Positions 1 through 64,000 of a stretch of DNA of 64,000 bases are shown piece after piece. A program made the position numbers and the translations under genes. Under the pieces are notes generated by a model. The model had not been told where the DNA came from. It worked only from the letters and a program-made list of their open reading frames with translations, and made no database searches. Each line of letters begins with the position of its first letter. Position 1 is the stretch's first letter. The DNA lies in NCBI GenBank assembly GCA_903908715.1, contig CAIVSY010000078.1, positions 62,001-126,000 of the forward strand, given 5' to 3'. Source of the stretch: an uncultured bacterium. GTDB taxonomy: Bacteria > Verrucomicrobiota > Kiritimatiellia > CAIKKV01 > CAITUY01.

Positions 1-1
1 G

Positions 2-661
2 GACGAAATCCGCGAATCCCTCGCCGAGCCGTTAAGCCCCATCGCCTGGCAGGGTACGCCGCGGATCGCGCTCCTGCCGGGAAGCCGCACACAGGAAATC
101 CGCCGGATTCTGCCTTGTCTCTGCGCGGCCGCGGCCCGGATCGGGCAGACACTCCCGGGCGCATCTTTCGCCATCCCGACGCCCGCTCCCGATACCGCGA
201 AACTGGTGGAGGCCATCCTGGCCGGCCTGCCGGAAAAACCGGAACGCTTGACCATCGTGCCGGGCGGCACACGCCAGGTCCTGCGTCAGGCCCGCGCCGC
301 TCTCGTGACTTCCGGGACCGCCACCCTGGAGGCGGCACTGCTGATGTGCCCCACCGTTGTGGTCTATCGCACGTCCCCGCTGACCTACTTCCTGGGCCGG
401 CGACTCGTGCGGGTCCCGTACATCGGGATTGTCAACGTCATTGCCGGACGGAAGATCTGCCCCGAATGCATCCAGCAGGAAGCCACCGCCGAAAAGCTGG
501 CTTCCGAACTGATCCCCCTTCTGGAGGAGGGGCGGCCGCGCCAGGAAATGCTCCGCGGATTCGAGGAGGTCACTGAACTTCTGGGAAAAGGCGGCGCTGC
601 AGGCCGGGCGGCGGCCATCATCGCCGCCTCGCTGGATTCACCCACGCCGGACAAAAGGTGA
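2..661 (+). CDS. lpxB: Lipid-A-disaccharide synthase, C-terminal part (5' end outside window)
   Basis: The reading frame is open from the left window edge, so the N-terminus is missing; about 219 of the usual ~380 residues remain. LpxB is a glycosyltransferase that joins UDP-2,3-diacylglucosamine and lipid X to make the lipid A disaccharide at the inner membrane. The retained part shows the family motif LLPGSR followed by QEIRR, then the donor-binding half with SGTATLEAALL and the PTVVVYR segment. It ends in TGA at 659-661, close to the downstream DUF401 gene. It implies an organism that makes LPS. Confidence 0.93.
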   Translation, partial: DEIRESLAEPLSPIAWQGTPRIALLPGSRTQEIRRILPCLCAAAARIGQTLPGASFAIPTPAPDTAKLVEAILAGLPEKPERLTIVPGGTRQVLRQARAALVTSGTATLEAALLMCPTVVVYRTSPLTYFLGRRLVRVPYIGIVNVIAGRKICPECIQQEATAEKLASELIPLLEEGRPRQEMLRGFEEVTELLGKGGAAGRAAAIIAASLDSPTPDKR

Positions 662-669
662 ATGGAATC

Positions 670-1977
670 ATGCCGGCTTTAACCCTCACCTTGTGCTCGT
701 TTGCCATCATCCTGCTGCTCAGCCGGCTGAAGGCCCCACTCTGGGCCGCGATCTCAACCGGCACCATCGCCCTTGGCCTCTTCTTCGGAGCCACCCCCCT
801 GGAGATCGCCCGCGTCGCCTTCACCGGCGCCACGCGAAGCACCTCTATCGGCCTGCTCCTCGTCATGGCCTTGCTGATGGCTTTCTCGGAATCACTCCGG
901 CAGACCGGGCGACTGGAAAAGGTCGTCGAGTCCGTCAACGCCTTCTTCCGCCGCCCGGCCATTACCCTCGCCGCCCTGCCCGCACTGATCGGCCTGCTCC
1001 CGATGCCGGGCGGCGCTCTTTTCTCCGCCCCAATGGTGCGCCAGGCAGCCGGCGAAAAACCGCCGGACGGGAATCTCCTCTCCGCCCTGAATTACTGGTG
1101 GCGGCATATCTGGGAACACTGGTGGCCCATGTATCCCGGCGTAATCCTGGCCATGACCCTCACCAGCAGCAGCCTCATGGAATTCATCGCCTATCAATTC
1201 CCGCTTTGCCTTGGCATGGCCCTCACCGGCCTGCTCATCGTCCGCTCCCTGCATCCGGACATGCATCGAGTGCTGCCCCCTGCACCCCCGGGAACCTTCC
1301 GCAGGCTCGTCACGGCCATCGCACCAATTGGTTGCGTCCTGGTTCTCTGGTTCGCTGCGGATTTCGGCATCAAGACAGGAGCCCGCCTGCAACCGGTCCG
1401 GTTCCAGGCCCTGTCCCCAGGCCTGCAACAACTGGCAACCAAGTTTGCGCCCCTGCTCCTGGGCCTTGTGGGCAGTCTCGTCGTAACCCTGGTTCCAAGC
1501 CGCCTCCCATTCCGCAAAGTCATCCGCCTGTTCGGCGGCAAGGAAACCCTCCCCCTGCTCGGACTCGTGCTGAGCGTCATGATCTACCAGCAGATGTTGA
1601 CCCATGTGAACGCGGCCCAGCGAATCGGACAGGAATTGACCGACCGCAATGTCCCCCTGACTTCTGTGGTCATTGCCCTGCCGTTCATCGCCGGAATGCT
1701 GACCGGCATTGCCTTTGGATTTGTCGGCGTCAGCTTTCCGATCGTCCTGAGCCTGGTTGCCGGCATACCCGACACCCCGATGCGGCCTTATGTTGTTCTG
1801 GCCTATGCCAGCGGGCACATCGGAATGATGCTAAGCCCGATCCATCTTTGTTACGTGGTCAGCAACCGGTATTTCGGCGCCTCCTTCGGTTCCACGTACC
1901 GGTATATCGGCCTGCCCAGCCTGCTGATGGCCCTTCTGGCCGGCGCCTACTTCCTGATCCTCCGGTGGACCCTCTAG
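670..1977 (+). CDS. DUF401 family integral membrane protein
   Basis: A polytopic inner-membrane protein of about 435 residues with roughly ten hydrophobic segments. It carries the DUF401 signature PMPGGALFSAPMV near residue 115 and a Trp-rich stretch (NYWWRHIWEHWWPMYPG). The family is of unknown function and has transporter-like architecture. The ORF track starts at GTG 658, overlapping the lpxB stop. I prefer ATG 670 because AAAGGTG lies 9 nt upstream as a ribosome site. The last 147 bp are shared antisense with the convergent metallo-hydrolase gene. Confidence 0.8.
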   Translation: MPALTLTLCSFAIILLLSRLKAPLWAAISTGTIALGLFFGATPLEIARVAFTGATRSTSIGLLLVMALLMAFSESLRQTGRLEKVVESVNAFFRRPAITLAALPALIGLLPMPGGALFSAPMVRQAAGEKPPDGNLLSALNYWWRHIWEHWWPMYPGVILAMTLTSSSLMEFIAYQFPLCLGMALTGLLIVRSLHPDMHRVLPPAPPGTFRRLVTAIAPIGCVLVLWFAADFGIKTGARLQPVRFQALSPGLQQLATKFAPLLLGLVGSLVVTLVPSRLPFRKVIRLFGGKETLPLLGLVLSVMIYQQMLTHVNAAQRIGQELTDRNVPLTSVVIALPFIAGMLTGIAFGFVGVSFPIVLSLVAGIPDTPMRPYVVLAYASGHIGMMLSPIHLCYVVSNRYFGASFGSTYRYIGLPSLLMALLAGAYFLILRWTL

Positions 1978-2760
1978 CGCCCCATCCCAGACGTCGCTGA
2001 CACGGTCCTTGGCAGACAGTTTGACCGCCACATGCGTCATCCCGCGCTTGCGCAATGCATCGTTCACCGCAGCCAGAGCAAGCTCAGGGCGGTTGCACTG
2101 GTCGCTCAAATGCGCGAGAAAAACCACCCGCAGATGCGGTCCCGCAATTTCTGCAATCAGGTCCGCCGCATGCTCGTTGCTCAAGTGGCCCTGACGGCTG
2201 AAAATCCGCTGTTTCAGGTGCCACGGCCGATCGGCATTCTTGAGCAGCAGTTCATCGTGGTTGGACTCGATCACCAGCGCATTACAGGCACGGAGCCGCT
2301 CCCGGATGAGGCCGGTCACCATACCCATATCGGTCACCACACCCACGCGGCATCCCTCATGCAGAATCACAAACCCGACGGGATCGTAGGCATCATGAGG
2401 CACCGAGAAAGGTTCGACACGCAGGTCACCGATAGCAAACGGAGACCCCGGAGTGAAGATATTCCACGAAAGCTTGTCTGCGCCAGGCCGCGCCTCCAAC
2501 CCCTGGATGGTACCGCTGTTGGCAAACAGGGCGACCCGGCCGCCTCGGTACAGCGCCGTCAAACCCGCAGTATGGTCACTGTGCTCATGCGTCAGGCAGA
2601 TCGCCTGGATGGCTTCGCCCGCCACACCAATCTCACCCAGCCGCCGGACGGTTTCCCGGCCGCTGAAGCCCGCATCGACAAGGATTGCCGTGCTGGGGGA
2701 TGCCACAAGCGTGCAGTTCCCGCTGCTGCTGCTGCCAAGAACACAAACCCGCAAAGACAT
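1831..2760 (-). CDS. Metallo-beta-lactamase-fold hydrolase (YycJ/WalJ-like)
   Basis: The MBL-fold metal-binding motif THEHSDH is at about residue 60, preceded by the characteristic GSSSSGNCT start and VDAGFSGRE. Later motifs include VVTDMG and IESNHD, as in YycJ-type single-domain metallohydrolases, usually ~265 residues and proposed to be nucleases or phosphodiesterases. This protein is about 309 residues. The extra ~45 residues at the C-terminus are low-complexity (Gln/Gly/Ala) and read antisense into the 3' end of the DUF401 gene. That suggests a lost stop codon with read-through. The ORF track adds five N-terminal residues; the MSLRVC start matches the family better, though I see no strong ribosome site. 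Confidence 0.82.
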   Translation of the reverse strand: MSLRVCVLGSSSSGNCTLVASPSTAILVDAGFSGRETVRRLGEIGVAGEAIQAICLTHEHSDHTAGLTALYRGGRVALFANSGTIQGLEARPGADKLSWNIFTPGSPFAIGDLRVEPFSVPHDAYDPVGFVILHEGCRVGVVTDMGMVTGLIRERLRACNALVIESNHDELLLKNADRPWHLKQRIFSRQGHLSNEHAADLIAEIAGPHLRVVFLAHLSDQCNRPELALAAVNDALRKRGMTHVAVKLSAKDRVSDVWDGALEGPPEDQEVGAGQKGHQQAGQADIPVRGTEGGAEIPVADHVTKMDRA

Positions 2761-3171
2761 AAGGAATCCAACCAAAAGGGATTTGAAAAAGGGAATGTTA
2801 CCTCAGGCGCCCTCGCCGCCGCCATCTCTTTTTCCGTCGGCGTCGCAGCCCCTCAACCAAGCCGGAGCGATTCAATTCAAAACACCCTCACCTCTCTCCC
2901 GTCAAGGGAGCGGGAATTCAGGATCGTTGCAACGCCCCTGAGTCATCACCTCCTGATGACAACATGAAAGGAGTCGTTGCACCTCTCCCCTTGCGAAAGA
3001 GGATTAAGGTGAGGGAACTGCTCCCGCCAACTGAATCGCTCCGGCTAAGACAGGGACGGATCACCTGTGTCCACCGAAGCCACTTGGGCGTTCTGGCGAT
3101 TCCCTCAACCTGCCATCTTCTTTTCTCTCTCCCTGGCAAAGGCGGAGAGCCGTCCGCCCAAGGCAGGAACA
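2761..3171. other. 411-bp intergenic region dominated by an inverted-repeat element
   Basis: No convincing gene lies between the metallo-hydrolase start and the alr stop. The short ORFs here have no recognisable composition or motif. Most of the space is taken by the inverted-repeat element annotated separately at 2860-3046. A second pyrimidine/purine-rich stretch (CTCTCTCCCTGG ... GGCGGAGAG near 3125-3150) resembles its arm sequence and may be a degraded relative. Confidence 0.6.
2860..3046. repeat. MITE-like inverted-repeat element
   Basis: A 187-bp unit bounded by perfect 15-bp terminal inverted repeats, AGCCGGAGCGATTCA at 2860-2874 and its complement at 3032-3046. Inside, the arms keep an imperfect inverted match. 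CCCTCACCTCTCTCCC on the left corresponds to AGGATTAAGGTGAGGG on the right, and GATCGTTGCAACG pairs loosely with AGTCGTTGCACC. The unit has no coding capacity and would fold into one long hairpin. This is the structure of a miniature non-autonomous transposable element or interspersed repeat. I see no clear target duplication and no second copy in the window. Confidence 0.65.
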
Positions 3172-4278
3172 TCAGGCCTTCTGGGGACTCCGGATATTCG
3201 TGAGGATCTCGTAGGGGATTGTCTGGCACCATCGGGCCAGTTCATCCGCCCACAATGTTTCCGGCCCCTGCTGCCCGATCAGCACAACCTCATCCCCCTC
3301 CCTGACATCCGTTTCAGGCCCGAGGTCGACAGTGGCAAAGTTCATGCTGACACGTCCGACCACACGCATGCGCCGACCACGGATCAGCACCACACCCTTG
3401 TTGCTCATAAGGCGCGGGAATCCATCCGAATAACCGACATCAATAATGGCCAGACAGGTCGGCTCCACCGTGGTGTAGGTCCCAAGGTAACCCACCGATA
3501 CACCTGCGGGCATTCTTCTCACGCTCACCACGCGGGTCTTCCACTGCAGGCAGGGCTTCGTGTGTACCCGCAAGCCGGCCAGCCTCCCACTGTAACCGTA
3601 GGCAAGAATCCCGAGCCGCACACCATCCATATCCCACTCCGGATGCAGGAGGAACGCCACGCTGTTGGCAATATGCCGGAACAAGCCGGTCAGACCGGCC
3701 GCCTCCAGTTCCTGAGCAACCCGGTGGAACCGCGCGGCCTGTGCCTCCGCCTGCCGCCCTCCGGGTTGTCCGGCGGAGGCAAAGTGGGTACAGAGCCCCT
3801 GGATCAGAAGCCCGCCCGCCCCCTGCAAGCGCAGGATGATGGATGCCGCTTCCTCCCACTGAACCCCGAACCGACCCATTCCCGTATCGATCTTGATGTG
3901 ACAGGGCAGTTCCATGCCGCGCCTGCGCGCTTCCTCGCCCAGCGCCATCGCCTGGCTCTCGCTGACCAGCACCGGCACAATCCGTCGCTCCATAAGAACG
4001 CAGGCATCCTCCGGCCAGACCGCCCCAAGCAGAAGAATCTGGGCCGCAGGCAGGAAGGGTCGCAAAGCAAGCGCCTCATCCATCCGGGCCACCATGAAAC
4101 GCCGTACGCCTGACTCAAACGCATGCCGGGCCACGGCCTCCATGCCATGCCCGTAGGCGTTGGCCTTGACGACAAGGATGCATTCGGACCGCCCCGCTAT
4201 GGCTTCCCGCATCCCTTCAAGATTTTGCTTCAGGATCTCACAATCCAGTTCCGTCCACGCATTCTGCCGCACGCTCAT
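3172..4278 (-). CDS. alr: Alanine racemase
   Basis: A PLP-dependent enzyme converting L-Ala to D-Ala for peptidoglycan. The PLP lysine motif VVKANAYGHG is at about residue 40. KIDTGMGRFG is near 150, and the catalytic Tyr segment IIDVGYSDGFPR follows. GRVSMN replaces the more common GRVSMD in the substrate pocket, a variant I believe also occurs in other phyla. Length (368) is normal. It is the last gene of a minus-strand run plsC, small unknown, alr, with a 55-bp gap upstream. GTGAGGG lies just before the ATG. Confidence 0.95.
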   Translation of the reverse strand: MSVRQNAWTELDCEILKQNLEGMREAIAGRSECILVVKANAYGHGMEAVARHAFESGVRRFMVARMDEALALRPFLPAAQILLLGAVWPEDACVLMERRIVPVLVSESQAMALGEEARRRGMELPCHIKIDTGMGRFGVQWEEAASIILRLQGAGGLLIQGLCTHFASAGQPGGRQAEAQAARFHRVAQELEAAGLTGLFRHIANSVAFLLHPEWDMDGVRLGILAYGYSGRLAGLRVHTKPCLQWKTRVVSVRRMPAGVSVGYLGTYTTVEPTCLAIIDVGYSDGFPRLMSNKGVVLIRGRRMRVVGRVSMNFATVDLGPETDVREGDEVVLIGQQGPETLWADELARWCQTIPYEILTNIRSPQKA

Positions 4279-4333
4279 CCCTCACAACCTTCCCTGCTCG
4301 ACAACCGCCAAACCTTCACAGCCCGATGGTGGT

Positions 4334-4759
4334 TCAACCTTCCACCGCACCCCGGGCTCCTTGGCCCGGCGCCGGCAGATTCAAACGGCTGACACGAATC
4401 GGATAGCGGAGCTTGATGTCCCCATCGAGAAGAATCTCCACCCAGTAGATCCCCTCCACCTCCAACCGTGTATTCAGGAAGAACTGCACATTGGTCGAAA
4501 ACGCCTCCGGCGCGTCAAGCTTGACAGGCACCTCCTTGCTTTCCGAAATCACGGTCGTGCCGTCCGCTCCAATCAGCCGCGTCCGCTCCTGGTAGATCCC
4601 CTGCCCGCAGCACCAGCGGTTGACAATGCAGATCCGCGCGAATACTGCCGGATAAGCCGGCAATGCAATCCCGTCAAACAGGCCGATGAGAATGAACTTT
4701 CCGGACCGCTCCTGGCGGACATCATCGCACAACACACTCATTTGCAGGTCCGGAATCAT
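4334..4759 (-). CDS. Small conserved protein of unknown function (DUF6941-like)
   Basis: About 141 residues, no signal peptide or membrane segment. The N-terminus (LCDDVRQERSGKFILIGLF) and the beta-rich, Ig-like pattern ending in an Ile/Val/Leu-alternating strand resemble the small uncharacterised family annotated DUF6941; that match is from memory and only moderate. The ORF track starts at 4816. I place the start at 4759, where AGGAGGG stands just upstream and the ATG overlaps the stop of the acyltransferase gene as ATGA. That overlap implies translational coupling. Confidence 0.6.
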   Translation of the reverse strand: MIPDLQMSVLCDDVRQERSGKFILIGLFDGIALPAYPAVFARICIVNRWCCGQGIYQERTRLIGADGTTVISESKEVPVKLDAPEAFSTNVQFFLNTRLEVEGIYWVEILLDGDIKLRYPIRVSRLNLPAPGQGARGAVEG

Positions 4760-5601
4760 ACGCCCTCCTGGATTCTGATTTCTCCGCCCCATTCCCTCAG
4801 ATGCGACCCCACCCACTCCACCACGGCCTCGTGGGCCTCCCGCCCTGTTGCAGACGCCGCCAGGGGTGCGCCGAAGGCAATCTGAACCACCTTACGGTTG
4901 TCAATGTATCCCAGGTCTTTGAAAACCCGCCCGTTGCCCATGAAATCGGTCTTGAGCGCCACCGGGATCACCGGAACCCCCGCCTTGGACGCCAGCTTGA
5001 CACCAAGCGAATTAAAAGCCGACACATCAAACACCGCCGACCGCGTCGCCTGGGGAAAAATCACCACCGAAATCCCCGACTGCAGCATCTCCTGCCCGCG
5101 CGTCAGCACAACCTTCAGGTCATCACGCGGATTGGCACGCCCCACGGCGATATGCTTGACCGACCGCATAATAGGGCCGAAAACGGGATATTGCAGGAGG
5201 CTTTCCTTGACCACAAAGGCCACGTCCTTGAACGGCAAGATCAACCCCGGCAGGAGCAGTGTCTCCAGCGTACTCATGTGGTTGCCGACAAAAACCACGG
5301 GGCCCGGCACCGACGCCAGATGCTCCAGCCCTGTAACCAATACCTTGCCGCCTGCCCCCTCCACAGCCCGCAACGAGGCAAAAGATCTGCCGCCATAGGC
5401 CTCCAGGTCAAACGTCCCCCGCCGGATGGACTTCCGCGCCACGACGTACACCAGGAGAACCCGGACGTGAAAGCAGAACGAACGCAACCAGCCCACCGGC
5501 CCGAAACCAAACCAGCCCCGGAAGGCCCCCGTTTCGTACCGATTCCTTTCCCGGATTTCCTCCGCGAATTCCCGGAAACTCCCAGCTCTGCCAGACGACA
5601 T
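4756..5601 (-). CDS. 1-acyl-glycerol-3-phosphate acyltransferase-like protein (PlsC family, variant motifs)
   Basis: A PlsC/LPLAT-fold acyltransferase of about 281 residues, expected to acylate lysophospholipids at the membrane. A hydrophobic segment (FCFHVRVLLVYVVA) lies near residue 50. Motif I reads GNHMSTLE, with Glu where the classical NHX4D has Asp. Motif III reads FPQATRS in place of FPEGTRS. PVIPVAL matches motif IV. The substitutions are conservative and define a subfamily, so activity is likely but substrate is uncertain. The start at 5601 is preceded by GGGAG; the longer ORF start is unsupported. It leads the plsC-unknown-alr run. Confidence 0.82.
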   Translation of the reverse strand: MSSGRAGSFREFAEEIRERNRYETGAFRGWFGFGPVGWLRSFCFHVRVLLVYVVARKSIRRGTFDLEAYGGRSFASLRAVEGAGGKVLVTGLEHLASVPGPVVFVGNHMSTLETLLLPGLILPFKDVAFVVKESLLQYPVFGPIMRSVKHIAVGRANPRDDLKVVLTRGQEMLQSGISVVIFPQATRSAVFDVSAFNSLGVKLASKAGVPVIPVALKTDFMGNGRVFKDLGYIDNRKVVQIAFGAPLAASATGREAHEAVVEWVGSHLREWGGEIRIQEGV

Positions 5602-5771
5602 GTCATTCTCCCGCAATGTTGCGCGCCGATACTTACCACCTCGCCACCTCCGCCGCAAGCCTGCTCTCATCCTGCAGGCGGAATTCCCCTTCTTGCCGCA
5701 TCCGCCGGGGAGGCAACGCTCTTGTGTTCCTGCCGGTTGTGTGCCATAGTGCTCCTGAAGAGCCAGCGGAC

Positions 5772-7721
5772 ATGAAGCAGCATAAACAGAGCGAAACGGG
5801 GGAAGCTTCGGCCCGGATCCTCATTGTCGAGGATGAGGCAATCGTCGCCAAGGATATTTCACTTTCGCTCCGGAACCTCCGCTATCATGTGGTCGGCATT
5901 GCGGCCACCGGCGAGGAGGCCATCGGCAAGGCCGCCACCTCAAACCCCGATATCATCCTCATGGATATCCGTCTTGCAGGCAGTATGGATGGCATCGAAA
6001 CCGCGCGCGAAATCCACAAGACGCAGAAAATTCCCGTTGTCTTCCTCACCGCACATGCCGATCAGGCCACCCTGAACCGCGCCAAAACCATCGCGCCCTT
6101 CGGCTATCTGGTGAAGCCTTTCGCGGAGCGGGAACTGGAGGCCGCCCTCGAAACCGCCCTCTACCGCGCATCCATGGAGCGCAAGCTGAATGACCAGCGC
6201 CTCTGGTTCGAATCCGTCCTGAACTGCATCGGGGATGCCGTCATCGCCGCCGACGTGAACGGCTTGGTCACCTTCATAAACCCGGCAGGCGAATACCTCA
6301 CCGGATGGAAACGCGACAAGGCCATTGGGCGGGAACTCGCCGAAGTCTTCCATACCGTCGATGAACAGACCCGCCAGCAGGTCGAAGCCCCTGAAATGCG
6401 GGCCCTGCACGGCGACGTTTCCCTCCCCGAGGAAACGGAAGACATGCTCCTCGTCGCACGCGAGGGACAGGAGCGCCCGATCACCAGCACCGTGTCGCCC
6501 ATCAACGATACCAACGGCAACCTCCTGGGAATCGTGGCCGTTTTCCGCGATCTCACCGCTCGCAGGCAGTCGGAGCGCAGGGCCATGAACCGTCAGAAAA
6601 TGGAAGCCCTGGGTAAACTCTCGAGCAATATCGCCCACGACTTCAACAACATCATCAGCCTGGTCGCCGGATATGCCACCTCCATGCAGGAATACCTCCT
6701 GCCGGATTCCCGTGCTTGCGAGGATGTCAAACGCATCCTCACCGCCGTGGAGCATGCAGGCACACTCAGCAAGCGGATCCTGAACGTGGCACGCGCCAGC
6801 GATGCCGAAGGCACTCTCGCCATCCGACCGGTCCTCCTCAGCGACGCCGTCCGCGGCGCCACCAATCTCCTGCGGGGCACCCTGGACACCAAAGGCATCG
6901 CCATCAAGGATAACGTCCCCGACAAAAGTCCCCGGGTCACCGTGGACCGGGACCAGTTCATAGACATTCTCGTGGATATCGTACTCAATTCCGCGGAGGC
7001 CATGCCGAAGGGTGGCACCATCACACTCGACACCCGTTCGTTCAAACTCGGCCGCGAGGACCGCAAGCTGAATCCCCGGGCCAAGCCCGGCCCCTATGCG
7101 GTCCTCCGGATCCGCGATTCAGGCAAGGGCATGTCGCACGAGACCCTTGACCGGATCTTTGAACCTTTCTTTACCACCAAGCCGGACGAAAACCACGTCG
7201 GACTGGGTTTGTCGGTCGTCTATAACGCTATTCAGCGATATGGGGGCTGGATCCGCGTATCCAGCAAACAGGACCGGGGGACCACATTCAACATCTATCT
7301 GCCCGTAGGAGTACCGGAGGAAACCGTGACCACTGCAACCACTACCGCATCCCAGACCATCCTCATCGTGGATGACGATGAAAGCACACGCAGGGAACTC
7401 CATCTGATTCTCAAGCAGGCCGGATTCAAGATCCTGACCGCGGCAGACGGCAAGGAGGCGGTCTCCCTCTATAGTCTTCACGCCTCCAAGATCAACCTGA
7501 CCATACTCGATGTCATCATGCCAGGAATGGACGGACGTCAGGTATTCGAGGAAATTACACGGATTAACCCATCCGCTATTGTCCTTATGCTGAGCGGATT
7601 CTCCCGCGAATACGTTCGCAGCTACCTGCCGGGCGGCCCCTGGCGCTTCATCCAGAAACCGTTCGAAGCGGAACAGATTGTCAGCACCACCCGCCGACTC
7701 CTGGAACAGAAACCCACATGA
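5772..7721 (+). CDS. Cytoplasmic hybrid histidine kinase, REC-PAS-HisKA-HATPase-REC
   Basis: About 649 residues, no membrane segment. The first receiver domain (residues ~14-135) has phosphoacceptor Asp65 in ILMDIRL and a Lys in YLVKPF. A PAS domain (NCIGDAVIAADVNG) spans ~145-270. The HisKA H-box SSNIAHDFNN is near 288. The ATPase shows N-box LNSAEAMPKGG, RDSGKGM, FEPFFTTK and GLGLSVVY. A second receiver (LTILDVIMPGMDG, Asp ~579) ends the protein. Input is therefore probably through phosphotransfer and a soluble PAS ligand. The ORF track begins 52 codons upstream, in sequence without kinase similarity. The stop overlaps the namZ ATG (ATGA), so the kinase is coupled to peptidoglycan-recycling genes. 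Confidence 0.9.
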   Translation: MKQHKQSETGEASARILIVEDEAIVAKDISLSLRNLRYHVVGIAATGEEAIGKAATSNPDIILMDIRLAGSMDGIETAREIHKTQKIPVVFLTAHADQATLNRAKTIAPFGYLVKPFAERELEAALETALYRASMERKLNDQRLWFESVLNCIGDAVIAADVNGLVTFINPAGEYLTGWKRDKAIGRELAEVFHTVDEQTRQQVEAPEMRALHGDVSLPEETEDMLLVAREGQERPITSTVSPINDTNGNLLGIVAVFRDLTARRQSERRAMNRQKMEALGKLSSNIAHDFNNIISLVAGYATSMQEYLLPDSRACEDVKRILTAVEHAGTLSKRILNVARASDAEGTLAIRPVLLSDAVRGATNLLRGTLDTKGIAIKDNVPDKSPRVTVDRDQFIDILVDIVLNSAEAMPKGGTITLDTRSFKLGREDRKLNPRAKPGPYAVLRIRDSGKGMSHETLDRIFEPFFTTKPDENHVGLGLSVVYNAIQRYGGWIRVSSKQDRGTTFNIYLPVGVPEETVTTATTTASQTILIVDDDESTRRELHLILKQAGFKILTAADGKEAVSLYSLHASKINLTILDVIMPGMDGRQVFEEITRINPSAIVLMLSGFSREYVRSYLPGGPWRFIQKPFEAEQIVSTTRRLLEQKPT

Positions 7722-8908
7722 GCCCAACCCATCCGGCCCATGGCCTGCTGACAGGAATGGATGTCTTGCTTACGGAGTTCCCGGACTGGATCCGGAACGC
7801 CCGTATCGGCCTGGTCAGCCACCAGGCTGCCGTGGATCAGTCGGGGCGCACCAGCGCAGAAAGGCTCCACGAATGTCCGGGAGTCAGACTATCGGCCTTG
7901 TTCGGGCCTGAGCATGGGTTTAGCGGTGTCGCACTGGCGGGGGAATCAACCCGGGATGAGCGCCACGGGGACTGGAATATCCCGGTCTACTCGCTGTATG
8001 GAGAATCCCGTTCCCCTTCCCCTGAATCACTGGAGTCCCTCGATCTCCTGGTCGTGGAACTGCAGGACCTCGGGGCCAGACCGTACACCTATGTTTCCAC
8101 CTTGCGCCTGGTCCTGGAGGCCGCGTCCAAGGCACGCAAGCCTGTCATCGTGGCGGATCGCCCAATCCCCCTGGCATCACAGTCGGACGGCCCTTTCCTG
8201 GATCCGCGCTATGCCTCGTTTGTCGCCCTCATCCCCACCCCCATGCAGTACGGCATGACACAGGCGGAAACCGCCCTCTATCTGCGCGAAACCCTGCAAC
8301 TGGACCTGGATCTGCGCGTAGCCCCCATGCGGAATTATCACCGCAACCCGGTGCCGGAAAACCATTGGCCCCGCTGGGTCCCCCCCTCACCCCGCATCCG
8401 CTCCTGGTCCTCAGCCTGCCTGTTTTCCGCGACCGTCTTCGGCGAGGCGCTCCCCGCTATCGACTACGGGTCAGGGTCCGAACTCGCCTTCCAGGTCGTC
8501 GGCGCCCCGTGGCTGAACGCAAACGCCCTTTGCAGGAGCTTCAATGAGGATGCGGCGGAGGGCGTCATCCTGACCCCCTGTCGCTATCTGTCCGCTTCCG
8601 GCGCCTACAGGGGACAGGAACTGGAAGGCGCCCGCCTGACCATCCGGAACCCCCAGTCCTTCCGCCCGGTAACCACTTCCGTCATCCTGCTCGACCATAT
8701 CCACCGCAACGATTCCGAAAACCGCCTGTGGACCGCGCCGGATACAAGACCGGATTGGTTTGACAAGCTCTACGGAACCCATACTGTTCGAAAAGCCCTC
8801 CAGGCCGGGACACCGGGAAGAATTCTCGCTCAATCATGGAACCCTGATCTGGCGGCCTTCGGAATCCTTCGGTCCAGGCACCTGCTGTACTCCGGGGGGA
8901 ACGCATGA
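7718..8908 (+). CDS. namZ: Exo-beta-N-acetylmuramidase NamZ-like (DUF1343)
   Basis: A 396-residue DUF1343 protein. Characterised members (NamZ, GH171) release N-acetylmuramic acid from the non-reducing end of glycan fragments. Family motifs are present: GLVSHQAAV near the start, ALFGPEHGF, GDWNIPVYSLYG, VVELQDLGARPYTYVSTL, VADRPIP and PTPMQYGMT. No signal peptide is evident at the chosen ATG, although some relatives are exported. It overlaps the kinase gene upstream and the MurU/AmgK-like fusion downstream, both by ATGA. This fits release of MurNAc followed by its activation. Confidence 0.88.
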   Translation: MSPTHPAHGLLTGMDVLLTEFPDWIRNARIGLVSHQAAVDQSGRTSAERLHECPGVRLSALFGPEHGFSGVALAGESTRDERHGDWNIPVYSLYGESRSPSPESLESLDLLVVELQDLGARPYTYVSTLRLVLEAASKARKPVIVADRPIPLASQSDGPFLDPRYASFVALIPTPMQYGMTQAETALYLRETLQLDLDLRVAPMRNYHRNPVPENHWPRWVPPSPRIRSWSSACLFSATVFGEALPAIDYGSGSELAFQVVGAPWLNANALCRSFNEDAAEGVILTPCRYLSASGAYRGQELEGARLTIRNPQSFRPVTTSVILLDHIHRNDSENRLWTAPDTRPDWFDKLYGTHTVRKALQAGTPGRILAQSWNPDLAAFGILRSRHLLYSGGNA

Positions 8909-10824
8909 AGCCCCCGGACAAAGCCGTCATCCTGGCTGCCGGTTACGGCGAGCGCCTCCTGCCCCTGACACGGGTGCGCCCCAAGCCGCTGGTGCCGATC
9001 TGGGGCAAACCCGTTCTCCGGCATGCGATGGAAATGCTGCGAAGCTGGGGTGTGCGGGATGTCCTCGTGAACGCCCATTACCATGCAGGCGCCCTTCTGG
9101 AATACCTGCGCAGCCATCCTGTACCCGGCCTCCGGATTCAGATCTCCTTTGAACCGGAAATCCTTGGCACAGGCGGCCCGCTGGTCCGGGCCCGCTGGTT
9201 CACCGGCATGGAACCGTTCTGGATGATGAACGCCGATGTTCTTGCCGATGTCAACCCGGCCGCGTTCCGCCGGGCCTTCACCCGGAAGAACGTCATCGCC
9301 GCCCTTTGGATGCACCCGTCCCGCGGGCCCCGCACCGTGGAGATCACGCGGGATACCATCCGATCGTTCCACAGCCGGAATCCGGGCTCACCGGGCACCT
9401 GCACATTCTGCGGTCTCCAGCTTCTGTCCCCCCGTATCCTGCAGTACCTGCCTCCATCAGGTTTTTCAAGCATCATCCAGGCTTATGAAAAGGCCTTGCA
9501 GTCGGGCGAACGGATCGCCCCGATTGTCACCCCGGACGCGTTCTGGGCCGACATCGGTACTCCCGCATCCTATCTGGAGGCCCATTCAGAAATCCGAAGC
9601 GCGGCCCGACGGGGACAATCCGGCGCCCGCCTGTTCTCCGCGGCATCCTGCCGTTCCACCGGCAAGATCTGGATCGCCACCGAAGGCAACGTGACCCTCT
9701 CGCCACAGGCCCGGCTATGGAATTCGGTCGTGTGGGACCGCGCCGTCATCGGCCCCCGGGCCGATATCCGCAACGCCATCATCACAGGACCGGCAACGGT
9801 AAATGAACCACTGGAATACATGGCACTACCCGCCGCCGGGCTTGGGGATGAAACCTTGGACAGCCTTCTTCGGGAGCTGGGATGGGACCCTGCCGCCACC
9901 GTCCTGAATCCCCTGCCCCCGCGCGGATCCGCGCGCTCCTTCACCCGCCTGCTCCAGGGTCGGCGGCGCGCCATTCTCATACGGTACAGCACCGAAAGGC
10001 CGGAAAACGCCTTCTACGCCGGTCACGCCCGCTTTCTCGCAAGGCACAGCGTACGCGTCCCCGCTGTACTCGCAGACCATCCCGAGGCAAACCTCTGCAT
10101 ACTGGAAGATGCCGGCCATGACAGCATCGAATCGCTCGCTCCGTCCCTCTCCCCGGCCCGCCTTCGCACGCTGTACCTCCGCACACTGGAGGCGGTTTTG
10201 CGCTTGCATGGACCCGCCACCCGCGCCGCCGCCCGAACACGCATGGAACTGTGCCCGGCCTTTGACCGGCGCCTTTTCCTCTGGGAACACAACCTGTTCT
10301 GCGAGGAATTCCTGCAACGCCACTGCAAACTGCCAAGAGTCGCCATCACAAACGCCCGCGCGGAACTCGAAAACCTGCTTCCCACCCTGCTGGCCGCCCC
10401 ACCGGTCCTTCTGCACAGGGACCTGCAATCGAGCAATGTCCTTGTCGTACGGGGGCAGCCGGTGCTGATCGATTTCCAGGGCATGCGGTTCGGTCCGGCC
10501 GCCTATGATCTGGCGTCCCTTTTCCATGACCCGTATGTCAACCTGCCGGAATCCCTGGTGCAGGAACTGCTCGGGATCTACATTCAGAATACCCCGGACG
10601 GGAACCGGCGCAGGGCAGAACTGCCGGTAGCCGCAGCCCAGCGGCTCGCCCAGGCTCTGGGCGCCTATGGCCGCCTCGGGCACAACCCGGCTACGGCAGG
10701 ATTCCTGCGCCATATCCCCGCGGGAGTCCGCCAGTTCCTTGCCGCAGCCCGCAGCACAGGATTGCTGCCAGGGCTATGCCGGACCCTCGAACGCTGGCAA
10801 GATGAACAGGAGCCGCGCCAATGA
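8905..10824 (+). CDS. Fused MurU-like nucleotidyltransferase / AmgK-like sugar kinase
   Basis: 639 residues. The N-terminal half (1-~230) is a sugar-1-phosphate nucleotidyltransferase with AVILAAGYGERLLPLT, RPKPLVPIWGKP and MNADVL. A segment at ~245-300 has left-handed-helix-like hexads. The C-terminal part (~310-639) is an aminoglycoside-phosphotransferase-fold kinase with ILEDAG, the catalytic loop HRDLQSSNV (~503), and IDFQGMRFGPAAYDLASL (~523). These match AmgK, the anomeric MurNAc/GlcNAc kinase, and MurU, which makes UDP-MurNAc from MurNAc-1-phosphate. In pseudomonads the two are separate genes; here one chain could do both steps. Overlap with namZ supports MurNAc as substrate, but other sugar-1-phosphates are possible. 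Confidence 0.8.
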   Translation: MKPPDKAVILAAGYGERLLPLTRVRPKPLVPIWGKPVLRHAMEMLRSWGVRDVLVNAHYHAGALLEYLRSHPVPGLRIQISFEPEILGTGGPLVRARWFTGMEPFWMMNADVLADVNPAAFRRAFTRKNVIAALWMHPSRGPRTVEITRDTIRSFHSRNPGSPGTCTFCGLQLLSPRILQYLPPSGFSSIIQAYEKALQSGERIAPIVTPDAFWADIGTPASYLEAHSEIRSAARRGQSGARLFSAASCRSTGKIWIATEGNVTLSPQARLWNSVVWDRAVIGPRADIRNAIITGPATVNEPLEYMALPAAGLGDETLDSLLRELGWDPAATVLNPLPPRGSARSFTRLLQGRRRAILIRYSTERPENAFYAGHARFLARHSVRVPAVLADHPEANLCILEDAGHDSIESLAPSLSPARLRTLYLRTLEAVLRLHGPATRAAARTRMELCPAFDRRLFLWEHNLFCEEFLQRHCKLPRVAITNARAELENLLPTLLAAPPVLLHRDLQSSNVLVVRGQPVLIDFQGMRFGPAAYDLASLFHDPYVNLPESLVQELLGIYIQNTPDGNRRRAELPVAAAQRLAQALGAYGRLGHNPATAGFLRHIPAGVRQFLAAARSTGLLPGLCRTLERWQDEQEPRQ

Positions 10825-11180
10825 AACATCCGTGGATCCAAGCCCTGCACAGGGTTGCCGCCCCGATCCGAAAACTGATCGTCTTCACCATCGGAACCAC
10901 CGTGGTACTCATCGGGATCGCAACCATTGTCCTGCCGGGCCCGGCCTCACTGATCATTCCTGCCGGCCTGGCGATCCTGGCAATCGAGTTTGTGTGGGCC
11001 CGCCGTCTTCTGAAGCACACCAAGGATATGATGGCCTCTGCCGCCAATAAGGTCGGAATGGGTCGGTTTTTCAGCTCCCGCCAGCCCCCGTCTGACCCCG
11101 CTTCAGCGCCTGATACCGCTCCGTGTACCGAGCCCCCATCTGCGACTCGCGATGGTCAAAACCAAAAGCCCTCCGCTTGA
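10821..11180 (+). CDS. PGPGW-type small membrane protein
   Basis: About 119 residues with two hydrophobic segments around the signature PGPASLIIPAGLAILAIEF, typical of the putative transmembrane PGPGW family (TIGR02611-like), whose role is unknown. The start overlaps the stop of the MurU/AmgK gene (ATGA), making it the fourth gene of the operon. The last ~35 residues are Pro/Ser/Ala-rich, with no family character. They are read antisense from the conserved end of the convergent nadE gene, which argues that this tail is read-through past an ancestral stop. Confidence 0.72.
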   Translation: MKHPWIQALHRVAAPIRKLIVFTIGTTVVLIGIATIVLPGPASLIIPAGLAILAIEFVWARRLLKHTKDMMASAANKVGMGRFFSSRQPPSDPASAPDTAPCTEPPSATRDGQNQKPSA

Positions 11181-12963
11181 CCGCCAGCACCGGCGGCGCC
11201 TGAATCCGCTTGGCGACGCCCAAGCCCTGGTACAGGTTCCACCATCGTTCAAGATCCGCAATGAATTCGGCAGGCGTCGCAAACAGCTCCCCGATCCGCC
11301 CGTCCCAGCCAATCCGCGGCTCCAGAACCCCGCTCTGGTACCACTCCAGGATCTCCTCCGGGGTGACACGGTTCCACGACTCCACCCAGCTCCGGAAAAG
11401 GCAGTCATGATAGGGATAGACAAGCGGATCCCCCTTGCCTTCATCCACAGCCTGGGCCGCACTCAACTCGGCCGAGGGCGTCACCGTGAACACTCCCTCC
11501 GGCAGAACCGCCTCGTCGTACACGTGCGTGTTCAGGTGCCGGCCGAGTGCGTACACCTCGCCCTTCCACAAGTCCGCGATGTTCGCCAGATAACCGCCAA
11601 GATCCCCGTACAGGGTCGTGTAACCGACCGTCAACTCGCTCTTGTTCGCATTACAGGTAAAGACACCCCCGAAGGCCGCCGCCATGGCCGAAAGAACCCG
11701 CGCAACCCGGTCCCTCGCCTGCACGTTTTCCATCACGGTATCCGTGAGCCCCAGCCGCCTCTTCTTCCCGGGCCAGGCGATTTCCACGCCATCCAACTGG
11801 CGTTGCGTCAGCCGGACGCTCTCCTCAATCGGCACTTCGACATAGCCGCACCCGAGATTAGCGGCAAGCGCGCGGGCCAACCCGATGGTCGTGCCGGAAT
11901 TGAAACGGCTCGGCATATTGACAAGCAGGATCTGGTCGGGCGGCAGGATCTGCCGGTATAACGACGCCACAACAGCCGAGTCAATTCCACCGGATGCCCC
12001 AACCACCACGCGGTCGGCCCCGCATTGCCGGAGAAATCGCTCCGTTCCATACAGAAGGGCCTTCGCCAGGGTGGCGATGTTGTCGCGCACCGGCGGAACC
12101 GGGCCGCCGAAGAAACCCGTACCCGCTCTGGGCAGATCAACATCCAGCGTCCCTTCTTCAAAGGCCGCCGGCCCCTCCAATACATTCCCGGACCCGTCAT
12201 ACACACACGAGGACCCGTCAAAAGTGAACACCGTCTTCCCGTTGTTCTGGATACCGGTCTTGTTGACATACACAACCGGTCGCTTGACCGCAGCCGCAGC
12301 CGCCGTGAACACCCGGTGGCGCTTGTGGTTCTTGTCGAACGTGAAGGGTGAGGCACTGGCGTTGACCAGGAAATCCACACCCTTGGCCGCCAGGATCCGC
12401 AAGGGCGAAACCCCGTAGTCCGTATCCCATCCGTCCTCACATAGCATGGCCCCAACGCGCCAGTCCCCGATCCGGACAGGCGCGATCAGCGATTCGACCG
12501 TACAACCAAGCTCCCGGGCAAGCTTGCGCGTATCAAAGAAGTGACGGCTGTCGTCGAACTCGCGGTAGTTCGGCATGAGCGTCTTGATGACAAACGGATA
12601 GGGACCGCCCTCGGGACCGAGGAAACGTCCGCCGGCAGCCACAAAGCAGGCGTTGTACTTGCGAACCCGCCCATCCTCATTATGCTTGTGCCAGTCCAGC
12701 CCCACATTGCCGAACAGGATCACGATATCCCGGCTGGCCTCGCGCAGAAGCTCACCGCACGCCTCGCATTCCCGCAGGAAGGCGGGCCGTTCCCACTCGT
12801 CGCCCAGCAGGTATCCCGGAACCGCCATCTCTGGGAAGACGACGGCATCCCGGACCGCCTCGCGAGCCCGCGCCACGCTTTCCAGCATGCGATCGACATT
12901 CTCCCTCGGCCGCCCGGGAAGGACCTCGAACTGGACCACTCGAATGCGTAGAACTTGCGACAT
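11071..12963 (-). CDS. nadE: Glutamine-dependent NAD+ synthetase
   Basis: Two domains. A nitrilase-type glutaminase occupies residues ~1-290, with catalytic Glu in VVFPEMAVPGYLLGD and Cys in AMLCEDGWD. The C-terminal ATP-pyrophosphatase NAD synthase has the PP-loop GASGGIDSAVVASL. CNANKSELTVGYTTLYGD supplies the ATP/deamido-NAD site. The protein makes NAD from nicotinic acid adenine dinucleotide using glutamine-derived ammonia. The MSQVLRIRVVQF start is chosen over a 14-residue extension in the track; it has a weak GAAAGGG upstream. The 3' end overlaps the convergent PGPGW gene by 110 bp. Confidence 0.95.
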   Translation of the reverse strand: MSQVLRIRVVQFEVLPGRPRENVDRMLESVARAREAVRDAVVFPEMAVPGYLLGDEWERPAFLRECEACGELLREASRDIVILFGNVGLDWHKHNEDGRVRKYNACFVAAGGRFLGPEGGPYPFVIKTLMPNYREFDDSRHFFDTRKLARELGCTVESLIAPVRIGDWRVGAMLCEDGWDTDYGVSPLRILAAKGVDFLVNASASPFTFDKNHKRHRVFTAAAAAVKRPVVYVNKTGIQNNGKTVFTFDGSSCVYDGSGNVLEGPAAFEEGTLDVDLPRAGTGFFGGPVPPVRDNIATLAKALLYGTERFLRQCGADRVVVGASGGIDSAVVASLYRQILPPDQILLVNMPSRFNSGTTIGLARALAANLGCGYVEVPIEESVRLTQRQLDGVEIAWPGKKRRLGLTDTVMENVQARDRVARVLSAMAAAFGGVFTCNANKSELTVGYTTLYGDLGGYLANIADLWKGEVYALGRHLNTHVYDEAVLPEGVFTVTPSAELSAAQAVDEGKGDPLVYPYHDCLFRSWVESWNRVTPEEILEWYQSGVLEPRIGWDGRIGELFATPAEFIADLERWWNLYQGLGVAKRIQAPPVLAVKRRAFGFDHRESQMGARYTERYQALKRGQTGAGGS

Positions 12964-13268
12964 GGAAACCCTTTCTGCAACGTTGAATCGTACCGTGTGG
13001 CTCAAGTCGCTGTCGAGCCCGTAAATCTCCCCTTACAGACGGACGCGGAACCGATGCGTGACCGTACAACGACAGATTCTTCGATCCACGCCATGGGATA
13101 CGGACTTGCCCTCCTCACGGCATGGCGCAGCACCGGGACTCCGGACGACAATGCGGGAAGAATCGCTGTTGTGTTTCAGCAGCCGAACCCTTTGCCGAGC
13201 CGCTCGATTCCATGGCGTTCACAATGACAGGCCCGGAACGTCCCGTGGCCGGCCCATCGAACGCCACA
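12964..13268. other. 305-bp intergenic region without recognisable content
   Basis: This lies upstream of nadE and downstream of the giant secreted-protein gene, both on the minus strand. Short plus-strand ORFs here have no motifs. No convincing U-tract terminator or strong promoter was seen. It presumably holds the nadE promoter. Confidence 0.5.
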
Positions 13269-16200
13269 TCAGCGTTCGCGCCGCAGGTTGAGCGTCATGG
13301 CTTCCCCGGCTTCCCCGAGCGTCATTGTCAGCGTGTTGAGATCGGGCGAGACGGTCATCTTGACCTCGTTCTCCTTGCCGGGATTCAGCGTGACAAGATG
13401 GCCCCGGATGAACCCCGAAAACCGGTTCGACTCGGTCATCTCGTCGGCCTTGATGGACATGTCTGCCGTGATGTTGTTTCCGGACTGAACGATGACACAT
13501 CGGACCGTCATGCTTTGCCCCCCTTCGCTGAGGGTTTGCGAAAATGTGCCGTTCAGCGAGGGTGCGGAAGCGGATTGTGCCGGCGGGGGCGACTTGGGCT
13601 GCAACGGCGTCGCCGGCGCCCGGGGTGGCACAGGTTTTTCCGGGGTGGGCACGGTCTTGGCGGCTGGGGGTAATGCGGGTGTGGCCGGCTTGGGGGCCGG
13701 ACGCGACGCTGTGTTGACCGGGGCCGCCGGGGTGGGTGCCGTAGAAGCGGCTGCCCCGGATTTGGCGGCTCCCGTGTTGGTCGTTGGCCTGGCCGTGGAC
13801 CAGACGGCATCAGTCACTTGCTTGACGGAGAGCCACGCCTCCAACTTGTCCAGATAGGCACGGCGCTCTGACGTTTCCTTGAGGGCCAGGCTCTGCTTGA
13901 ACTTCGCGGCGGCGCCCTTGTAGTTGGCGGCATCATACAAGGTACGCCCCTCCGCCCAAAGTGCGTCCGCCTTCGCGCCGGACTCGGAACCGGCGATCTT
14001 CTGTTCCAGCAGGGAAATATGCTTTTCAAGGGCGGGATCCGGCCAATAACCAAGACTCTCCCTGTACTTGGCCACTGCCCTGCCCAATTCGTTCTTCTCC
14101 TGGAACGCAGCCCCTTCGGCGCGGAGCTGACGCGCCTTTTCCTTACGGCCCATGCGATCGGTGAGTTCCGCGATGCGTTGCTGGACGACGGAATCAGGCC
14201 GGATGGCGAGCGCCTGGCGGAACTTTTCGACCGCCTCGAACAGCTTGTCCTGCTTCTGGAGAGCCTCCCCTTCGGCGATAAACCGGGCTCGGTCGCTTTC
14301 CCTTTCATTCGCGGCCGCAACGGCACGCTCATACGCGGAAGCCGCGTCCTTGACCGGTGCATACCGCGGATGCATCTGGCGAGCCTTGTCCAGCGCGGCG
14401 GCGGCCGACGCAAGATCAGGCTTCCGCAAGGCGTCGTTGACTTGTGCGACGTACTGCAGGACCTGCTGGCGTTCGGTGGTCCATTTCGCTTGCAGGCTGG
14501 GTGCCTCCGTGTTTTTCGGATCCAGTGCGGCGGCTTCCCCGGCGAGGGAGAGGCCTTCCTCGAGGCGTCCTTCGGCCACAGCCGATTGCGCCTGGGCCAG
14601 CTTGGCGCCGGCCCCGGAAATCATCGGCTTCCCTGGGTCGGCAGCGACGGAGAGCTGTCCTGCGCCCGTGCCGAGTTCGATGCCGCGGTCGTCCTTGATC
14701 CTGACGGCAAGGCTGTAGGTGCCCGGCTGGCTGGCATTGACGCGTGTTTCCCTGCTGGCCGGGCTGTAGACGGAGCAGCCCTCGGGCGAGGCGCTCCATT
14801 CGTAGCGCACGGTGCGCGGGCACTGCGGGTTCACGGTGGCGGCGAAGAAGACTTCCTGGTGCACGACGGTGCCGGACTGCACCTCGACCAGGCCCTTGGC
14901 CTGTTCACTCCACACGCGCGGCTTCGGTCCCGAGTGGCGCGGGCCGGTGACGTTGACCTGGTACGGTCGGGCGGTGAGGGAGGCCTTGGCTTCGCCGAGG
15001 TCGTCGCCATGGTGTTGAAGCCTGGCCATGGCCCTGATGGCGATAGTTCGGGTATCGAGCGAGTAGAAGGTAACCTCGCGCGAGTCCTTGGATTCGCCGA
15101 TCTGTTTGGCGTTCGAGGGCAGTTCCCAGCGGCAATCCAGCTCCGGCAGTTCGGGCGTGACGGTGAGCTTCACGGTTACGTCCTCACCGACCAGCGGGTC
15201 AGCCGGGGTGCATTCCAGGGCAATCTTGGGCGGGACGACTTCGACCTCGACGGGTTCTGACGAGGCGACGGTTTTCATGGTGCCGCCTTCCTTGCGCAGG
15301 ACGTCAACCCATATGCGTGTTTTCTGTGGCCTAAGGAACCGGGCGGTTGTGGCCGCCGCGCCGGCACGGCCGGTGAATTCGACTTCAGGGTGCGGCTGCC
15401 AGGAGAACTCGAGGCCTTCCTGTGGGGCGGCCTTACCACCCTGCTGGACCGTGGCGGTCAGGTTAGCCGTGGTGCCTACGGGCACGGGCTGCCCCGGGAT
15501 GCCGGACACGCTCACCGTGAGCTCGCCAACGGTGAAGGTTGCCGTTGCCTCGCCGATCGCGCGGCCCTTGGCGCCGGTGACCTTGACGGAAACCTTGAAC
15601 GATCCGTTGCCCTTGGCAGTAAATTCCGCGCCGGATTCCGAGGATGTGTCGACGCCGGTCCAGGCGTAGGAAAGGGGATGGTCGTCCAGCAGCGCATTGG
15701 AGACCAGGGCCTTGAGCTTGACGGTTTCGCCGGGGGAGAGCTGGGTGGAGTCGGGCACAAGGTTCAGCGAGACGGTAGAGCCCGTTGCCGGGGTCCAGCC
15801 GCAGGCCGATGGGGAGGGGGCATTTTCGGGTTGGCCGTTGTAACCGTCATTCCATCCCTTGAGCCAGGCATTCACGATGATGGGGTCGTGGGTGCAGACA
15901 GCGGTGGTCGGGGAGGAAGGCGGTGCAGTTTTGATTTCCGGACCTTTGATCATGACCAGAGCTCCGGAGGCATCGTGGCCATACGTAGCGTTGTGGATCC
16001 TTTTCATGCCGTCATTAACCTTCGCAACGTTTCCAAGATGGTAGCCATCCTTGTAGGCGTTTTCGACCCAACGCCTGACAGCCCCTTCGCCGGAGACGAT
16101 GTAGAGCTCCTGCACGGCGCCGAATTCCTTGACGGCTCTGGCCTTCAGTTGCAGGTAGGCGTCCTGCAGTTCCTTGAGGGCTGGCGCGGCGCCATTGTCG

Positions 16201-19200
16201 TAGCCACGGAGGAACGCGAGGCCGAGGACAGGGTTGTGGGCGTGGCGAGGGAGGGTGAAGCGCCAGTCGTAGACGCCGGACATCTTTGCCGTCTTGGCCT
16301 CACCGGCGATCATGCTGCCGTCGGCGTAGGCGGCGGCGATTTCTGCGGCGGAAGCCGTGGGGACCGCGTCCTGCTTGGGTGGCTGAGTGCCGGGCGGTGA
16401 CGTTTTGTCCGTCTTTGGTGGCGTGCTGGTTGGCGGCGTGTCGCCCTGCTTCGTCGAGCCGCCTGTGCCGCCTTCCGGCGGGGGCGGCGGCTGGCGTTCG
16501 TCGCCGATGTCGATCACGTGTGTTGCCCGTGCCAGAATCCGGCGGGAACGTCCTTCCCCAATCACGGCGCGGGCATCGAACTCATAGTGTCCCGGGCGGC
16601 TGGTGTCCATGCGCAACGTTCCCCCGGTTTCGTAGACGACGTCGTTGACCGTCCATTCGATCCAGGCGTCCTTCCTGAGGCGTTCGGCGGCCGGTGCGAG
16701 CGCGCGGATTTCCGCTAGGATTGAGACTTCGGCGTTTACCTTGGCGCTGGCGGGGCCCTTGACGGCGACGGCGAGCAGGGCCGCGGGGTCGCTGACGGTG
16801 ACGGTGTGGCGTGCGGAGGCGGTTTTCGCATCCCCGTTCGCGGGCTGGAATGTGCCGCGCAACTCGACATCGTAGGAGCCGCGGTTCAGCCGGCCAAGAT
16901 CGAGCCGTTGGCCGACGGCGTTGCGTTTGCCGTTGAGGAACCACTCCAGTTTGACCGTTTCGCGTGAGGCGGAGGGTATTCCGACGGCCGTGCCAGACAG
17001 GGCGACGCTGTCGCCCTCGATGTACTGGGACTCGCCGGTAATGTTCACCGCAAAGCCATCGCCAGAGACCTCGAACTCGACGGTCTTCGATGCGACCGGC
17101 TGGGGTTGCCCATTGGCGTCCTCGACCAGGAGTATCAGTTTGACCGACGCGGCACCGGACATGGGGGCCACCACGTCGGCCGAGTAGGCCTGCTGGCTGC
17201 GGACCGTGCAGTTCTTTCCGCTCCAGTCAAGGCGTGTCCCGGTGTTGTAGAAACGCTCGGGAATATCCGCGGTGAACTTCACGGTCGCGCCGGGCCCCGG
17301 TTTCTTCGGCTCCATGCTGACGCTCAGGAGGTCGTCCGGCATGCTCACGCGCACGGTGCGCTGGACGACGCCCTTGACCTTCTCCCTGCCTGAACGCTCG
17401 ACGGTGGCGGAGAGGGTTGCCGGCGGGAGTTTGTTGGCGGCAAAGCGCAGTTTTTCGCCGGCGGCATCGGTCGGCATGAACGTGCCGGCAGGCGTGGCGC
17501 TCCAACGGATGGTAAAGGGGTTGTCCTGGTGTTCCTTGGCCAGGGTTGGATCCGAGAAGCGCAGTTCCACGTCGGCGGCCTCGTCGAGCACCAGCGGGGC
17601 GGGGGAGACCACGATCGTGGACCCCTTGTTGAGGCGTCGGTTGAAATCCGCATTGAGGTTGTAGAGGGCGCGGACCTTTTCAAGGGCGGCCTCGTATTCC
17701 TCGAAATACTTTGAGCCCTCGGGAGGCTGGGCCGAGTCCGATTCATCGAGGGCGGTTCGCCAGGGGAATACGACCGAGGCGAGCAGATCAAACGCCTGGG
17801 CGTCGATGGTATCGGCAGGGTCCGGAGCGGAGCCCTTGATCCTCGTGATATCCCCCGTGATGCGGCTCAAGGCCGAGGCGAATCCGGCGCGGGACTGTTC
17901 GGACTTGCGGGTTTCCTGCTCCATATCGCCGCTCCAGGAGAAGCCAAGAACCCGGGTCCGTGCGAAGCCGGTGCGGGTCCGGATGGTTTCCGGAATCTCC
18001 ACGTTCCTGTCGTAGATGGATTTGTAGGCGGCATAGGCCTTTTCCCAGTATTGTCCGCTGGTCAGCCTCTTTTCCTCCTTTGTATCGGTCGCCCCGAAAA
18101 CCGCGCTGTCGCTGGCATTGGCGAGGGCGGTGGCCTTTTCGCGGACGATGTCCACAAGGTTGACGCCCAGGGGGGAACCGCGCAAGGCTTCCAGGTTCTT
18201 CTGCAACTCCTCCAGCTTTGGCGCCAGGTCGTTCTCGGCGTTCAGGGTGGCGTACTTCTGCTCCGCCATGGCGATGAGCTGGGGAACCATCCACTCCTGC
18301 AGGACAACGTCCTTGCGCTTTTCCACCTGGTCCTTCAGGTTCTGGTAAAGTTTGGCCCAGGGCTTGCCCTTGTCGCTTTCCGCGATGTACTCAAAGCCGC
18401 CCATCCAGATGAGATATCCGCCCAAAAAGTACCTGGACGCCTCCTCCCAGTTGATGGCGTCGAGGTGGGACTGCACGGCCGCGCGCATCTGGGCGAGGGC
18501 CGGATCGTTGGCCAGGTAGTGGGAGTTGAAGACGTTAAAGGCCTTTTCAGAGAGGTTGTTGATCCAGTACTCCTTACCGGGGACCGCATGCTTGACGCGG
18601 ACCGCCTTGGTCTCGAACAACCACTTATAGACCTGGTCCCTGGCGATGGTGTCGCCACCGGGCAATTCCAGGCGCTTGAGGCGGTAGCTGTTTCCCTCCT
18701 TTTCAAAGGCACCGTTATAGGTCAGGACATCGACAAGGCCTTCACTCTCGTTCTGGAGCTGGACGGCGCCGCCAACCGTCCAGGACATGACAAGGACATC
18801 ACCCGCCAGCACAAAGGGCCAGGCCGGGGTGAAGTAGAGCGCCTCCTTGGCGAACATGAGCGCCGTACCTGCGGTGATGCCCTCGCAGCCGGCTTTCTTG
18901 ACGGCCATGCCCATAGGGACGAAATCAATGATGACGAAGGCGGCGCTGCTGAGGTCCTTCATGTCGCCCTTCTGCCATTCGGAATACATGGCGTAGAGGA
19001 CAAACGGTGCGTTGGCGACGGCCTCGATGGCGAATTTTGAGCCGGTTTCGCTGGCCAGTAGTTTCCAGAGGAACGAATCGCCCTTCGTATCGGCGAGCAT
19101 CTTCTGGAGTTGCCTGGCGCTTTCCCCGCCGGTGGTTCCAGCCATGCGTTCGCTGCCGACTTCGGCGAGGAGTTGGCGGGTCTTTGTGCCACCAACTCCG

Positions 19201-20648
19201 GCTTCCTTCATGCCGGCGACGAGGCCCTCGGCGGAACCGGCCCTGACCCATGTGTTGACTCCACGGGCGATGCCGTCCTCCGCCGCTGCGGCGGTGAGCG
19301 TGCCGGCGTCCACAGCGGCCGTATAGAGCACCTTGTAGAGGAGCGAGACGCTGTCCGCCCCGGATCCGCCCAGGGCCTTGAGCATGCCGGGGATGACGTC
19401 CTGGATGATGCGGCCGTGTCCCGACGAGTGCAGGAGGGAGAAGCCGGCGGCCAGTTCGTGGATCATGCGGCGCAGCTCGGGGTGGCGGGCGATATTGACG
19501 GCGCCCTTGCCGGCTTCCCGCTCGGCCTGGCGGACCATTTGCTGAACCTTGCGGCAGGTGCTCAGCATCACGGATTCGAAGGCATCCAGTTGGAGCGTCA
19601 TCAGGTCATGGCGCCGGAGCAGCGCGCGGGCGGCGTTACCGCTCTTGTCCTTGTAGGCGGCCATGAGCTGTTCGCCCATCTCCTGGAAGTAGGAGGACTG
19701 CCGCCCCCCCATACTGGCGGCATCGCCGAAAGAACCGGCCGCCTGCATGGAGGCGTAGATGCGGAGCAGGTATTTCACCTGCTCCCGCTCCGAAAGGTTC
19801 GGATGGAGCATCTGGCGCGTGCAACTGGTGTACATGGTCAGGGGGCCGAACCGCTTGAGATCCGAGGCGATCTGCGCCATGTCCATGATTTCCGCCAGGG
19901 TGCTGCCACCGTTCTTCTGGACGTAGTCAGCCAGGGTGATGGCAACCGGCTTCAGGGCTCCCCCTTCACGCTGCAAAATGATGGCACCGCCCTTCTCGAC
20001 CATCTCCTGCTTGATTTTACCGAAGCCGGCGGCCCCGACAAAGGCGTCGGGATCCTGGATCTGCTTGACCAGCAGGTCGTAACTGGTGGCATCGGGAATC
20101 GGCGACATGGCAAAGCCCTTGCACCGGGCGTTTCTGAGTTTGCGGGCATCCTTCAGTTCATTGAAACGGCGGGCGGCTTCCTCACCGCGGGGACCGAGAA
20201 AGGAGATGTCGTCATCCGAGTTCAGCAAATCATACCGTCCTTCGGAAGGCGCCTGTCCGGACAGGTTCATGTGGCGGTCGCCGGAAGAACCCGTCCGGAT
20301 GACCGCTTCGACGCCATCCCCCATTTCGGAGGCCACCTGGGCGGCCAGTTCCTCGGCCAGCTTCATCTGGCGCCGGTCCACCGATTGAAACACCTTGCGC
20401 ATAAAGGCCTCGCCCTGGCTCCCGCCGCCGCCGATCCGGATCGCCTCCTGCTTGAAGAGGGTACGAATCGCGGGGTCGTTGCGATCCACCATTGCCTGAA
20501 GGGAATCGATGAGATCAGGCGTCAGCCCGGAGGTCTTCCCCTGCTCCAGCAACTGCAGGACGGATGGAGGCAGGTCGGCGGCCTGCAGCAGCACGGGCGA
20601 TAACGCGATGGCGATCGTGAGAAGAACGGAACGGCGCGGGTGTTTCAT
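13269..20648 (-). CDS. Giant secreted multidomain protein (Ig-like and TPR repeats), function unknown
   Basis: 2459 residues from ATG 20648, which begins a good signal peptide (MKHPRRSVLLTIAIALSPVLLQA). The first ~900 residues are mostly helical. They include a GSSGD...SDDDISF pattern at 120-150 reminiscent of nucleotidyltransferase-fold active sites, and a hydrophobic stretch near 560-660. Beta-rich PKD/Ig-like modules fill ~1030-1380. A Pro/Thr-rich linker sits near 1390, more Ig-like modules at ~1615-2000, TPR-like helices at ~2005-2270 (FIAEGEALQKQDKLFEAVEKFRQAL), a Pro/Ala linker, and a final ~95-residue beta domain. I cannot assign a function. It follows the lipoprotein gene by 108 bp on the same strand. 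Confidence 0.8.
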   Translation of the reverse strand: MKHPRRSVLLTIAIALSPVLLQAADLPPSVLQLLEQGKTSGLTPDLIDSLQAMVDRNDPAIRTLFKQEAIRIGGGGSQGEAFMRKVFQSVDRRQMKLAEELAAQVASEMGDGVEAVIRTGSSGDRHMNLSGQAPSEGRYDLLNSDDDISFLGPRGEEAARRFNELKDARKLRNARCKGFAMSPIPDATSYDLLVKQIQDPDAFVGAAGFGKIKQEMVEKGGAIILQREGGALKPVAITLADYVQKNGGSTLAEIMDMAQIASDLKRFGPLTMYTSCTRQMLHPNLSEREQVKYLLRIYASMQAAGSFGDAASMGGRQSSYFQEMGEQLMAAYKDKSGNAARALLRRHDLMTLQLDAFESVMLSTCRKVQQMVRQAEREAGKGAVNIARHPELRRMIHELAAGFSLLHSSGHGRIIQDVIPGMLKALGGSGADSVSLLYKVLYTAAVDAGTLTAAAAEDGIARGVNTWVRAGSAEGLVAGMKEAGVGGTKTRQLLAEVGSERMAGTTGGESARQLQKMLADTKGDSFLWKLLASETGSKFAIEAVANAPFVLYAMYSEWQKGDMKDLSSAAFVIIDFVPMGMAVKKAGCEGITAGTALMFAKEALYFTPAWPFVLAGDVLVMSWTVGGAVQLQNESEGLVDVLTYNGAFEKEGNSYRLKRLELPGGDTIARDQVYKWLFETKAVRVKHAVPGKEYWINNLSEKAFNVFNSHYLANDPALAQMRAAVQSHLDAINWEEASRYFLGGYLIWMGGFEYIAESDKGKPWAKLYQNLKDQVEKRKDVVLQEWMVPQLIAMAEQKYATLNAENDLAPKLEELQKNLEALRGSPLGVNLVDIVREKATALANASDSAVFGATDTKEEKRLTSGQYWEKAYAAYKSIYDRNVEIPETIRTRTGFARTRVLGFSWSGDMEQETRKSEQSRAGFASALSRITGDITRIKGSAPDPADTIDAQAFDLLASVVFPWRTALDESDSAQPPEGSKYFEEYEAALEKVRALYNLNADFNRRLNKGSTIVVSPAPLVLDEAADVELRFSDPTLAKEHQDNPFTIRWSATPAGTFMPTDAAGEKLRFAANKLPPATLSATVERSGREKVKGVVQRTVRVSMPDDLLSVSMEPKKPGPGATVKFTADIPERFYNTGTRLDWSGKNCTVRSQQAYSADVVAPMSGAASVKLILLVEDANGQPQPVASKTVEFEVSGDGFAVNITGESQYIEGDSVALSGTAVGIPSASRETVKLEWFLNGKRNAVGQRLDLGRLNRGSYDVELRGTFQPANGDAKTASARHTVTVSDPAALLAVAVKGPASAKVNAEVSILAEIRALAPAAERLRKDAWIEWTVNDVVYETGGTLRMDTSRPGHYEFDARAVIGEGRSRRILARATHVIDIGDERQPPPPPEGGTGGSTKQGDTPPTSTPPKTDKTSPPGTQPPKQDAVPTASAAEIAAAYADGSMIAGEAKTAKMSGVYDWRFTLPRHAHNPVLGLAFLRGYDNGAAPALKELQDAYLQLKARAVKEFGAVQELYIVSGEGAVRRWVENAYKDGYHLGNVAKVNDGMKRIHNATYGHDASGALVMIKGPEIKTAPPSSPTTAVCTHDPIIVNAWLKGWNDGYNGQPENAPSPSACGWTPATGSTVSLNLVPDSTQLSPGETVKLKALVSNALLDDHPLSYAWTGVDTSSESGAEFTAKGNGSFKVSVKVTGAKGRAIGEATATFTVGELTVSVSGIPGQPVPVGTTANLTATVQQGGKAAPQEGLEFSWQPHPEVEFTGRAGAAATTARFLRPQKTRIWVDVLRKEGGTMKTVASSEPVEVEVVPPKIALECTPADPLVGEDVTVKLTVTPELPELDCRWELPSNAKQIGESKDSREVTFYSLDTRTIAIRAMARLQHHGDDLGEAKASLTARPYQVNVTGPRHSGPKPRVWSEQAKGLVEVQSGTVVHQEVFFAATVNPQCPRTVRYEWSASPEGCSVYSPASRETRVNASQPGTYSLAVRIKDDRGIELGTGAGQLSVAADPGKPMISGAGAKLAQAQSAVAEGRLEEGLSLAGEAAALDPKNTEAPSLQAKWTTERQQVLQYVAQVNDALRKPDLASAAAALDKARQMHPRYAPVKDAASAYERAVAAANERESDRARFIAEGEALQKQDKLFEAVEKFRQALAIRPDSVVQQRIAELTDRMGRKEKARQLRAEGAAFQEKNELGRAVAKYRESLGYWPDPALEKHISLLEQKIAGSESGAKADALWAEGRTLYDAANYKGAAAKFKQSLALKETSERRAYLDKLEAWLSVKQVTDAVWSTARPTTNTGAAKSGAAASTAPTPAAPVNTASRPAPKPATPALPPAAKTVPTPEKPVPPRAPATPLQPKSPPPAQSASAPSLNGTFSQTLSEGGQSMTVRCVIVQSGNNITADMSIKADEMTESNRFSGFIRGHLVTLNPGKENEVKMTVSPDLNTLTMTLGEAGEAMTLNLRRER

Positions 20649-20756
20649 TGTTGACTCACTCTGTTGTGGATGGAAAAACCCACCGCATAGGCGGCGCATG
20701 CAAGCCTCGACAGAGAGGGTCACCCCGTGATCGCGAAGGCATCCCCCTTCTGTTGA

Positions 20757-21527
20757 CTACAGAACCGGAGGCGGCGGAAGCGCGGAGTCCGACTTCCGGG
20801 GAACGGCCGGTGCTGGGGTGTCTGACTCCTTTTGCCGGGTGGCTGGAACAGAAGCGGACCACGCTTCAGGCTTCACACGGCGCAGGTTCGCGGCAATGGC
20901 CTCAACGCAGGACTTAAAGGTAATCTCCTTCGCCGTGGCAATCCCGGAATCCATGCCCCAGGCGCGCTCCCCGGCGCCGGCCGGAACAGGGATCCAGCCG
21001 GTGGGCAGGATGGAGAGCCAACTGACATCGGTCCGGCTGAAGGTCACCGGCCGGGCCAGGGCTTGGTTGGCGGCGGGGATCGAGGAGCGGGTTTCCACCG
21101 AATACGTTTCCTTGTCGGTGCTCCGAAGGGGGATAAGGGTCAGGGTGAGGCACGAGACACAGGCGGCACCGTCATCCACACCGGCTTCATTGTTGATTCC
21201 AGTGATGGTGACCTGAAGCGGAACTGCATCGGGAGCCTTGGAGAAGGTCTTGGGGTAGAGTTTCATGGCGACATTCATCATGTCATCGCTCAAGGAGGCC
21301 CGCGTAATGGGATAACTGGCGAAGGGCGAAAGCGCATCCTGTGCCATGTTGGTCAGAACCACATACCTCACATCGGTCAGGTTGAACGTGACGGGGGCAG
21401 GAATGGGCCGCCCCGTGGGGGCCAGGGAGGCATCAATGCGAAAGGAGGCGCACCCCGTGCTCATGGCGGCCAGGATAACGACGGCGATGGCTGAAAAAAT
21501 CCTGTTACATAGCAATGCATGGCTCAT
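20757..21527 (-). CDS. Hypothetical lipoprotein
   Basis: About 256 residues with a lipoprotein signal peptide (IFSAIAVVILAAMSTGC, acylated Cys). The mature part is not recognised. It contains a double-Cys (CVSCLTLTLIPL), a WLSILPTGWIPVP segment, and a Pro-rich C-terminus ending PPPPVL. The start at 21527 is set by a strong AAGGAGG 6 nt upstream, not by the longer ORF. It precedes the giant secreted-protein gene on the same strand, so the two may act together in the cell envelope. That link is inferred from position only. Confidence 0.75.
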   Translation of the reverse strand: MSHALLCNRIFSAIAVVILAAMSTGCASFRIDASLAPTGRPIPAPVTFNLTDVRYVVLTNMAQDALSPFASYPITRASLSDDMMNVAMKLYPKTFSKAPDAVPLQVTITGINNEAGVDDGAACVSCLTLTLIPLRSTDKETYSVETRSSIPAANQALARPVTFSRTDVSWLSILPTGWIPVPAGAGERAWGMDSGIATAKEITFKSCVEAIAANLRRVKPEAWSASVPATRQKESDTPAPAVPRKSDSALPPPPVL

Positions 21528-21702
21528 GGCGTGCCTCCTTGACAAGTGCTGCAAGGTTGCACTATTTCACGGGCGTTTTCAACGGATATTCCAGATGGAT
21601 ACTCTCCGGGTTTTCACTTCCTTCCCACACTCTGCCGCAAAACGACTGCGGAGTGCGCAGCCCCGACAATCCCACAGTCCCGCAACAGTCCCGAAAATGC
21701 AC

Positions 21703-21730
21703 TTGACTCCTTCCATGGTATTCTGACAAT
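21703..21730 (+). promoter_or_regulatory. Probable promoter of the ilv-leu operon
   Basis: A -35 box TTGACT (21703-21708) and a -10 box GACAAT (21725-21730) are separated by 16 bp. A start site about 7-10 nt downstream would fall at or just before the leader-peptide ATG at 21740, giving an almost leaderless transcript. This is a prediction from consensus matching. Confidence 0.5.
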
Positions 21731-21739
21731 ATCCCGGCA

Positions 21740-21859
21740 ATGAATGAGAGCAAACCCATCGCAACCGTCCTCGACAACGCAGTCGTAGTTCTGCGGACGG
21801 CAGGGGTGTACCTTGGTTTGGTACTGGTACGGCCCCCGCGGTGGGAGGGTGACTGCTGA
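21740..21859 (+). CDS. Branched-chain amino acid operon leader peptide (attenuator peptide)
   Basis: A 39-codon ORF, too short for the ORF track, just upstream of the ilvB terminator. Residues 10-30 read VLDNAVVVLRTAGVYLGLVLV: 7 Val and 5 Leu in 21 residues, with one further Ile at residue 7. This composition is typical of ilv leader peptides, whose translation senses charged tRNA-Val/Leu/Ile. It ends with TGA at 21857-21859, 24 nt before the terminator stem. Codons for its last part contain GCGGTGGG, which can pair with the terminator's left arm. No Shine-Dalgarno is seen, so initiation is probably leaderless or weak. Confidence 0.78.
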   Translation: MNESKPIATVLDNAVVVLRTAGVYLGLVLVRPPRWEGDC

Positions 21860-21917
21860 TAACCAGCTTGTTACCCGGCTCCAAAAAACCCACCGCAAAA
21901 AGCGGTGGGTTTTTTTG
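21838..21917 (+). promoter_or_regulatory. Transcription attenuator: mutually exclusive antiterminator/terminator
   Basis: GCGGTGGG at 21838-21845, inside the leader ORF, is an exact complement of CCCACCGC at 21889-21896, the left arm of the downstream terminator. The two pairings exclude each other. If a ribosome stalls on the Val run (codons 15-18), 21838-21845 stays free and sequesters the terminator arm. If the ribosome reaches the stop codon it covers 21838-21845 and the terminator forms. This is the geometry of classical amino acid biosynthetic attenuation; the mechanism is inferred from sequence. Confidence 0.72.
21883..21917 (+). terminator. Rho-independent terminator in the ilv leader
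   Basis: AAAAAACCCACCGC (21883-21896), a 5-nt A loop, and GCGGTGGGTTTTTT (21902-21915) form a 14-bp perfect stem running into a U-tract. It lies between the leader peptide and ilvB, so it acts as the attenuator terminator. It could also stop transcription on the opposite strand. Confidence 0.88.
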
Positions 21918-21960
21918 TTGGGATGCATATAATCGGACGATCGACAGGAGGAGGCAAGGA

Positions 21961-23679
21961 ATGAGAACAGGTGCAAAGTGCGTGGTGGATGCAATCCGGG
22001 ATGCCGGAGTGAAGACCGTCTTCGGGCTGCCGGGCGGAACCGTGCTGGACATTTTCGCCGAACTGTATCATGCGCCGTTCGAGTTCTTTCTCGTCCGCCA
22101 TGAACAGGGCGCCACCCATATGGCCGACGGATATGCCCGGGCAACCGGCAAGCCGGGTTGCTGCATCGTGACCTCCGGCCCCGGCGCGACCAATGCTGTC
22201 ACAGGCCTTGCCACGGCCAACATGGACGGCATTCCCATGGTCTGCATCTCCGGCCAGGTCCCCTCCTCCATGATCGGCAACGACGCATTCCAGGAGGCCG
22301 ACACCGTCGGCATCACCCGCGCGGTGACCAAACATAACTATCTCGTCCGCAGAACGGATGATATACCGGCCATCATTGCCGAAGCGTTCCAGATCGCCAA
22401 GAGCGGACGCCCCGGCCCCGTCCTCGTGGATATCCCGAAGGATGTCCAGCGCGGCAAGACGGAAGCCACCTTTTCCGGCACGGTCAACCGGCGCGGGATG
22501 AAACCCATCTACGAGGGCCAGCCCCGGCAAATCGCAAAACTGGCCAAAGCCATGAATTCCGCGCGCAAGCCGGTCATTCTCGCCGGCGGCGGCGTGATCG
22601 CCGGCGGCGCCTCCGCGGAACTGACTGCCCTGGCCCGCAAGGCGAAAATCCCCGTGACAACCACCCTCATGGGCATCGGAGGATTCCCGGACACGGATCC
22701 GCTGGCCCTGCGCATGCCGGGCATGCACGGCAGCGTGGCCGCCAACAGCGCCATCAGCGAATGCGATCTTATCATCTCCGTGGGCGCCCGTTTCGACGAT
22801 CGCGTCACAGGAAAGATCTCCGAGTTCGCCCCGCACGCCATCAAGGCGCATATTGATATCGACCCTTCCGCCATATCCAAGAGCGTGGTCGTGGATCTTC
22901 CCGTCATCGGGCACGTCAAGCCCGTCCTGCGGGAACTCATCAAGCTGATCGAACCGGCGGACCGCCGGGAATGGCTGGCCCGGTGCCGTAAGTGGTGCAC
23001 CGAATCGCCCTTCGCCTATGACGCGAAGGAAACCCAGCTTCTCCCGCAATTCGTCATCGAGAAGATCAGCGAGGTGACCCGCGGGGACGCGATCATCGTG
23101 ACGGATGTCGGCCAGCACCAGATGTGGGCGGCCCACTTCTACCAGTATACGAAGCCGCGCACGTTCATCTCGTCGGGCGGGCTCGGCACCATGGGCTTCG
23201 GACTCCCGGCGGCGATCGGCGCCCAGGCGGCCTGCCGCAACCGGAACGTGGTGACCATCGCCGGCGACGGAAGCATCCAGATGAACTTCCAGGAACTGGT
23301 GGTGGCCGTGGAACACGACCTGCCCATTACCGTTGTGATCCTCAACAACGGCTATCTCGGCATGGTCCGGCAATGGCAGGAAATGTTCTACCGCAAGGAA
23401 TACTCCGCCGTCCGCCTGGCGCAGAATGACCGCGCCCGGAACGAGAAGATCGCGGAACGCCCGCCGGCCTACCTGCCGGACTTTGTCAAGCTGGCCGAGG
23501 CTCACGGCGCGGTCGGAATGCGCGTGACCCGGAAGAACGAAGTCACCTCCGCCCTGCGGAAGTCCTTCGCGATCCGGCGCCCCGTCGTTGTGGAGTGCAT
23601 CGTCAAGCCGGACGAGAACGTGTACCCGATGGTTCCTCCGGGGGCCTCGCTGACCGAAATGCTCCAGAGCATTGCATAA
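21961..23679 (+). CDS. ilvB: Acetolactate synthase, large (catalytic) subunit
   Basis: A ThDP-dependent enzyme making 2-acetolactate (Val/Leu) or 2-aceto-2-hydroxybutyrate (Ile) from pyruvate. 572 residues, normal length. The catalytic Glu is in FLVRHEQGATHMADGYAR. TSGPGATN and the ThDP-binding GDGSIQMN ... ILNNGYLGMVRQW are present. The start at 21961 is fixed by AGGAGGAGGCAAGGA immediately upstream. The ORF-track start at 21868 would place the terminator inside the gene. It is the first structural gene after the attenuator, and the regulatory subunit follows by 13 bp. Confidence 0.97.
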   Translation: MRTGAKCVVDAIRDAGVKTVFGLPGGTVLDIFAELYHAPFEFFLVRHEQGATHMADGYARATGKPGCCIVTSGPGATNAVTGLATANMDGIPMVCISGQVPSSMIGNDAFQEADTVGITRAVTKHNYLVRRTDDIPAIIAEAFQIAKSGRPGPVLVDIPKDVQRGKTEATFSGTVNRRGMKPIYEGQPRQIAKLAKAMNSARKPVILAGGGVIAGGASAELTALARKAKIPVTTTLMGIGGFPDTDPLALRMPGMHGSVAANSAISECDLIISVGARFDDRVTGKISEFAPHAIKAHIDIDPSAISKSVVVDLPVIGHVKPVLRELIKLIEPADRREWLARCRKWCTESPFAYDAKETQLLPQFVIEKISEVTRGDAIIVTDVGQHQMWAAHFYQYTKPRTFISSGGLGTMGFGLPAAIGAQAACRNRNVVTIAGDGSIQMNFQELVVAVEHDLPITVVILNNGYLGMVRQWQEMFYRKEYSAVRLAQNDRARNEKIAERPPAYLPDFVKLAEAHGAVGMRVTRKNEVTSALRKSFAIRRPVVVECIVKPDENVYPMVPPGASLTEMLQSIA

Positions 23680-23692
23680 AGGAAGTCGAATC

Positions 23693-24190
23693 ATGAACAG
23701 CAACAACCAGCACATCCGGAAACACATCATTACCGCCCTGGTGGAGAACCAGCCCGGCGTCCTCGCGCGCATCGTGGGCCTCATCTCCGGCCGCGGCTAC
23801 AACATCGAAAGCCTGAACGTCGGACCGACACAGGATTCCACCGTGTCACGCCTGACCATGCTGGTCCCGGGTGACGACCGGGTCCTGGAACAGGTCACCA
23901 AGCAACTCGACAAGCTGGTGGACGTCATCAAGGTGACCGACCTGACCCGCGAAACATTCCTCAACCGGGAATGTATCCTGGTCCGGGTGGCGGCGACGCG
24001 GAAAACGCGCTCGGAAATCATCGAGCTGGCCGATGTGTTCGGCTGCCAGGTGATCGCCGTGCGGGCCAACTCGATGGTGCTTCAACTGGTCGGGGAACAG
24101 GATATCGTGACGGATTTCCTCGAGCTGATGAAACCGTTCCGGATTCTCGATGTCTCCAGATCCGGAGTCATCGCCATGGCTTCGGAGTAA
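23693..24190 (+). CDS. ilvN: Acetolactate synthase, small (regulatory) subunit
   Basis: 165 residues with an N-terminal ACT domain (ITALVENQPGVLARIVGLISGRGYNIESL) and the C-terminal IlvH/N domain (RSEIIELADVFGCQVIAV). The ACT dimer binds valine and confers feedback inhibition on IlvB. Start MNSNNQ has GGAAG upstream; seven extra codons in the ORF track overlap the ilvB end and are not needed. Confidence 0.96.
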   Translation: MNSNNQHIRKHIITALVENQPGVLARIVGLISGRGYNIESLNVGPTQDSTVSRLTMLVPGDDRVLEQVTKQLDKLVDVIKVTDLTRETFLNRECILVRVAATRKTRSEIIELADVFGCQVIAVRANSMVLQLVGEQDIVTDFLELMKPFRILDVSRSGVIAMASE

Positions 24191-24235
24191 GCGGATCGGA
24201 CGCACAACAGGAAGGCCTCCATCGGGAGAGAGAAC

Positions 24236-25801
24236 ATGACGGAATCACGCGACAAGAACCGGGTCATTATTTTCGACACGACCCTCCGCGACGGCGAACA
24301 GGCCCCGGGGGCGAGCTTGAACCACCGCGAGAAGATCGAGATCGCCCATGCCCTGGCTGCGCTGAACGTGGATGTGATCGAGGCGGGATTCCCCATCGCT
24401 TCGCCCGGGGATTTCGCCGCCGTCAAGGCTGTGGCCGAACAGGTCAGGGGCCCCGTGATCGCCGGGCTGGCGCGCTGCGTGGAGAAGGATATCGATCGTT
24501 GTGCCGAGGCCGTGTGCGCGGGCCCGCGCCCCCGCATCCACGTGTTCCTGGCCACGTCGGCGATCCATCGGAAGTTCAAGCTCCGCAAGGCGCGCAGCGA
24601 AATCATCCGTCAGGCCGTCGCCATGGTCAAGTACGCCCGCCGCCGCTGTGCCGATGTGGAATTCAGCGCCGAGGATGCCGCCCGCACGGAACCGGATTTT
24701 CTCGCCCAGGTGGTGGAGGCCGTCATTGATGCCGGCGCCGGAACGGTGAACATCCCGGACACTGTCGGCTACGCGATTCCCAACCAGTACGGCGAACTCA
24801 TCGCCGGCCTGTACGAAACCGTGCCGAATATCCACAAGGCCGTGATCAGCGTGCACTGCCACAATGACCTCGGCCTGGCCGTCGCCAACTCCATCGCCGC
24901 GGTCCAGAACGGGGCCCGCGCCGTGGAATGCACCATTAACGGGCTCGGGGAACGCGCCGGCAACTGCGCCCTCGAGGAATTCGTCATGGCCCTGCGCACC
25001 CGGGCCGACGCCTTCCATCTCCACACCCAGATCAACACACGCGAAATCCACCGCGTGAGCCGCATGGTCAGCCGGATGACCGGCATTGCCGTGCAGCGCA
25101 ACAAGGCCATCGTGGGCGCCAATGCCTTTGCCCACGAGGCCGGAGTCCACCAGGACGGCATCCTCAAGGACCGCCGCACCTACGAAATTATGCGCCCGGA
25201 GGATATCGGAATTGAAGGCTCGGACCTTGTTCTCGGCAAGCATTCCGGGCGCCATGCCTTCCGCGACAAGCTGACCCGCATGGGCATGACCCTCTCGGAT
25301 TCCGAAATCGAGGCCGCCTACAACCGGTTCATCGAACTCGCGGACAAGAAGAAGCATATCTATGACGACGACCTGCTCTCCATCGCGCGGGAGCAGATGG
25401 ACGAAATGCCGAACGCCTACCTGCTCGATTACCTGCACGTCTCGGCCGGGACCGGAACGATCCCCACCGCAACCCTGCGCCTGAAGCGCGGCACCCACGT
25501 TTCCCAGGATGCGGGCTGCGGCGACGGGCCCGTCGACGCCGCCCTGAAAACCATCGACCGCATCACCCGCATCCGCGGCCGCCTGCTGGATTTCTCCCTG
25601 CAGGCCATCACCGTGGGCAAGGACGCCATGGGCGAAGTCACCGTACGGGTCCAGTTCGGCAAGGAAATCGTCAGCGCCAAGGCCGCCAGCACCGACATCG
25701 TCGAGGCCGGCGCCAAGGCCTACCTCTCCTGCGTGAACCGGCTGCTCTTCAACCGCGCCCTGCGGAAAGCTGCTTCGCGGAAGGGAACCCCCAACCCATG
25801 A
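24236..25801 (+). CDS. leuA: 2-isopropylmalate synthase
   Basis: First committed step of leucine synthesis: acetyl-CoA plus 2-ketoisovalerate. 521 residues, the long form with a C-terminal LeuA allosteric dimerisation domain (about residues 390-515). Motifs: FDTTLRDGEQAPGASL at the N-terminus, metal ligands in SVHCHNDLGLAVANS, NGLGERAGN, and GKHSGRHAF. GGGAGAGAG precedes the ATG. It shares ATGA with aroE, so leucine and aromatic synthesis genes are transcribed and translated together. Confidence 0.96.
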   Translation: MTESRDKNRVIIFDTTLRDGEQAPGASLNHREKIEIAHALAALNVDVIEAGFPIASPGDFAAVKAVAEQVRGPVIAGLARCVEKDIDRCAEAVCAGPRPRIHVFLATSAIHRKFKLRKARSEIIRQAVAMVKYARRRCADVEFSAEDAARTEPDFLAQVVEAVIDAGAGTVNIPDTVGYAIPNQYGELIAGLYETVPNIHKAVISVHCHNDLGLAVANSIAAVQNGARAVECTINGLGERAGNCALEEFVMALRTRADAFHLHTQINTREIHRVSRMVSRMTGIAVQRNKAIVGANAFAHEAGVHQDGILKDRRTYEIMRPEDIGIEGSDLVLGKHSGRHAFRDKLTRMGMTLSDSEIEAAYNRFIELADKKKHIYDDDLLSIAREQMDEMPNAYLLDYLHVSAGTGTIPTATLRLKRGTHVSQDAGCGDGPVDAALKTIDRITRIRGRLLDFSLQAITVGKDAMGEVTVRVQFGKEIVSAKAASTDIVEAGAKAYLSCVNRLLFNRALRKAASRKGTPNP

Positions 25802-26664
25802 AATCCCTCAGCGGACATACGAAGCCCTTCGCCGTCCTCGGCCACCCGATCGGGCATACCCTCTCGCCTGTCATGCATAACGCGGCCCTCGAGGCGTTGG
25901 GGATCGACGGCATCTATCTTGCGTTCGACGTGCATCCGGAGCGGCTGATGCAGGTCCTCGCCGCCATGCGGGATATGGGATTCCGGGGCGTGAACCTGAC
26001 CGTTCCCCTGAAGGAGGTCGCTTTCCGGTCTCTGGCGGACCTGGACGATTCCGCCCGCCGGCTGGGCGCCGTGAACACGGTGGAATTCACCCCGTCGGGA
26101 TTACGGGGCCACAACACGGACGGCAAGGGATTCCTGCGGGCGCTGAAGGATGCCTTTGGATCCTCCACCAAGGGACAATCGATGTTTGTCCTGGGCTGCG
26201 GCGGAGCCGGACGGGCCGTCGCCATCACGTCCGCGGTCGAGGGATGCGCCAGGATCATCCTGGCGGATGTCGATCCGGTGCGCTGCGAAAACGTCGCCCG
26301 GGAAATCCGCACCCTGGCGCCCGAGGTCCCCGTTGAACTGGCGGGAGCGGAACGGAGTCAGTGGGCTGTCGCGGCTGCCGCCTGCAGCCTCGTTGTGCAG
26401 GCCTCGCCCGTCGGCATGAAACCCGACGACCCTCCGCCCTTGCCCCCGTCGGCCTTCCGTCCCGGCCAGCGGGCGTTCGACCTGGTGTATAACCTGCCGG
26501 ACACGTCCTTCACCCGGACCGCAACCGGCGCAGGGGCAAAGGCTGTGAACGGCTTGGGCATGCTGCTGCACCAGGGCGCGGAGGCCTTGACAATCTGGAC
26601 CGGCATCCCCGCCCCTGTGGAGATCATGCGGAACGCCCTTGAGGGCGCGTTGTACCACGCGTGA
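25798..26664 (+). CDS. aroE: Shikimate dehydrogenase
   Basis: NADPH-dependent reduction of 3-dehydroshikimate. 288 residues. Substrate-binding N-domain with VLGHPIGHTLSPVMHNAAL and VNLTVPLKEVAF (catalytic Lys), plus LGAVNTVEF and NTDGKG. The Rossmann segment is VLGCGGAGRAVA. The start overlaps the leuA stop (ATGA). Its place in a branched-chain operon means aromatic synthesis may share the ilv attenuation control. Confidence 0.95.
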   Translation: MKSLSGHTKPFAVLGHPIGHTLSPVMHNAALEALGIDGIYLAFDVHPERLMQVLAAMRDMGFRGVNLTVPLKEVAFRSLADLDDSARRLGAVNTVEFTPSGLRGHNTDGKGFLRALKDAFGSSTKGQSMFVLGCGGAGRAVAITSAVEGCARIILADVDPVRCENVAREIRTLAPEVPVELAGAERSQWAVAAAACSLVVQASPVGMKPDDPPPLPPSAFRPGQRAFDLVYNLPDTSFTRTATGAGAKAVNGLGMLLHQGAEALTIWTGIPAPVEIMRNALEGALYHA

Positions 26665-26668
26665 GTGT

Positions 26669-27799
26669 ATGCTGATCGGCTTCCTTGTCGTTGCCTTGTC
26701 GCTGTACGCGGCCATGCACGCGTACCTGTACCGCCTTGTCGCCCGGGCATTCCCCCTGACACTTCCGGCGCGGATCGCACTGTTTCTCTGGTTCCTGTTG
26801 TGTATCGCCATGCCGTTTGCCGGCCGTATCCTGGACCATAACGGCCATGCGGGCCTCTCTCGCGCCATCAATATCCCCGCCTATCTGTGGCTGGCCTGGA
26901 GCTTCTGGGGCTGTGTGGCTGGCGGGTGCCTGGACCTATGGAACGGAGTATTCCGCCGGTGGCGACTTCCGCCCCGGGCCCATCTTGCGGTTGTTACGGT
27001 CCTTGTGGCGCTCGCCACATTCCTGGGAACCCTGGAGGCTTCCCGCCCCTGTATCCGCCGCCTGGATTTCACGGCAAAGACATTCGCCACCGGTTCCACC
27101 CCCCTGCGAATCCTGCATCTCTCCGATATCCACCTCGGCACCATCCGGACTTCCGCATGGAACCGGACACTCATCCGCCGCGTATCGGAACTCCGTCCCG
27201 ACCTGATCCTGATGACAGGCGACTTCATCGACTCCTCCGCACGCAACATCGGTCCCCTGGCCCGCGCCTGGGCGGATGTCCAGCCCCCTTTCGGGAAATA
27301 CGCCGTACTCGGAAACCACGAATTCTATGCCGGCCTCGCGGATGCCCTCCGCCTCCACGACACGGCCGGATTCCGGCTCCTCCGGGGCAGCGGGGTTGAT
27401 ATCGGGGACACACTCCATCTGCACGGGGTCGATGATGTGGCGGGTGTTTTCCAGGGACTGCCGGCCGAAACCAGCGAAAGAGGGCTTCTGACCGTTCCCC
27501 CGGGGCGTTTCACCCTGCTTCTCAAACACCAGCCCAGGATCGACCCCTTGTCCGTCGACCGGTTTGACCTGCAACTCTCCGGGCATACGCATGGCGGCCA
27601 GATATTTCCTTTCCGCCCGATTGTCGCCCTGTTCTATCCTCTGACATACGGCCTCTTTGAAATCAGTCCGCGTTCCCGATTGTCGGTCAGCCGCGGCGCG
27701 GGCACATGGGGCCCCCCGCTAAGGCTGTTCGCTCCGCCGGAAATCACACTCATCACACTGCACCCGCCGGCGCCCCCGGGCCTTTCCCGGGCGGATTGA
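26669..27799 (+). CDS. Membrane-anchored metallophosphoesterase (YkuE-like)
   Basis: About 376 residues. The first ~130 hold four hydrophobic segments. The rest is a calcineurin-like phosphoesterase with metal ligands in HLSDIHLG, MTGDFID, LGNHE and SGHTHGGQIFP. Relatives such as YkuE are peripheral or membrane-bound phosphodiesterases of uncertain substrate. The start at 26669 lies 4 bp after the aroE stop; the ORF-track start overlaps aroE. It is probably the last gene of the ilv-leu-aro transcript. Confidence 0.85.
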   Translation: MLIGFLVVALSLYAAMHAYLYRLVARAFPLTLPARIALFLWFLLCIAMPFAGRILDHNGHAGLSRAINIPAYLWLAWSFWGCVAGGCLDLWNGVFRRWRLPPRAHLAVVTVLVALATFLGTLEASRPCIRRLDFTAKTFATGSTPLRILHLSDIHLGTIRTSAWNRTLIRRVSELRPDLILMTGDFIDSSARNIGPLARAWADVQPPFGKYAVLGNHEFYAGLADALRLHDTAGFRLLRGSGVDIGDTLHLHGVDDVAGVFQGLPAETSERGLLTVPPGRFTLLLKHQPRIDPLSVDRFDLQLSGHTHGGQIFPFRPIVALFYPLTYGLFEISPRSRLSVSRGAGTWGPPLRLFAPPEITLITLHPPAPPGLSRAD

Positions 27800-27854
27800 C
27801 CTCGATCTGCGGCTGTGATAGAGACTCCTGCGCATCCAGGCGCTAAAGAAAAAA

Positions 27855-29228
27855 ATGACCGGCAAACCACCCATTCACCTCATCCACCATCTGCGCCGCA
27901 TCACCCTGGCAGGCATGCTCTTCATGATCTACCTGCCTTGCGTGTCCTCCCCGGTCACAACGGACTTCTTCCGCTCACTCGGCGCCACGGAGTTCCACTT
28001 CGGCCTGCTGAGCGGCCTGCCGATGATCACCATCCTCTTCCAGTTCGTGGGTGCCCATGTGGCCAATCACGTCCGCCACCGCCGCCCGTTGTTCATGCAA
28101 CTCGCCATCGCCGGACGGCTCCTTTACCTGCCTGTGGCATTCCTCCCGCTGCTGCCATTCTTCCCGCGCCCAGCCCTTGTTCCCACCCAGATCGCCCTGA
28201 TCACCATCGGAGCCGCCCTTCAAACCATAACCCACCCGATGTGGATGAGTTGGATGGGCGACCTGATCCCCAAGCGGATCCTGAGCCGTTACTGGGCCAA
28301 CAAGCAGCGCTACCTCACACTGACCATGATGGCCTCATCCCTCGCCATCACCGCCACAACCTTCTGGCTGCACGGATTCTCCGCACAAACCCTCTTCACT
28401 GTGCTCGCCGTGATCGGTTCCACCGCCGCGATCTCCGATATCCTCCTGTACTTCAACGTTTACGAGCCGCCGAATACCACCATCACGACCCCCCCGTGGA
28501 ACTCCCTGCGCGAACCCCTGCAGGATCGTAACTACCTCCAATTCATGCGGTTCCTTTGCTTCTTCAGCGGGGTCAGCACTTTTGCCGCGGTCTTCATGCA
28601 AATCTACACCCTGAAAATGCTTCACGTGCCCCTCTGGCTGACAACCCTGCTGTGGTGTACACCCAGCCTGGGCTACGCCGTCATTTCCCCGCTGTGGGGC
28701 CGGCTGACCGATCGCTACGGCAGCCGGCCTGTCTTGCGGGTTTGCGTGGCCATGAAGCCGACCATCGCCGCCGTGTTCCTCCTCGTCACACCCGAATGGG
28801 CGCCTCCCGTCCTGGCGATCGCCCTCTTTCTCGACAGTTTCATGAACGCCGGCATCGAACTCTCCGTCAACAGCTATATGCTGAAGATGGCCCCGCGTGA
28901 GAATCGTCCGATGTTCATCGCCATGACAAACAGCCTGTCCGGGCTCGCCGCCGGACTGGCGGCCATCCTTGGCGGTCTCTTCCTGCGCCAAACCGCGGGA
29001 TTCTCCCTGGATTTCGCAGGCCGGGAGTGGAACCACTACCAGCTCATTTTCCTCATCAGTTTCGTATTGCGGTTCCCCTGCGTCTATCTGGCAGGCAAGT
29101 TGCATGAGCCTTCCAGCGCCAGTTCCCGGGTCGTGCTCGAACACCTGATGACCCTCTGGCCCATGCGGGCCCTGGTTCTCCCGGTCGATATCTACCGGCG
29201 TATCCGCGGCGGCAACCCGACCCCTTGA
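27855..29228 (+). CDS. MFS-type transporter
   Basis: 457 residues with about twelve hydrophobic segments and a central charged loop between two halves. The typical inter-TM2/3 type loop appears as WGRLTDRYGSRPVLR in the second half. The N-terminus has a long hydrophobic first helix (GMLFMIYLPCVSSPVT). Substrate is not apparent. An A-rich spacer (AAAGAAAAAA) precedes the ATG, 55 bp after the phosphoesterase gene. Confidence 0.78.
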   Translation: MTGKPPIHLIHHLRRITLAGMLFMIYLPCVSSPVTTDFFRSLGATEFHFGLLSGLPMITILFQFVGAHVANHVRHRRPLFMQLAIAGRLLYLPVAFLPLLPFFPRPALVPTQIALITIGAALQTITHPMWMSWMGDLIPKRILSRYWANKQRYLTLTMMASSLAITATTFWLHGFSAQTLFTVLAVIGSTAAISDILLYFNVYEPPNTTITTPPWNSLREPLQDRNYLQFMRFLCFFSGVSTFAAVFMQIYTLKMLHVPLWLTTLLWCTPSLGYAVISPLWGRLTDRYGSRPVLRVCVAMKPTIAAVFLLVTPEWAPPVLAIALFLDSFMNAGIELSVNSYMLKMAPRENRPMFIAMTNSLSGLAAGLAAILGGLFLRQTAGFSLDFAGREWNHYQLIFLISFVLRFPCVYLAGKLHEPSSASSRVVLEHLMTLWPMRALVLPVDIYRRIRGGNPTP

Positions 29229-29295
29229 CGGGCGGAGTCATGCTCGTGAAACCATTCACCTTGACCATTCCCGCGGAATCCTTCATCTTGCGCCC

Positions 29296-29754
29296 ATGCG
29301 AAACGAACTGGGAGCCTTCTTCTGCAACCCCGTCTTCTGGGCGGGATTTTGCGGCTGGATGATTGCCTCACTCCTCAAGATGGCCTCCAATCTCCGCCGC
29401 ACCGGCAAGATCGACTTCCAGTACCTGGTGGCCCTCGGCGGCATGCCTAGCGCCCATTCCGCCATGGTCAGCGGGCTCGCAACCGCTGTCGGCATACAGA
29501 ACGGCTTCGGCAGTACGCTGTTTGTGGTAACCCTGGCATTCGCCGTGGTGGTCATGTTCGATGCGTCCACCGTGCGCCGCGCCACCGGGCTCCAGGCACG
29601 CCTGCTGAATCAGATCGTGGACGAGATCTTTCAGCAGCACCATTTATCGACCCAGAAACTCAGGGAAATCCTCGGTCATACCCGGCTGGAGGTTTTTGCC
29701 GGCATGCTGGTGGGAGTGGCGGCGGGTATCGCTGTCAGCCTTTCGTTCCGATGA
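29296..29754 (+). CDS. DUF212 / divergent PAP2 family membrane protein (YuiD-like)
   Basis: 152 residues with the family motif GGMPSAHSAMVSGLATA followed by FDASTVRRATGLQA and LGHTRLEVFAG. The family resembles the acid phosphatase/vanadium haloperoxidase fold and is membrane-embedded. Its function is unclear. It ends 8 bp from the stop of the convergent ferredoxin gene. Confidence 0.85.
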   Translation: MRNELGAFFCNPVFWAGFCGWMIASLLKMASNLRRTGKIDFQYLVALGGMPSAHSAMVSGLATAVGIQNGFGSTLFVVTLAFAVVVMFDASTVRRATGLQARLLNQIVDEIFQQHHLSTQKLREILGHTRLEVFAGMLVGVAAGIAVSLSFR

Positions 29755-29762
29755 ACCCCAGC

Positions 29763-29951
29763 CTACTCCTCCAGCGAAATCGCCCTGACATAGCAGTTCT
29801 CACAGGCTTCGCGACAGGATTCCTCGGATACCGACGGCACCACATCCACAATCACCTCAGCCACTTCGTCAACAACTTCGAACACATCCGGACAGAACTC
29901 CGCACACAGCCCGCATCCCGTACACTTACGCTCGTCCACCATGGCTTTCAT
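29763..29951 (-). CDS. [4Fe-4S] ferredoxin
   Basis: 62 residues. Cluster cysteines are in KCTGCGLCAEFCPDVF plus a distal CREACENC. The spacing suits a single [4Fe-4S] cluster of the type seen in clostridial/Thermotoga monocluster ferredoxins. It is acidic, soluble, and a likely one-electron carrier. The redox partner cannot be told from neighbours. Confidence 0.9.
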   Translation of the reverse strand: MKAMVDERKCTGCGLCAEFCPDVFEVVDEVAEVIVDVVPSVSEESCREACENCYVRAISLEE

Positions 29952-30092
29952 GCATTCTCGACTCCGTTAACATTCTAGCATCCCGGCCGGGGAAGTCCAG
30001 CTGACGGAGAACGGCAGGGATAGGAGCGGGTCGCCGTTGACACACCTGCAACATCATGGCAGTATTTTTGGAACGGAAGGAAGGGATTCCTT

Positions 30093-30599
30093 ATGTCTGT
30101 TCTAATCGGCATGTCCATCGCAATCAAGGGTAAGAAGCATGACCTTCTGCAGGAAGAGTCTTTCATAGGACGAAACCCCCAGAATCATATCGTCGTGGAT
30201 GACTCTTCCGTTTCAGGGCGTCACTGCAGCATCCTGCGGGAGGACCGGAAGTATACCCTTGTGGATCTGGGATCCACGAATGGAACACGCCTGAATGGCG
30301 AATCCGTCATCAAGGCACGCCTGCGGCCGAAGGACATCATTCAGGTGGGGGGAATCGAATTCATGTTTGACGGGCAGGATGTGGAAATCCAGGAAACCAC
30401 AGCCAGCGAAACAACCCGGATTGAAGTATCGCCCGAGCCCGCAACGGAATCGCCCGTGCTTTCCGACTCGTTTCACACAGCATCCCCCTTTGGAACCCGT
30501 CGCGACAGTCGCAAGTCCTGGGCGATTATCATCAGCGTCCTTGGTTTCCTTGTCCTGCTCGCCCTTGTATACTTCATGAAGAATATTTTCGAATCCTGA
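30093..30599 (+). CDS. FHA-domain protein with a C-terminal membrane anchor
   Basis: 168 residues. The FHA fold spans ~10-95 with FIGRNPQNHIVVDDSSVSGRHC and LVDLGSTNGTRLNG, which binds phospho-threonine. A linker rich in Ser/Thr/Glu leads to one hydrophobic helix (WAIIISVLGFLVLLALVYF) near the C-terminus, so the FHA domain is likely cytoplasmic. AAGGGA precedes the ATG. The pseudopilin gene follows by 12 bp, so it may take part in regulating a secretion or pilus system. No Ser/Thr kinase is in the window. Confidence 0.88.
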   Translation: MSVLIGMSIAIKGKKHDLLQEESFIGRNPQNHIVVDDSSVSGRHCSILREDRKYTLVDLGSTNGTRLNGESVIKARLRPKDIIQVGGIEFMFDGQDVEIQETTASETTRIEVSPEPATESPVLSDSFHTASPFGTRRDSRKSWAIIISVLGFLVLLALVYFMKNIFES

Positions 30600-30611
30600 C
30601 AGACCGTCCGG

Positions 30612-31310
30612 ATGTCCCGCAACTTCCACAGACCGTCGGCCGCGTACGGAATGACGCTCGTCGAGATATTGGTCGCGGTATCGGTTTCCACCCTGGTTGT
30701 CACGGTTGCATTGACTGTATACTTCACCTTTTCCCGATCTTTCCGCGGATTGGACGCTGCGCGGCATCAGTCAGCGCTTGCCGCCATAGAGATTCTGCAG
30801 ACGGATCTCCTCTCCTGCATGCAAGCCGCCTTCAGCAATATCCCTCCGTTTGAACTGCAAACCAAGGTCTCAGGCGACCGCCAGCCGCTTTTTTCAACAC
30901 TCGCGTTCTGCTCCGGTGAAGCCCTGATCCAGCAGGCAGAAAGCGGACAATTGTCCGTTTATCATCGTCGTTATGCAATCCATGGGGATGGGACTAATTC
31001 CCAGCTGAACTGCGAATCTGCCTGTCTGTGGGGACCGAATGCCATGGAATTGCCATCTTCGAACACGATCATGCGAGGTGTGACACAATTCGAGGTCAAT
31101 GCCCTAGTCGCAGACCATTGGACAAACCAATGGCGTTCCACAGCCACAATCCGGTGTCCTCGTGCCGCAAGGATACGCATGGACTGGCAAGAAGGCGGAA
31201 GGACCGGCTCGATTTCACGGATCATTTTCATACCAGCCGGGAACAGCATCCCCGCACCGCGGCACAATCAACGTAATAGCGGCGCCACGGCATCGGCAAA
31301 CCGGCAATAG
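30612..31310 (+). CDS. Type II secretion/pilus pseudopilin (GspJ-like)
   Basis: 232 residues. A prepilin leader ends in AYG, then MTLVEILVAVSVSTLVVTVALTVYF, with Glu at +5 as in type IV pilin-like proteins. The globular part is not specific. The minor-pseudopilin (GspJ-type) call rests on leader, size and the 'RGLDAARHQSALAAIEILQTDL' helix, a pattern common in GspJ/PilW. No other secretion gene is adjacent. Confidence 0.75.
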   Translation: MSRNFHRPSAAYGMTLVEILVAVSVSTLVVTVALTVYFTFSRSFRGLDAARHQSALAAIEILQTDLLSCMQAAFSNIPPFELQTKVSGDRQPLFSTLAFCSGEALIQQAESGQLSVYHRRYAIHGDGTNSQLNCESACLWGPNAMELPSSNTIMRGVTQFEVNALVADHWTNQWRSTATIRCPRAARIRMDWQEGGRTGSISRIIFIPAGNSIPAPRHNQRNSGATASANRQ

Positions 31311-31326
31311 ATTGCTCGAGGGCCGC

Positions 31327-32091
31327 TTATTCCTGCAAGGCCGGCTTGGAGAAATCTCGCAAGGAAGTTCCCGAGCTGTCAAAGATAACAATCATCTTGT
31401 CCCTTGAAAGCCGCAGCAAAGCCCGGGCGTCCTTGTCGTAGTCCCACTCCCATGTTGCACGCCGCCCATCGCTGGCAAATGAGGTGCTGTTGCGAATGTC
31501 CCCCGGAAAACCGATCCGGCTTACCACCCGTAAACCATTAAGGAAGGGAGAAACCTTCTGGCTGACGGCGGTATCCTCCGGATCGGGCAGCATTTCCGTC
31601 TTCCCCATCCCGGGCAGGCTGATGACCAGCTTGCAGGAACTCGTTCCTGCACCCGAAAGCGACACTCCAAGACTGTCAAGAAACGGCTGCCGCAAGAGCG
31701 TTTCCAGTCGGGTGAACTTGATCGACAAGTCCACATTGCGCCAACCGCCGGAGGAGCGGGTCTGGATCTTGGACAACTCAATTCCCTGGACTTCCAGCGC
31801 CTTGAAACGCTGGCGTATTCGATCCTCGTCAAACAGGTACGGGATATCCTGCGCCCGGTCAACCAACGACCCACCTTGCGGACGAGCCGCCTTTTCAAGG
31901 TCAAGGGAGACATTGCGGCTCATTTCCATCTGCCGGATCATGTGCAACGGGATGCCGTAGACAAGCCGCCACGTCCCTGATCCGTCGGATGCCACATCCA
32001 AAGTGGAGTCTATCTTAATGCATCCCGTCAGCAGCAAGCCGCTCAGCAGCGGCAGGATCACGAACCAGGCAGATCCCGGACGGTCTCTCAT
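31327..32091 (-). CDS. Hypothetical lipoprotein downstream of ftsB
   Basis: 254 residues. Signal peptide with lipobox LLLTGC, then IKIDSTLDVASDGSGTWRL, a start typical of envelope lipoproteins with a DUF3153/LppM-like beta fold; the match is weak. No enzymatic motif. The start overlaps the ftsB stop (ATGA), so it belongs to the eno-ftsB-lipoprotein run. It ends 16 bp from the convergent pseudopilin gene. Confidence 0.78.
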   Translation of the reverse strand: MRDRPGSAWFVILPLLSGLLLTGCIKIDSTLDVASDGSGTWRLVYGIPLHMIRQMEMSRNVSLDLEKAARPQGGSLVDRAQDIPYLFDEDRIRQRFKALEVQGIELSKIQTRSSGGWRNVDLSIKFTRLETLLRQPFLDSLGVSLSGAGTSSCKLVISLPGMGKTEMLPDPEDTAVSQKVSPFLNGLRVVSRIGFPGDIRNSTSFASDGRRATWEWDYDKDARALLRLSRDKMIVIFDSSGTSLRDFSKPALQE

Positions 32092-32396
32092 GGCCGGACT
32101 CCAGCCGGTGCGTTTGTAGCCGGGAACCGGAAAATCGTCTCGCCCGGCTTGGCCATCCCCTTTTCCCTCGCCAATCGCTCGACAAATTCCGGATCGGTCC
32201 GAAATCGCTGCTGCCTGTCATTCAGGTCACGGACCCGGGCTTCCAGCCGGGAATTACCTTCCTCAAGACTGCGTTTTCGCCGTTGAAGCTCCTGGTAGTT
32301 GTGCGCCCGGGGAACAAAAACACAGATGATCGCGATCACACAGCAAATGATCACGACCATCCACGCAAAGCGGTATAACATCACCCAGAAGTTCAC
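32088..32396 (-). CDS. Septum formation initiator FtsB/DivIC-like
   Basis: 102 residues: one N-terminal membrane helix (WMVVIICCVIAIICVFV), a coiled coil (~35-65), and the family end motif DPEFVERLAREKGMAKPGE. FtsB/DivIC proteins link early and late divisome parts in the periplasm. The gene lies 94 bp after eno on the same strand, an arrangement common in many bacteria, which supports the assignment. Confidence 0.85.
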   Translation of the reverse strand: MNFWVMLYRFAWMVVIICCVIAIICVFVPRAHNYQELQRRKRSLEEGNSRLEARVRDLNDRQQRFRTDPEFVERLAREKGMAKPGETIFRFPATNAPAGVRP

Positions 32397-32441
32397 GAAA
32401 CCGCTCCACCCGATCCTACCCCGCCGACCATGGCGGTCAAA

Positions 32442-32480
32442 CCGTCACCGGAACCTCCGAACCCGGGGCCCCGGTGACGG
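32442..32480 (-). terminator. Possible eno transcription terminator or processing hairpin
   Basis: CCGTCACCGG (32442-32451) and CCGGTGACGG (32471-32480) form a perfect 10-bp stem with a 19-nt loop, between eno and ftsB. Only three U follow on the minus strand, so termination would be partial. It may instead mark a drop in expression between eno and ftsB. Confidence 0.4.
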
Positions 32481-32490
32481 ATATAAGCCT

Positions 32491-33816
<1,326 letters not shown>

Positions 33817-33893
33817 TTATCTGGAGGCACAACATACGGCACCAAGCCCGCTTTTTCAAGGAAATCAAGACGGGGAATTCAAGCGGATCCCGA

Positions 33894-36800
33894 TCAAGGA
33901 GCCAAGCGAACCTTCAAGCGGAGGAATTCCCTATCGCCGCCCGGGGTATTGGTATAAACAATCGCATCCCCTGTCCCCGGAATATTGGTAAAGGCGGTGC
34001 TATGCCAATCGGCTCCCAAGTCATCAACAGCCTCAATGTCGTACAGCCTTCCTTCGCGCGTCGACCACGAGACTGTCAGGCCATTCGGCGGATTCAGCAG
34101 AACCGTGCTGACCCCGAACCGGCCCGACAAGGGAGTTGGCACCGCGGGATCCGTGCCGGCAACATATTCATTGCCATCAGACACCCCGTCGCCATCGCTA
34201 TCGGACTGCCAGGGAGCGCACCCGCACTCCCCCTCAAGAGAGTCGGGCAACCCGTCTCGATCCGAATCCATGGCGGTGTCAAAAATCCTTGCCGAGCCGC
34301 AGCCGTTGTCATCCGGGGCACCCACCATTGCCGTTTGTCGGTATAGATTCACCGCATGCCCGAAATGATCCGCCGCGGCCGCATCCGGGGCAACGAGTTT
34401 CGCCTGCTGCATCCAATTGGAGCCACTGCGCACGAAGACGTAGGCAGCACCGGCATCCTCACCGCCCATATTGTGTCCACGCGCCCCAATCACAACCTGC
34501 CCCTCGGATGCCGCTAGTGAATATCCGAAATTGTCTCCTGCGTTTCCATCCTCAGGGCAAACATAGGCCTGACAGGACCAGTTGGTCCCTTCCCCTACGT
34601 AGGCATAAGCGGCACCCGCCCCTGCTCCATAATCGGTGTTCCGATAAGGAGCCCCACACCAAACCGTCCTGCCCTTGACTGCGACGGACCAGCCAAAAAA
34701 CGGATTCCCGGATGGCGCCAATGGTCCGGGGAAACATGCCTTATGGACCCAGCTAGTCCCCGCTGCAGTATATACATGCACGTTGCCTATCGTTTGTACT
34801 CCGTTGGTGTTATGGTACGGCGCACCGACCACAATCGTACCGCCGTCCAGAGCCACCGCACTTCCGAACCGGTCTCCCGCCTGGGGATCCGGAGCGACAA
34901 GGCGCGCCTCGAGCGCCCAGTTCGTACCCAATCGGCGATAGACATACGCAGCACCGGCAAAAGATCCGACACCATCGGCATACTCCATGCAGGCACCAAC
35001 CACCGTTAAATTTGTGCTTAACGCCACAGCACACCCGAATTGGTCGTTCGTCACCCCACCGGGGGCCTGGAACCGGGCCTGAAGGTTCCAGTTTGTTCCT
35101 GACCGCGTATAAACGTAGGCTGCGCCAAGGTCACTGAGGGACTCCAGATCGATCTTTGGACATCCCACAATCGCAGTATCTTGAAACAACGCCACTGAAG
35201 ATCCGAACCAATCATAGGCAGAAGCATCGGGAGGCATGAGAGTCGCCTCGGGCACCCAACTGGCACCAACTCGGGCAAAGACCTCGACCGATCCGGCATA
35301 GTCCCCCGCAGGCGTATCATCTTGCGGCACCCCAACAATTGCCCGGTCGTTGTATATGGCCACAGCCCTGCCAAATTGGTCATTATATTCCCCTCCGGCA
35401 GGCTGCAGGCAAACGGCGGGCGCATTGGAACTGAATTGCACCAGGAGCGTAACCTCGCCGGTCGCCACCCCACCATTCCCGTCTGAAATGGCATAGGTGA
35501 AATGGTCGAGGCCGTGGAACTCTTGAGCCGACTCATAGGCAAGATTGGTCCAGCCGGGCTGAATGACGACAGACCCGTATACCGGGTCCGTAACTCCTGT
35601 CAGCTGCAGGGGATCGTTTTCGGAGTCAGCATCATTGGACAGGACCCGCAAAACAACCACCCCGTTGGTCAGCACAAAATAGTCAGAGGCCACCGTTGGC
35701 GCATCATTGCAGGCCGTAACCGCAACCTCCACCCGGCCGGTATCAGTTCCGCCCTGCCCATCACGGATGACATACGAAAACGAGTCTGCGCCATAAAAGT
35801 TGTCGGCAGGAGTGTAAAGCAGATTTGTGTTGCCCGCAGACACCTGAACCGCTCCATGTGCCGGAGAGGTCACGGAAAAGACGGTGATTGGGTCACCATC
35901 CACGTCCACGTCGTTGACCACAGCATGGATCAGGATGGGAGTATCCTCCATGGTTTCCACACTGTCATCCACGGCCTGGGGCGGATCATTGGCCTTGATC
36001 ACGACCACCGCAACCGTCGCGGTATCACTGGCGCCATAGGGGTCCGCGCTGACATAGGTAAATGTATCCGTGCCGTAGTATTCAGCTGTTGGCTCATAGA
36101 GCAGGTTTGTGGATCCCGGCTGAATGGTGACAGTGCCGTGGGCGGGAGTTGTTGCACTGCCAACCTGTAGGGCATCGCCATCCGGATCCGCATCATTGGC
36201 AAGCACAGGGATGAGTACCGGCGTGTTTTCGGCCGTGGATGCGTCATCGTTCGCCGCAACGGGCGGAGCATTCGTGCGTCCGGAAAAGAAATAAGTTGCA
36301 CCGCTACAGTAGCCAAAAGGGCTGGCACCGTTGGCGCCCACCAGCACAGTATCGGCATAAACCGCCGCCGAGCAGCCAAATGAATCAAAGTTTGTCCCCG
36401 CAATGGCGTACAGCGTCGTCTCACGGACCCAGTTGGTTCCCAGCCGGGAAAAAACATCCGCCTTCCCCGTTTGAGCACAAGCGGGACTTCCGGCAAATTT
36501 CGCCCCGACAATCGCCCGATTCCCATGCAAGGCAACGGAAGATCCAAACCGATCATTGCCCGTGTAGGGCAAGGCCGTCAGCTTCGCCTGTTGTGCCCAG
36601 TTTGTTCCCGTACGTGTGAAAACATACGCCGCCCCGGCGTAACTCCCCTTGTTCTGCGCACCAATAATAGCCAGATCACCCGAGAGGGAAACCGACTCGC
36701 CAAAATAATCCGTTGCCGCCGGATCAGCCGCCGTTAGCTTTGCCTGCTGTACCCAGTTGGTCCCACTGCGCACAAACACATAAGCCGATCCGCCATCCGT

Positions 36801-37523
36801 TGCCCCTGTGAGGTCATCCATGCATGCGCCAACAAGGATGGTATCCCCGTCAATCGATACAGCGCGTCCAAAAGCATCCAGGTTCTGTGTATCACTGCCA
36901 CGCAGTTTGACACCCCGCACCCAGTTTGTTCCGCTTTGCATGAAAACATAAGCCGCTCCCAGGTTGCCTTCCGCCCCGACCACTAACGTGGTCTGATACA
37001 AACCGACGGAAAAACCGAAATGATCATAGGCGGTTGCAGTCCACGGAGTAACTCTCGCCTGCTGCACCCACCCCGCTCCGATCTTGGCGAAAACATAAAC
37101 CGTTCCCACGTCCTGCGTCGTGCCATGGTTGTCCATATAGGCACCCGCTGCCAATATATCCCCGGCAAGAGCCACTGAATAACCAAAATAATCTTCATTG
37201 GTCGTGTCACCGCCGCACAATATGGCAGTCTGCGACCAATTAGTCCCTGCCCCCTCAAGAACAAAGACCGCACCGCCATAACTCACCGGGATACTGTGCT
37301 GGTATGCGCCGACCACCGCACGGTTTGAACTCAGCGCTACCGAAGTTCCGAAGTAGGAGGAATTCGTGATCCCAATTCCGGTAACCCGCGCCTGCGGCCA
37401 GTCTGCCAGAACCGTAACCGGGAGATGAGCCTGCTGTTCAGCCGACGCACGCCAAACCAGGAAGGGCAGCACACATAGCCAGCAAAAGAGCCGACATCTG
37501 TTTAGCCGAAAGAAGACACTCAT
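33894..37523 (-). CDS. Large exported FG-GAP / tandem cadherin-like repeat protein
   Basis: 1209 residues from ATG 37523, which begins a signal peptide (LFCWLCVLPFLVWRASA). Residues ~40-410 hold about seven FG-GAP-like repeats (FG.SVAL.GD...VGA...GAAYVF..GTNW). Three ~90-residue cadherin-like/Tandem-95 domains (ANDDASTAENTP, PAHGTV, YYGTDTFTYV) fill ~419-697. About six more FG-GAP repeats follow to ~1078. Then come a TSP3-like Ca-binding stretch (DSDRDGLPDSLE, DSDGDGVSDGNEY) and a C-terminal beta domain. The FG-GAP blocks could form propellers. It is likely a surface or released adhesin-like protein. The ORF track's 161 extra N-terminal residues overlap rfbB and are rejected. Confidence 0.85.
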   Translation of the reverse strand: MSVFFRLNRCRLFCWLCVLPFLVWRASAEQQAHLPVTVLADWPQARVTGIGITNSSYFGTSVALSSNRAVVGAYQHSIPVSYGGAVFVLEGAGTNWSQTAILCGGDTTNEDYFGYSVALAGDILAAGAYMDNHGTTQDVGTVYVFAKIGAGWVQQARVTPWTATAYDHFGFSVGLYQTTLVVGAEGNLGAAYVFMQSGTNWVRGVKLRGSDTQNLDAFGRAVSIDGDTILVGACMDDLTGATDGGSAYVFVRSGTNWVQQAKLTAADPAATDYFGESVSLSGDLAIIGAQNKGSYAGAAYVFTRTGTNWAQQAKLTALPYTGNDRFGSSVALHGNRAIVGAKFAGSPACAQTGKADVFSRLGTNWVRETTLYAIAGTNFDSFGCSAAVYADTVLVGANGASPFGYCSGATYFFSGRTNAPPVAANDDASTAENTPVLIPVLANDADPDGDALQVGSATTPAHGTVTIQPGSTNLLYEPTAEYYGTDTFTYVSADPYGASDTATVAVVVIKANDPPQAVDDSVETMEDTPILIHAVVNDVDVDGDPITVFSVTSPAHGAVQVSAGNTNLLYTPADNFYGADSFSYVIRDGQGGTDTGRVEVAVTACNDAPTVASDYFVLTNGVVVLRVLSNDADSENDPLQLTGVTDPVYGSVVIQPGWTNLAYESAQEFHGLDHFTYAISDGNGGVATGEVTLLVQFSSNAPAVCLQPAGGEYNDQFGRAVAIYNDRAIVGVPQDDTPAGDYAGSVEVFARVGASWVPEATLMPPDASAYDWFGSSVALFQDTAIVGCPKIDLESLSDLGAAYVYTRSGTNWNLQARFQAPGGVTNDQFGCAVALSTNLTVVGACMEYADGVGSFAGAAYVYRRLGTNWALEARLVAPDPQAGDRFGSAVALDGGTIVVGAPYHNTNGVQTIGNVHVYTAAGTSWVHKACFPGPLAPSGNPFFGWSVAVKGRTVWCGAPYRNTDYGAGAGAAYAYVGEGTNWSCQAYVCPEDGNAGDNFGYSLAASEGQVVIGARGHNMGGEDAGAAYVFVRSGSNWMQQAKLVAPDAAAADHFGHAVNLYRQTAMVGAPDDNGCGSARIFDTAMDSDRDGLPDSLEGECGCAPWQSDSDGDGVSDGNEYVAGTDPAVPTPLSGRFGVSTVLLNPPNGLTVSWSTREGRLYDIEAVDDLGADWHSTAFTNIPGTGDAIVYTNTPGGDREFLRLKVRLAP

Positions 37524-37658
37524 GGTCCGAAGTTTAGTAATGAATCGTCCGTGTCTCAACAACAATAGTTGCAGGATCCGGCAGGCTGAACCCAGCCATT
37601 CCGCTCGACACCTGCGCCACGTTGGGCTATACATCCAGACATCTATGGAGGACCCAGC

Positions 37659-38687
37659 ATGAAACTCCTCGTAACCGGGGGCGCGGGATTCATCGGCAGT
37701 AATTTCGCGCGATACATCCTTGCCAACCATCCGGACGATTCTGTCGTAAACCTGGATGCGCTGACCTACGCCGGCAACCTCGAGAATCTGGCGGATGTCC
37801 AGGACAATCCCCGTTACACATTTATTCATGGAGACATCACATCCCACCGCGACATTTCCAAGGCCTTCCGGGAACACCCCATTGACGTAATCGTCAACTT
37901 CGCAGCCGAAAGCCATGTTGACCGCAGCCTGCACATGGGCCCCCGAGCCTTCATCCAGACCAATATCCTTGGCACCCAGCTGCTTCTTGATGCGGCCCGA
38001 AAACATAAGATCCAGCGATTTCTCCAGGTTTCAACCGATGAGGTCTACGGCAGCCTGGGACCCGCCGGAGCCTTTACAGAGGAAACCCCTCTGCAACCGA
38101 ACAACCCTTATGCGGCCACCAAGGCCGGCGCCGATTGCATGGTCCGCGCAGCAACTCATTCCCACGGCTTGGATTGCGTCATCACACGCTGCTCGAACAA
38201 CTTCGGACCCTATCAGTTCCCGGAGAAACTTATCCCACTCATGATTTCCACGGCCCTCGAGGACAAGCCGCTCCCCGTGTACGGGGATGGCCTCCATGTG
38301 CGCGACTGGATCTACGTTGCGGATCATTGTGCCGGAATTGATGCGGCCCTGAGGAAAGGCAAGTCCGGCGAGGTATATAATCTGGGCGGCAACTACGATG
38401 TCCCGAACATCCAGATAGTGAAAGGCATCCTGAAAATCCTGTCCAAACCGGAAAGCCTGATCACCTTCGTCAAGGATCGCCCTGGCCATGACCGGCGTTA
38501 CGCGATGAACAGTTCAAAGGCCCAACACGAACTCGGATGGAAACCCGCCCACCATTTCGAAGACGCCCTGAAAACGACGGTTGAGTGGTATGTAGGCCAC
38601 CCTGCGTGGTGGCAACGGATACGCAGCGGCGAATATCGCGAAGCGTATGAGAAACTTTACGGGTGGCGCAATGAGCAATGCCGTTAG
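37659..38687 (+). CDS. rfbB: dTDP-glucose 4,6-dehydratase
   Basis: Extended short-chain dehydrogenase of 342 residues. NAD-binding GGAGFIGSNF, the RmlB signature STDEVYGSL, catalytic Tyr/Lys in NPYAATKAGAD, plus NNFGPYQFPEKLIP and VRDWIYV. It makes dTDP-4-keto-6-deoxyglucose, precursor of rhamnose and other deoxysugars for surface glycans. The other rml genes are not nearby. It overlaps the downstream nudix gene. Confidence 0.93.
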   Translation: MKLLVTGGAGFIGSNFARYILANHPDDSVVNLDALTYAGNLENLADVQDNPRYTFIHGDITSHRDISKAFREHPIDVIVNFAAESHVDRSLHMGPRAFIQTNILGTQLLLDAARKHKIQRFLQVSTDEVYGSLGPAGAFTEETPLQPNNPYAATKAGADCMVRAATHSHGLDCVITRCSNNFGPYQFPEKLIPLMISTALEDKPLPVYGDGLHVRDWIYVADHCAGIDAALRKGKSGEVYNLGGNYDVPNIQIVKGILKILSKPESLITFVKDRPGHDRRYAMNSSKAQHELGWKPAHHFEDALKTTVEWYVGHPAWWQRIRSGEYREAYEKLYGWRNEQCR

Positions 38688-39243
38688 CCCGTCCGCCAAC
38701 CACAACTTGAAACCCTTGCCGGAACACACAATCAGTTCCCGCCTGGCCTTTTCCGGCCGGCTCCTGAAAGTTGAAGTGCTCGATGTGGAACTTGAACCGG
38801 GCGTGCGGGCGACACGGGAGATCATCCGTCACCCCGGCGCCGTCGCCGTGATTGCCGAGTGCCCCGGCAAGCGTTTCGTGCTAGTACGCCAGTTCCGGAA
38901 GGCGACCGAGCAGGCCCTGCTGGAAATCGTCGCCGGCGGACTGGAACCCAACGAATCCCCTGAGAACTGCGCTCGCAGGGAAGTCCTCGAGGAAACCGGG
39001 CATGAGGTTATCACCTTGCGCCGCCTCGGCTCCATTTATCCCACGCCGGGCTATAACAGCGAAATCATCCACCTTTTCCACGCCAATGTCTCGGCGGGAC
39101 GGGCCACTCATCATAAAGGAGACCACGACGAGCGCATATGCGTGGAGTATTTCTCCCGGCAGGAAGTGGAAACCCTCATCCGGCAAGGCGCGATTCCAGA
39201 CGCAAAAACCCTTTCCGCATGGCTCCTTTTCTCCATGCCGTAA
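38671..39243 (+). CDS. NUDIX hydrolase (ADP-ribose pyrophosphatase type)
   Basis: 190 residues. Nudix box GGLEPNESPENCARREVLEETG, after a strand region (VAVIAECPGKRFVLVRQFR) typical of ADP-ribose pyrophosphatases that hydrolyse ADP-sugars. YPTPGYNSE further supports the ADPRase subgroup. I choose ATG 38671, inside the rfbB end, rather than 38647; the overlap is then 17 nt. It heads toward nadD, linking NAD metabolism genes. Confidence 0.87.
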   Translation: MSNAVSPSANHNLKPLPEHTISSRLAFSGRLLKVEVLDVELEPGVRATREIIRHPGAVAVIAECPGKRFVLVRQFRKATEQALLEIVAGGLEPNESPENCARREVLEETGHEVITLRRLGSIYPTPGYNSEIIHLFHANVSAGRATHHKGDHDERICVEYFSRQEVETLIRQGAIPDAKTLSAWLLFSMP

Positions 39244-39291
39244 GATTATCATTGCGACATAAGGGTCAAATGAGCCAACATCCGGAAGATC

Positions 39292-39921
39292 ATGGAAGAT
39301 CTGGCTGCCAATAACCGCATCGGAATCCTTGGAGGCACCTTCAACCCGGTCCACATGGGACACCTCATCCTCGCCCAGGATGCCATGGAGCATTTTGAGT
39401 TGGGGCGTATCCTGTTCATGCCTTGTTCCCGTCCACCCCACAAACCCGACCGCGATCTTCTGCCTGCCGAGCACCGGATAGCCATGCTGGAGGCCGCAAT
39501 CGAAGGAGATCTTCGCTTCCAGGTTTCAAGAATGGAAACCGACCGCGATGGAATATCCTTTACCATCGACACGGCCCGCGAACTACACCGATTGCACCCG
39601 GCAGCGGAAATCACCTTCATCCTCGGCGCCGATTCACTTCTTGAATTACACCTGTGGAAGGATGTCCATGAACTGCTCGCCCTTTGCCGATTCGTGACAT
39701 TCACCCGCCCTGGCGCAGAATATGCGTCTCTCCAGGAAGCAGATCTCCATCTGCCCGCGTCCTCCCAGGAACGGCTTAAATCCTGCATCCGGATCGGACA
39801 TACAGCCGATATTTCTTCAACCGACATCCGTTACAGGGTCGCGGAAGGCCTCGCAATCCGTTACCTTGTGCATCCAGCTGTGGAAATGTACATTGCTGAG
39901 CATTCGCTCTACAGGAGATGA
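39292..39921 (+). CDS. nadD: Nicotinate-nucleotide adenylyltransferase
   Basis: 209 residues. The nucleotidyltransferase motif GGTFNPVHMGHL at the N-terminus; PPHKPD, FILGADSLLELHLWKD and ISSTDIRYR at the C-terminus. It converts NaMN to NaAD, the substrate of the NadE encoded at 11-13 kb in this window. rsfS follows at once, the common nadD-rsfS pairing. Confidence 0.96.
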   Translation: MEDLAANNRIGILGGTFNPVHMGHLILAQDAMEHFELGRILFMPCSRPPHKPDRDLLPAEHRIAMLEAAIEGDLRFQVSRMETDRDGISFTIDTARELHRLHPAAEITFILGADSLLELHLWKDVHELLALCRFVTFTRPGAEYASLQEADLHLPASSQERLKSCIRIGHTADISSTDIRYRVAEGLAIRYLVHPAVEMYIAEHSLYRR

Positions 39922-39926
39922 TTCTG

Positions 39927-40262
39927 ATGGAAAGTCTAGATATGGCGCGCCATGCGCGGGAAGCCCTCCTCTCAAAGAAGGCGTCCGGGGTTCTGGTTCT
40001 TGATGTGCGGAAGATATCCCCCGTGACGGACTATTACGTCCTGGCATCCGGAGCCACCGCTCCGCAATTGAAGGCGATGGCCAACGCCGTCCACCGGCAA
40101 TTCAAGGACGCTGGCACCCATCATTTCCGACGTTCCGGCATGCCGGAAGACGGTTGGATGGTACTCGACTATGTCGATGTGGTCATCCACATCTTTCTGA
40201 AGGAAGTCCGCGAGTATTATGCCATCGAAGAGTTGTGGGCAGATGCTCCTCACGTTGAGTAA
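39927..40262 (+). CDS. rsfS: Ribosomal silencing factor RsfS
   Basis: About 111 residues of the Iojap/RsfS family, with PVTDYYVLASG, HFRRSGMPEDGWMVLDYVDVVIHIF and YYAIEELW. It binds L14 and blocks subunit joining in poor conditions. The ORF track starts at 39918, but there the AGGAG touches the ATG. At 39927 the same AGGAG is 9 nt upstream, so I prefer 39927. The last 80 bp overlap the convergent anti-sigma gene. Confidence 0.93.
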   Translation: MESLDMARHAREALLSKKASGVLVLDVRKISPVTDYYVLASGATAPQLKAMANAVHRQFKDAGTHHFRRSGMPEDGWMVLDYVDVVIHIFLKEVREYYAIEELWADAPHVE

Positions 40263-40794
40263 CCCCCTCCCCGAATTCCGCCGCGAAATCCATGTCCAAC
40301 CCTTGCGTGGCAAGGATTTGTTCCGCAAGGGTCTCCAGGTCCGCGGTTGGCCATACGGATTGTGCATCCTCCTCCGGATCGATATCACCTTGCGTCATGG
40401 CATACATAAACTCGCTGACCGCAGCAATGCGTCTGCCGAGGGGCGTCTGTGCCGGCTGCCTATTCCCGGATAAGACCCGCAAAGACGTCCAGACTCCAAG
40501 ACAAAGCACAAGGCCTGCAGCGAGTGACAGCGTCATCCGCATGTAACGGATTCTTTCAAGGCCTCCAACCAAGCCCCGCTGCCGAGCCCCTGCCGCCAAG
40601 ACCCTTTCAATCAAGGCAGACGAGGCAATCGGGGCCGAATCCTGAATCATTCCTTTCAGTTGAGATATATCCGAAGCGTACGTTCGACACGCCGGGCAAC
40701 CAGCCAGATGATTCTCCTTGTCCCTGCACCGATTCGCACCCAGTTCACCGGCGTCATCCAAGAGTATTGCCTTTCTTGCATCCTGACAGTTCAT
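40183..40794 (-). CDS. Zinc-finger anti-sigma factor
   Basis: 203 residues. An N-terminal ZAS-type motif HLAGCPAC (H-x3-C-x2-C), preceded by a Cys-containing helix, and one membrane helix (MTLSLAAGLVLCLGVW) near residue 95. The rest would be periplasmic. The pattern fits a membrane anti-sigma factor holding the ECF sigma encoded just upstream; the genes overlap by ATGA. GGGAG lies 7 nt before the chosen start. Its last 80 bp read antisense into rsfS. Confidence 0.82.
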   Translation of the reverse strand: MNCQDARKAILLDDAGELGANRCRDKENHLAGCPACRTYASDISQLKGMIQDSAPIASSALIERVLAAGARQRGLVGGLERIRYMRMTLSLAAGLVLCLGVWTSLRVLSGNRQPAQTPLGRRIAAVSEFMYAMTQGDIDPEEDAQSVWPTADLETLAEQILATQGLDMDFAAEFGEGVTQREEHLPTTLRWHNTRGLPSERCG

Positions 40795-41390
40795 TGAAGT
40801 TCTCCCTTCAAGGCTATCTTTCCCAAGCGCTTCCTCAAACTCGCCACCGCATACTGCATTCGTGCCAAGACCGTATTGATCGAAACCTTCTGCAACCGGG
40901 CAATTTCCCTGAAGGAACATTCTGCATTCATTCGCATAAGGAAGACTTCTCTCTGTTCAGCCGGCAGGGCAGAAACAGCCTCACCCACAAGAACCGCCAT
41001 ATCCCTCCGGCCTGCCTCCACTTCAGGAGTCACCCGATCATCCGCCATACAATCGCGCAATCTAACCCCTTCCATCCCTTCCACTTCCGCATCAATGCTG
41101 ATATGATTCTTTGCTCTTCTCAATCGATCGACAACCAGATTCCTTGTTAACTGGAACAACCAGCCACGGAAATTACCCTTCCTGTATTCCGCTGCATTAC
41201 GAATCACCTTCATCCACACTTCCTGAAAGATCTCGTCGGAATCCTGACTGTTCCCAACCATCTGATTAATAGTTCCATAGAGCATTCTGCGATACCGACC
41301 TACCAGCACAGCCAAGGCACTTGTATCCCCCCGCACGTATGCCCCCAGCAATTCCTCATCACCCAATTCCTCTTGATCACTCCTCTCCAT
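40791..41390 (-). CDS. ECF-type RNA polymerase sigma factor
   Basis: 199 residues. Region 2 (LVGRYRRMLYGTINQMVGNSQDSDEIFQEVWMKV ... FRGWLFQLTRNLVVDRLRR) and region 4 (ALPAEQREVFLMRMNAECSFREIARLQKVSINTVLARM) with no region 3, as in ECF sigmas. It is coupled to the anti-sigma gene (ATGA), and such pairs normally autoregulate. The stimulus is unknown. Confidence 0.93.
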   Translation of the reverse strand: MERSDQEELGDEELLGAYVRGDTSALAVLVGRYRRMLYGTINQMVGNSQDSDEIFQEVWMKVIRNAAEYRKGNFRGWLFQLTRNLVVDRLRRAKNHISIDAEVEGMEGVRLRDCMADDRVTPEVEAGRRDMAVLVGEAVSALPAEQREVFLMRMNAECSFREIARLQKVSINTVLARMQYAVASLRKRLGKIALKGELQ

Positions 41391-41469
41391 ACGTACTCCG
41401 CATGCATCTATTCACAATAAACGGATCAAACTGCTCGATTATTTTATAGAATTTTATGGAATTTACAGG

Positions 41470-41497
41470 TTGACTTGCCCAAGGCGACGGTTATTAT
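41470..41497 (+). promoter_or_regulatory. rpsT promoter
   Basis: TTGACT (41470-41475), 16-bp spacer, TATTAT (41492-41497), about 50 nt before the rpsT ATG, in an AT-rich divergent region shared with the ECF sigma gene. A good match to the housekeeping sigma consensus. Confidence 0.65.
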
Positions 41498-41548
41498 AGC
41501 GCGGTTTTTGACCCATACAGGGTAACAGTGTAGCAAGGAAACAGAACT

Positions 41549-41812
41549 ATGCCGAATATCAAGAGTGCAGCCAAGCGCGCAGTGCAGGCAGAAAAACGCC
41601 GTCTGCGGAACCGTAGCACAAAGAGCGCCATCGCCACCGCCAAACGCACCTTCCAGACAGCCGTGCAGTCGAAGGACAAGAGCAAGGCGTTCCAAGCGTT
41701 CCAATCCCTTTGTTCGGTCCTCGACAAGTCTGCGAAGAGAGGCATTATCATGAAGAACACCGCCGATCGCGGAAAGGCGCGGGCCTCGGCCGCCTTGACC
41801 AAGATAGCCTGA
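41549..41812 (+). CDS. rpsT: 30S ribosomal protein S20
   Basis: 87 residues, strongly basic and Ala-rich: MPNIKSAAKRAVQAEKRRLRNRS ... KGIIMKNTADRGKARASAALTKIA-type end. It binds 16S rRNA early in 30S assembly. AAGGAAAC precedes the ATG. Monocistronic, with its own promoter and terminator. Confidence 0.96.
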   Translation: MPNIKSAAKRAVQAEKRRLRNRSTKSAIATAKRTFQTAVQSKDKSKAFQAFQSLCSVLDKSAKRGIIMKNTADRGKARASAALTKIA

Positions 41813-41828
41813 TCCGGAGCCTTCAGAC

Positions 41829-41872
41829 AAACGCCGTGCGGCACATCGAGCCAGCACGGCGTTTATTTTTTC
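41829..41872 (+). terminator. rpsT terminator (possibly bidirectional with lptE)
   Basis: AAACGCCGTGC (41829-41839) pairs with GCACGGCGTTT (41854-41864) across a 14-nt loop and is followed by ATTTTTT. On the minus strand it would also lie 40 bp past the lptE stop, but with only three U there. Confidence 0.8.
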
Positions 41873-41912
41873 CTTTGGAGTCCCCGCGCGCCGTCCATCC
41901 AGATTCCCGGCC

Positions 41913-42434
41913 TCACCAATACTCCACGACTGTCCGAACAATGCGATGGGCAAGATCAGCCGCCGCATCCGGCAGGGCATCACGACGGGCACTGGGCAGA
42001 TCCGCCAGCGCCTCAAAATCCTTGTATCCCTCAACCTTCGAATTCCTGGCCAGAACCTCCTGGCCAGGCAGTTTCTTCCACACGACATCGGCCACAAGCG
42101 TCAACCGGTATTCTTTCGCCGTAGTGGTCCTTTCGGAGCGGTAACGCAACGGTGTCAGGGTATATTTCTTCAAAGTCACCTCCACCACCGTATCGGCCGT
42201 GGCGCGATCGCTGACCTTGAGGGATCCATCCTTCTGGAATTCCTGAATCGCGGCGCTGGTTGTCAATGTTTCCAGCCCCGGCTCTCCCGTCTCGTTCATG
42301 AATACCGGAACTGCAACAGAATGAACGCCCGGAGGAAGATTGTTCCCCAGTTTGTAACCAATACATCCCGACGAAAAGAGACCGGCAGCCAGCCACACAA
42401 CCCCGACCGCCAAAAGACTTAAAATTCTCCTCAT
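41913..42434 (-). CDS. lptE: LPS-assembly lipoprotein LptE-like
   Basis: 173 residues. Lipobox FSSGC after a signal peptide, then GYKLGNNLPPGVHSVAVPVFMNETGEPGLE and a C-terminal LAHRIVRTVVEYW. This is the LptE/RlpB-type fold that plugs the LptD barrel for LPS export to the outer leaflet. The start overlaps the stop of the TPR gene upstream (ATGA). Confidence 0.83.
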   Translation of the reverse strand: MRRILSLLAVGVVWLAAGLFSSGCIGYKLGNNLPPGVHSVAVPVFMNETGEPGLETLTTSAAIQEFQKDGSLKVSDRATADTVVEVTLKKYTLTPLRYRSERTTTAKEYRLTLVADVVWKKLPGQEVLARNSKVEGYKDFEALADLPSARRDALPDAAADLAHRIVRTVVEYW

Positions 42435-43426
42435 GGCTTTCTCCTGCTAAGTTGCTCAATCCGCACCCGGGCCTTTTCCGCTAATTCCGAATGGGGAAAA
42501 CGCCTGACAAAATCCTCATATGCCTGCAAGGCAGCCTCCGGCTTCCGGGCCAACTCATCATAATACCGCGCCCTCTCATAGACAAGCGTGGCAAGCCGTG
42601 TGTTCAAGGTGCGAAGATAGGTCTCCGCAGTAGATACGTCGGGACTTGAAGGATACGCCCGGATAAAAGCAGACAGCGCGGCTCGAGCGGCGTTCAAGGC
42701 ATTTTCATCATTCCGTCTTTGATCGGAAAGCCGATAAAGGGCACAGGACTCGCGAAACGCCGCTTGCCGCGCCCATTCACTGGATGGATATCGGTTCTGC
42801 AGAACTTCATACGCGGCAATGGCCTCCTCTTCCTCCTCATTCATTTCGTGGATGCGCCCGATATTGAACTGGGCCTCCGGCGCCTTCTCCCAGGAAGGCG
42901 CATTCCGGATGATCTGCTCAAATAACGGAATCGCCCGCTCAGGCGATGAAAATCCAGGGATGAAGAGTAACTTTCCCACCCGGGCATGCATTATGTAACT
43001 GGCAATCTGGAATTGCAGGCCCAACACCTCGGGATAGGCAAACTGTCCGGGATAGTTGTCCACAAGGTACTGATATTCCTCAAACGCGGCCTCGTACTTA
43101 CCGCGTTTTTGCTGGACCTTGGCCAGAGCCAACTGCGCCGAAGCAGCGCGCTGCGAATCCGGCCATGCATACACCATCGCCTGATAAGCGTTAGCCGCCT
43201 TACGCAACCGGTTGTGCTGGTAATACTCGTACGCAAGCTTCTCCTGGGCAAGGTCGGTCGCGCGGGAGGGCTTCCGATACCAGTGCACCCCCCGCTTGAT
43301 GCGTGCTTTGCCCACGTCTTCACCGGAACGGGTTTCATCCGTAAGCGATGTATCATACCCCGCCGCGAACGACAGGGGAACCCCGATACACATCCAAACG
43401 GCTATAAGAAAACGAATCCTTCGCAT
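42431..43426 (-). CDS. BamD-like periplasmic TPR protein
   Basis: 331 residues. Signal peptide (IRFLIAVWMCIGVPLSFAA), then five or more TPR-like helical pairs: KLAYEYYQHNRLRKAANAYQ, KYEAAFEEYQYLVDNYPGQF, EEEAIAAYEVLQNRYPSSEW, ALQAYEDFVRRFPHSELAEKA. The pattern resembles BamD/YfiO of the outer-membrane protein assembly complex, though no lipobox Cys is seen. It is coupled to lptE, consistent with an envelope-biogenesis role. Confidence 0.75.
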   Translation of the reverse strand: MRRIRFLIAVWMCIGVPLSFAAGYDTSLTDETRSGEDVGKARIKRGVHWYRKPSRATDLAQEKLAYEYYQHNRLRKAANAYQAMVYAWPDSQRAASAQLALAKVQQKRGKYEAAFEEYQYLVDNYPGQFAYPEVLGLQFQIASYIMHARVGKLLFIPGFSSPERAIPLFEQIIRNAPSWEKAPEAQFNIGRIHEMNEEEEEAIAAYEVLQNRYPSSEWARQAAFRESCALYRLSDQRRNDENALNAARAALSAFIRAYPSSPDVSTAETYLRTLNTRLATLVYERARYYDELARKPEAALQAYEDFVRRFPHSELAEKARVRIEQLSRRKP

Positions 43427-43475
43427 GATGCCGCGTACTGTAGGGGGGGCACACCAACGCGGTCAAGAACTTTGG

Positions 43476-43504
43476 TTTTCAACACATCACCCGAACCGTA
43501 TAAT
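43476..43504 (+). promoter_or_regulatory. Probable promoter of the P-type ATPase gene
   Basis: TTTTCA (43476-43481), 17-bp spacer, consensus TATAAT (43499-43504), 20 nt before the ATG. The 17-bp spacing is normal and not the long 19-20 bp spacing of MerR-activated metal promoters. No operator dyad was evident. Confidence 0.5.
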
Positions 43505-43524
43505 AGAAGCGGAGTCGATACCGA

Positions 43525-45669
43525 ATGAAACCCCGTCGCACATACCGGATTCACGGAATGGATTGCGCTGAAGAAGTGGAATCCCTGAAAGCCACTGTCG
43601 GCAAATTGCCGGGCGTGACAAACCTGACCTTCAACCTGCTGAACGGCTCCATGTCTCTGGACCTGAATGAGGACTGTGGCGATCCCGAAATTCTCGAAGC
43701 GGTCCGCCGCTCTGGATTACGTGCGGAACCTTGCGAAGCCGGAATGGAACCGGTCATTCGGGAAACAACATTCTGGGAACGGCGCGGCCGTCTTCTGACA
43801 TGTCTTGGAAGCGCCGGCTTCCTCGCGTTAGGCATCTGCCAGTGCGGATGGATCAGCCTAATCCCCGGATCCGACCCATTCCCAATAACGCCTGCCTGCC
43901 TGGCTAGCCTGCTGGCCTCCACCATACTGGGCATGTGGCATATCATTCCCAAGGCCGCCGCATCCGCTGCCGGCCTGCGACCGGACATGAACCTCCTGAT
44001 GACAATCGCCATTCTGGGAGCACTGGCCTTGGGTGACTGGCTGGAAGCCGCCTCGACCTCATTCCTGTTCGCCATTGCCCTCTGGCTGGAATCCTGGAGC
44101 CTCTCAAGATCACGCCACGCCCTGCAAACCCTTTCCCGGCTTTCTCCGGCAACCGCACGCCGGATATCCCCAGACGATGGCAAGATCAACGTCTTGCCGG
44201 TGAAACAGGTTCCCGTCGGAGCGTCTGTCATCGTCCCGCCCGGCGAACGAATTCCGATGGATGGGGAAGTCATCGAGGGCGAAGGATCGGTGAATGAGTC
44301 CCCCCTCACCGGGGAATCCATTCCGGTTGCAAAGACCCCTGGCAGTCTCGTCTATGCAGGAACGATCAACAACGAGCATACCCTGTCGCTACGGGTTTTG
44401 AAACCCGCGTCGGAAACATTCCTGTCGCATATTATCCGAATGGTGGAAGAAGCGGAGAATCGTCGCGCGCCTGTGGAACAGTGGATCGACCGTTTTGCTC
44501 ACCGTTACACTCCGCTGATGATTGTTGTGGCCCTCCTGATCGCCCTGCTCCCCCCGTTGATCATCAACGCACCCTGGGCCACTTGGTTCAATCGGGCTTT
44601 GATTACCCTCGTCATTGCATGCCCTTGCGCCCTGGTTATCTCAACCCCCGTGGGGATCATAGCCGGAATAACCGCCGCCGCCCGTCACGGCGTCCTTATC
44701 AAAGGGGGCATCTATCTGGAAACCGCCGCCCGCATCAAGGCTCTCGCCATTGACAAGACCGGCACACTGACCTGTGGTGAACCGTCCGTTCAGAACGTGT
44801 TGCCCATGCAGGGATATACCTCAAGGCAAGTGCTGGCACTGGCGGCGGGTTTGGAAGCATTATCCAACCATCCACTCGCAAGGGCCATACAGAAAGCAGC
44901 CCATGAAGCCGGCATTCCTCTCTGCCCCGTGGAATCCTTTGCCATCCTGCCCGGCAAGGGGGCCACAGGTCAAAAGGGTGGAGTTCCACACTGGATCGGC
45001 AGCCATCGCCTGCTTCACGAAAAAAACGCTGAAACACCGGAGATTCATGAACTTATCGTCCGCCTGGAGGACGCCGGCCACTCGGTTGTCATCCTGGGCT
45101 GCAACCACCATGTCATCGGTATCCTCAGTATAGCTGATACCGTGAGATCCCAGGCAACTCCCATGGTCAAAGCCTTGCATGACATCAGCATCACACCCAT
45201 CATCCTGTTGACAGGAGACAACGAAGGAACAGCTTCGGCCATCGCCCGCCAGACAGGGGTCGATACCTATCATGCCGAATTGCTTCCGGATGACAAGATG
45301 CACTGCATCCATCGGATGGCATCGGAATATGGCGTCACCGCAATGGTAGGTGATGGAATCAACGATGCCCCCGCCATGGCGGCATCAAGCCTGGGCATCG
45401 TGATGGGAGCTGCCGGATCGGATACAGCAATCGAAAGCGCGGATATCGCCTTGATGAAAGATGACCTGCTGAAGATCCCCTGGCTCATTACCCATGCCCG
45501 GCGCGTCATGAAGACAATTCAAGCCAATGTTGCATTCGCCATTGGCATTAAATTGCTGATCCTCATTCTCTCAATCGGCGGCTTGGCAACCTTATGGATG
45601 GCCATTGCCGCCGATACCGGCGCAACCCTCTGCGTGGTCCTCTGGAGTCTGCGCCTGCTCAGGACCTGA
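43525..45669 (+). CDS. Heavy-metal P1B-type ATPase (Zn/Cd/Pb exporter class)
   Basis: 714 residues. The N-terminal HMA domain has GMDCAEEV (one Cys plus acidic residues, not CxxC). Membrane region with CPCALVIST, phosphorylation motif DKTGTLTCGEP, HP locus (SNHPLARA), LTGDNEG, and hinge GDGINDAPAM. The last helices contain AADTGATL, whose Asp is diagnostic of Zn/Cd/Pb ATPases rather than Cu pumps. It exports divalent soft metals across the inner membrane. A normal promoter precedes it; a cognate regulator is not adjacent. Confidence 0.92.
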   Translation: MKPRRTYRIHGMDCAEEVESLKATVGKLPGVTNLTFNLLNGSMSLDLNEDCGDPEILEAVRRSGLRAEPCEAGMEPVIRETTFWERRGRLLTCLGSAGFLALGICQCGWISLIPGSDPFPITPACLASLLASTILGMWHIIPKAAASAAGLRPDMNLLMTIAILGALALGDWLEAASTSFLFAIALWLESWSLSRSRHALQTLSRLSPATARRISPDDGKINVLPVKQVPVGASVIVPPGERIPMDGEVIEGEGSVNESPLTGESIPVAKTPGSLVYAGTINNEHTLSLRVLKPASETFLSHIIRMVEEAENRRAPVEQWIDRFAHRYTPLMIVVALLIALLPPLIINAPWATWFNRALITLVIACPCALVISTPVGIIAGITAAARHGVLIKGGIYLETAARIKALAIDKTGTLTCGEPSVQNVLPMQGYTSRQVLALAAGLEALSNHPLARAIQKAAHEAGIPLCPVESFAILPGKGATGQKGGVPHWIGSHRLLHEKNAETPEIHELIVRLEDAGHSVVILGCNHHVIGILSIADTVRSQATPMVKALHDISITPIILLTGDNEGTASAIARQTGVDTYHAELLPDDKMHCIHRMASEYGVTAMVGDGINDAPAMAASSLGIVMGAAGSDTAIESADIALMKDDLLKIPWLITHARRVMKTIQANVAFAIGIKLLILILSIGGLATLWMAIAADTGATLCVVLWSLRLLRT

Positions 45670-45693
45670 ACAGGCGCAGCGGCAACTCCGCTC

Positions 45694-46284
45694 TTACTTC
45701 GCATGCCGGGCCAGGTAACTTGCAACGCCTTCGGCTGTCGGCTTCATCGCGTCTTCCCCCTGACGCCAATTGGCCGGGCAGACCTCCCCGTGCTCCTCGG
45801 TGTACTGCAATGCATCCAGGGTGCGGAGCATTTCATCCACGCTTCGCCCGATCGGCAGGTCATTAACCAGCTGATGCCGAACGACCCCATGCGTGTCGAT
45901 AAGAAACATCCCGCGCAAGGCAACCGAGTCATTCAGCAACACGTCATAAGCCCTGGCAATCTTCTTGTCGAGATCTGCCACCAGCGGGAATTGGATTTCG
46001 CCAATCCCCCCCTTGTTGCGGGGGGTCAACCGCCAGTGATAGTGGGAGAACTGGGAATCAACCGAAACCCCGATCAGCACCGAGTTCTTTTCATGGAAAC
46101 GTTTGACAGCCTTGTCAAAGGCAATGATCTCGGAAGGGCAGACAAAAGTGAAATCCAGTGGATAGAATAGCAGAACCACGTATTTCCCCCGGTACGACGA
46201 GAGCTTCAGTTCATTAATCGAATTGTCCGGGAAAACCGCCTGTGCCGTGAAATCCGGCGCCTCTTTTGTCACTAATACAGCCAT
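45694..46284 (-). CDS. Typical 2-Cys peroxiredoxin
   Basis: 196 residues, AhpC/Prx1 type. Peroxidatic Cys in YPLDFTFVCPSE, Arg in the active site region, resolving Cys in GEVCPANW near the C-terminus. It reduces H2O2 and organic peroxides with thioredoxin or AhpF-type donors. The start is at MAVLVTKEAPDF with AGGAGG upstream; the ORF adds 11 unsupported residues. It sits 111 bp downstream of an rrf2 gene on the same strand. Confidence 0.95.
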   Translation of the reverse strand: MAVLVTKEAPDFTAQAVFPDNSINELKLSSYRGKYVVLLFYPLDFTFVCPSEIIAFDKAVKRFHEKNSVLIGVSVDSQFSHYHWRLTPRNKGGIGEIQFPLVADLDKKIARAYDVLLNDSVALRGMFLIDTHGVVRHQLVNDLPIGRSVDEMLRTLDALQYTEEHGEVCPANWRQGEDAMKPTAEGVASYLARHAK

Positions 46285-46356
46285 ACGATCCTCCTGTTTT
46301 CTTTGCTGACTTCCCACTCATCGAGATCCGGACCTACCCGAATCTCACTGCGTACA

Positions 46357-46386
46357 AATATGCCACCTAAACAGTCGCATTAGCAA
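46357..46386 (-). promoter_or_regulatory. Candidate peroxiredoxin promoter
   Basis: On the minus strand, TTGCTA (46386-46381) and CATATT (46362-46357) are 18 bp apart, between rrf2 and the peroxiredoxin gene. The surrounding dyad-poor AT-rich sequence is where an Rrf2-type regulator could bind. Weak, consensus-only evidence. Confidence 0.3.
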
Positions 46387-46395
46387 ATTCTTTTT

Positions 46396-46827
46396 TCAGC
46401 GGAACGGGTCACATTGCTCGCAGGCGGATAATCGGTCAAACGTGGCAACCTTCATCCGATTCTGCAAGTCGTTCTGCAGTTCGCCCAACGCCTTCCCGAT
46501 CGGACACCCCTTTGAACGCCCGCAAATCGCAGGATCGCGCACGCAGGCACTCAAATCCACACTTTCAGGCGCCATGGCGTTTACGACATCCAGCATCGAT
46601 ATCTTGGAAGGAGAACGCGCCAACCGTAACCCACCACTCTTCCCCCTTCGACTCACAATCAATCCCTTCGCGACCATACGGCCTGCAATCTTCCTCAAAA
46701 ACCGATACGGAATACCCATTCCCTGAGCAATGACACCAACCGAAACATGGTCCCCACCCCCATTCTTCCAACCCCGGCTCAAAGCCAGGATCACCCTCAT
46801 CCCATAATCCGCTTCCCGTGTAATCAT
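46396..46827 (-). CDS. Rrf2-family transcriptional regulator, probably Fe-S containing
   Basis: 143 residues. Winged helix with MITREADYGMRVILALS and IPYRFLRKIAGRMVAKGLIVSRRGKSGGLRLAR, then three clustered Cys in ACVRDPAICGRSKGCPIG (C-x6-C-x5-C), as in IscR/NsrR-type sensors of redox, NO or Fe-S status. GGAGGAG precedes the ATG. Its position just upstream of a peroxiredoxin on the same strand suggests it controls that gene in response to oxidative stress. Confidence 0.9.
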   Translation of the reverse strand: MITREADYGMRVILALSRGWKNGGGDHVSVGVIAQGMGIPYRFLRKIAGRMVAKGLIVSRRGKSGGLRLARSPSKISMLDVVNAMAPESVDLSACVRDPAICGRSKGCPIGKALGELQNDLQNRMKVATFDRLSACEQCDPFR

Positions 46828-46856
46828 TCATCTCCTCCGCCAATATTGACACTTGG

Positions 46857-46884
46857 AAAGTAGTAAATTTCCGTCACATTGCAA
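46857..46884 (-). promoter_or_regulatory. Candidate rrf2 promoter
   Basis: Minus-strand TTGCAA (46884-46879) and TACTTT (46862-46857), spacer 16, about 30 nt before the rrf2 ATG. The 263-bp divergent region to fusA must also hold the fusA promoter, which I could not place with confidence. Confidence 0.3.
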
Positions 46885-47090
46885 ATCGTTTCTTGCCGAC
46901 GCCCGTTTTCCCGGACCTGTCGCATTGGCCTCCATAGCGCGCTACACCCGGAAAACCCAGCACCGCATCTACCCAGAATTTCCTTGCATTGGGCGCGCGT
47001 AATTCCCATACTACACCCCTTTTTCCCGCGAAGGTCAATCCCACTGGATTAGAATCGGATGGCTTGCGGGAAGTGTGGAAAGGTTGAAAC

Positions 47091-49175
47091 ATGGACGAAC
47101 AAGTACCCCTTTCGAATTTGCGCAACATCGGCATCATGGCCCATATTGATGCGGGCAAGACCACCGTAAGCGAGCGGATCCTCTATTTTTCAGGAAAAAC
47201 TCATAAGCTGGGCGAAGTGCACGACGGAGCAGCCACCATGGATTGGATGGTGCAGGAGCAGGAACGCGGCATAACCATCACTTCCGCCGCCACAACCACC
47301 TCCTGGAGGGATCACCGCATCTCAGTAATCGACACCCCCGGACACGTGGACTTTACTGCCGAAGTCGAGCGGAGCCTCCGAGTTCTGGATGGCGCAATCG
47401 CCCTCTTCTGCGCAGTGGGCGGCGTGCAACCCCAGTCTGAACAAGTCTGGCGCCAAAGCGAGAAATACAATGTCCCCAAGATCGCGTTCATCAACAAGAT
47501 GGATCGCGTCGGAGCCGATTTCTTCGGTGTTGTCGAGGAAATCCAGAATATCCTGGGCGCCAACGCTGTCCCTGTCGTTGTGCCGATTGGAGCGGAAGAT
47601 ACCTTCAGCGGCATCATCGACCTCGTCAAGATGAAGGCCGTCTATTACAACGAAGCGGACCGCGGCCGAACCTGGTCCGAAGAGGAGATTCCTGCCGACA
47701 AGATCGAGAAAGCCAGGAAATGGCGCGCGAACCTGGTGGAAAAGTGTGCCGAACAGTGCGATACTCTTCTGGAAAAGTTCCTGGAGACAGGTGATCTGTC
47801 GGAAGAGGAGATCAGCAGCATTATCCGCAAGGCAACCATTGCCCGGCGTGTGATTCCCGTCTACTGCGGCTCTGCCTTCAAGAACAAGGGCATCCAGCGC
47901 CTGCTCGACGGCATCGTGGATTACCTCCCATCCCCGGCCGATATCCCGCCCGTCATCGGGCAAGTTGGCGAAGGGGAAGTCCATCGGGCCCATTCTGCCG
48001 AGGAACCGTTTTCCGCCCTTGCCTTCAAGATCATGTCGGACAAGCACATGGGCAAACTTACCTACATGCGAGTTTATTCAGGCAAGATCAATGCCGGAAC
48101 AGTGGTTTATAACAGCACACAACAGAAGGAGCAGCGCATTGGACGCCTCCTCCGTATGCATGCGAACCGCCAGGAATCCATCGAGTCCGCCCAGTGCGGG
48201 GATATCGTTGCGGTTGTCGGCCTGCAGCACACCAAAACAGGCGACACCCTCTGTTGCGTGGATAACCCCATTCTACTCGAGTCCATCGAGTTCCCTTCGC
48301 CCGTAATGTCCATCAGCATCGCGCCGGAGAGCCGGGCGGATGACGAAAAGCTCGGACACGCCCTGCATGCACTGGCGGATGAGGACCCGACGTTTGTCGT
48401 GGGGTTTGACGATGAAACCAAGGAAACCATTATCTCAGGCATGGGCGAGTTGCATCTGGAGATCCTGGTCGACCGGATGAAACGCGAATTCGGTGTCGCC
48501 GCGAAAATTGGCCGCCCGGAAGTGGCCTACCGCGAAACCGGAACGACCGATTCCGATGGGCAGTACAAGCATGTTAAGCAGTCCGGCGGCCGCGGACAAT
48601 ATGCGCATGTCTGCCTGAAGCTGGAACCGCTGGATCCTGGTCAGGGCTTTGAGTTCGTCAATGAAGTCCGGGGCGGACGCATCCCTCAGCAGTTCATTCC
48701 AGCCGTTGAGAAGGGCGTTGTGAAGGCCATGACCAAGGGACCTGTGGCCGGATATCCCGTTGTCGATATGCGTGTTACGGTGTACGACGGGACCTATCAC
48801 GAGGTGGATTCAAACGAGTTCGCCTTCATTGAGGCGGCCCGCGCCGGTTTCGCCCAGCTGTTCCTCGAGACCCGGCCCGAACTTCTGGAACCGGTAATGT
48901 CCGTGGAAGTCGTGACACCCGAGGAATTCATGGGATCCGTTTCAGGGTCGATCTGCCAGCGGCGAGGCCGCATTGAAAGCATGGATGAGCAGGGCGAATA
49001 CAAGGTGGTCCGTGGCTTTGTCCCGCTGAGCGAGATGTTCGGCTACGCAAATACTGTGCGGACCATCTCTCAAGGACGTGCCTCGTTCACTATGCACTTC
49101 GAGCATTACGAAGCGGTCCCCTTCGCGCTGGCCGAGGAAATCGTGGCGAAGCGCAAGGAAGCAAAGAAGGTCTGA
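47091..49175 (+). CDS. fusA: Elongation factor G
   Basis: 694 residues. GTPase motifs [18 protein letters not shown] (G1), [11 protein letters not shown] (G2), [16 protein letters not shown] (G3), [10 protein letters not shown] (G4). Domains II-V follow, with GRGQYAHV and [21 protein letters not shown]. It drives translocation on the ribosome. It stands alone, not in the str operon (rpsL-rpsG-fusA-tuf), so the organism may carry a second copy. The last 86 bp overlap the convergent mutM gene. Confidence 0.96.
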
Positions 49176-49995
49176 TCTGGCAGGCGGGGCACAAATGCGT
49201 GCCCCTCTGCCCGACAACCATTCGCTCAATGGACTTGCCACAACGAGGGCACGGCTGACCTGTGCGACGGAATACGTGCAAACGGCTCCGATTCCGCCCT
49301 TGCCTTCCGTCGGGACTCTTGAAGTTCGGCCTGCCGTTCCCCAACGAAGTTCCGCGGTTTCGAATCCCCTGCCGCAATACCCGTCCAATCGCCTTGTGCA
49401 AGGATTGAACCTCGCGGTCGGATAAATCGGCCGCGCAGCGGCAGGGATGAATCCCTGCAGCCCACAAGGCCTCATCCACATAAATATTCCCCAAGCCGGC
49501 CAGAAATGTTTGATCCAGTAAAAGCGGTTTCAACTGGCGACGGTGAAGCCGCAGCTGCTCCCCTAGCCAAGCCTCTGTAAAAACAGCGCTAAGGGGCTCA
49601 GGACCCAACCGGCCCAACACTTCTGCGGGGTTCCCGACCAGCATCCAACGGCCGAATTTCCGCGGGTCCACGAAATCGAGCCAACGTCCGTCCTCCAGTC
49701 GCAACGACAACCTCGTCGCAGCATGGCAACCTGATTCCGGCTCCAGATAAATCCGGCCGCTCATCCGCAGATGTGCGAGAAGGTACATCTCGTTGTCCAT
49801 ACGGAAAACCAGGTATTTAGCCCTTCGCACGATGGAAAGAATACGCCGCCCCGGAACGATGCGAAGAAATTGGTTGCGTCCAGCGGCCTCCACAACACCC
49901 GGCCAGCCAAGCACCACATCCACGATCCGGCAACCCGGAACCCTTCGCCGACACAGGTCCCGTACAATCGTTTCAACCTCTGGGAGTTCCGGCAT
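49090..49995 (-). CDS. mutM: Formamidopyrimidine-DNA glycosylase
   Basis: About 301 residues from [10 protein letters not shown], where Pro2 and Glu3 are the catalytic residues and must be N-terminal. This fixes the start at 49995 against the longer ORF. Lys in RRAKYLVF, H2TH region [20 protein letters not shown], and a zinc finger [24 protein letters not shown]. It excises 8-oxoG and FaPy lesions. After the finger, ~29 Pro/Arg-rich residues continue antisense into fusA; family members usually end just past the finger. Confidence 0.95.
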
Positions 49996-50749
49996 GCCCA
50001 CCCCCCCTGAAATCCCGTCGCGGAAACCCCGGTCCACGCCCGAAACCCCTTCCATACCCGGGCCGCCGGGGCCTACCGCCTGTATCGCCTTCCCCCTGCC
50101 CCCTGTAACGCTCCGGAAACGAGGAGCGCCGGTCCTGTTGCATCATCCTCTCCCGGAACTCACGGTTCAAACGCTTCCGGTGATCCGCAAGTTGACGAAC
50201 CATCGTCTCGGTCATGCGCCCCAGCGCGACATCCAAGGCCATGCTTAGCCCGCATCGCGTTTGGTCCATCAGGTCACTCATGCACTGGATGACCTTGCCG
50301 TATTCGCCAACGGTCCTTGTTCGCACCGGCAACAACTCGCCATTCTCATCCCTCCGCTGCTCGGCCTGCAACAGGAGTTGCAGGACCTTGGTCAACTCCC
50401 GCTGCGACCATTGCCCTGGCGGCAGGCGCGGCAGAAGTTCCACCGCCAACAGATGGGAAGCATACGGCAACAGGGTTTGTAGCCGGTCAAGCGGGATCCT
50501 TTGGTCCAGAACAGCAGCAGGCAATTCCTTGCAGCGCGAAGCCGCATCCAGCAGGCGGGCCTCGGCAAGGGTAATACGTCGCTCAGCAATGGCGAGCGCA
50601 ACCCAAGGCGCAATGTTCATCTCTTGCACAAGCCCAACCGCACGCTCCCCAATCGCACGGGTTCCTCCACGATCCATGGCTTGCTGCACAAGCGCCTCCG
50701 CCCAACGTCGGGATCGTCCTTTCTCATGCCTGTCATCGGTTCCATTCAT
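49973..50749 (-). CDS. Unknown helical protein with an Arg/Gly-rich C-terminal tail
   Basis: 258 residues, no signal peptide. The first ~200 are charged and helical with no motif I recognise. The last ~40 residues are an RG-rich tail (RRPGYGRGFGRGPGFPRRD) like RNA-binding RGG boxes. The gene overlaps the mutM start by 23 nt, so the tail codes across the mutM initiation site. A role in nucleic acid binding is inference from composition. The ATG at 50749 is the only evident start. Confidence 0.65.
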   Translation of the reverse strand: MNGTDDRHEKGRSRRWAEALVQQAMDRGGTRAIGERAVGLVQEMNIAPWVALAIAERRITLAEARLLDAASRCKELPAAVLDQRIPLDRLQTLLPYASHLLAVELLPRLPPGQWSQRELTKVLQLLLQAEQRRDENGELLPVRTRTVGEYGKVIQCMSDLMDQTRCGLSMALDVALGRMTETMVRQLADHRKRLNREFRERMMQQDRRSSFPERYRGQGEGDTGGRPRRPGYGRGFGRGPGFPRRDFRGGGHAGTPRG

Positions 50750-50863
50750 GATCTACATATCCTGCGTTGAGGAACAAGCCATGTCGAGAGAGAAAACATA
50801 CGGAAATATGCAACTTAATCTTCTGGCCTTTCAGCCTTAAAGTAGGATACAATTCTCGTTTTG

Positions 50864-52288
50864 ATGAACATACCACAAATCATACAGGGAGGAATGGGGG
50901 CTGGGGTTTCCAATTGGCGCCTGGCACAAGCCGTGTCAAGACTTGGGCAATTGGGAGTCGTTTCCGGTACCGCCCTCGATCAGGTACTGGTGCGGCGCCT
51001 TCAGGACGGCGACCCCGACGGGGCCGTTCGAAGGGCATTGAAGGCCTTCCCTTTCCGACGTATGGCCGATCGCATCCTGCAGACCTACTTCATAGCTGGC
51101 GGAAAGGCGCCGGGATCCCCCTATGCCACAACTCCCATGCTGACCCAGAAGGGCGAACGGGGCGCACAAGAACTGTGCATTGCCGGAAACTTCACCGAAA
51201 TATTCCTGGCACGGGAAGGGCATAATAACCCTGTGGGAATCAACTACCTGGAAAAGATCCAGCTACCCCACCTGCCCTCTCTCTATGGCGCTATGCTGGC
51301 TGGAGTCGCAGTCGTGATCATGGGCGCAGGAATACCAATGACGATCCCTTCCGTCCTGGACGCATTGGCAAATCATCAACCTGCAACCTACCCCCTGACC
51401 GTTTCAGGCGCCGCGGCTACCGAACAATGGTGTTCCTCGTTTACGCCTCTGGATTTCCACGAGAGCCAGGAACCTCCTGCCGTGACAAAACCTGCGTTCC
51501 TACCCATCGTTGCATCGAACCTGCTCGCCAATGTCATGATCCGCAAGGCAACCGGGCCCATCGCCGGATTCATTGTTGAAGGTCCTTGTGCGGGTGGCCA
51601 TAACGCGCCTCCGCGCGGCACCGCAAAGTTCACCGATGACGGACAGCCTGTCTACGGCCCCCGGGATGTTGTGGATCTTGCCGCGCTTAAAGCAATGGGC
51701 TTGCCTTTTTGGCTGGCAGGGGGCTACGGATCCAACGAGCAGTTCCGCAAGGCACTCGAACTCGGAGCCACAGGCATTCAGGTCGGCACGGCCTTTGCCC
51801 TCTGCATGGAATCAGGGCTCCTACCCGAAATCCGGCAGGCACTGGTTCGGAAAGCCCTCGACGGAACGGCAACTGTGCGAACGGATCCGCTTGCCTCACC
51901 AACCGGTTTCCCATTCAAGGTTGCCGCCTTGGAAGGCGCACTCTCGGATGCGGCCATCTACCGGAACCGGCCGCGCATCTGCAATCTCGGCTTTCTCCGT
52001 GAAGCCTACCGTAGAGCCGACGGCTCTCTTGGCTACCGCTGCCCCGCGGAACCGGAAGCCGCATTTGTCGCAAAAGGAGGCGAACCGGTTGACACGGAAG
52101 GACGCGTCTGCCTCTGTAATGCACTGATCGCCAATGTGGGTATGCCGCAACGCCTCCGCGACGGGTCAACTGAACCGTGCCTGATTACCTTGGGCGATGA
52201 CTTCTCCGGCATCGCTCGGTTCTGCCGGAACGGCAATCCTGATTTTACCGCCGCGGATGTCATCCACACCCTCCTGGGCGTCGCCTGA
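50864..52288 (+). CDS. Nitronate monooxygenase / 2-nitropropane dioxygenase-family flavoprotein
   Basis: 474 residues, FMN-binding TIM barrel. PQIIQGGMGAGVSNW at the N-terminus, an extended insert after the first ~90 residues, then IVEGPCAGGHNAPP, FWLAGGYGS and GATGIQVGTAFALC. It is longer than typical nitronate monooxygenases (~350), with extra C-terminal ~120 residues containing several Cys, and so resembles the longer PfaD-like branch. The exact substrate is unknown. ATG 50864 is used; the track's TTG is one codon earlier. Confidence 0.82.
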   Translation: MNIPQIIQGGMGAGVSNWRLAQAVSRLGQLGVVSGTALDQVLVRRLQDGDPDGAVRRALKAFPFRRMADRILQTYFIAGGKAPGSPYATTPMLTQKGERGAQELCIAGNFTEIFLAREGHNNPVGINYLEKIQLPHLPSLYGAMLAGVAVVIMGAGIPMTIPSVLDALANHQPATYPLTVSGAAATEQWCSSFTPLDFHESQEPPAVTKPAFLPIVASNLLANVMIRKATGPIAGFIVEGPCAGGHNAPPRGTAKFTDDGQPVYGPRDVVDLAALKAMGLPFWLAGGYGSNEQFRKALELGATGIQVGTAFALCMESGLLPEIRQALVRKALDGTATVRTDPLASPTGFPFKVAALEGALSDAAIYRNRPRICNLGFLREAYRRADGSLGYRCPAEPEAAFVAKGGEPVDTEGRVCLCNALIANVGMPQRLRDGSTEPCLITLGDDFSGIARFCRNGNPDFTAADVIHTLLGVA

Positions 52289-52358
52289 ACGGATAGTCGC
52301 CGCCGTTCCCTTCCTGGCCACAGGCTGCCGCCCGCTCCCACAACACCGCCAATCCCTC

Positions 52359-52386
52359 TTGACAATAGAGCTTGAATCGCAAAAAT
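52359..52386 (+). promoter_or_regulatory. Candidate promoter of the flavodoxin-like gene
   Basis: Consensus TTGACA (52359-52364), 16-bp spacer, AAAAAT (52381-52386), 28 nt before the ATG. The -10 match is only 4 of 6. Confidence 0.35.
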
Positions 52387-52414
52387 CAGGTCCAACTCAA
52401 GAAGGAGCCATCCA

Positions 52415-52996
52415 ATGAAAACAAACGTAGTGGTGCTGTTTTTTTCAGGAGCCGGACACACGCAGAAAATGGCAGAGGCCGTGGCAAGGGGAGCGGCATC
52501 GATCCCTGGCGTACAGACAAGCACGATCGCCATCAAGGGGGATGACATCACCCAGGGCCGATGGAAAAACGACGCGACTCTAGCTCAACTGGATGCCGCA
52601 GATGCCATCATTTTCGGAACCCCAACATATATGGGCGGGCCTGCGGCACAGTTCAAGGCCTTTGCCGACAGCACTAGTGAACGCTGGTTCCACAGGAATT
52701 GGAAAAACAAACTGGCGACAGGCTTCACCGTTTCGGCCGGTCCAAGCGGAGATAAACTCAGCACCCTTTTCTATCTCTTCACCTTATCCATGCAACACGG
52801 AATGATCTGGATCAGCCAGGGCGAAACGCCCTTTAACGATAAGGGGATCAACCGCCTAGGCAGTTACAGCGGAGCCATGGGGCAGGCCTTTACTGAGCCC
52901 GCCGAGGTGGCCCCAAATTCACAGGACCTATTAACCGGCGAAACTCTGGGTCAGCGCGTCGCGGAGGCGGCAGTCAGATGGAAGAGGGGCGCCTGA
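52415..52996 (+). CDS. Flavodoxin-fold NAD(P)H:quinone oxidoreductase (WrbA-like)
   Basis: 193 residues. FMN phosphate loop SGAGHTQKMAEAVARG, isoalloxazine loops GTPTYMGGPAAQFKAFAD and TVSAGPSGDKLSTL, as in the NADPH-dependent FMN reductase/WrbA family. Likely two-electron reduction of quinones, protecting from redox cycling. AAGGAG precedes the ATG. It is convergent with the hsp20 cluster, 23 bp away. Confidence 0.87.
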   Translation: MKTNVVVLFFSGAGHTQKMAEAVARGAASIPGVQTSTIAIKGDDITQGRWKNDATLAQLDAADAIIFGTPTYMGGPAAQFKAFADSTSERWFHRNWKNKLATGFTVSAGPSGDKLSTLFYLFTLSMQHGMIWISQGETPFNDKGINRLGSYSGAMGQAFTEPAEVAPNSQDLLTGETLGQRVAEAAVRWKRGA

Positions 52997-53006
52997 AACG
53001 CCCCTC
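52984..53006. terminator. Putative bidirectional terminator hairpin
   Basis: GAGGGGCG (52984-52991) and CGCCCCTC (52999-53006) make a GC-rich 8-bp stem with a 7-nt loop across the flavodoxin stop codon, between two convergent genes. Neither side has a real U-tract, so function is uncertain. Confidence 0.4.
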
Positions 53007-53019
53007 CGAAACCTCCTGC

Positions 53020-53523
53020 TCAGTCGCTTTCAATCTGGATTGTCTTCCTCTTTACCTGTGCAGAGTCCTTCTTCGGGATTTTCACGGTCAGAACACCCTT
53101 CTTGAAACACGCCTTCGCCTTCTCGCTTTCCGTATCGCATGGTATCGAGATCGTCCTCAGGAACGATCCATAAGCTTGTTCCCGGGTGTACCAATTCCGC
53201 CCCTCCTCCTGCTCTTTCTTGCGTTCACCCCGAATCGTGAGGGTGTTCTCATCCATATCAACTGAAATCTCCTTCTCGTCCATCCCAGGCAAATCAGCCG
53301 AGACAATAACCTCCTTCTCGTTCTCCGAAACATCCACCTTGGGACTGAAGGGCATAGCCCCCAGATCAAGCCCGCTCCACCGCAAGGCAGGCAAGTCGGC
53401 AAGAAAATCATCAAATAGACGATTCATCTCCCGCTGGAACGAGTGAAAGGTATCAACCTCTCCGCGCCGAACGGGTAATTCCCGACTGCGATTCAATCTC
53501 GGAACCAGATCTCTAATGCTCAT
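53020..53523 (-). CDS. Small heat shock protein, Hsp20 family (first copy)
   Basis: 167 residues. Alpha-crystallin domain with FSPKVDVSENEKEVIVSADLPGMDEKEISV, GERKKEQEE, and FKKGVLTVKIPK; C-terminal I-x-I motif in TIQIE. ATP-independent holdase chaperone. AGGAGGG stands 7 nt before the chosen ATG; the ORF start is 27 codons longer and unsupported. It is the last gene in a three-gene hsp20 run with a 70-bp gap to the next copy. Confidence 0.95.
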   Translation of the reverse strand: MSIRDLVPRLNRSRELPVRRGEVDTFHSFQREMNRLFDDFLADLPALRWSGLDLGAMPFSPKVDVSENEKEVIVSADLPGMDEKEISVDMDENTLTIRGERKKEQEEGRNWYTREQAYGSFLRTISIPCDTESEKAKACFKKGVLTVKIPKKDSAQVKRKTIQIESD

Positions 53524-53593
53524 GGCAAGCCCTCCTACTGATGTACTCATATCTTCAGTCTGCCGGCATCCCCGCCGGCTATACCTTACGGAT

Positions 53594-54016
53594 TCAGCCA
53601 TCAATCATGATCTTCCGTGGCTGAACCGCCCTACGCTTCGGCAATGAAACCACCACAACCCCGTGATGAATGCGCGCCTTGATACCCTCCACCTGCACAA
53701 TGTCCGGCAACACAAAAACCCGCCGGTACTGTTTAGGCCAGTACTCCCGCCCGGCAAGCTCAAACCCATCCGGCACATCCACTCGGACCTGTCCTTCCAG
53801 AGTCAAAACATTCCTCTCAACCGTCACCTCCAGTGATTTCGGCTCCACACCGGGCATATCTGCCACCAGCCAGAACCCGTCTTGTGATTCCCCTAAATCC
53901 ACAGCCGGCGTACTGTGCATTCGCGCCTCGCGCAACCGGCTACCCCCTGCCGCCGGGTTGGAAGGAATGCGATCCCTCACCGATTCATCCTCTTGTCTTG
54001 TGATAGTTCCCGTCAT
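53594..54016 (-). CDS. Small heat shock protein, Hsp20 family (second copy, divergent)
   Basis: 140 residues. Crystallin core TPAVDLGESQDGFWLVADMPGVEPKSLEV, LTLEGQVRVD, and HHGVVVVSLPK, where the usual GVL has become GVV. C-terminal I-x-I in KIMID. More divergent than the first copy. GAGGAGAAGGAG precedes the ATG. It begins 16 bp after the third copy. Confidence 0.92.
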   Translation of the reverse strand: MTGTITRQEDESVRDRIPSNPAAGGSRLREARMHSTPAVDLGESQDGFWLVADMPGVEPKSLEVTVERNVLTLEGQVRVDVPDGFELAGREYWPKQYRRVFVLPDIVQVEGIKARIHHGVVVVSLPKRRAVQPRKIMIDG

Positions 54017-54032
54017 CTCCTTCTCCTCCTTC

Positions 54033-54485
54033 CTAAGCCTCAATAGCCACCCTTCTCGGCTTTTCCTCGGGAACCCTGGGGACCGTTATCCTCAGAATCC
54101 CATTCCTATACTGTGCCTTGATCCGTTCTCCATCGACCCGGAATGGCAGTCTTATCGAACGGGTAAATTGCCCACCCAACCGTTCTCGCATCAGATAAGT
54201 ACCCCCCTTGGTAAGTTCGCACTCATCAAGCTTGCCTCTGACTTTCAAGATGTCCCCGAGCATCGAAACCTCCAATTCCTCCTGTTTCGCGCCAGGTATC
54301 TCGACATCAACCACCAACCCCTCGGCAGACGACCAGATATTCATGGCCGGATACTCAACTGCCCCCTGCTTCAAATGCACACTCCAAGGTTGCTTGCTTA
54401 ACAAACAATTCATCCGACCCTGCATCGACTCCAGATCGTCCAGTATGGACCATGGCACTCTCCTCATTGTCAACAATTCGACCAT
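54033..54485 (-). CDS. Small heat shock protein, Hsp20 family (third copy, operon leader)
   Basis: 150 residues. Core YPAMNIWSSAEGLVVDVEIPGAKQEELEV, GNGILRI-type strand (YRNGILRITVP), and a C-terminal V-x-I (RVAIEA). AAGGAGG lies 6 nt before the ATG. It is the first of three tandem hsp20 genes, which may form mixed oligomers. A 314-bp AT-rich leader lies upstream. Confidence 0.93.
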   Translation of the reverse strand: MVELLTMRRVPWSILDDLESMQGRMNCLLSKQPWSVHLKQGAVEYPAMNIWSSAEGLVVDVEIPGAKQEELEVSMLGDILKVRGKLDECELTKGGTYLMRERLGGQFTRSIRLPFRVDGERIKAQYRNGILRITVPRVPEEKPRRVAIEA

Positions 54486-54545
54486 TTGAACCTCCTTGCT
54501 TTAATTGTTCATCACTCCAGAATATTTTTACTTTCGGATTTTGTC

Positions 54546-54574
54546 TTAGCATCACCCATGCCAACTATTGACAA
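54546..54574 (-). promoter_or_regulatory. Candidate hsp20 cluster promoter
   Basis: Minus-strand TTGTCA (54574-54569) and TGCTAA (54551-54546) at 17-bp spacing, about 60 nt before the first hsp20 ATG. The -10 is imperfect, and a heat-shock sigma promoter cannot be excluded. Confidence 0.3.
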
Positions 54575-54706
54575 CCAGAACCACAACATCATCTAGTCAT
54601 TGACTATTAATTGCTTACAACGTATATGACATTGCATTTCCAGAAAACGAAATACAGTATGAAGCGTCTTTCTGTCGCTATCGTCGCAATAGAACATGAG
54701 TCATTA

Positions 54707-54723
54707 TGTCTCTTTTTGAGACA
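54707..54723. repeat. Perfect inverted repeat TGTCTC-N5-GAGACA
   Basis: TGTCTC (54707-54712), TTTTT, GAGACA (54718-54723). A 6-bp dyad with a 5-nt centre in the AT-rich region. It could be a repressor operator or a weak hairpin; neither strand shows a terminator U-tract after it. Confidence 0.5.
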
Positions 54724-54799
54724 ATAGTACCCGCATGCAACTAGATGGAGTTAACAAGTGAATGCAAGTCTTGAAAATAAATCCAGACTTGGGATGTTA

Positions 54800-56086
54800 T
54801 CAGGGATGCAGCGTGGAAATCGCCTGCTCAAGAACCTCTGCGGCATGATTGGCATCGATCTCGGATAGCAGCAAAGGTGGCTGAATGCGAATAACATTTG
54901 CATAAGGACCACCTACGCCAAACAGAACTCCCTTTTCACGGCAAAGCGACCGCACTTTTCCAGCTTCGCGGGTTGCAGGTGTACGGTTTTCATCCTTTAC
55001 CAGTTCTAGTCCAATCATCAATCCCAACCCCCTCACATCCCCGACCATAGCGCATCGGCGCTGAAACGCCTGAAGCCGCTCGATCATGCCTGCACCAACC
55101 TGGGCGGCACGCCCTGGAAGATCGTTAGACAACAGGACATCGATGTTCGCCAACGCTGCCGCACAACTAACCGGATTCCCGCCAAACGTGGATAAATGAT
55201 CCCCGGGTGTGAAGGCATCCGCCACTTCCGGGCGCGCAATAAACGCACTGAGCGGGAATCCATCCGCTATACCCTTGGCCATGCAAAGAATGTCCGGCTC
55301 AACGGAATAATGCTCCACGGCAAAAAGCTTTCCTGTCCGCCCGAAACCGCTTTGAACCTCATCGGCTATGAACAGCGCTCCATCATCCCGCACGATCTCG
55401 ACGACTTTCGGCAGATACTCTGGAGGCGGAACAATAATCCCGCCTTCACCCATAACAGGTTCAGCGATGAAAGCCGCCACATCCCCACTGGTCTGACACT
55501 CCAGGACATGCTTCATGCAGTCCGCACAAGCCACACCACACCCCGGATACTTGAGCTTCAAGGGACACCGGTAACAATAAGGCGCAGGCGCAAACGCGAC
55601 ACCGGACAAGTACGGACCAGCCCCCTTCTTCCTGCCCCGTGTTCCGGAAACCGACAATGCCCCGACTGTACGTCCATGAAAACCATGAGTCAATGCGACA
55701 ACCTCTTTGCGCTTCGTAAATTGTTTTGCAAGGCGGATCGCCCCCTCAACCGCCTCTGCCCCGCTGCTGCCGAAGAAACTTTTCCGCAGGCCTCCACGGG
55801 TAATTTCCGCCAGACGCCTGGCCAGTTCACCAACAGGCGGGCTGTAATAAACATAGGCGCCACAGTGGATAAACTTATCCATCTGAACCTTTGCTGCCGA
55901 CACGACTTCAGGATGGCAATGGCCCGCATTGACAACCGCGATGCCGCTGAAACAATCGAGATACTCCCGACCGTCGCGCCCAACCATCACACAGCCGTAG
56001 GCATGATCCACTTCGACTGGCTCGAAGCCCGCAACCATGCTGGTGATCAGATATTCATCGTAAAGATCCTTAGTCTTCACACGCAT
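54800..56086 (-). CDS. Class III PLP aminotransferase with a cysteine-rich insert
   Basis: 428 residues. YLDCFSGIAVVNAGHCHPEV, GSSGAEAVEGAIRLAKQ, FHGRTVGALSVSG, FIADEVQSGFGRTG, and the PLP lysine in CMAKGIADGFPLSA. An insert CYRCPLKLKYPGCGVACADC has five Cys that could bind a metal. The family covers 4-aminobutyrate, ornithine and beta-alanine or alanine-glyoxylate type aminotransferases; the exact substrate is unknown. It follows the UroD-like gene by 35 bp on the same strand. Confidence 0.88.
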   Translation of the reverse strand: MRVKTKDLYDEYLITSMVAGFEPVEVDHAYGCVMVGRDGREYLDCFSGIAVVNAGHCHPEVVSAAKVQMDKFIHCGAYVYYSPPVGELARRLAEITRGGLRKSFFGSSGAEAVEGAIRLAKQFTKRKEVVALTHGFHGRTVGALSVSGTRGRKKGAGPYLSGVAFAPAPYCYRCPLKLKYPGCGVACADCMKHVLECQTSGDVAAFIAEPVMGEGGIIVPPPEYLPKVVEIVRDDGALFIADEVQSGFGRTGKLFAVEHYSVEPDILCMAKGIADGFPLSAFIARPEVADAFTPGDHLSTFGGNPVSCAAALANIDVLLSNDLPGRAAQVGAGMIERLQAFQRRCAMVGDVRGLGLMIGLELVKDENRTPATREAGKVRSLCREKGVLFGVGGPYANVIRIQPPLLLSEIDANHAAEVLEQAISTLHP

Positions 56087-56121
56087 CTCCCGCCCCTGAA
56101 CACATCATCGGGCAACCGCAC

Positions 56122-57267
56122 TCAATAGCGCCCGTACTCCAACGCCGCATCGAACATAGCAACTACATTTTCTGGCGGAACATTCGGCTGTATGTTGTGT
56201 ACAGGATTAAAAACAAACCCTCCGTCCGGCGCCAGATCCCGCATCCGGCGCCTTACCTCGGCACGAATATCCTCGGTACTTCCATAGGGCAGAACCTTCT
56301 GCGTGTCGCAACCACCCCCCCAAAAACAAAGGTTCTTCCCGTATCGCCGCTTCAGTTCCGCCGTATCCATGCCTGCAGCTGAAACCTGGACCGGATTCAA
56401 AACATCCACCCCAATCTCAACCAGGTCATCCAGCAAAGGCATGACCGCACCGCACGTGTGGTAACAGATCTTCGCCCGAGTGTGCTCCCTGATGACGGAA
56501 ATAATCCGGGCTTGCCTCGGCTTGATCAGTTCCCTGTAGAGTGACGGACTGATCAAGGGCCCATTCTGACCAGCCAGGTCATCCGCTGCAAAATGCACAT
56601 CCAGCCACTCCCCGACCTCCGAAAGGAACATCCGCTGTGCGGCGCAAATCGTATCACAAAGCCGGTCCAGGAACGCTTCGGCAAAATCACGCTCGACCAC
56701 CAGGTCCATGAGCCCGTTTTCCATTCCGCGCACACGAAAAAGCTGATTGAACAAATCGTGTCCGCATGGAGCCATCCCGAAAAACGCCTTGTCGCTTTGC
56801 GCTCTACGCGACTTCACAGCATCCCTCAATCCCTTGTAGCGGGCCAGGTCCGCCGGATCAGGCCACGGCATCCCGGATAAATCATCCAGCGAAGCGTCCG
56901 GCAACGGAAACTCCTGCCAGTCATAATAATGACATCCCGGCGGCTGCCTTAACGTAGCACCGAAGTCGTCCTGAAAGGACATCCCTCCATCCGCACCCCT
57001 GACAATGGAAACGGATCGGGACGGCGGATTGGCAAGAACCGGGACCACATCAATCCCGAAGCGCTCGATCATATCATCGTCCACGACAGCAATCTGCTGC
57101 ACAAATTCAAGGATTCGGGCCGGCCGCCGGGCCAATCCAAGGTACTGCCGGACGGCAGAATACGTCGAAAGCGCAATAGAGGTCACCACCGATCCCCCAA
57201 GGTCAATCGGCACACGGTCGGGTTTCTGGTGGTGTAGCGCCAGTAAGACGCGTTCCTGCGAAGTCAT
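56122..57267 (-). CDS. UroD-superfamily methyltransferase-like protein
   Basis: 381 residues. SQERVLLALHHQKPDRVPIDLGG is the start typical of the uroporphyrinogen decarboxylase (URO-D) superfamily subgroup that includes corrinoid methyltransferases such as MtaA. KICYHTCGAVMPLLDDLVEIGVDVLNPVQ carries the His-x-Cys metal-binding pair of those methyltransferases, not the haem-pathway site. Substrate is unknown, and no corrinoid protein is adjacent. AGGAGG precedes the ATG. Confidence 0.85.
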   Translation of the reverse strand: MTSQERVLLALHHQKPDRVPIDLGGSVVTSIALSTYSAVRQYLGLARRPARILEFVQQIAVVDDDMIERFGIDVVPVLANPPSRSVSIVRGADGGMSFQDDFGATLRQPPGCHYYDWQEFPLPDASLDDLSGMPWPDPADLARYKGLRDAVKSRRAQSDKAFFGMAPCGHDLFNQLFRVRGMENGLMDLVVERDFAEAFLDRLCDTICAAQRMFLSEVGEWLDVHFAADDLAGQNGPLISPSLYRELIKPRQARIISVIREHTRAKICYHTCGAVMPLLDDLVEIGVDVLNPVQVSAAGMDTAELKRRYGKNLCFWGGGCDTQKVLPYGSTEDIRAEVRRRMRDLAPDGGFVFNPVHNIQPNVPPENVVAMFDAALEYGRY

Positions 57268-57399
57268 CTAGGCCTCCTGACAGCAATCTAGCACAGGAAT
57301 ACCGACGGGTCCACCAACTCATGCAGCATAGGTCAGGCTCCGTTTTCGCCCGCGAAGGGCACAACCCCCGTCCTTTTCCCGGTGATGCAAGCCAGGCGA

Positions 57400-58599
57400 T
57401 CAGCCCTTTGAAATACCGCTCCCGGATGACGGACCAGATTCAGGACGGCGCCTCGCCTCCTCTTCAAGCGCCTTCAAGGCTGCCTTGACAAACCCAAAAC
57501 CAATCCTCGGAAGCCAGTACTCGTTGATTTCGATAACCACGGCATCCCGGCCCCGAAGTTCAGCCGGAATGTCCAGACGCCCACGATCCAGCGGCTCATC
57601 AACGTCCGCAGGGTAACCGAACCGCCGGTTAAAATAATAGAATGTATCCCGCTTCCGATAGAGGCCCGCCTCATCCAGGATACGGGTCAAGGTCAGGACA
57701 AAGCTATCACCGACAAACAGGATATCGGGAAGCGGATCCGACCGCGAAGTTCGCAGCACCGGATGCGTCTGCGTACCGGCAAAACGTTGACTGCTCCAAA
57801 GATTTAGCAATTGCCCAAGATCGTTGTCCGTGGCCCAAACCACATCATTCGTCAGAACCCCGGTCACCTCCAGAACGGGCATTGCCCTCCCTGTCTGCCG
57901 CCCAAGGGCATTAAGGATTTCTCCTGTTACACGTGCCGCTGCATAATGATTCCAATGTGTTCCTCCTTTGGAAAACATGGATGGCGCCCTCTCGCTCTTC
58001 CACCTGCGGAACAAGGCATTCACATCCATATGTTGGATCCCGTATTCCTGCAATAACGGAACCATGTCCTCCCGTGCACTTCGCTTGGCGGGACGGCCCC
58101 CTACATCCACCCATTCCGGCAGGAATTCCGGCAGGATCTCCGCCTTGCTGGGCGCAATAACCAGAAGGAAGGCTATCCCCCGCTCCGCAAGGGCATCCTG
58201 AAGGGCTCGGACCCCCTCACAGACATCCCGCAGTTCCTTCTGCCTTCTTTGTCGCGGAGCATGGAACGCATCCACATACACTTTCTCGAATAGCACCCCT
58301 TCACGACCTTGCACAACCTTGGTGCCTGTACCGGCAAATTTGCGGAACAATACATTGTGTATCTGATTATACGTTCGCACCATCCATCCGCGAAGTCCGA
58401 CTTTGGCATTAAACCAGGGCTCGAATCTTTCCTGCAGGGATCCATCCCACCACGCAAGGGCGTGGAAACGAGGTTCCGCCGGGGTCTTCTCCACACCCGC
58501 CAAGGGCATTTCCGGCAACCAATGGAATACGGTCTGGCTGAGCGGGAACAGCAGCAGCAGACTGAACAGGACAATCACAATATACAGCCAGACTCTCAC
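57400..58599 (-). CDS. AlgJ/AlgX-like SGNH acetyltransferase/hydrolase
   Basis: 399 residues. N-terminal membrane anchor (LYIVIVLFSLLLLFPLSQ), then an SGNH-fold domain with FVGDSFVLTLTR (nucleophile Ser), GGTHWNHYAA (His) and the early segment LQERFEPWFNAKVGLRGW common to the AlgX/AlgJ family. It works with an AlgI-type MBOAT to O-acetylate an exopolysaccharide in the periplasm. The MBOAT gene is 13 bp upstream. Confidence 0.85.
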   Translation of the reverse strand: MRVWLYIVIVLFSLLLLFPLSQTVFHWLPEMPLAGVEKTPAEPRFHALAWWDGSLQERFEPWFNAKVGLRGWMVRTYNQIHNVLFRKFAGTGTKVVQGREGVLFEKVYVDAFHAPRQRRQKELRDVCEGVRALQDALAERGIAFLLVIAPSKAEILPEFLPEWVDVGGRPAKRSAREDMVPLLQEYGIQHMDVNALFRRWKSERAPSMFSKGGTHWNHYAAARVTGEILNALGRQTGRAMPVLEVTGVLTNDVVWATDNDLGQLLNLWSSQRFAGTQTHPVLRTSRSDPLPDILFVGDSFVLTLTRILDEAGLYRKRDTFYYFNRRFGYPADVDEPLDRGRLDIPAELRGRDAVVIEINEYWLPRIGFGFVKAALKALEEEARRRPESGPSSGSGISKG

Positions 58600-58612
58600 A
58601 ACATTTCACCCA

Positions 58613-60052
58613 CTAAAAACGGAAATAGATGAACGGATTGAAATTACTGGTGGCTAGAGCCACGATGGACAGCACAAGCAGAATCAGGGCGACACTTCCT
58701 TGCACAAGGAACCTCGCACGGCGTGACGGTACAACCACCGGCTCGTCACACCAGGAGAACAGCGCCGGGCGCCAGGCTGGACCAAAGCAAATCCCTGCCG
58801 CCAGGATCATGATCACCAGGTGCCTCGCATCGAAGCAACCCTGCAGGCCCGCCAGCACCGGATCGGCACCCCGTGTACCCGACATACACCCAAGGAACTG
58901 GAACGCATAAACAAGATCAGGAGACCGGAAGAATACCCAACCGAACAATACGAGGATGAATGTCCCTGAAATGGAAAGCCAGCGAGGCATTCGGCCAAGC
59001 CCTGTGCCCGAAAGCAATTTGTCGAGACACAGGAAAAGTCCGTGATACGCCCCCCATGCCACAAAGTTCCATGCCGCACCGTGCCAGAAACCCGAAACCA
59101 GAAAAACCAACCAAAGATTCACATAGGTCCTTGCAACACCTTTGCGGTTTCCACCTAGAGGAACATACAGGTATTCCCTCATGAAATTTGACAAGGAAAT
59201 GTGCCATCGCCGCCAGAATTCCGTAAAACTGGATGAAATATACGGGCGGTTGAAATTTTCCAGGAACTCAATCCCCAGCATCCGGCCTAAGCCGATCGCC
59301 ATATCGGAATACCCGGAAAAGTCAAAATACAATTGGAACGCATATGCGAGAATACCCACCCACGCCGCGCCGCAGCCCAACACCCCCGCCTTCTGCCCGA
59401 AAATACCGTCGGCTGTTTCAGCAAGCACGTTGGCCACCAGCACCTTCTTGGCCAACCCGACACAGAAGCGAATGACTCCAGCATAAAACCGTTCAGCAGT
59501 ATGATCCCGGTCACGCAACTGCATCGCCACATCGTGATACCGCACAATCGGACCGGCAATCAGTTGCGGATACAGCACCACGTACAGCAGGTAGTCGCAA
59601 AAGCCCTGCGCAGCCGGCGCCACCCCTCGATATACATCCACCAGATAGCTGATCTTCTGAAAGGTAAAGAAGGAAATCCCGATAGGCAGGATAACCGCTG
59701 CCCAGGACATCCCGGAAATCCCCAGCAACGCCAACAAGCCGTTACACTGCTCCACAAGGAAATTGGCGTACTTGAAATAAAGAAGCAAACCCACATTGGC
59801 CACAAGCCCCACGGCTAACCACAGGCGTCGACTCCTCGGATATGCCGCGGAATGATCCAGACGTTGTCCAACCACAAAATCAAGGAAACTGGATCCCAGC
59901 AGAACCAGAACAAATCGTGGCGCACCCCAGGCATAAAACAGCAGACTTACCGCCAGTGCCATGGCATTCCGCACCGTTCTCGGGGACAAATAGTACAACA
60001 GAAGGGTCAGAGGAAGGAAGGCCAGCAGGAATGTAAGAGAGCTGAAAACCAT
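58613..60052 (-). CDS. MBOAT O-acyltransferase (AlgI-like)
   Basis: About 479 residues with ten or more membrane helices. MBOAT signature with RRWHISLSNFMREYLYVPLGGNRKG and the catalytic His in LVSGFWHGAAWNFVAWG. It is expected to pass acetyl groups across the inner membrane to the AlgJ-like partner. I use ATG 60052, with GAGAGG upstream, 8 bp after the apgM stop; the track's earlier start is a TTG. Confidence 0.92.
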   Translation of the reverse strand: MVFSSLTFLLAFLPLTLLLYYLSPRTVRNAMALAVSLLFYAWGAPRFVLVLLGSSFLDFVVGQRLDHSAAYPRSRRLWLAVGLVANVGLLLYFKYANFLVEQCNGLLALLGISGMSWAAVILPIGISFFTFQKISYLVDVYRGVAPAAQGFCDYLLYVVLYPQLIAGPIVRYHDVAMQLRDRDHTAERFYAGVIRFCVGLAKKVLVANVLAETADGIFGQKAGVLGCGAAWVGILAYAFQLYFDFSGYSDMAIGLGRMLGIEFLENFNRPYISSSFTEFWRRWHISLSNFMREYLYVPLGGNRKGVARTYVNLWLVFLVSGFWHGAAWNFVAWGAYHGLFLCLDKLLSGTGLGRMPRWLSISGTFILVLFGWVFFRSPDLVYAFQFLGCMSGTRGADPVLAGLQGCFDARHLVIMILAAGICFGPAWRPALFSWCDEPVVVPSRRARFLVQGSVALILLVLSIVALATSNFNPFIYFRF

Positions 60053-60060
60053 ACAGCCTC

Positions 60061-61275
60061 TCAAGTCCCGCGGAAAAGCAATCGCATCAAGGCATCGGTA
60101 CGCATTTCACCAAGGGCTCCACCCGGACATTCCAACTCGCTGTAGGCAGGCACTCCATCCGAACTCATCCCCGGCATGCTGACTGAAACAGGAACCGGCG
60201 TCCGGGTATGCTTGCCCAGCCGTAACGGCACCGGGTGGTCCGGCAATATGGCGTACGCTGCCCGCGGGCCGACAGCCTGCATCACGGGCACAATAATCCG
60301 TGCGTCAAAATCCTCAATGGCCTTGATCTTCAGTTCAAGATTCTGCTCGTGCGAAACCTCGTCGATCGCTTCCACATGAATGTACACAAAATCATGCCGC
60401 TTGAGCGCATCCACTGCTGCGCGTGCCTTCCCCTCATAATTAGTATCGACATAGCCTGTCGCACCCGGAACGGATATCGCCTCCATGCCGAGAAGTCGCC
60501 CCAGCCCCATGATCACATCCACCGCACTGATCACAGCGCCTGAGACACCATACTTGTCCTGGATCTTCCGCATGGCGCCGGCCCGGCCGCCACTCCACGG
60601 CCAGATTCCATTCACCATGCCTTTCCCCTCCGCCTTGCGTTTCCGGTTGACCTCATGCTGCTCCAGGACAGCCGGCGCTTCCTCCACCAACTTCCTCAAA
60701 AGAGCCGCCGTTGCGGCCCCTTCCGGAGCACTCGGTTCAGGCATATGATCGGCAACACGTTGCCCATGGTTGTCATCCGGCTTGTCCGCCTTTATCCTGG
60801 GTGAATATTGCTCACCGGAAAGGACAAGGATATTCCGGTAGCTCACCCCGGAATAGAAACGGACGCCCGGCGCCCCAAACGTTTCATTCAGAACCTGAAT
60901 CAGCGCAGCCGCATCCTCTTGCGCCACGTGACCGCCAGAGAAGTCCTTCAGCACCCCGCTCACAACACTCGTGAGATTGACCCGAAACGCCGTGTCATTG
61001 GCGCCCAGCGGAATACCCCGACCGGCCGCCTCCAAAGGGCCGCGCCCGCAATACTCCGCCGACAGGTCGCAGCCGAGCACGGACATATTCGCCACTTCAC
61101 TGCTCGTCGGGAATCCTTCCGGAAGAGTCATCAAAGTACCAGAGCGCCCCTCGCGGGCAATCCGGTCCATCCCGGGCGTTTTCGCCACCTGAAGTGGCGT
61201 CCGCCCGCCAAGCTCCGGAATCGGCTCATCAGCCATCCCATCGCCCAGGAAAACAACGGTCTTCCAGTCGCTCAT
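60061..61275 (-). CDS. apgM: Cofactor-independent phosphoglycerate mutase, archaeal type
   Basis: 404 residues, alkaline phosphatase superfamily. VVFLGDGMADEPIPELGGRTPL, catalytic Ser in PTSSEVANMSVLG, GRGPLEA, FVYIHVEAIDEVSHEQN and ILPDHPVPLRLGKHTRTPVPV match aPGAM rather than GpmI. It interconverts 3- and 2-phosphoglycerate. Its place between a cyclophilin gene and polysaccharide-acetylation genes is unexpected for a glycolytic enzyme. Confidence 0.92.
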   Translation of the reverse strand: MSDWKTVVFLGDGMADEPIPELGGRTPLQVAKTPGMDRIAREGRSGTLMTLPEGFPTSSEVANMSVLGCDLSAEYCGRGPLEAAGRGIPLGANDTAFRVNLTSVVSGVLKDFSGGHVAQEDAAALIQVLNETFGAPGVRFYSGVSYRNILVLSGEQYSPRIKADKPDDNHGQRVADHMPEPSAPEGAATAALLRKLVEEAPAVLEQHEVNRKRKAEGKGMVNGIWPWSGGRAGAMRKIQDKYGVSGAVISAVDVIMGLGRLLGMEAISVPGATGYVDTNYEGKARAAVDALKRHDFVYIHVEAIDEVSHEQNLELKIKAIEDFDARIIVPVMQAVGPRAAYAILPDHPVPLRLGKHTRTPVPVSVSMPGMSSDGVPAYSELECPGGALGEMRTDALMRLLFRGT

Positions 61276-61300
61276 ACCTTGCCTGACAATCTCTCAAACG

Positions 61301-61888
61301 CTACTTGCGGCGTACAGACTTGATCGTAATTGATTCAAGAGGGACGTCTCTCATCCCGCTGCGGACGCCGGTCGCCACTCCGGCAATCTTATCCACCACA
61401 TCCATTCCTCCCACAACCCTGGCGAAAACCGCATATCCATAATCCCGGCTCCCGTGATTAAGGAAATCATTGTTCACAACATTGATGAAAAACTGGGAAG
61501 TGGCGCTATCCACCACTGAAGTCCTCGCCATGGACAACGTCCCGCGATCGTTCTTCAGTCCATTTTTGGCTTCGTTCTGAATGGGCGGCCGCGTGGATTT
61601 CTGGTGCATGGCGGAATCGAAACCGCCCCCCTGAATCATGAAACCGGGAATCACGCGGTGGAATATGGTGCCGTCATAGAAACCTGCATCAATATATGCG
61701 AGGAAATTACTGACCGAAACCGGCGCCTTGTCGGCCAGCAGCTCAATTTCCACATTTCCCATCGAGGTCTCCATCACCACCACATTTACTGCATCCGTCG
61801 CCATGTTATCTCCCTCCGTCATTCTGCAGCCAGCCACCAAGCCGGCCATAATAATATTACCACACACACAAACAAGCTTCCCGATCAT
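61301..61888 (-). CDS. Lipoprotein cyclophilin-type peptidyl-prolyl isomerase
   Basis: 195 residues. Signal with lipobox LVAGC, so likely anchored in the envelope. Cyclophilin core: [72 protein letters not shown]. It would assist folding of exported proteins. 25 bp before apgM. Confidence 0.9.
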
Positions 61889-61937
61889 CGCATCACTCGC
61901 TCCTTTGTGCCTCCGCGCTTTCCACTGCCATCCACAT

Positions 61938-63017
61938 TCAGCGCTTCACCCGCGCGTTGCCCTGCCAGATGCTCCAGATCTGCTCCTCATCTGCCGGTTG
62001 GGCATAGTCGGTCAACAACGTCGTCGCCAGCGCTCCGCTTGCCCATCCAAACTGGACCCACTTTTCCGGTTCCCATCCCTTAAGAATGCCGTATAGTAGT
62101 CCGCCCACAAAACCGTCGCCGCCGCCAATGCGGTCCAGCACGCCGATTTCCTTGGGCTCCACCACGTGCCACTGGTCGCCGGCTGCCATAATGGCGCCCC
62201 AGAGATGCTGGTTCACGCTGACCACCTCGCGCAGCGTGGTGGCAAACACCGACGCGTTGGGAAAAGCCTTCTTCACCCGTCGGATCATTTCCTTGAAACC
62301 GTCAATCTTGGACGCCAACCCCCTGCCGCCTGCATCGGGACCCTCGATGCCCAGACACAATTGAAAATCCTCCTCGTTGCCGACAAGGATATCTGCCACA
62401 CCGGCAATCTCGGTAAAAATCCCTCGCAGTTCCTTTTCGCGCCCTTTCCAGAACGAGGCCCGGTAGTTCAAATCAAACGAAATCCGGGTGCCATGCTTCT
62501 TCGCCGCCCGGGCCAGTTCCAGACAAAACGTTCCCGTCTCGGGCGACAAGGCGCCCACCAAACCGGACAAGTGTATAAGTTGCACGCCTTCTTTGCCAAA
62601 GATCCGCTCCAAGTCAAAATCCTTCACGTTGAGTGTGCGCCCCACCTCGCCGGCGCGATCGTTCCACACACGGGGACCACGGGAACCGCAACCGCTGTCG
62701 GCAATGTTGATCTGGTGTCGGTATCCCCACGGACCACCCTGATCCACTTCCTTGCCCTCATAGTCCATATGACGGCTGGCCAGATTGTCCTTGATAAGCT
62801 GGGCGATCGGGCTGCCTTTGACAAACGTCGTGAGGATCTTGACAGGCAATCCGAGATACGAGGCCACACTGGCCACGTTGGATTCCGCGCTGGTCACCTG
62901 GATCATGTAGTTGGTGCTGGCATGCACAGGCTGCCCGCTTGCGGGCGTCAAACGAACTCCCATGCTGGTCGGAATGACCAGTGCATATTTGCACTTGTCA
63001 CGCAATTGCAGTTTCAT
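61938..63017 (-). CDS. PfkB-family sugar kinase (2-keto-3-deoxygluconate kinase-like)
   Basis: About 359 residues. Ribokinase fold with [14 protein letters not shown] near residue 45, [33 protein letters not shown], and the anion-hole motif [14 protein letters not shown] (catalytic Asp). FDLNYR and NEEDF are common in KDG kinases. Start MKLQLRDK with GGGGATCAGG upstream; the ORF adds 15 residues. Leads the run pfkB-ppi-apgM-algI-algJ. Confidence 0.87.
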
Positions 63018-63079
63018 CCTGATCCCCTCTTTGCTTTCTGAACGGTCCATGCAGTTTGCCATGCCCGATGTTGCAGGTC

Positions 63080-63128
63080 AAAAAAACAATGCTCCCGGAA
63101 TACATTCTGCCCTTAACCTCCCGGAGCA
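63080..63128 (-). terminator. Rho-independent terminator after the HAD gene
   Basis: Minus strand: TGCTCCGGGA (63128-63119) pairs with TCCGGGAGCA (63099-63090), one mismatch, loop 19 nt, followed by TTGTTTTTTT. It separates the HAD gene from the pfkB run. Confidence 0.8.
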
Positions 63129-63183
63129 GTCAGGCCGACGGCGGACGGGCCATGCAATTTTCCGCGCAGGCATGACGGCAGCC

Positions 63184-63804
63184 TCAAGCCCCGAAATGTG
63201 CAACCAAATCTGCTGGTTTCCTCAGCAGGATATCGGGTCTGGCAGCTTTCAGCCGCGCTTCGCAATGCCACCCCCATCCCGCGGCCACCGTCATAACCCC
63301 CGCCGCCTTCCCTTCCTTGATATCCCCACATGTGTCGCCCACATACCAGGCTGACACTCCGGGAAACCGATGCAGGACCATCCGGATCTTTTCAACCTTG
63401 CTGGTACCCTTATCGGCTCCCAAGACATCTTCGACCCCCTGGATGCCATGGAGTTCGATCATGCCCCGAACAGTCGAACTCAGGTTGGAGGTGACAACCA
63501 CAATATGATTGGATTTCATAAGTGAACGGACCACCGGCTGAATCCCCTCAAAAAAACGGCAATCAGCGCACTGCGCCACACGCTTCCCAAGCGCGGCCAT
63601 GAAAAGTCCTACCTTGGCCATCGGGAGGCCTAAAATCTCTAATCCTTCGTACATGTTGGTATCGAATATCCGCAAAAACTGCTCATCCGTCATTGGCGAT
63701 GTCATGCCGGACTCTGACCAAGCCGCCGTAACCGCCGCCCGGAATGGAACCAGGGAATCCGCAATCACGCCATCAAAATCAAAGATCAACAATCTTTCCT
63801 TCAT
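63184..63804 (-). CDS. HAD-superfamily phosphatase
   Basis: 206 residues. Motif I FDFDGVIADS, motif II VVVTSN, motif IV VGDTCGDIKEGKAAG, and a small helical cap (~20-85), as in phosphoglycolate phosphatase/Gph-like enzymes. Substrate unknown. AGGAGGGGGCAGAAAG precedes the ATG. Confidence 0.9.
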   Translation of the reverse strand: MKERLLIFDFDGVIADSLVPFRAAVTAAWSESGMTSPMTDEQFLRIFDTNMYEGLEILGLPMAKVGLFMAALGKRVAQCADCRFFEGIQPVVRSLMKSNHIVVVTSNLSSTVRGMIELHGIQGVEDVLGADKGTSKVEKIRMVLHRFPGVSAWYVGDTCGDIKEGKAAGVMTVAAGWGWHCEARLKAARPDILLRKPADLVAHFGA

Positions 63805-63862
63805 CTTTCTGCCCCCTCCTGCATTTCACCTCTTTTATCCCCCGGTTGGCCGTCATCCCAGA

Positions 63863-64000
63863 CTACCGCCATTCATGCTTTGGATAACGCCGTTGAAGCT
63901 CCTTCTTGACCTTGGGATAACCCTCCTTCCAGAAGGTTGTCAAATCCGACGTAACCTGTACGGGCCGGAAATTCGGCGCAAGAACCTGAATGACCACGGT
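63863..64000 (-). CDS. hrpB: ATP-dependent helicase HrpB, extreme C-terminus (gene continues past window)
   Basis: The frame from the right edge encodes 45 residues ending in TAG. VLAPNFRPVQVTSDL, then TFWKEGYPKVKKELQRRYPKH, closely follows the conserved end of HrpB-type DEAH-box helicases. Too short for the ORF track. Only the tail is in view, so helicase motifs cannot be checked. Confidence 0.85.
   Translation of the reverse strand, partial: TVVIQVLAPNFRPVQVTSDLTTFWKEGYPKVKKELQRRYPKHEWR

Follow-up and report, generated by a model that had tools for sequence, protein, structure and literature searches.

The window, which is the whole stretch of 64,000 nucleotides analysed, comes from a freshwater-type PVC bacterium and carries on its minus strand a gene for a giant exported protein (Table 1). 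The reading frame has no stop codon from a GTG at 20723 to the stop at 13269, and the ATG at 20648 is the first codon of a Sec-type signal peptide (MKHPRRSVLLTIAIALSPVLLQA, with the cleavage point directly before AD), giving a protein of 2,459 amino acids. Frame, start codon and signal peptide thus agree with the 2459-residue exported chain described in the initial annotation. Signal-like N-termini are found in all three sequences, namely the window protein (W) and its two homologues (A and B). A weak GAGTGAG box precedes the ATG, and a terminator-like hairpin (20696-20681), which is a consensus match only, lies between the giant gene and the lipoprotein gene next to it. The GC content of the locus is ordinary for the window, and no tandem DNA repeats were found there. 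The giant ORF is real and not an artefact, because a MAG from a separate assembly shows the same architecture.

The neighbours of the gene are an NAD synthase, a lipoprotein and a TPP enzyme. The lipoprotein matches no Pfam or NCBIfam family; homologues of it, at 24-57% identity, are present in 14 other genomes out of a class sample of 193. It was considered as a partner and rejected, as its homologues occur in genomes and loci that do not contain the giant protein; it is probably outside the giant-protein system.

Table 1. Features of the giant gene and of its upstream neighbour, in window coordinates.
Feature	Residues	Position	Strand	Basis
Complete CDS, 2459 aa + stop		13269..20648	-	Open frame and translation; two homologues
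Signal peptide	1-23	20580..20648	-	n/h/c regions; hydropathy peak 1.96; signal-like starts in homologues
Head, mostly helical, without known family	25-1005	17634..20576	-	54-59% identity to homologues
Motif 1, VIRTGSSGDRHMN	116-128	20265..20303	-	VIRTGSSG invariant in 3/3 sequences
Motif 2, SDDDISFLGP	144-153	20190..20219	-	10 invariant residues running
Motif 3, NARCKGFA	173-180	20109..20132	-	8 invariant residues running
Moderately hydrophobic, well-conserved segment	541-640	18729..19028	-	49/100 invariant; hydropathy peaks 1.3-1.6
First beta-sandwich/Ig-like block, Pro/Thr-rich linker at end	1006-1400	16449..17633	-	Sub-threshold Pfam Glyco_hydro2_C5 and Big_1
Three RGYD/GYNDG-type repeats	1437-1610	15819..16340	-	Sequence and homologues
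PKD/Ig-like block	1628-1990	14679..15767	-	PF00801 E=1.5e-10 on whole protein, 8.6e-13 on segment
TPR-like helical repeats	2001-2230	13959..14648	-	PF07719 3.6e-06 on segment
Ala/Pro-rich linker	2231-2345	13614..13958	-	Sequence; unalignable in A
Small C-terminal beta domain	2346-2459	13272..13613	-	SLxGxF...Q.G..T...SPD.N..T pattern conserved in homologues
Upstream lipoprotein gene, 256 aa (neighbour)		20757..21527	-	Lipobox LAAMSTGC

The tail of the protein consists of ordinary, fast-evolving, stalk-like domains of the Ig/PKD and TPR types. The Ig-like blocks that had been proposed there are supported by the PKD family (PF00801), which is the sole Pfam domain clearly above its curated cut-off (41.4 bits against 23.5); the first block, residues 1006-1400, is 32-33% identical to the homologues. 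The TPRs also hold, since TPR_2 (PF07719) is borderline on the segment of W (27.1 against a cut-off of 27.0, and below it on the whole protein) and clearly passes in B (37.0). The array has extra copies in B and is nearly absent from A. The small beta domain that had been placed at the C-terminal end has its pattern conserved in the homologues and corresponds to no Pfam family. The RGYD/GYNDG repeats recall motifs of the ribosome modulation factor, and a weak Pfam RMF match (E 0.025) is present in paralogue B.

The genome of W has no second copy of the giant protein. Among 346 genomes of the class, one other carries homologues and belongs to a different family of the same order; the 344 others have none. 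No further homologue was detected in a 388-genome sample of the phylum, in plasmids (tblastn with the head), in phages (tblastn with residues 60-420) or in viral contigs. Weak extra profile matches in the class and phylum samples were taken as chance, the one in genome G443 being on reading a shadow frame. The two homologues, A (2,091 aa, counted from the aligned start) and B (2,472 aa), stand in tandem at L006 2372-16359 in genome G016. A scan of the genome collection returned the same tandem locus in the MAG of a PVC group bacterium, isolate MiH-14oct19-188, a name that is read here as indicating a lake. PHP-like and HemW-like genes lie downstream of the tandem and an FAD-linked oxidase-like gene lies upstream, these names being read from the sequence and not from a family scan. 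As two families have the protein and nearer relatives lack it, the distribution implies transfer or repeated loss.

Identity of the head to W is 58-59% for A and 54-56% for B overall; by region, most of the head falls between 54 and 73%, and residues 111-240 reach 65-73%. Four-fold sites over the head differ by ~0.5-0.6 between W and A/B, which is near saturation (GC3 0.76-0.80), and together with the identity of 54-73% this shows that purifying selection on the head is strong. Evolution is faster in the tail, whose blocks are mostly 25-40% identical between W and A/B. The tails of A and B are 46-66% identical to each other, and the hydrophobic part of the head of A shares 77% identity with W and 61% with B. 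Judging from this mosaic similarity, A and B may go back to an old duplication and have had their tails homogenised or exchanged later. The synonymous distances between A and B, 0.30-0.38 in the head and 0.43-0.52 in the tail, do not favour a recent conversion of the tails.

The head represents a new family, strongly conserved and very rarely found, which may or may not be an enzyme. No head family emerged when the whole protein was scanned against Pfam, NCBIfam and PADLOC, or when Pfam was run on pieces of the head and on all three homologous sequences, which bears out the earlier view that no known family fits the protein as a whole. Searches of the PDB with phmmer and with a profile found only TPR-like, helical-repeat (alphaRep/HEAT) or chance matches. 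Conservation peaks in residues 111-240, where 77 of 130 positions are invariant in the three-sequence alignment. The GSSGD...SDDDISF motif that had been pointed out is present at this peak, and it is nearly invariant in both homologues. The six longest invariant runs are VIRTGSSG, SDDDISFLGP (joint longest of the whole protein), NARCKGFA, KSEQSRAGFA, ALEKVRALY and KYLLRIYA, the last three lying elsewhere in the head. Among the [DE]x[DE]h patterns of the head, DDDI alone is invariant, and the polar or charged invariants of the motif stretch are R118, S121, R125, H126, N128, D145-147 and K177. The hydrophobic middle that had also been described exists as a segment at about residues 541-640, which is not clearly transmembrane because its hydropathy peaks are so low (Table 1).

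The reading preferred here, with a probability of roughly 0.4, is that of a lineage-restricted family of giant exported proteins, in which a stalk displays a head with a putative metal- or phosphate-binding site. The tail would be an elongated stalk or an arm for binding a partner, located on the cell surface or within the periplasm, and residues of GSSG, SDDDISFLGP and NARCKGFA may converge on an alpha/beta core to form this site, whose conserved function would be catalysis or ligand binding. In a low-confidence model of residues 66-336 (271 residues; pLDDT 60.6, pTM 0.54), strands 115-119 and 147-151 carry or abut the GSSG and SDDDISFLGP motifs. A model of residues 25-1010 by AlphaFold had a pLDDT of 42 and was left out of the fold search. 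The model of residues 66-336 and its Foldseek matches allowed no confident assignment of a known fold. As there are three sequences only, two of them tandem paralogues, their invariance counts for little as a sign of a catalytic site.

A doubtful but serious alternative is that the head is a divergent Pol-beta-type nucleotidyltransferase (NTase) fold with an insertion of ~10-16 residues between the motifs, and hence an exported nucleotidyl- or adenylyltransferase. GS and SDxDhxh are invariant, and the G[GS] turn after a strand that marks NTases is found in the invariant VIRTGSSG, the strand being 115-119 in the low-confidence model. The modelled order (long helix, strand 115-119, GS loop, strand 147-151 with the last acid of DDD, helix, short strand, later hairpin) hints at an NTase-compatible arrangement. 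Residue 191 (D/E/D in the three sequences) could be the third carboxylate, which NTases carry on a later strand, although it is predicted helical in the same model. In canonical NTases the spacing from GS to the acid is about 9-13 residues. It is 23-25 in 3/3 sequences of the head, DDDI lying ~24 residues past the GS, so that neither the canonical nor a near-canonical arrangement is observed in the alignment; column shuffles produced a loose GS/DDDI-type pair in 2.7% of trials and a near-canonical spacing in 0.8%. Foldseek with the low-confidence model found nothing significant in the PDB, all structural matches having E above 0.1. Among the matches listed, the MNT antitoxin 8xeo_B had the highest probability (0.28) and the highest TMt (0.49), with E 1.2, and in the viral library the highest TMq among those listed (0.26, probability 0.06) belonged to an NTase-domain protein of phage RP12. 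Alignment of the head by hhalign to sets of 27 NTP_transf_2 (PF01909) and 24 LicD (PF04991) sequences, built from relatives, gave probabilities below 1%, no better than the controls, and both motifs were never aligned together. This negative carries little weight, because the true NTase profiles NTP_transf_2 and LicD, used as positive control, align with each other at just 2%. A Pfam search of both whole host genomes gave no NTP_transf_2 match, and the head lacks a Pfam match to LicD as well as the I-P-W and the fifth acid of IPWDDDxDI. As ATP is normally lacking outside the cytoplasm, the exported location also speaks against an NTase. The NTase-like N-terminus considered in the initial annotation is thus neither established nor disproved: the invariant motifs and the element order are compatible with it, the spacing and, with little weight, the lack of profile matches speak against it, and the structure prediction that had been suggested as a check gave a low-confidence model of compatible element order and no significant Foldseek match. 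That the head on its PKD/TPR stalk represents a new NTase-fold branch working outside the cytoplasm is unlikely.

Also doubtful is the proposal that the entire head has no enzymatic activity and serves as a helical scaffold or adhesin, in which the acidic motif is a Ca-binding or structural turn. The head is mostly helical, it matches no enzyme family, the tail is stalk-like and the invariant runs are scattered along all 980 residues; three of them, KSEQSRAGFA, ALEKVRALY and KYLLRIYA, fall outside the region of the motifs, so that the head as a whole may have a structural scaffolding role. The motif stretch is, however, more conserved than the remaining head and contains the polar and charged invariants, which a scaffold alone explains less well.

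It is improbable that the protein is toxin-like and directed against other cells, with an N-terminal active domain, a hydrophobic middle for membrane insertion and a C-terminal binding arm. The order of a catalytic-like part, a hydrophobic part and a repeat tail would suit such a protein, as would a conserved head with a diverging tail. Polymorphic toxins carry their toxin domain at the C-terminus (PMC3482391), and no known toxin domain was matched there. The toxin reading is disfavoured because there is no toxin-family or PADLOC match, because the neighbourhoods of W and A/B differ and keep no immunity-like partner beside the gene, and because the hydrophobic segment is too weak for clear insertion helices. 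A hydrophobic-DDD-hydrophobic-G-P pattern is compatible with a DXD strand, but it is very improbable that SDDDISFLGP is the DXD of a GT-A type glycosyltransferase and not an NTase motif, as no GT family matched and no GT-A enzyme was among the PDB fold matches listed.

Several known systems resemble parts of this protein. MNT/NTP_transf_2 proteins (PF01909, e.g., the MNT antitoxin 8xeo) share a GS turn followed by a strand with SDxDh, and their topology is weakly similar to the predicted one; the head differs from them in its spacing of 23-25, in the absence of profile similarity, in being exported and in being embedded in 2459 aa. LicD-type transferases (PF04991) have G[ST], RH and DDDh residues in equal order, whereas the head has ~10-12 extra residues between the motif residues, Ser in place of the fifth acid and no profile match. 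SidM is an exported AMPylator of NTase fold with the motif G-X11-D-X-D (PMC12409994). SidM/DrrA, compared here by function only, is likewise exported and has an N-terminal domain with G...D-x-D, but it has a dedicated delivery into host cells and canonical spacing, and no homology to the giant protein was found. Polymorphic toxins also include RelA/SpoT-like NTases (PMC3482391). Giant modular exported proteins with PKD/Ig and TPR domains have a signal peptide, repeated beta-sandwiches, repeats and a variable tail as well; the conserved 980-residue N-terminal head, absent from every library searched, sets W apart from them.

The head module of ~980 residues thus has no match in the family libraries and databases searched, yet it is 54-59% identical across two PVC families, and it occurs in only 2 of several hundred relatives. 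Should its conserved acidic site be catalytic, the protein would be an exported enzyme whose chemistry is unknown; an NTase would raise the question of how such an enzyme finds nucleotides outside the cytoplasm, and a scaffold would add one more to the orphan giant surface proteins. The architecture is interesting mainly as an orphan giant family.

Other features of the window include a protein of 1,370 aa (33894-38006, minus strand) with 14 FG-GAP stretches, three Big_9/cadherin-type segments and a TSP3 repeat. On the plus strand, 8905-10824 encodes a sugar-type NTP_transferase fused to an APH-type phosphotransferase, which adjoins a NamZ-type exo-N-acetylmuramidase (7718-8908). Beyond 30 kb (30000-64000) the GC content drops from ~0.63 to ~0.56.
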